From: an uncultured Pseudomonas sp.
GTDB taxonomy: Bacteria > Pseudomonadota > Gammaproteobacteria > Pseudomonadales > Pseudomonadaceae
Length of the DNA stretch: 17,606 bases
Assembly: GCF_946885885.1 (NCBI RefSeq)
Contig: NZ_CAMPHN010000090.1
Location: forward strand, 1-17,606
Reading direction: 5' to 3'
Shown: positions 1 to 17,606 of the stretch, piece by piece
Layout: every line of letters starts with the position of its first letter
How positions within the stretch are numbered: the stretch's first letter is position 1
Notes under the pieces: model-generated
The model's input: the letters and a program-made list of their open reading frames with translations, nothing else
Database searches by the model: none
What the model was told of the DNA's origin: nothing
Position numbers and translations under genes: made by a program

Positions 1-1430
1 TCGACCACCAGACGGAAGCGCTCCTCGGCCCCCTTGCGCGCCCTCAGGTCGATCAAGTTGAGCAGATAGTTGGCGCCACCGGAGACCGCCAGCACGCTCA
101 GGCTCAGGGTGACCGGAATCGTATCGCCATCGCTGCGGTGCGCCTCGTAATCGTTGGCCATCATCGGCGTATCGGCTTCGTCGACCAGATCGCCGAGCTG
201 ATCGATCGTCGGCAGGAAACGCCGCACCCGCTCGCCGATCAGCGCCTGCGACGGACAATCGAGCAATTCCGCCGCCCGCTGATTGGCCATCTCGATGCGC
301 CCCTCGGCGGTGCACAACAAGGTCGCTACCGGCAGGCGTTCGACCAGCAGGCGAAAACGCTGCTCGCGCTCGCTGAGTTGCCCGGTGGTCAGGCTGTTGA
401 CATAGAGTTGGCGCTCGCGCAGGTACAGGTAACCGCCGACCAGCAATGCCAGCAAGGTGGCGGCGGCCAGGCCCGTCCATAGGCTGAAGGCCATGCTTGG
501 CCCGCCCAAGGCGGCTTCGTAGCGGGCGGTACTGGCCACATCGATCAGCCAGGTACGACCATAGAGCGGCAACTCTATGGCCTGGCGAAAGCGCGGCGTC
601 CAGGCATCGAGCGGCTCGTCGTTCTCCAGCATGGTGGTGCCGAGGGCATGTCGGTCCTTGATCGAGATATCGAACAGGTGACTCTGCGGGCCGAATATCC
701 CGACCATCAGGTCTTCGATGCGAAAGGCGCCGTAAACGAAGCCGAAGAGCGCGGCGCGGCGCTCCTCCTCGTTGGTCAAGGGCATATCCGGGTGGAACAC
801 CGGCAGGTACAGCAGCACGCCGCCCTGCACGCCTTCCCGGGTTTCCTGTTTCAGCGTGAGCGGAGCACTGAGGGTGGCGTCGCCGCTGTCGAGCGCGTGC
901 TCTATGGCGGCGCGGCGCACCGGCTCGCTGAGCATGTCGAAGCCCTGCACCTGGCGATTGCGCCAGTCGAGCGGGCTGATGAAGTCGATCAATACGTAAG
1001 CGTCGCGCGGCCCGGCCGGAAAGGGGGAAAAATCCTTGCGTCCGTTCGCCTCACTATCCGCCAGATAGGCGTCGAGCTCGCCCTGGGTGAAATGCCGCGC
1101 CCATCCCAGCGCCATGATGCCGGGGTAACGGTCCTGCAAACGCAATTGGTCGACGGCCCGGTCCCACTGCTCCAAGGTCACCTGCTCGCTGCCGATCATC
1201 AACCCGGCAATGCCCCGCAGCACCATTTCGTAGGCCCGCATACGCGCTTGCACGCGCTGCCCCACTTCCTGGGCCTCGATGCCGAAACGCTTCTGGCTCT
1301 CCTCCAGGTTGCGGCTTTCCAACGCCTGCCATTGCCAGACGGTCAATCCACCAAGCCCGGACAGCAGTGCCAAGGTCACGCCTACTGCGCGCCAGGGTCG
1401 AGGAGGAATGGAATGGTGCCTGTCTTCCAT
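1..1430 (-). CDS. CHASE-PAS membrane sensor protein, N-terminal part (runs off the left edge)
   Basis: Reading leftwards from an ATG at 1430 there is an open frame of 476 codons with no stop before the window edge, so the C-terminal output domain is missing. GGGAG lies 5 nt upstream of the ATG and decides the start. Residues about 14-34 form a membrane segment. Residues about 60-240 look like a periplasmic CHASE ligand-binding domain, with the typical stretches RYPGIMALGWARH, YVLIDFISP, GFDMLSEPVRRAA and GGVLLYLPVF. A second membrane segment lies at about 314-336. A PAS domain follows at about 356-462 (EQRFRLLVERLPVATLL, then GRIEMANQRAAELL). A second PAS-like start (EERFRLVV) is cut by the edge. 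In this architecture a histidine kinase or GGDEF/EAL output is usual; which one cannot be told here. It is likely an inner-membrane sensor of a small extracytoplasmic ligand. The terminator at 1555-1583 separates it from its upstream neighbour. Confidence 0.85.
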   Translation of the reverse strand, partial: MEDRHHSIPPRPWRAVGVTLALLSGLGGLTVWQWQALESRNLEESQKRFGIEAQEVGQRVQARMRAYEMVLRGIAGLMIGSEQVTLEQWDRAVDQLRLQDRYPGIMALGWARHFTQGELDAYLADSEANGRKDFSPFPAGPRDAYVLIDFISPLDWRNRQVQGFDMLSEPVRRAAIEHALDSGDATLSAPLTLKQETREGVQGGVLLYLPVFHPDMPLTNEEERRAALFGFVYGAFRIEDLMVGIFGPQSHLFDISIKDRHALGTTMLENDEPLDAWTPRFRQAIELPLYGRTWLIDVASTARYEAALGGPSMAFSLWTGLAAATLLALLVGGYLYLRERQLYVNSLTTGQLSEREQRFRLLVERLPVATLLCTAEGRIEMANQRAAELLDCPSQALIGERVRRFLPTIDQLGDLVDEADTPMMANDYEAHRSDGDTIPVTLSLSVLAVSGGANYLLNLIDLRARKGAEERFRLVV

Positions 1431-1554
1431 GAACGCTCCCGAGTAATCCACATCGGGCGAGCACGCATCTGGGTACTGCACGGCTCCCCTCCAAGCAGTC
1501 TAGTCAGGATTCGAACGACAGGTCCTTTGCCAACAGTGAATCGACAGGCGGCAA

Positions 1555-1583
1555 AAAGGCCCCTTGATTAGAGGGGCCTTTCT
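1555..1583 (-). terminator. Rho-independent terminator of the OmpA-type lipoprotein gene
   Basis: Perfect 10-bp inverted repeat AAAGGCCCCT (1555-1564) and AGGGGCCTTT (1572-1581) with a 7-nt loop. Read on the minus strand, the stem is followed by a run of five T. It lies about 25 nt past the stop of the lipoprotein gene and upstream of the sensor gene, so it insulates the two. Confidence 0.9.
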
Positions 1584-1607
1584 GGGGAAGTGCGACAATT
1601 TCGAGCG

Positions 1608-2264
1608 TTACAGCGGACGCAGGTTGATCTCGACCCGACGATTCTGTGCACGACCGGCCTCGGTGGCATTGCTGGCGATCGGCTGGTTCGGGCCCGCACC
1701 GTAAGCGGAGATCCGCTGCGCCGGTACGCCGTTGCTGGTCAGGTAGGATGCGACACTTTGCGCACGGCGATTGGACAGGTTCTGATTCAACTCCAGGGAA
1801 CCAGTGCTGTCGGTATGACCGACAATATCGATGCCGTTCTTGTCGAACTCCTTGAACACCAGCACTAGGGAATTCAATGTCGAATAAAAGCCGCTGGAAA
1901 TATCCGCCGAGTTGCTGGCGAAGGTGATATTGCCCGGCATGATCAGTGTCAGCTCGTCGCCGTTGCGCTGCACTTGCACGCCGGTGCCTTGCAGGGTTTG
2001 CCGCAGCTTGGCCTCTTGGGTGTCGACGTAATAGCCATAGCCGCCGCCCGCCGCACCGCCCACCGCGGCACCGATCAAGGCGCCCTTGGCACGGTCTTTC
2101 TTGCTCGAGGTGGCGGCACCGATCACGGCGCCCGTCACGGCGCCCACACCGCCATAAATCCCCGCCTTGCCCGCTTCGCGCTCGCCGGTGTAAGGGTTGG
2201 TGGTGCAGCCCGCCAACAGCGACAGACCGAGGGTTGCAAATGCCAGATTTCGCCACATGTTCAT
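1608..2264 (-). CDS. OmpA-family outer-membrane lipoprotein with glycine zipper (YiaD-like)
   Basis: 218 aa. A short lipoprotein signal ends in the lipobox LLAGC, with Cys20 as the lipidation site. Residues 33-78 are a Gly/Ala-rich zipper (GGVGAVTGAVIGAA, then GALIGAAVGGAAGGGYGY) that may insert into or pack against the membrane. Residues about 103-218 are an OmpA C-terminal peptidoglycan-binding domain, with the signature N160..LS..RA..V...L and the binding residues expected from the family, Asp152 in GHTDS and Arg209 in NRRVEI. The mature protein is expected to anchor the outer membrane to the cell wall. The start is fixed by GGAAG 5 nt upstream; an ATG two codons later is less well placed. 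It is followed by a strong terminator, and its upstream neighbour (metallo-hydrolase) is 108 nt away on the same strand. The related E. coli protein is YiaD; orthology is not certain from sequence alone. Confidence 0.93.
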   Translation of the reverse strand: MNMWRNLAFATLGLSLLAGCTTNPYTGEREAGKAGIYGGVGAVTGAVIGAATSSKKDRAKGALIGAAVGGAAGGGYGYYVDTQEAKLRQTLQGTGVQVQRNGDELTLIMPGNITFASNSADISSGFYSTLNSLVLVFKEFDKNGIDIVGHTDSTGSLELNQNLSNRRAQSVASYLTSNGVPAQRISAYGAGPNQPIASNATEAGRAQNRRVEINLRPL

Positions 2265-2372
2265 AGGTACTTCCTTTGCTTTTTTGGTGTTAGTGCTTAG
2301 GGTCCGCCTGAGGGCTTGGACGCCCGGACAGCGGCTTAGTTCAGTCGATTGGCTATCAATGTGCTATCGGGT

Positions 2373-3017
2373 TCACGCACGAACGAAAGGGTTCTCGCGC
2401 ATCTCGTCGCCCAAGCGGGTATCGACGCCGTGCCCGGTCACGACGGTGGCGTCCTCGTCCAGGCTATACAGGCGCTGCTTGATCGAGCGCTCGATGGTGG
2501 CGTAATCGCCGCCCCACAGATCGGTACGGCCGATACCTCGGCGAAACAGCGTGTCGCCGGCAATCAGCAGCTTGTCCTCGGGGAACCAGAAACTCATCGA
2601 CCCTGGCGTGTGCCCCGGCGTGTGCAACGCCACCCCGCATCCGCAATCGAGCGCCTGATCGTCGGCAAGCCAATGATCCGGCGCCGGCACGGGGGTGTAA
2701 GGCACGCCGAACATACGGCATTGCATTTCCAGGTTGTCCCAAAGGAACAGGTCCTCCTTGTGCAGGTGCAAGGTCGCGCCGGTCTTCTCCTTCATCTGCC
2801 CGGAAGCGAGGAAGTGATCCAGATGCGCATGGGTATGGATGATGCTCACCACCTTCAAGCCGTGGGCGTCCAGCCGCGCCATGATCGATTCCGGATTGCC
2901 GCCCGGGTCGACCACTATGGCTTTCTTGGTCACGGGGTCGCCGATGATCGTGCAGTTGCACTGCAAAGGCCCGACAGGGAAGGTTTCGCGGATTAGCGCA
3001 ATTTTAGTGGCTTGCAT
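2373..3017 (-). CDS. MBL-fold metallo-hydrolase, glyoxalase II-like (YcbL type)
   Basis: 214 aa, the short form of the glyoxalase II family without the C-terminal helical substrate-binding domain. The metal-binding signature HTHAHLDH is at residues 61-68, with further ligands His136 (in TPGHTPGS), Asp155 (in GDTLF) and His196 (in TGHG), so the dinuclear metal site is complete. Family members hydrolyse thioesters such as S-lactoylglutathione or related substrates; the physiological substrate of YcbL-type enzymes is not settled. It is expected to be cytosolic, since there is no signal peptide. The start is supported by GGAG about 6 nt upstream. The region just upstream of the start contains the left copy of the direct repeat that bounds the defence island, so its native promoter may lie within or beyond that repeat. 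Confidence 0.93.
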   Translation of the reverse strand: MQATKIALIRETFPVGPLQCNCTIIGDPVTKKAIVVDPGGNPESIMARLDAHGLKVVSIIHTHAHLDHFLASGQMKEKTGATLHLHKEDLFLWDNLEMQCRMFGVPYTPVPAPDHWLADDQALDCGCGVALHTPGHTPGSMSFWFPEDKLLIAGDTLFRRGIGRTDLWGGDYATIERSIKQRLYSLDEDATVVTGHGVDTRLGDEMRENPFVRA

Positions 3018-3040
3018 GGGGGCTCCGGCAGGTTGAATGA

Positions 3041-3137
3041 CACATTTGCGGCACGCTCGACATGGAAAACGTTAACCAAGGACGGTCTATATCAATAAGG
3101 GACATGCCCAAATCAGATGTAAAGGTTGGCCCCAACA
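3041..3137 (+). repeat. Left direct repeat bounding the RM/Abi island
   Basis: The first 44 nt (3041-3084, beginning CACATTTGCGGCACGCTCGA) are identical to 10815-10858 in the same orientation. The similarity then continues imperfectly for about 50 nt with one 4-nt length difference, ending around CCCAACAG here and CCCGACAG in the other copy. Nothing repeats to the left of 3041, so the boundary is sharp. No integrase, transposase or recognisable IS end accompanies it. Confidence 0.9.
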
Positions 3138-3250
3138 GCCACGCATATTCAATAGCCAGAAGGCAGTCCTTGCTCGCGCATGATTGAGACAGGGCGACAC
3201 CACCACTCAGTTGGTTGAATTGGCCAGGCAAGAGAAGATGTGCAACCTCT

Positions 3251-3272
3251 TTGGGCAAGACGCCCCGCCCAA
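3251..3272. promoter_or_regulatory. Inverted repeat upstream of hsdR, possible operator
   Basis: TTGGGC (3251-3256) and GCCCAA (3267-3272) form a 6-bp palindrome with a 10-nt spacer about 90 nt before the hsdR start. It could be an operator or a short hairpin in the hsdR leader. No clear -35/-10 pair was identified in the rest of 3138-3362, which otherwise shows no gene. Confidence 0.25.
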
Positions 3273-3362
3273 TCAATACCAAACAAGGTACATTTACCCC
3301 CATCGAGCACGATCAGCAGTGCCGGAATGGAGAGACCATCTCGGTTTAAGGAAAATTGGGGT

Positions 3363-5732
3363 ATGGATAAGAAGTCGCTTTCCGAGCGGGACATCTGCAG
3401 TAAGTACATCGCCCCAGCCATCCAGCAAGCCGGCTGGAACATGCACAAGCAGGTGCGCGAGGAAGTCAGCTTTACCAAGGGCCGCATTATCGTTCGTGGC
3501 AAGCTGCACAGCCGAGGCGAATCACGCCGAGCCGACTTTATCCTCTATCACCAAGCCAACCTGCCCATCGCCGTGATCGAGGCGAAGGACAACAAGCACT
3601 CCGTTGGCTCCGGCATGCAGCAGGCCCTGGGCTATGCCGAAGCGTTGGATGTGCCGTTCGTGTTCTCCAGCAATGGCGATGGCTTTCTGTTCCATGACCG
3701 CAGTGGTACTGGCGAGCAGACCGAAACCGAACTCAGCCTCGACCAGTTCCCCGGCCCGGCTGAACTCTGGCAGCGCTACTGCCAATGGAAGGACCTAGAC
3801 GGCCAGGCTCAACACAAGATCGAAGCGCCCTACTACGACGATGGCTCCGGGCGCATGCCGCGCTATTACCAGATGAACGCGATCAACCGCACGGTTGAGG
3901 CCGTGGCCCGTGGGCAAGATCGAGTGCTGCTGGTCATGGCCACCGGCACCGGCAAGACCTATACCGCCTTCCAGATCATCTGGCGGCTGTGGAAGTCCAA
4001 GCAGAAGAAACGCATCCTTTTTCTCGCCGACCGCAACATCCTGGTCGACCAGACCAAGAACAACGACTTCAAGCCCTTCGGCCAGGCGATGACCAAGATC
4101 GCCAAACGGCAGATCGATACCTCCTACGAGATCTACCTGTCGCTCTATCAGGCCGTGACCGGCGCTGAAGAAGAGATGAACATCTACAAGCAGTTCTCCC
4201 GCGACTTCTTCGACCTGATCGTGATCGACGAATGCCACCGCGGCAGCGCAGCTGAGGATTCCGCCTGGCGTGAGATTCTCGACTATTTCACCAACGCCAC
4301 CCACGTCGGCCTCACCGCCACGCCGAAGGAAACCAAGGACGTTTCCAGCATTACCTACTTCGGTGAGCCGGTGTACAGCTACACCTTGAAACAGGGCATC
4401 GAAGACGGATTTCTTGCGCCCTACAAAGTGGTGCGTATTGATTTTGACAAAGACCTTCAAGGCTGGAGGCCGCCCAAAGGCATGCTCGACAAGAACGGCG
4501 AGCTGATCGAAGACCGCATCTACAACCTCAAGGACATGGATCGCACCCTAGTCATCGAGGCGCGTACCCAACTGGTCGCGCAGAAGGTCACCGAGTTCCT
4601 CAAAGCCACCGACCCGTTCCAGAAAACCATCGTCTTCTGCGACGACATCAACCATGCCGAACGCATGCGCCAGGCCCTGGTCAACCTCAACCCCGAGCGC
4701 GTGGCCGAGAACCGCAAGTACGTTATGCGCATCACCGGCGATGACCAGGAAGGCAAGGCCGAGCTGGATAACTTTATCAACCCGGAAGAGCGCTACCCGG
4801 TTATCGCAACCACCAGCAAGCTGATGACCACCGGCGTCGATGCCCAGACCTGCAAGCTGATTGTGCTCGACCAGCACATCAAGTCGATGACCGAGTTCAA
4901 GCAGATCATCGGTCGCGGCACCCGCATCAACGAGGATTACGGCAAGTACTGGTTCACCATCATGGACTTCAAGAAGGCCACCGAGCTGTTCGCCGACCCG
5001 GCCTTCGATGGCGATCCCGTTGTGATTTACGAGCCAGGGTCAGACGAGCCACCTGTGCCACCCGAGGAGCCTGAGGGAGGCGACACAGAGCAACCAGGCA
5101 GCGGAGAAGACTGCCCCACCACTGCAGGGCCTGGCGAAGGTGGTGGTAGCGAAAACCCACGCATCAAATATGTCGTAGCAGGAGTACCGGTCTACGTCAT
5201 CGCCGAGCGTGTGCAGTATTACGGCCCGGATGGTCGACTGATCACCGAATCGCTGCACGATTACACCCGCGCCTGCGTGCAGAAGCAGTTCGCCTCGCTG
5301 GATGACTTCCTGCGCCATTGGAGTGATGCCGAGCAGAAGAAGGCCATCATCGACGAAATGGCCGCCCAGGGTGTGATGTGGGAAGCCCTGGCCGAAGAGG
5401 TGGAAAAGAAACAGGGCAAACCACTAGATCCGTTCGACCTGATCTGCCACGTCGCCTTCGATCAGCCAGCCCTGTCTCGCCGCGAGCGCGCCGAACAAGT
5501 GAAAAAGCGTAATTACTTTGCCAAGTATTCCGGTGCAGCCCGCCAGGTGCTGGAGGCGCTGCTGGATAAATACGCTGATACCGGCATCGAGCACATCGAG
5601 GACATCAAAATCCTCCAGCTCGACCCCTTCAGCCAGATCGGTGCGCCCATCGAGCTGGTCAAGGCCTTTGGCGGCAAGGCCGGCTACAACCAGGCCATCC
5701 ATGAACTGGAAGACGAGCTTTACGCCAGTTAG
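3363..5732 (+). CDS. hsdR: Type I restriction enzyme, endonuclease/translocase subunit HsdR (EcoEI-like)
   Basis: 789 aa from the ATG at 3363, close to the size of EcoEI-type R subunits. AAGGA lies 10 nt upstream. An in-frame ATG at 3327 is possible, but the protein similarity seems to begin at [11 protein letters not shown]-terminal PD-(D/E)xK nuclease core: Asp58 and Glu73-Ala-Lys75 (VIEAK). Superfamily 2 helicase motor: Walker A ATGTGKT (193-199), DECH box (289-292), TATP motif III (318-321), QIIGRGTR motif VI (514-521). Residues about 559-598 are a Pro/Glu/Gly-rich linker, followed by a helical C-terminal domain (EcoEI_R_C-like) that should bind the methylase core. With HsdM and HsdS it translocates and cleaves DNA unmethylated at the recognition site. 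All catalytic residues are present, so it appears intact. It is first in the hsdR-hsdM-hsdS-abiF order. Confidence 0.96.
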
Positions 5733-5748
5733 CCGACATTACCCGTAG

Positions 5749-5776
5749 GGTGGGCAACGGCGCAGCCTTGCCCACC
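5749..5776. repeat. GTAGGGTGGGC-type intergenic hairpin between hsdR and hsdM
   Basis: Perfect 9-bp inverted repeat GGTGGGCAA (5749-5757) and TTGCCCACC (5768-5776) with a 10-nt loop, preceded by CCGTA. There is no T-run, so it is not a standard terminator. From general knowledge, GTAGGGTGGG...CCCACC sequences are dispersed short repeats in many gammaproteobacteria; that this copy belongs to such a family is inference. A TACAAT hexamer at 5795-5800 could be a weak -10 for hsdM, but no good -35 is spaced for it. Confidence 0.6.
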
Positions 5777-5833
5777 AGCATCAGCCAATCCCGCTACAAT
5801 CCCCCGCTTTGCCGCACCTGCCGAGAATTCGTT

Positions 5834-7303
5834 ATGTCGATCAGCTCCACCATCAAATCCATTCAGGACATCATGCGCAAAGACGTCGGCGTCGATGGCG
5901 ACGCCCAGCGCATCGGCCAGCTGGTCTGGCTGTTGTTCCTGAAGATCTTCGATGACCGCGAGCTGGAATGGGAGCTGATGGACGACAACTACCGCTCGCC
6001 CATTCCCGAGAGCTGCCGCTGGCGCACCTGGGCCGCCGATCCGGAAGGCATGACCGGTGACGACCTCAAGGGTTTTATCGACAACAACCTGTTCCCCCAA
6101 CTGCAGAACCTGCACGAGTACAGCAACACGCCGTCCGCCTTCGTGGTGCGCAGCGTGTTTGAAGACGCCTACAACTACATGAAATCCGGCCAGCTACTGC
6201 GCCAGGTGGTCAACAAGATTCAGGAAGGCGTGGACTTCAACAAAGCCCAGGAGCGCCACGAGTTCGGCAACCTCTACGAGCAACTGCTGCGCGACCTGCA
6301 GAACGCCGGCAACGCCGGTGAGTTCTACACCCCGCGCCCGGTCACCGAATTTATGGTGCGCATGGTCGACCCCAAGCTGGAGGAAAAGGTCATGGATCCG
6401 GCCTGCGGCACCGGCGGTTTCCTCACTTGTGCCATCGAGCACAAGCGCAGCCGCTATGTAAAAACCGCCGAGGACGAGCGCACCCTGCAAGCCAGCATCT
6501 TTGGCGTGGAGAAAAAGCCGCTGCCGCACCTGCTGGCCACCACCAATATGATCCTGCACGGCATCGAGGTGCCCAGCCAGATCCGCCACGACAACACCCT
6601 GAGCAAACCGCTGATCAGCTGGGGCCCGAGCGAGCGCGTGCACTGCATCGTCGCCAACCCGCCGTTCGGCGGCATGGAAGAAGACGGCATCGAAACCAAC
6701 TTCCCCGCCGCCTTCCGCACCCGCGAAACCGCTGACCTGTTTCTAGTGCTAATCATGCAGCTGCTCAAGGACGGTGGCCGCGCCGCCGTGGTGCTGCCAG
6801 ACGGCTTCCTGTTCGGCGAAGGCATCAAAAGCCGCATCAAGGAAAAACTGCTTACCGAGTGCAACCTGCACACCATCGTTCGCCTGCCCAATGGCGTGTT
6901 CAACCCCTACACCGGCATCAAGACCAACCTGCTGTTTTTCACCAAGGGCACACCGACCAAACAGGTGTGGTTCTACGAACATCAGTACCCGGCCGGCGTG
7001 AAGAACTACTCCAAGACTCGCCCCATGCGCATCGAAGAATTCGCCGTCGAGGAAGCCTGGTGGGGCAACGAGGCCGATGGCTTTGCCGCACGGATGGAGA
7101 ACGAATTCGCCTGGCAGGTCAGCGTCGAAGAGCTGCAAGCTCGCAACTGGAACCTGGACTGCAAAAACCCGCATATCGGCGAGCAGGTCAGCCACGACCC
7201 GGACGAGTTGCTGCGCAACTACGCCAGCCTGCAAGGCGAGATCAACGACCTACGCGACCAACTGAAAGCAGTGCTGACCGAAGCCCTGGAGCGCCAGGTA
7301 TGA
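5834..7303 (+). CDS. hsdM: Type I DNA adenine methyltransferase subunit HsdM
   Basis: 489 aa, essentially the length of EcoEI-class HsdM. N-terminal helical HsdM_N domain (residues about 3-150), then the N6-adenine methylase core: EFYTPRPV (163-170), SAM-binding motif I DPACGTGGF (188-196) and catalytic motif IV NPPF (275-278). The C-terminal region, about 450-489, is helical and should contact HsdS. Two copies normally pair with one HsdS to methylate one adenine on each strand of a bipartite site. The ATG at 5834 has only a weak ribosome site (GAGAA), and 101 nt separate it from hsdR, so it may have its own expression signal. Its stop overlaps the hsdS start (ATGA), indicating translational coupling of M and S. 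Confidence 0.96.
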   Translation: MSISSTIKSIQDIMRKDVGVDGDAQRIGQLVWLLFLKIFDDRELEWELMDDNYRSPIPESCRWRTWAADPEGMTGDDLKGFIDNNLFPQLQNLHEYSNTPSAFVVRSVFEDAYNYMKSGQLLRQVVNKIQEGVDFNKAQERHEFGNLYEQLLRDLQNAGNAGEFYTPRPVTEFMVRMVDPKLEEKVMDPACGTGGFLTCAIEHKRSRYVKTAEDERTLQASIFGVEKKPLPHLLATTNMILHGIEVPSQIRHDNTLSKPLISWGPSERVHCIVANPPFGGMEEDGIETNFPAAFRTRETADLFLVLIMQLLKDGGRAAVVLPDGFLFGEGIKSRIKEKLLTECNLHTIVRLPNGVFNPYTGIKTNLLFFTKGTPTKQVWFYEHQYPAGVKNYSKTRPMRIEEFAVEEAWWGNEADGFAARMENEFAWQVSVEELQARNWNLDCKNPHIGEQVSHDPDELLRNYASLQGEINDLRDQLKAVLTEALERQV

Positions 7304-9603
7304 CAGCGTTGCTCACCGATAATCTGCCGCTGCTGGCCGGTGCGCCCAATGGCGTTAAAAAACTGCGTGAGCTAATTCTGGAACTGGCGGTGCGCGGGAA
7401 GTTGGTGGCGCAAGATCCCAGTGATGAGCCGGCCAGTGAGTTGCTTAAGCGGATTGCCGAGGAAAAGGCGCGCTTGGTGGTTGAGGGGAAGATCAAGAAG
7501 CAAAAAGACCTGACTGATGCACCTGAACCGGCAATTACATTCCCATTGCCGGTCGGATGGGCGGCAACCTCAATTGGTGAGGCAACGATTTGCCGTGATG
7601 GCGAACGAGTACCCGTTTCCCAAGCCGAACGAGACGGTCGGGACAAGGTTTTCGACTACTACGGAGCATCAGGTGTTATCGATAAGATCGACGGCTACCT
7701 GTTCGATAAACCACTGTTGTTAGTTGGGGAAGACGGCGCAAATCTTATAAATCGCAGTACGCCTATCGCATTCATGGCACGCGGTCGTTATTGGGTGAAT
7801 AACCATGCCCACGTGCTTGATGGCATAAGCGAGGAGTTACTTCTCTACATAGAGCTTTATTTCAACGCCATTGATCTAAAGCCATATGTGACCGGAACGG
7901 CTCAGCCGAAGATGAACCAGTCCAAAATGAATGGCATTCCGGTAGGTCTTCCACCTGCGGCCGAACAACACCGCATTGTCGCCAAAGTTGATGAACTGAT
8001 GGCTCTGTGCGACCGCCTGGAAGCCCAGCAGGCCGACGCCGAAAGCGCCCACGCCCAACTGGTACAAGCGCTGCTCGACAGCCTGATCCAGGCCAGCGAC
8101 GCCACCGATTTCGCCACCAACTGGCAACGCCTGGCCGAACACTTCCACACTCTGTTCACCACCGAACCCAGCATCGACGCCCTCAAGCAAACCCTGCTGC
8201 AACTGGCCGTGATGGGCAAACTGGTGCCACAAATCCCCAGCGATCAGCCGGCCAGTGAACTGCTCAAGCGAATTAACGAGGAAAAGGCTCGGCTGGTGGC
8301 CGAAGGTAAGCTCAAGAAGCAGAAGCCGCTGGCGGAGATCGCTGAGGTAGAAAAATCGTTTGAGTTACCGGAGAAATGGGAGTGGGTTCGCCTAGAGGAA
8401 ATTGCGCAAGTAGGTACGGGGGCAACCCCACTTAGAACAAACCCTAAGTATTTTGAGCCAGCAACGATTAACTGGGTGACTAGTGGCGAGACGTCACAAG
8501 ACCACATCCATGCGACAGAACAGAAAGTTTCGCCTCTTGCACTAACGGAAACAAATCTGACCGTTTACCCACCGCACACGTTGGTCATCGCCATGTACGG
8601 TCAAGGAAAAACACGAGGGCAGATTTCTGAGCTTTTGATTGATGCCTGCACAAATCAGGCGTGTGCTGCAATCCAAATGTTTGATCAGGACGAATCACAT
8701 AGGCGTTACGTGAAGTATTTCTTCGTTAAAAGCTATGACGACATTCGTTTGCTTGCAGCTGGTGGAGCACAGCCGAACCTAAATCTGGGGAAAATTAAAG
8801 AAACTGTTCTCCCGCTCCCCCCTGCTGCCGAACAACACCGCATCGTCGCCAAAGTCGATCAGCTCATGGCCCTCTGCGACCAACTGAAGACCCGCCTAAC
8901 CCAGGCCCGCCAACTGAACGAAAAACTGGCTAGCACCCTAGTCGAACATGCCCTTGCCGACGATGGACAGCAGGCATCCGTTACCACTGATCAAAAAGTC
9001 GCCCGCACCCTACTCGCCGCTGAAATCACTCACCAGTTGCATGGCCAACGCACCTTCGGCCAGCGCAAGCTGCAGAAAGTTATCTATCTGGCCGAGCATG
9101 CGGCCAGGCTCGACGCTGTACAGGGTAACTACTTGCGCGATGCAGCCGGGCCCCATGATCGCCAACTGATGAATCAGGTCGAGAACGAGCTATGCAACCG
9201 CCAGTGGTACGAGTGCATCGACCGCGAAACCTTTGGTCATGCCTACCGTCCGCTTGCCCAGGCAGGGCAACATCGGCAGGCGTATGCCAGCGCCTGGTCG
9301 ACTGCCGAGCGGGCCATCATTGAGCAGGTTATCGAGCTGATGCGGGACTGGGATACGGATCGCTGCGAAATGACCGTAACGCTCTACGCCGCCTGGAACG
9401 ACTTTATCCTCGAAGGCCGCCCGGTTACCGATGAGGCCATCGTCGACGAAGTCATGCACAGCTGGAACGACGCCAAGCTGCGCTTCGGCAAAGACGAATG
9501 GCTGGCAGTACTCGCCAGGATGAAAAAGCAGGAACTCCTGATACCCACCGGCTTTGGCCAACGCACCACGGGCGGCATGCTCAGCTTGCCCGGTTTCGAG
9601 TAG
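7300..9603 (+). CDS. hsdS: Type I specificity subunit HsdS with C-terminal Panacea/SocA-like extension
   Basis: 767 aa, longer than usual HsdS proteins (about 400-600 aa). The start overlaps the hsdM stop in ATGA. Layout: conserved helix region 22-69; target-recognition domain 1 about 85-216; conserved region PPAAEQHRIVAKVDELMALCD about 217-290; a second copy of the first helix region at 295-342; target-recognition domain 2 about 358-505; and a second PPAAEQHRIVAKVDQLMALCD at about 507-527, leading into a coiled region. The two recognition domains differ and read the two halves of the DNA site; their DNA is visibly more AT-rich than the conserved parts. Residues about 564-767 are an added domain, with FGQRKLQKVIYLAEH at 586-600, RDAAGPHDRQLM at 613-624 and a helical tail. 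This resembles the KLQKLLY...GP pattern of the Panacea (DUF4065/SocA) fold. The sequence is in frame throughout with no sign of decay. Confidence 0.95.
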   Translation: MTALLTDNLPLLAGAPNGVKKLRELILELAVRGKLVAQDPSDEPASELLKRIAEEKARLVVEGKIKKQKDLTDAPEPAITFPLPVGWAATSIGEATICRDGERVPVSQAERDGRDKVFDYYGASGVIDKIDGYLFDKPLLLVGEDGANLINRSTPIAFMARGRYWVNNHAHVLDGISEELLLYIELYFNAIDLKPYVTGTAQPKMNQSKMNGIPVGLPPAAEQHRIVAKVDELMALCDRLEAQQADAESAHAQLVQALLDSLIQASDATDFATNWQRLAEHFHTLFTTEPSIDALKQTLLQLAVMGKLVPQIPSDQPASELLKRINEEKARLVAEGKLKKQKPLAEIAEVEKSFELPEKWEWVRLEEIAQVGTGATPLRTNPKYFEPATINWVTSGETSQDHIHATEQKVSPLALTETNLTVYPPHTLVIAMYGQGKTRGQISELLIDACTNQACAAIQMFDQDESHRRYVKYFFVKSYDDIRLLAAGGAQPNLNLGKIKETVLPLPPAAEQHRIVAKVDQLMALCDQLKTRLTQARQLNEKLASTLVEHALADDGQQASVTTDQKVARTLLAAEITHQLHGQRTFGQRKLQKVIYLAEHAARLDAVQGNYLRDAAGPHDRQLMNQVENELCNRQWYECIDRETFGHAYRPLAQAGQHRQAYASAWSTAERAIIEQVIELMRDWDTDRCEMTVTLYAAWNDFILEGRPVTDEAIVDEVMHSWNDAKLRFGKDEWLAVLARMKKQELLIPTGFGQRTTGGMLSLPGFE
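7363..7506 (+). repeat. hsdS: hsdS internal repeat A, copy 1
   Basis: Encodes residues 22-69. The DNA and protein closely match copy 2 at 8182-8325; both contain PASELLKRI and EEKARLV followed by a KKQK end. It is the structural spacer helix before recognition domain 1. Confidence 0.85.
7948..8019 (+). repeat. hsdS: hsdS internal repeat B, copy 1
   Basis: Encodes residues 217-240 (PPAAEQHRIVAKVDELMALCD). Nearly identical at the DNA level to 8815-8886, with differences mostly at third codon positions. It follows recognition domain 1. Confidence 0.85.
8182..8325 (+). repeat. hsdS: hsdS internal repeat A, copy 2
   Basis: Encodes residues 295-342 and pairs with 7363-7506. It precedes recognition domain 2. 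Confidence 0.85.
8815..8886 (+). repeat. hsdS: hsdS internal repeat B, copy 2
   Basis: Encodes residues 506-529 and pairs with 7948-8019. It follows recognition domain 2 and leads into the unusual C-terminal extension. Confidence 0.85.
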
Positions 9604-9607
9604 TCAA

Positions 9608-9664
9608 ATGGCAATCAGGAGGGCGAGGAGAACACGGCAGATGCTCAAGGTCACTTTCAAATGA
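9608..9664 (+). CDS. Possible 18-codon leader ORF coupled to abiF
   Basis: An ATG at 9608 opens MAIRRARRTRQMLKVTFK. A second in-frame ATG at 9641 is preceded by purine-rich AGGAGGGCGAGGAG at about 15-25 nt. The TGA stop (9662-9664) overlaps the two candidate abiF starts (ATGATG, 9661-9666). abiF itself has only a weak ribosome site, so re-initiation after this peptide is a plausible way to couple its translation. The size allows chance occurrence. Confidence 0.25.
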   Translation: MAIRRARRTRQMLKVTFK

Positions 9665-10659
9665 TGCCCGGCTACCCAAAACCCTGGAAAAGCTACCAGG
9701 AACAACTCGACCAGCTCATCGCTCGTGGTATGGGTGTCACAGACAATGCCAGGGCCCTGGATTACCTGGAGCGCATCGGCTACTACCGGCTGAGTGGTTA
9801 CTGGTACCCATTCCGCGAACGCGTCGACCTCTGCCTGCTCGATCCACAGACCAATGCAAAGCCGAAAAAGGTCAAAGTTGAGCGGCTGCCGCTGGACGAA
9901 TTCAAACCTGGAACGACCTTTCAGAACGCCGTAGACCTTTATGTATTCGACAAGAAATTGCGACTGCTCGTCCTGGATGCGCTGGAGCGTATCGAAATTG
10001 CCCTGCGTGTCGACATTTCACATGGCCTGGGCAAGCACCATAAGTTCGCCTACCTGAAGCCGGAGCTGTTTCACGAAAGTTTCTCCAGCAAGCTGGATAG
10101 CAAGACAGGGCTGACCAAACATCATGGCTGGTTGAGCAAGCATGCAGCGCTTATCAACCGCTCAAACGAGGACTTCATCCGCCATAACAAAGAAAAATAC
10201 GGATTGCCTTTGGCCGTTTGGGTCGCATGCGAAGTGTGGGATTTCGGGACACTATCAACGCTTTTCAATGGCATGACCGAAGCAGACCAAGACGCCATTG
10301 CCCAGCAATATGGAGTCAGTAATGGCCGGATTTTCGCCACATGGCTGCACAGCCTGAACTACCTACGTAACGTCTGTGCCCATCACAGCCGGCTGTGGAA
10401 CAGAAACGTTGTTGTTTACCCCCGCCTACCCTCGACAGAAGAAACACCTGCACTGAGCCCTTTCCAGGAGACACGTCAGCGCAAGCCTTTCGTTCTGTTA
10501 GTAATCATTCTGCAACTGATGAAGGTCATCAACCCGGCTTCTAGCTGGGGACAACGGTTGAAAACGCTGATGGAGCAGGATTTCCCAGACCTGAGCCACC
10601 TGGACCTCGATCTAAAAGGTATGGGCGCTCAAGAAAACTGGCAGGCACTCGACTGGTAA
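9661..10659 (+). CDS. abiF: Abi_2-family abortive infection protein (AbiD/AbiF-like HEPN RNase)
   Basis: 332 aa. N-terminal Abi_2 signature: KPWKSYQEQLDQLIARGM (7-24), then ALDYLERIGYYRLSGYWYPFR (32-52). Central helices carry LERIEIALRVDISH (108-121). The HEPN RNase motif RNVCAH (Arg236 to His241, R-x4-H) sits in LRNVCAHHSRLWNR. In this family HEPN proteins cleave RNA and stop growth on phage infection. An origin of Cas13 from AbiF-type RNA-guarded toxins has been proposed in recent literature; this is from memory and was not checked. It follows hsdS by 57 nt on the same strand, so it probably shares its transcript. The start could be 9661 or 9664 (ATGATG). No truncation is visible. The symbol is family-level; AbiD is an alternative name. 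Confidence 0.9.
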   Translation: MMPGYPKPWKSYQEQLDQLIARGMGVTDNARALDYLERIGYYRLSGYWYPFRERVDLCLLDPQTNAKPKKVKVERLPLDEFKPGTTFQNAVDLYVFDKKLRLLVLDALERIEIALRVDISHGLGKHHKFAYLKPELFHESFSSKLDSKTGLTKHHGWLSKHAALINRSNEDFIRHNKEKYGLPLAVWVACEVWDFGTLSTLFNGMTEADQDAIAQQYGVSNGRIFATWLHSLNYLRNVCAHHSRLWNRNVVVYPRLPSTEETPALSPFQETRQRKPFVLLVIILQLMKVINPASSWGQRLKTLMEQDFPDLSHLDLDLKGMGAQENWQALDW

Positions 10660-10669
10660 ACAGCAGGCA

Positions 10670-10727
10670 ATAAAAAACCCCTGAGCAATCTCGGCACCGA
10701 AGCGCTTCAACCGACAGGGGTCGTGTT
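10670..10727 (-). ncRNA. Candidate small RNA convergent with abiF (possible AbiF-associated ncRNA)
   Basis: Predicted transcript of about 58 nt on the minus strand, from about 10727 (7-8 nt past a TATAAT box) to the T-run at 10677-10672. It folds into one long hairpin: a 7-bp base of ACCCCTG (10721-10715) with CAGGGGT (10683-10677), then UCGG with CCGA (U-A, C-G, G-C and G-C pairs), then UUGAA/UUCGG (with G-U pairs) closed by a GCGC loop, and a 7-nt bulge on the 3' side. There is no reading frame of note. The promoter, compact structure and own terminator are all visible in the sequence. A role as antitoxin or guide-like partner of the AbiF HEPN RNase is inference from position and from recollection that an abiF-associated structured RNA motif has been described. 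Identity with that motif is not established here. Confidence 0.6.
10672..10721 (-). terminator. Intrinsic terminator of the minus-strand small RNA
   Basis: CAGGGG (10715-10720) and CCCCTG (10678-10683) form the stem base. On the minus strand it is followed directly by six T (10677-10672). In the plus direction there is no T-run, so it is a poor terminator for abiF. Confidence 0.75.
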
Positions 10728-10734
10728 AGGCGTG

Positions 10735-10762
10735 ATTATAGGCAGATGCGAATTTCCGTCAA
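10735..10762 (-). promoter_or_regulatory. Near-consensus sigma70 promoter for the small RNA
   Basis: On the minus strand, TTGACG (10762-10757) and a perfect TATAAT (10740-10735) are separated by 16 nt. Five of six and six of six consensus bases make this the best promoter noticed in the window. It points left, towards the abiF 3' end. Confidence 0.8.
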
Positions 10763-10790
10763 TCGCCGCCGGGCATAGGATCCTGATTTT

Positions 10791-10814
10791 CCATGCCGAC
10801 GCTACGATGCATGG
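10791..10814. repeat. Inverted repeat abutting the right direct repeat
   Basis: CCATGC (10791-10796) and GCATGG (10809-10814) with a 12-nt spacer end exactly one base before the right direct repeat begins at 10815. There is no equivalent beside the left copy. It could be a recombination or protein-binding site, or chance. Confidence 0.35.
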
Positions 10815-10907
10815 CACATTTGCGGCACGCTCGACATGGAAAACGTTAACCAAGGACGATCCATATCAGTGGCATGCCCACATCAGATATTGAGGTTGAC
10901 CCCGACA
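10815..10907 (+). repeat. Right direct repeat bounding the RM/Abi island
   Basis: Positions 10815-10858 are identical over 44 nt to 3041-3084. Similarity continues imperfectly to about 10907 (ATATCA, CATGCCCA, ATCAGAT, GAGGTTG and CCGACAG blocks) with a 4-nt shortening. The DNA from 10908 to the hxlR-type stop at 10971 holds nothing recognisable. Confidence 0.9.
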
Positions 10908-10970
10908 GAACCTGGCGATGCTGGAAACCGTATCCGGCGCTATCGGGCGTGGTGGTGCGAGACCGGCTGC

Positions 10971-11351
10971 TCAGCTCATTGCCCTATCCGAATATTCTTT
11001 GCGCGCCTCGCAAATCGCCCGGTGGTGTTCGTCCGCCCAGACGATCAGGCCTTTCAGCGGAACGAGAAAGGAGCGGCCCAACGCCGTCAGCTCGTATTCC
11101 ACACGCGGCGGCACTTCCGGGTAGAGGGTGCGCAGGATGAAGCCGTCCTGTTCCAGACGGCGCAACGTTCGGGAAAGCATCTGTTTGGAGATATCGCCGA
11201 CTTCTCGCGAAAGCGCGTTGAAACGCAAGGTTCCACCTTCCAAGGTTGCCAGGATGAGCAAGCTCCATTGATCGCCAATGCGATCGAGAATGTCCCGGAT
11301 GGGACAGGGTTGCTCGAATGTGAACGGCTCGCGCGCAATCGTTTCGGACAT
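10971..11351 (-). CDS. HxlR-family winged-helix transcriptional regulator
   Basis: 126 aa. HxlR signature: CPIRDILDRIGDQWSLLIL (16-34, with the family's near-invariant Cys16), then LRFNALSREVGDISKQMLSRTLRRLEQDGFILR (42-74, recognition helix and start of the wing), then PPRVEYELTALGRSFLVPL (81-99). Such regulators bind DNA as dimers and often sense aldehydes, quinones or oxidants through the N-terminal cysteine. The start at 11351 has GAGGAA about 10 nt upstream. It is divergent from the oxidoreductase gene at 11478, and the shared 126-nt gap contains candidate operators, so it most likely represses or activates that operon and itself. The frame stays open upstream to 12122, but that part is antisense to the oxidoreductase. 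Confidence 0.93.
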   Translation of the reverse strand: MSETIAREPFTFEQPCPIRDILDRIGDQWSLLILATLEGGTLRFNALSREVGDISKQMLSRTLRRLEQDGFILRTLYPEVPPRVEYELTALGRSFLVPLKGLIVWADEHHRAICEARKEYSDRAMS

Positions 11352-11368
11352 GATCAGTGGGTTCCTCA

Positions 11369-11386
11369 GGTCACATGACAGTGACC
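11369..11386. promoter_or_regulatory. Candidate HxlR-type operator palindrome
   Basis: Perfect inverted repeat GGTCAC (11369-11374), N6, GTGACC (11381-11386), centred 26 nt before the regulator's start codon in the divergent intergenic region. Spacing and symmetry suit a winged-helix dimer. Confidence 0.5.
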
Positions 11387-11442
11387 AGGTCGCTTGAAGA
11401 TGACTTCTTGTGGACGTTGTGGGCGCATCATAGACTCGACAC

Positions 11443-11459
11443 GGTCTACATTCCAGACC
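11443..11459. promoter_or_regulatory. Second inverted repeat in the divergent promoter region
   Basis: GGTCT (11443-11447), 7 nt, AGACC (11455-11459), located 19 nt before the oxidoreductase ATG. Its half-site GGTC matches that of the 11369-11386 palindrome, so it may be a second, weaker site for the same regulator. Confidence 0.35.
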
Positions 11460-11477
11460 AGATAGGAATCCAGAACC

Positions 11478-12101
11478 ATGGCACCTCACATGACACACAT
11501 TGCACTCATCGGCGCGTCCGGCAATGCCGGCTCGCGCATTCTCAAGGAACTGTCCGACCGCGGGCACAAGGTAACGGCGATCGCGCGCCATCCGGAAAAA
11601 ATTGCGGCGTTGCCCGGCGTAATCGCGAAACAGGGCGATGTATCCGACAAGGATGGCTTGTCTGCCCTGCTGAAGGGGCACGACGCGGTGATCAGTTCGG
11701 TGCATTTCCTCGGCAGCGATCCGCACACCCTGGTCGAAACCGTGCGCGCTTCGGGCGTCAAACGCTATCTGGTCGTCGGCGGCGCGGGCAGCCTGGAGGT
11801 CGCGCCAGGGCAGCGCCTGGTCGATCAACCGAGCTTCCCGGCGCAATACAAGCAGGAGGCGCTGGCTGGCGCGGCATTCCTCGATTTGTTGAAGAGGGTC
11901 GAGGATCTGGACTGGACCTTCCTCTCGCCGTCCGCCCTGTTCGTTCCCGGCGAGCGCACCGGCACCTTCCGCCGCGGCGGCGACCAACTCCTGGCGAACG
12001 AGGACGGTAGCAGCATTTCCTTCGAGGACTTCGCCATCGCCATGGTGGACGAGATCGAGCAGCCCCGACATCTGCGGCAACGCTTCACGGTCGGATACTG
12101 A
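11478..12101 (+). CDS. NAD(P)-binding oxidoreductase, atypical SDR / NmrA-like
   Basis: 207 aa. N-terminal Rossmann fold with the dinucleotide-binding glycine motif GASGNAGS at 12-19 and the strand IALIG before it. Later come GDV (53-55), which contacts the adenine in this family, and VKRYLVVGGAGSL (94-106). It lacks an obvious YxxxK pair in the classical SDR position, typical of the atypical NAD(P)H-binding group that includes quinone reductases and NmrA-like sensors. The start at 11478 is chosen for AGGA 10 nt upstream; an in-frame ATG at 11490 has no ribosome site. It is the first gene of a small plus-strand operon divergent from the HxlR regulator. Likely substrates are quinones or other electrophiles, by analogy only. 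Confidence 0.9.
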   Translation: MAPHMTHIALIGASGNAGSRILKELSDRGHKVTAIARHPEKIAALPGVIAKQGDVSDKDGLSALLKGHDAVISSVHFLGSDPHTLVETVRASGVKRYLVVGGAGSLEVAPGQRLVDQPSFPAQYKQEALAGAAFLDLLKRVEDLDWTFLSPSALFVPGERTGTFRRGGDQLLANEDGSSISFEDFAIAMVDEIEQPRHLRQRFTVGY

Positions 12102-12123
12102 TCCGGCGTTGCAGCGAATCAAT

Positions 12124-12148
12124 GCCGGCCCGAACGAACTGGGCCGGC
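12124..12148 (+). other. GC-rich hairpin between operon genes
   Basis: GCCGGCCC (12124-12131) and GGGCCGGC (12141-12148) form an 8-bp perfect stem with a 9-nt loop between the oxidoreductase stop and the DsbA-like start. With no T-run, it is more likely an mRNA-stability or attenuation element than a full terminator. Confidence 0.5.
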
Positions 12149-12176
12149 CATCTCACTGACGAAAGATCACAATGGC

Positions 12177-12821
12177 ATGACTGATACCCTGAGTTTCACC
12201 TATCTTTTCGATCCCATGTGCGGCTGGTGCTACGGCGCATCGCCAACGCTGGAGGCGCTTAAGGAGCGCGGTGGTTGTCGCGTCGACTTGGTTCCGACCG
12301 GACTCTTCGCCGACGCGGGCGCATTCGCGATGAACGACGCCTTCGCGGCCCACGCCTGGGACGCCGACCAGCGCATCGCGCGGCTTTCCGGCCAGCCCTT
12401 CAGCGAGGCCTATCGCCGCAATGTGCTGGGCAGCCGCAAAACCCGCGTCGATTCGGGGCCGGCAACGCTTGCGCTGACGGCCGTTCGCCTGACGGCTCCC
12501 GAGCAGGAGCTCGAAGCCCTCGCGGCCATTCAGCGCAGTCGCTATGTGGATGGGCGCGACAACGGGGACCCGACGGTCATCGCGGATGTTCTCGAAGCCC
12601 TGACGTTGAAGGATGCAGCTCTACGTTTCAGCGCCCCAGATGCGATTCTGCTATCCGCCAATCGCGCCCGCATCGAGAGCGGCCGCGCCGCAATGCGCCA
12701 TTTCGGCGCGCGCGGCGTTCCGGCCCTGATTGCCGCTCAGGGTCAGAATCGCCGTCTGGTCGACGCCAATGCGCTCTTTGGCGGCATCGAAGCCCTGCTC
12801 GCGAGCCTTGCCGCCGTTTGA
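12177..12821 (+). CDS. DsbA/FrnE-like thiol-disulfide oxidoreductase family protein
   Basis: 214 aa with a thioredoxin-fold start: FTYLFDPMCGWCYG, where Cys15-Gly-Trp-Cys18 is the CxxC redox site. A helical insertion follows, and the cis-proline loop is GVPAL (Pro182). There is no signal peptide, so unlike classical DsbA it should act in the cytosol, as FrnE-type proteins do. ATG 12177 has a weak ribosome site (GAAAG at about 10 nt); a nearby ATG at 12173 is out of frame and stops at once. It lies 75 nt after the oxidoreductase, separated by a hairpin, and 28 nt before the next gene. Position under an HxlR regulator suggests a role in redox or electrophile stress; the substrate is unknown. 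Confidence 0.88.
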   Translation: MTDTLSFTYLFDPMCGWCYGASPTLEALKERGGCRVDLVPTGLFADAGAFAMNDAFAAHAWDADQRIARLSGQPFSEAYRRNVLGSRKTRVDSGPATLALTAVRLTAPEQELEALAAIQRSRYVDGRDNGDPTVIADVLEALTLKDAALRFSAPDAILLSANRARIESGRAAMRHFGARGVPALIAAQGQNRRLVDANALFGGIEALLASLAAV

Positions 12822-12849
12822 AATCATTACGAACAGAGGAGTCATTTCT

Positions 12850-13173
12850 ATGACCGATAACACGCTCCCCGCGATCGGCCACGTCTACCAAGCGGACTAT
12901 CGCGAACGGACTTACCGCGTCGCTTTCGACACTGACGGCAAGACCCTGCGCTGGGCTCAAGAGCCGGTTGCGGATTTCGACCGAGATTCTGTGACGGAAA
13001 CCTATACGCAAACGCCGATACGCCCCGGTGTGTTCATGGTGACCTGGCAGGAAGCCGATGGGATCACAGTGACGCATGTCGAGGACTTCGAAAACGGCAT
13101 CGTACATGCCGCCATCACGCTGCCAGATCATACGCTCCTAAACCTTAAGGGGACTTGGACACCTCTGTCCTGA
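12850..13173 (+). CDS. MoaF-like small calycin-fold protein
   Basis: 107 aa from the ATG at 12850, supported by GAGGAG about 9 nt upstream. The frame is open further left, but that part overlaps the DsbA-like gene. The protein is a run of beta-hairpin segments: GHVYQADYRERTYRVAF, LRWAQEPV, VTETYTQTPIRPGVFMVTWQEADGITVTHVEDF and IVHAAITLPDHTLLNLKGTW. This pattern resembles the MoaF / MoaF-related lipocalin-like family, some members of which are small ligand-binding proteins of unknown function. A direct role in molybdenum cofactor biosynthesis should not be assumed. It is last in the HxlR-linked operon, and no terminator with a T-run follows. Confidence 0.8.
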   Translation: MTDNTLPAIGHVYQADYRERTYRVAFDTDGKTLRWAQEPVADFDRDSVTETYTQTPIRPGVFMVTWQEADGITVTHVEDFENGIVHAAITLPDHTLLNLKGTWTPLS

Positions 13174-13238
13174 CTATCCCTTCAAGCCCGGGTTGGCGCT
13201 GAATAGCACCGCGTAACAGGGTGCCGTGGGTCGAAACA

Positions 13239-13520
13239 TTAAACCGTTGCCCCGAAAACAGCCCCAGGGCGAGCTCTTCGCAGCGCGCCAAGGCACAAGG
13301 CCAATAAAGGGTAATCGACGAACCTCAGTCGTCCCTGGGGATTTTCCAGCGACTCGGGGCGCATCGCCTCGGCCAACAACTGCGCACGCGGAACTCCCGG
13401 CTCTTCCGCCAACTCCAAAAGAGCCCGACATAAGTCATGGGCACTCGTTCGGCGGTGAAATCGAGCGATGGTTTCATAGCACACAACGGCCAGATGTGAC
13501 CTGAAATTGGCTGGAGACAA
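13239..13520 (-). CDS. Doubtful small hypothetical ORF
   Basis: 93 codons from a TTG at 13520 with no convincing ribosome site; the first in-frame ATG is at residue 54. The predicted protein (SAHDLCRALLELAEEPGVPRAQLLAEAM in the middle) is not recognised but would be helical. A REP-like hairpin sits immediately upstream, where a leader would be. It could be a gene remnant or a chance frame. The rest of the 460-nt stretch between the MoaF-like gene and the ferritin-like gene shows no better candidate. Confidence 0.25.
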   Translation of the reverse strand: MSPANFRSHLAVVCYETIARFHRRTSAHDLCRALLELAEEPGVPRAQLLAEAMRPESLENPQGRLRFVDYPLLALCLGALRRARPGAVFGATV

Positions 13521-13521
13521 T

Positions 13522-13544
13522 CTTGTCCCGCAAAGCCGGGCAAG
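13522..13544. repeat. REP-like imperfect hairpin
   Basis: CTTGTCCCGC (13522-13531), AAA, GCCGGGCAAG (13535-13544) pair at 8 of 10 positions with a 3-nt loop. Size and composition resemble the REP elements scattered between Pseudomonas genes. Only one copy is visible in the window. Confidence 0.4.
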
Positions 13545-13633
13545 CCCACAATTAACAGGCTGCTAGCCATTCGCCGCTGCCGACCAGCGCTGCAACGTCG
13601 GCCTTGCCGCATTGGCATATTCCAGGAGGTCGC

Positions 13634-14467
13634 ATGCCCAGCACCACACCGCAAGGTCTGACAATCCGTCCGCGCCAATTGGACGTCGTCCTACCCTCGC
13701 CCATGACCCGCCATTGGCACGGCGGCGATGCCTTCAAAACTCATCTGTTCAATGCCATGTCGGTGCTGTTTCCCGATGGCGAGCGCTTCTTTATCGAGTC
13801 CGTGCGGCATTTTCGCGGACAAATCGACGACCCGCTGCTGCAGGAGCAAGTGCGCGGTTTCATCGGCCAGGAGGGCCACCATAGCCGTGAGCACCTGCGC
13901 TACAACGAGCGCCTACGCGAGTTGGGCTATGACATCGACTACCTGGAGCGCGGCCTGCAACGTCGCCTGGGTTTCGTGCAAAAGCACCTGCCCGCCGAGT
14001 TGCAGTTGGCCGCGACCTGCGCGGTGGAACACCTCACCGCGATAATGGCCGACGCCCTGCTCAAGGACCCGCAATGGCTGGCCGGCGCCGACCCGCAAAT
14101 GGCCAGGCTCTGGCGCTGGCATGCCCTCGAAGAGACCGAACACAAAGCCGTGGCCTTCGATGTATTCACCGAGGTCAGCGGCAACACCTGGCTGCTGCGC
14201 CGAGCGATGTTGCAGAGCACGTTTTTTTTCACCGTCGATACCTTGAGAGGGCTGACCCATATGCTCAAGCGCGACGGCCTGCTCTGGAACTGGCGGGTTT
14301 GGCGCGATGGTTTGATCTGGCTATGGGGCAAGAACGGCATCTATCGCAAGCTGATCAAAGGCTACTGCGACTTCTACCGCAGCGGCTTCCATCCCTGGCA
14401 ACACGACAACCTGTACCTCGTCGAGCGCTACCGGGAGGAATTCGACTCCCGGGCCAATGCCGCTTAA
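13634..14467 (+). CDS. Predicted metal-dependent hydrolase, ferritin-like diiron type (PF10118-like)
   Basis: 277 aa from the ATG at 13634, with a strong AGGAGG only 4 nt upstream; a TTG start ten codons earlier is disfavoured. Probable metal ligands form the ferritin-like pattern of carboxylates and ExxH pairs: Glu50 and Glu55 (GERFFIES), Glu80-xx-His83 (QEGHHSREH), Glu132-His133 (AVEHLTA) and Glu167-xx-His170 (LEETEHKAVAFDV). The protein is nearly all helix, and the hydrophobic stretch at 190-205 may be buried. Family members are annotated as metal-dependent hydrolases, but the fold suggests a diiron oxygenase; the substrate is unknown. The gene converges with the LuxR-type regulator, leaving 25 nt between the stops and no obvious terminator. 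Confidence 0.88.
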   Translation: MPSTTPQGLTIRPRQLDVVLPSPMTRHWHGGDAFKTHLFNAMSVLFPDGERFFIESVRHFRGQIDDPLLQEQVRGFIGQEGHHSREHLRYNERLRELGYDIDYLERGLQRRLGFVQKHLPAELQLAATCAVEHLTAIMADALLKDPQWLAGADPQMARLWRWHALEETEHKAVAFDVFTEVSGNTWLLRRAMLQSTFFFTVDTLRGLTHMLKRDGLLWNWRVWRDGLIWLWGKNGIYRKLIKGYCDFYRSGFHPWQHDNLYLVERYREEFDSRANAA

Positions 14468-14492
14468 GCGCTCGAGTGACCGGCCGCGATGC

Positions 14493-17228
14493 TCAGGCCA
14501 GCAAGCCCAGGCCCTTGGCGCGCGCCACCGCCTGGGTGCGGCGCTCGACGCCGAGCTTGCCGTTGATATGCCGGGCATGGGTTTTCACCGTATGCAGCGA
14601 AATGAACAAACGCTCGCTGATCTGCTGGTTCGAGCAACCCTGGGCGATCAACTTCAACACCGCCAACTCGCGGGAGCTCAAGGCTTCCGTCGCCACGCCG
14701 CTACCGATTTCATCCTGCTCGGGCTGAACCGCGGGCAACTCGTTCAACAGCGCCTGACTGACCGCGCAGCCCGCTCTGCCGCGCAACTGTTCGCGCAACC
14801 AGTGCGGCTGATGCACCAGCATTTCATAGAAGGGCAACAACCCACCGCCCGAGGCGGCCTGCAAGGTGACATTGAGCTGCTGCTGGGCTTCGCGCTCGCG
14901 CCCGGTGGCCAGTAACAGCAACGTCAACTGCACCTGGGCGAATACCCCGATCAGTTGGCCACCCAGGGTTTGCGCCCGCTGACTGAGCGCTCGCAAACGA
15001 CGCTCGGCCTCCGGTAGCCGCCCCTGCAAGCGCGCTAACGAAGCCCGATGCAAGTCGATATGCAGCGACAGCTGCGGATGGAATTCCGGCGCCGCAGCCG
15101 GACGCTCGCCACCGTAAGCCTCGGCCAAGCGGTCGAGCCAGGCACCCGCCAGTTCGATCTGGCCCTGCATCATCCACAACTCGCATTTGACCACAGTGAT
15201 CATCGCCAAGTAGTAGATCGGCGGAACGTCCCAGATATGCATCAGGCGCTCGGCTTCGGCGAGCTGGGCGAACGCCTCGGTCAGGTTACCGCAGCGCCCT
15301 TCCAGACTGGCCAACATGCAGTGCCCGATCAACACGCTGATATCACGACAGGCACGGGCCTCGGCGACCCCGGCGAGCAACTGCCGGCGCGCCGGCTCGT
15401 CCTGCAAACGCTGGCAGAGTAGAAAACCTTCGAATTGGCTCAGCCGTGCACGCACCGCATACAAGCGTTTCTGCGACAGCCCCTGCAAACGCTCCTGTCC
15501 TTGCCGGACATCCTCCAGGGCTCGCAGAATCTCGCCGCGCGCTTGCAGCACACGGGCCCGGTCGTAATGGGTCAGCGCTTCGAACAAGGGGTCGCCGATT
15601 CGTTGCGCCAATTCCAAGGCTTCGCGATTGAGCCCACGGGCGCGCCACAGATCGCCCTGCACGACCGCCAGATTGGCCAGGGTCGACAGGCACATCAAGC
15701 GCTGGCCGTAACGTTCATGGGGCAATCCCGCCAAGGCTTCAGCGCAATAACTGCGGGCCTGCCGACTGTCGCCCCGGCCGCGGGCGATCACTCCGCTCAC
15801 CGCCAACCACTGGGCCAATAACGATTGCTGCTGTGCGGCCGACGGTGCCGGTAGAAAGCGACTGAGCCGCGCCACCAGTTCCTGTGCGGCATCCAACTGA
15901 CAGGCCAGGGCCAAGGCCCAGCCATACAGCATGATCAAGCGCGGCGTGCTGGCCAGCAGGCTGTCGGGCAGCGCCATTTTCCAACGCAGCAACATGGCCA
16001 CATTCTGCTCAGCCAGCAGTTGCTCCTCGGAGAGGTTTTGCACCAGGCTCGCCGCGACATCCGGCTGGCCGGCGAGCAGTGCCTGCTCGATCGCCTCGTC
16101 CAGCAGCCCTTGGCTACCGAACCAGCGGCAGGCGCGCAGATGCAGGCTGGAAACCGACACGCCGGACGCAGGCCGGGCGCGCAGCAAATCGGAAAACAGA
16201 TGGTGATAGCGGAACCACTTGCCCTGCTCGTCGAGCGGCACCAAAAACACATGATGGGCCTGTAGATGTTCCAGGATCGAAGCGCTGTCATTGGCATCAC
16301 GCAGGGCATCGCACAGCTCCGCGCAAAAGCGTTCCTGGGAGGCGGTCTCGTAGAGAAACGCCTGCACTGGGGGCGGCTGACGCTCGATCACCTCTTCCAG
16401 CAGGTACTCGCGGATCAAGCCTTCGGCGCCGTGCGGCGAATGGGCCAAACCGGCATGCCCGTCGGCTTCTGCCGCAGCGAGCAACCATAGGCGCAAGCCG
16501 GCCACCCAGCCTTCGCCGCGTTGCAGCAAATTATCCAACGCCTCGGCGGACAACTGCGCATCCTGACTGCGCAGCACTTCGACGGTTTCCTCGGCGGTCA
16601 GGCGCAGATCCTGTTCGTGCAGTTCCAGCAACTGCCGCGACAGACGCAAGCGCGCCAAGTGCCAGTCCGGCCGCTGGCGACTGGTCACCAACAGCAACAG
16701 CCCCTCGGGCAAGTGGTTGAGGAAAAACTGTAAACAGCGATCGAGCACCGCACCTTGGGCCAGGTGGTAATCGTCGAGCACCAGCAAAATAGGCTCGGCC
16801 GGGTCGAGCTTGAGCGCCAACTCGTCGAGCAAACCGTCCATCCATTCCTCGAAAGCGAACGGCTGATGGCGCTGACGCAGCTTCAAGACGCCCAGGGAAT
16901 CGTCGCCAAGCCCCGGAATGAGTTGCTGCAAACCATTGAGCACGCGCTCGAGAAAGCGTCCCGGATCACCGTCGCGCGAACGCAACCCCAACCACAAACT
17001 GCGCCATTGCTCCGGCAAGCGCTCGCAAAACTCGATCGCCAACGAGCTTTTACCGAAACCGGCGGGCGCACTGATCAACAACAGACGCCCACCCAGCCCT
17101 GTCGCCAGGCTTTCGCACAAGCGCGGACGCGGTACGTAACCGGAAGGCAGCGGCGGTCGGAAGAAAGGTCCATCCGCCGCGCGCGCGACGGGACAAGCGA
17201 GGTTGTGCAGGCGGGAGAGGTCAGTCAT
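14493..17228 (-). CDS. MalT-type LuxR-family ATP-dependent transcriptional activator
   Basis: 911 aa. N-terminal STAND NTPase: Walker A APAGFGKSS (54-62) and Walker B LLVLDDYH (148-155), then the winged-helix and sensor regions. The middle, residues about 370-830, is a helical TPR-like superhelix that binds the inducer in MalT. C-terminal LuxR helix-turn-helix at about 850-911 (LSSRELAVLKLIAQGCSNQQISERLFISLHTVKTHARHINGKLGV). Such proteins oligomerise with ATP and a small ligand and activate transcription of catabolic operons (MalT and AlkS are examples). No maltose or alkane genes adjoin it, so the inducer is unknown and the name malT should not be used. ATG 17228 has only a weak ribosome site. 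The frame is intact and full length. Confidence 0.93.
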   Translation of the reverse strand: MTDLSRLHNLACPVARAADGPFFRPPLPSGYVPRPRLCESLATGLGGRLLLISAPAGFGKSSLAIEFCERLPEQWRSLWLGLRSRDGDPGRFLERVLNGLQQLIPGLGDDSLGVLKLRQRHQPFAFEEWMDGLLDELALKLDPAEPILLVLDDYHLAQGAVLDRCLQFFLNHLPEGLLLLVTSRQRPDWHLARLRLSRQLLELHEQDLRLTAEETVEVLRSQDAQLSAEALDNLLQRGEGWVAGLRLWLLAAAEADGHAGLAHSPHGAEGLIREYLLEEVIERQPPPVQAFLYETASQERFCAELCDALRDANDSASILEHLQAHHVFLVPLDEQGKWFRYHHLFSDLLRARPASGVSVSSLHLRACRWFGSQGLLDEAIEQALLAGQPDVAASLVQNLSEEQLLAEQNVAMLLRWKMALPDSLLASTPRLIMLYGWALALACQLDAAQELVARLSRFLPAPSAAQQQSLLAQWLAVSGVIARGRGDSRQARSYCAEALAGLPHERYGQRLMCLSTLANLAVVQGDLWRARGLNREALELAQRIGDPLFEALTHYDRARVLQARGEILRALEDVRQGQERLQGLSQKRLYAVRARLSQFEGFLLCQRLQDEPARRQLLAGVAEARACRDISVLIGHCMLASLEGRCGNLTEAFAQLAEAERLMHIWDVPPIYYLAMITVVKCELWMMQGQIELAGAWLDRLAEAYGGERPAAAPEFHPQLSLHIDLHRASLARLQGRLPEAERRLRALSQRAQTLGGQLIGVFAQVQLTLLLLATGREREAQQQLNVTLQAASGGGLLPFYEMLVHQPHWLREQLRGRAGCAVSQALLNELPAVQPEQDEIGSGVATEALSSRELAVLKLIAQGCSNQQISERLFISLHTVKTHARHINGKLGVERRTQAVARAKGLGLLA

Positions 17229-17606
17229 AACCCGATTTTCTTGAGTGAGTAGTCACAAGGTACGCAGTAGTCCGTTATCCGCTCCAATGCAGATAAGCAG
17301 ACTAGCCCCTTACCTCGGCTATTAGAAGCCCAACCAAACACTGGGCAAAACCTGCGACCGATTAGGCCGTGCCCCACAGCGTAGCGAATAGCGGCAGCCA
17401 CCTGCAGTCCACGCTCGTCGCAAGGCGACGGATTGCACTGCGCGAAATCCCACTCTACCAGCACTGCCGCGACGCTACGCGCGGCATGCGGCCGCATATC
17501 GATTGGGGCAACGTGGACAAAAAACAGGCAGAAAAAAACCGGCCCTGAGGCTAATGCCGATCAGTTAAGCCCTCTTGCTTGACCTTTGGCCGCAAGAAAT
17601 CAAAAT
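17229..17606. other. Gene-poor right end; possible insertion-sequence terminus at the edge
   Basis: No convincing gene in these 378 nt. The left part should hold the promoter of the MalT-type regulator, but no clear -35/-10 pair was identified. From about 17540 the sequence (AAAAAAACCGGCCCTGAGG, then TAATGCCGATCAGTTAAG at 17553-17570) resembles, from memory, the outer end of some IS4-family elements. No transposase is inside the window, so this stays tentative. Confidence 0.3.

Follow-up and report, generated by a model that had tools for sequence, protein, structure and literature searches.

A small-RNA gene facing abiF in an uncultured Pseudomonas encodes a predicted RNA antitoxin of a HEPN toxin

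Among the closest described systems, AbiF of C. difficile is toxic and is neutralised in trans by the RCd22 RNA through direct binding (PMC12373285; this paper, PMC12737573 and PMC12165695 are cited throughout from partial texts). RCd22 lies upstream of abiF on the same strand, is co-transcribed with it, and contains two RF03085 motifs (PMC12373285), RF03085 being the abiF RNA of Rfam. In the PbAbiF-AbiFr complex (PDB 8VZ6), one RNA is bound per monomer, and the C and U of a single-stranded bulge block the RNase (PMC12737573; the complex is also covered in PMC12373285). PMC12165695 links AbiD/F to Cas13 and, in the text available, calls the function of the RNA unknown; the first-pass annotation of the present DNA had mentioned such an ancestral link, which is indeed drawn in all three papers. 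Type III systems (ToxIN, AbiQ, TenpIN, CptIN) likewise have an endoribonuclease toxin held by an RNA antitoxin, but in these the antitoxin comes from an array of repeats that lies upstream of the toxin gene and is transcribed together with it, and the structures of toxin and RNA are unlike those of AbiF (PMC12373285).

The window (the whole 17,606-nt stretch of Pseudomonas DNA analysed here) resembles the AbiF-RCd22 pair as described in PMC12373285 in combining an Abi_2 HEPN protein that carries an R..xxxH site with a small structured RNA ending in a terminator. Unlike RCd22, the RNA is a single hairpin with its own promoter, lies downstream of abiF in convergent orientation, and is not an RF03085 RNA; supply of the RNA would thus depend on a separate promoter here, versus a leader with a leaky terminator in C. 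difficile. The features are as follows, where R1 is a covariance model of the RNA described below.

3240..5732, plus strand: hsdR, type I restriction endonuclease subunit, start provisional (Pfam ResIII, EcoEI_R_C, HSDR_N; PADLOC REase_I)
5750..7303, plus strand: hsdM, type I methyltransferase subunit, start provisional (Pfam N6_Mtase, HsdM_N)
7294..9603, plus strand: hsdS, type I specificity subunit, start provisional (Pfam Methylase_S, two stretches)
9661..10659, plus strand: abiF, Abi_2 family HEPN protein of 332 aa, predicted RNase toxin (PF07751, 195.5 bits)
10757..10762, minus strand: -35 box TTGACG (sigma-70 promoter scan; 0.39 bits per base across relatives)
10735..10740, minus strand: -10 box TATAAT, 7 nt ahead of the AACACG leader (0.6 bits per base across relatives)
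10670..10727, minus strand: predicted antitoxin RNA, about 58 nt (R1 69.0 bits, match 10672-10728; this copy is in the R1 training set)
10722..10727, minus strand: 5' leader AACACG (alignment of 65 rows)
10715..10721, minus strand: 5' arm of the outer stem, which doubles as terminator stem (pairs with 10677-10683)
10710..10713, minus strand: 5' arm of the inner helix, covarying (pairs with 10686-10689)
10692..10707, minus strand: upper hairpin, variable yet covarying
10686..10689, minus strand: 3' arm of the inner helix, covarying (pairs with 10710-10713)
10684..10685, minus strand: unpaired CU facing U at 10714, a conserved asymmetric internal loop
10677..10683, minus strand: 3' arm of the outer stem (pairs with 10715-10721)
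10672..10677, minus strand: terminator T-run of six T

The abiF gene starts 57 nt beyond the hsdS stop of the type I restriction locus. Its product carries the Abi_2 domain (PF07751, as listed), is labelled AbiD by PADLOC (221.6 bits), has no match in NCBIfam, and aligns along most of its length with a homologue of known structure, PbAbiF (8vz6, E 1.1e-34). The HEPN RNase motif R[NHD]xxxH is present as RNVCAH at residues 236-241, with R236 and H241 (window numbering) invariant in 27 aligned rows and the form R[ND]xxxH found in 114 of the 115 rows of the AbiF tree. An AlphaFold model of the protein has a mean pLDDT of 89.8, its low-confidence parts being the N terminus and about residues 51-80; compared with PbAbiF, the window protein has some 20 extra residues between positions 52 and 80.

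Beyond the abiF stop, the minus strand from 10762 to 10670 is a complete RNA gene facing abiF, with a sigma-70 promoter, a hairpin RNA of about 58 nt and a terminator (the ends of the transcript being placed from the promoter and the T-run). All three elements had been claimed in the first-pass annotation, and each held up. The promoter, TTGACG-N16-TATAAT at 10762-10735, matches the consensus at 11 of 12 positions and is the only site of that quality (11/12 or better) in the 17.6-kb window, against a mean of 0.03 per first-order Markov sequence (n=200, with 6/200 sequences containing any such site); most related loci have 6 or 7 nt between the -10 box and the AACACG leader. RNA folding of 10725-10669 gives one hairpin (-22.7 kcal/mol, z -2.7), though folding energy alone is modest, since longer cuts drop to z -1.8 and -1.2. 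The six-T run of the terminator (10677-10672) ends 12 nt from the abiF stop codon at 10657-10659; the hairpin was absent from the output of a simple terminator scan, probably because loops in that scan were limited to 3-8. What places the RNA gene above chance is its conservation across AbiF loci.

The first-pass annotation had also named an RNA motif associated with abiF and proposed checking the window with its covariance model. Such a motif does exist in Rfam, but the window RNA is not an instance of it: no Rfam family was found for the RNA in a search of the window at the Rfam cut-offs, and RF03085 gave no match in 10500-10900 at E up to 10, nor at its curated cut-off (37 bits) in 20 of the 80 close AbiF loci described below. 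Since it lies below RF03085 scoring, the window RNA is not the described abiF motif, and its class is absent from Rfam. As a control, RF03085 was found in one of eight more distant AbiF loci (phage phiC2, 37.6 bits, upstream and sense), and in 7 of 17 Pseudomonas AbiF loci it scored 28.9-42.9 bits, with only L130 above 37. The window RNA nonetheless shares with RF03085 RNAs a position beside an abiF/Abi_2 gene, a GC outer stem and an asymmetric loop, and the RF03085-like RNAs of Pseudomonas loci also have a 5' AACAC or AATAC leader and a terminator.

The two kinds of RNA differ in position. R2, a model built from 25 upstream RNAs, gives RF03085-like matches in 35 loci at 20 bits or more, with the best match upstream and sense in 34 (most of these being training copies) and antisense, about 500 nt upstream of abiF, in L124 (21.9 bits), whereas the window RNA is downstream and convergent. 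On the window RNA itself, R2 gives a match that is in register yet weak (13.4 bits, E 1.5), and such weak in-register matches occur in six of the 27 convergent-type loci given to it (the window, L001, L006, L010, L045 and L114); R1 in turn matches nine upstream RNAs weakly and in register (E 0.1-1.9). Cross-detection is thus weak throughout (E 0.1-2 for R1, 1-6 for R2), with several matches off the RNAs at similar E, and is partly due to shared terminator features; the two classes may nonetheless share an ancestor, the balance tilting slightly that way. Two further upstream arrangements were seen. Locus L150 has two RF03085-like RNAs in tandem upstream of abiF in the sense direction (1272-1329 and 1432-1482, abiF strand; 46.8 and 58.9 bits), which recall the double motif of C. 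difficile RCd22. Another RNA type (GCGCCCGAUCCUCUGG... GUUCGGGCCUUCUU) lies upstream and sense in L115-L124, beside Pseudomonas AbiF genes of about 34-38% identity, and has no match there to R2 nor, in the 8 of these 10 loci that were searched with it, to RF03085.

In contrast to type III systems, the window RNA is single, convergent and separately transcribed as predicted from its promoter. No short-repeat antitoxin array occurs in 9600-12200 (direct or inverted repeats of at least 18 nt are absent), R1 has a single match in the whole window, and the RNA is downstream on the opposite strand rather than upstream and co-transcribed with a terminator between it and the toxin. The position and RNA type of the window gene therefore differ from those of the described AbiF systems compared here. 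We found no description of convergent AbiF RNAs in the literature searched, though a prior description is possible.

Conservation was examined in 80 AbiF loci (the best 80 of 106 relatives, 43-96% identity), chosen by AbiF protein similarity alone. When the strand opposite abiF just past its stop was printed for these loci, the same RNA was seen in nearly all. The model R1, built from 65 distinct RNA copies including that of the window, matches 76 of these 80 best relatives, always on the strand opposite abiF, most of the matched copies belonging to its training set; L019, L078, L079 and L080 have no R1 match. Scores among the 80 loci are 46.9-81.7 bits, except in L068 (29.7) and L077 (26.7). 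R1 also matches copies outside the training set, for example in L020 (68.8), L022 (71.1) and L064 (58.9), and in L137 and L138 from the class survey described below. Among five plasmid loci fetched later, three have R1 (L170-L172), one of them in the alphaproteobacterium Rhizobium; L173, which ends at the record end, and L174 have no match, and L174 has a different hairpin, upstream of abiF on the sense strand. A plasmid search at the DNA level with 10560-10900 as query gave no match.

The rows of the alignment (65) and the copies of an information profile (66) were picked by a pattern that matches 72 of the 80 loci and fixes six of the first eleven RNA bases plus a T-run, so conservation of the leader and terminator is partly built in. 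A count made with no picking pattern gave a similar picture: with up to two mismatches allowed, the first 12 RNA bases, CAACACGGCCCC, are present at the 3' end of abiF, on the strand opposite to it, in 75 of 80 loci, and each control position (downstream sense, upstream sense and upstream antisense) gives one of 80. In the profile of the RNA gene, the first ten RNA positions hold 1.9-2.0 bits (partly pattern-fixed), the -10 region 0.6 and the -35 region 0.39 bits, and the promoter spacer and the flank beyond 0.03-0.17 bits. In the 72 pattern-picked loci, 0-48 nt separate the end of the RNA from the stop of abiF, except for L077 (-1) and the broken L075, and the R1 match overlaps the end of the abiF frame in L064 and L068.

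One locus has several copies of the RNA. In L070 (Marinomonas rhodophyticola), positions 1467-4049 hold three R1 RNAs in tandem. Besides the copy at the end of abiF, there is one that follows a 216-aa protein whose Abi_2 match is weak (34.5 bits) and another that follows no clear gene; the 3' end of polA is repeated between them, which suggests tandem insertions at polA.

The aligned RNAs share a fold in which a seven-pair outer stem leads through the asymmetric U/CU loop to an inner helix of four pairs, topped by an upper hairpin that varies. Bases pair in 89.4% of the alignment cells, 11 of the 17 pairs show changes on both sides, and the covariation score (0.376) exceeds that of shuffled alignments (0.205; 0/500 as high) and of slid pairings (0.043-0.129); further pair types are no more numerous than in shuffled alignments (57/500 as high). 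All 65 rows agree in five of the six columns of the AACACG leader (A, A, C, A and G), three columns being pattern-fixed, and in the G and C of the loop GCU; for the U bases of the loop, agreement is 90% or higher. The terminator is retained in all 65 rows, its T-run being part of the picking pattern. Conservation of the hairpin beside related abiF genes was the test to which the first-pass annotation had tied its proposal, and the hairpin is conserved, with covariation, so that the proposal survives: an RNA antitoxin of a HEPN toxin is the reading that sequence comparison best supports. We put a probability of roughly 0.86 on the window unit being a stand-alone gene for an RNA antitoxin, about 58 nt long, of the adjacent AbiF toxin.

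These patterns bear on what else the RNA might do. The first-pass annotation had offered, as a second option, antisense RNA made by read-through onto the abiF 3' end, and an antisense regulator in which the RNA or a read-through product pairs with the 3' end or 3' UTR of the abiF mRNA, lowering its level or translation, would suit a gene that starts from the other strand and comes to within 12 nt of the stop, to which a long abiF mRNA would be fully complementary. We regard this as improbable: compensatory changes preserve a hairpin that antisense pairing does not need, the unpaired bases are conserved too, the terminator present in 65 of 65 aligned rows (T-run pattern-picked) would limit read-through, and the RNAs of other AbiF genes are upstream and sense and so cannot be antisense. 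The outer stem and T-run do form an intrinsic terminator, and the unit could in principle be nothing else, a conserved terminator or roadblock with a fortuitous promoter that shields abiF from transcription arriving from the right; such a role has very little to commend it, given that promoter spacing, AACACG leader and U/CU loop are conserved, none of them needed by a terminator, and that different RNAs with a similar leader lie upstream of other AbiF genes. That AbiF would find targets with the variable upper part of the RNA, as a forerunner of the Cas13 crRNA, is suggested by the proposed Cas13 ancestry (PMC12373285, PMC12737573, PMC12165695, as far as their partial texts go) and is highly unlikely, as the variable part is a covarying hairpin and not a free spacer and 9600-12200 contains no repeats and no repeat-spacer array.

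The antitoxin reading makes a prediction about gene loss, namely that the toxin may be lost and the RNA kept but not the reverse, and the surveys agree with it in small numbers. We searched 199 genomes of the genus and 369 of the class with strict filters, by which weak matches are lost. In the genus survey, R1 was found in 14/199 genomes and AbiF (E 1e-10) in 43/199. All eight AbiF genes with at least 70% identity over their full length (one with an in-frame stop) adjoin R1; in G085, R1 finds nothing on the contig that bears a close but truncated AbiF (64-81% identity, open frame 185). Class-survey genomes with R1 (3/369, against 33/369 with AbiF) are exactly those with an AbiF of at least 58% identity, and the RNA is adjacent in each. 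Four of the 80 close AbiF genes are interrupted within the match by a stop or a frame break (L027, L043, L066 and L075), and all four keep the RNA.

The genus survey gave 15 RNA matches, eight beside AbiF genes of at least 70% identity and seven not. Three of the latter are strong (L094, L099 and L101; 68-76 bits) with no AbiF within 1.5 kb, and when their genomes were searched for AbiF, two gave no match and one a match of 52 residues. The other four (L102-L105) are weak at 33-47 bits, L103 lying beside a 23-residue AbiF remnant. By eye, the promoters of L099 and L101 have decayed and the terminator of L103 is broken; the orphan RNAs could be mere scars. Among their surroundings, the weak R1-like hairpin of L102 (1501-1557, 46.5 bits) lies just upstream of a gene that resembles the metallo-beta-lactamase-fold gene of the window (2373-3017), which flanks the restriction island, and is possibly a remnant at the same chromosomal site. 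In two Pseudomonas genomes, R1-like RNAs without AbiF, L099 (73.7 bits) and L104 (36.3 bits), adjoin the same dehydrogenase-like gene.

A natural separation of toxin and RNA was found in genome G570. Its AbiF locus, L019, has an intact abiF (68% identity) followed by the usual CAGGCAATAAAAAA and then by unrelated DNA, with conjugation-like genes further on (read by eye). We asked if a CRISPR had replaced the RNA in L019, and rejected the idea, repeats being absent. Elsewhere G570 has a full R1 RNA (80.5 bits, locus L168) with no AbiF in its 3 kb and an integrase-like gene adjoining. The sequence AATAAAAAA, the normal end of the RNA gene, is present on both sides (L019 2244-2262 and L168 1492-1501), which a mobile element inserted at the A-rich (T-run) end, the terminator, of the RNA gene would explain by splitting abiF from its RNA. 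This arrangement fits action of the RNA in trans, and is only suggestive since the genome is a metagenome bin.

More distant AbiF genes differ in where the RNA lies. Most of those examined below about 45% identity have an RNA-like hairpin, RF03085-like or related, upstream in the sense direction. We scanned 143 loci (138 distinct abiF genes) for a leader, stem and T-run, with a scanner devised after the sequences had been inspected and with the wrong strand as control. It gave 40 upstream-sense (29 with a -10 box) and 85 downstream-antisense hits (79 with a -10 box) in the expected places, against 10 upstream-antisense and 2 downstream-sense hits, none with a -10 box, in the control places; no locus of the 143 had strong hits in both expected places. 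Of the 138 genes, 21 were left without either label, eight of which get an RNA by R1 or R2 match and more by eye. The AbiF family thus has two RNA architectures, an upstream sense leader and a convergent downstream gene. Similar RNAs can occupy either place: those of L078, L080 and L142 (downstream, antisense) and of L079 and L174 (upstream, sense) have a similar leader, fold and CCUCU/GUAC loop (CCACU in L174), which suggests that the RNA itself moved.

In the AbiF tree, all members of the clade that has the R1 RNA (support 99/97) are convergent. A quick tree of 115 rows, 104 of them labelled, needs one change to the convergent form at a node that is unsupported, whereas a careful tree, which left out 42 of the 115 rows (long branches, or thinning of the convergent clade) and in which L142 was labelled convergent by eye, needs two changes, with one change in 35% of bootstraps. 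A single origin is therefore not retained, and among the sampled AbiF proteins the convergent form appears to have arisen once or twice; the upstream position would be ancestral, judging by its distribution in the unrooted tree.

Part of the AbiF protein was compared across the architectures. Residues 53-83 of the window protein (9817-9909) are lysine-rich and about 20 residues longer than in AbiF proteins with RF03085-like RNAs; the length of this segment seems to track RNA class, and the segment may therefore help to recognise the RNA. As a marker of convergent architecture, however, the insertion (residues 52-84) was rejected: its median length is 31 in 63 convergent rows and 10 in 41 upstream rows, with exceptions on both sides (27 in upstream L116, L120 and L123; 22-23 in convergent L078, L080 and L114).

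The gene context of abiF was also compared. An open frame of at least 100 codons ends near the abiF start in 69 of the 80 loci, with a gap of 60 nt or less in 36 of those 69, and these short gaps are compatible with a place for abiF late in an operon. The Methylobacter locus L172 has the order hsdS, abiF, RNA, hsdR. That the convergent form is mainly a feature of restriction loci was rejected as a general rule, since hsdS accounts for 13 of the 61 upstream frames scanned (of the 69).

From protein homology and by analogy between the RNAs, we infer that AbiF would be inhibited here as in the characterised AbiF systems. A strong constitutive promoter would keep the small hairpin RNA in excess, and the RNA would bind AbiF through its AACACG leader and U/CU internal loop, blocking the RNase site, with one RNA per monomer of a HEPN dimer if the complex resembles PbAbiF-AbiFr; the CU of the window loop is comparable to the C and U of the AbiFr bulge (PMC12737573, partial text) by analogy only. 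Phage shut-off or another stress that halts RNA supply would let the RNA decay, whereupon AbiF would cleave cellular RNA and growth would stop. Because the RNA gene has its own promoter, faces abiF and is single-copy, transcription of toxin and antitoxin would be uncoupled, and abiF can therefore sit in another operon, here behind hsdRMS. Convergent transcription might damp abiF expression as well.

What is new here is an RNA class missing from Rfam and an uncoupled, single-copy, convergent gene for it, whose antitoxin role is predicted. A broader scenario, to which we would give about even odds, is a superfamily of AbiF antitoxin RNAs with several classes, in which two classes or more moved out of the 5' leader of the toxin and became genes of their own, convergent with abiF and transcribed separately; leader control of the type III-like kind would thereby have given way to action in trans, freeing abiF to join operons such as type I restriction loci, and RNAs kept alone could serve as an antidote against incoming AbiF elements. 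For annotation, the R1 covariance model would allow AbiF antitoxins missed by Rfam to be found. A separately transcribed antitoxin would let the dosage of toxin and RNA vary independently. If AbiF is, as proposed, the ancestor of Cas13, its RNA partner would have passed from antitoxin to guide, and two architectures with several RNA classes in one family may offer a natural series for testing which RNA features are needed in binding.
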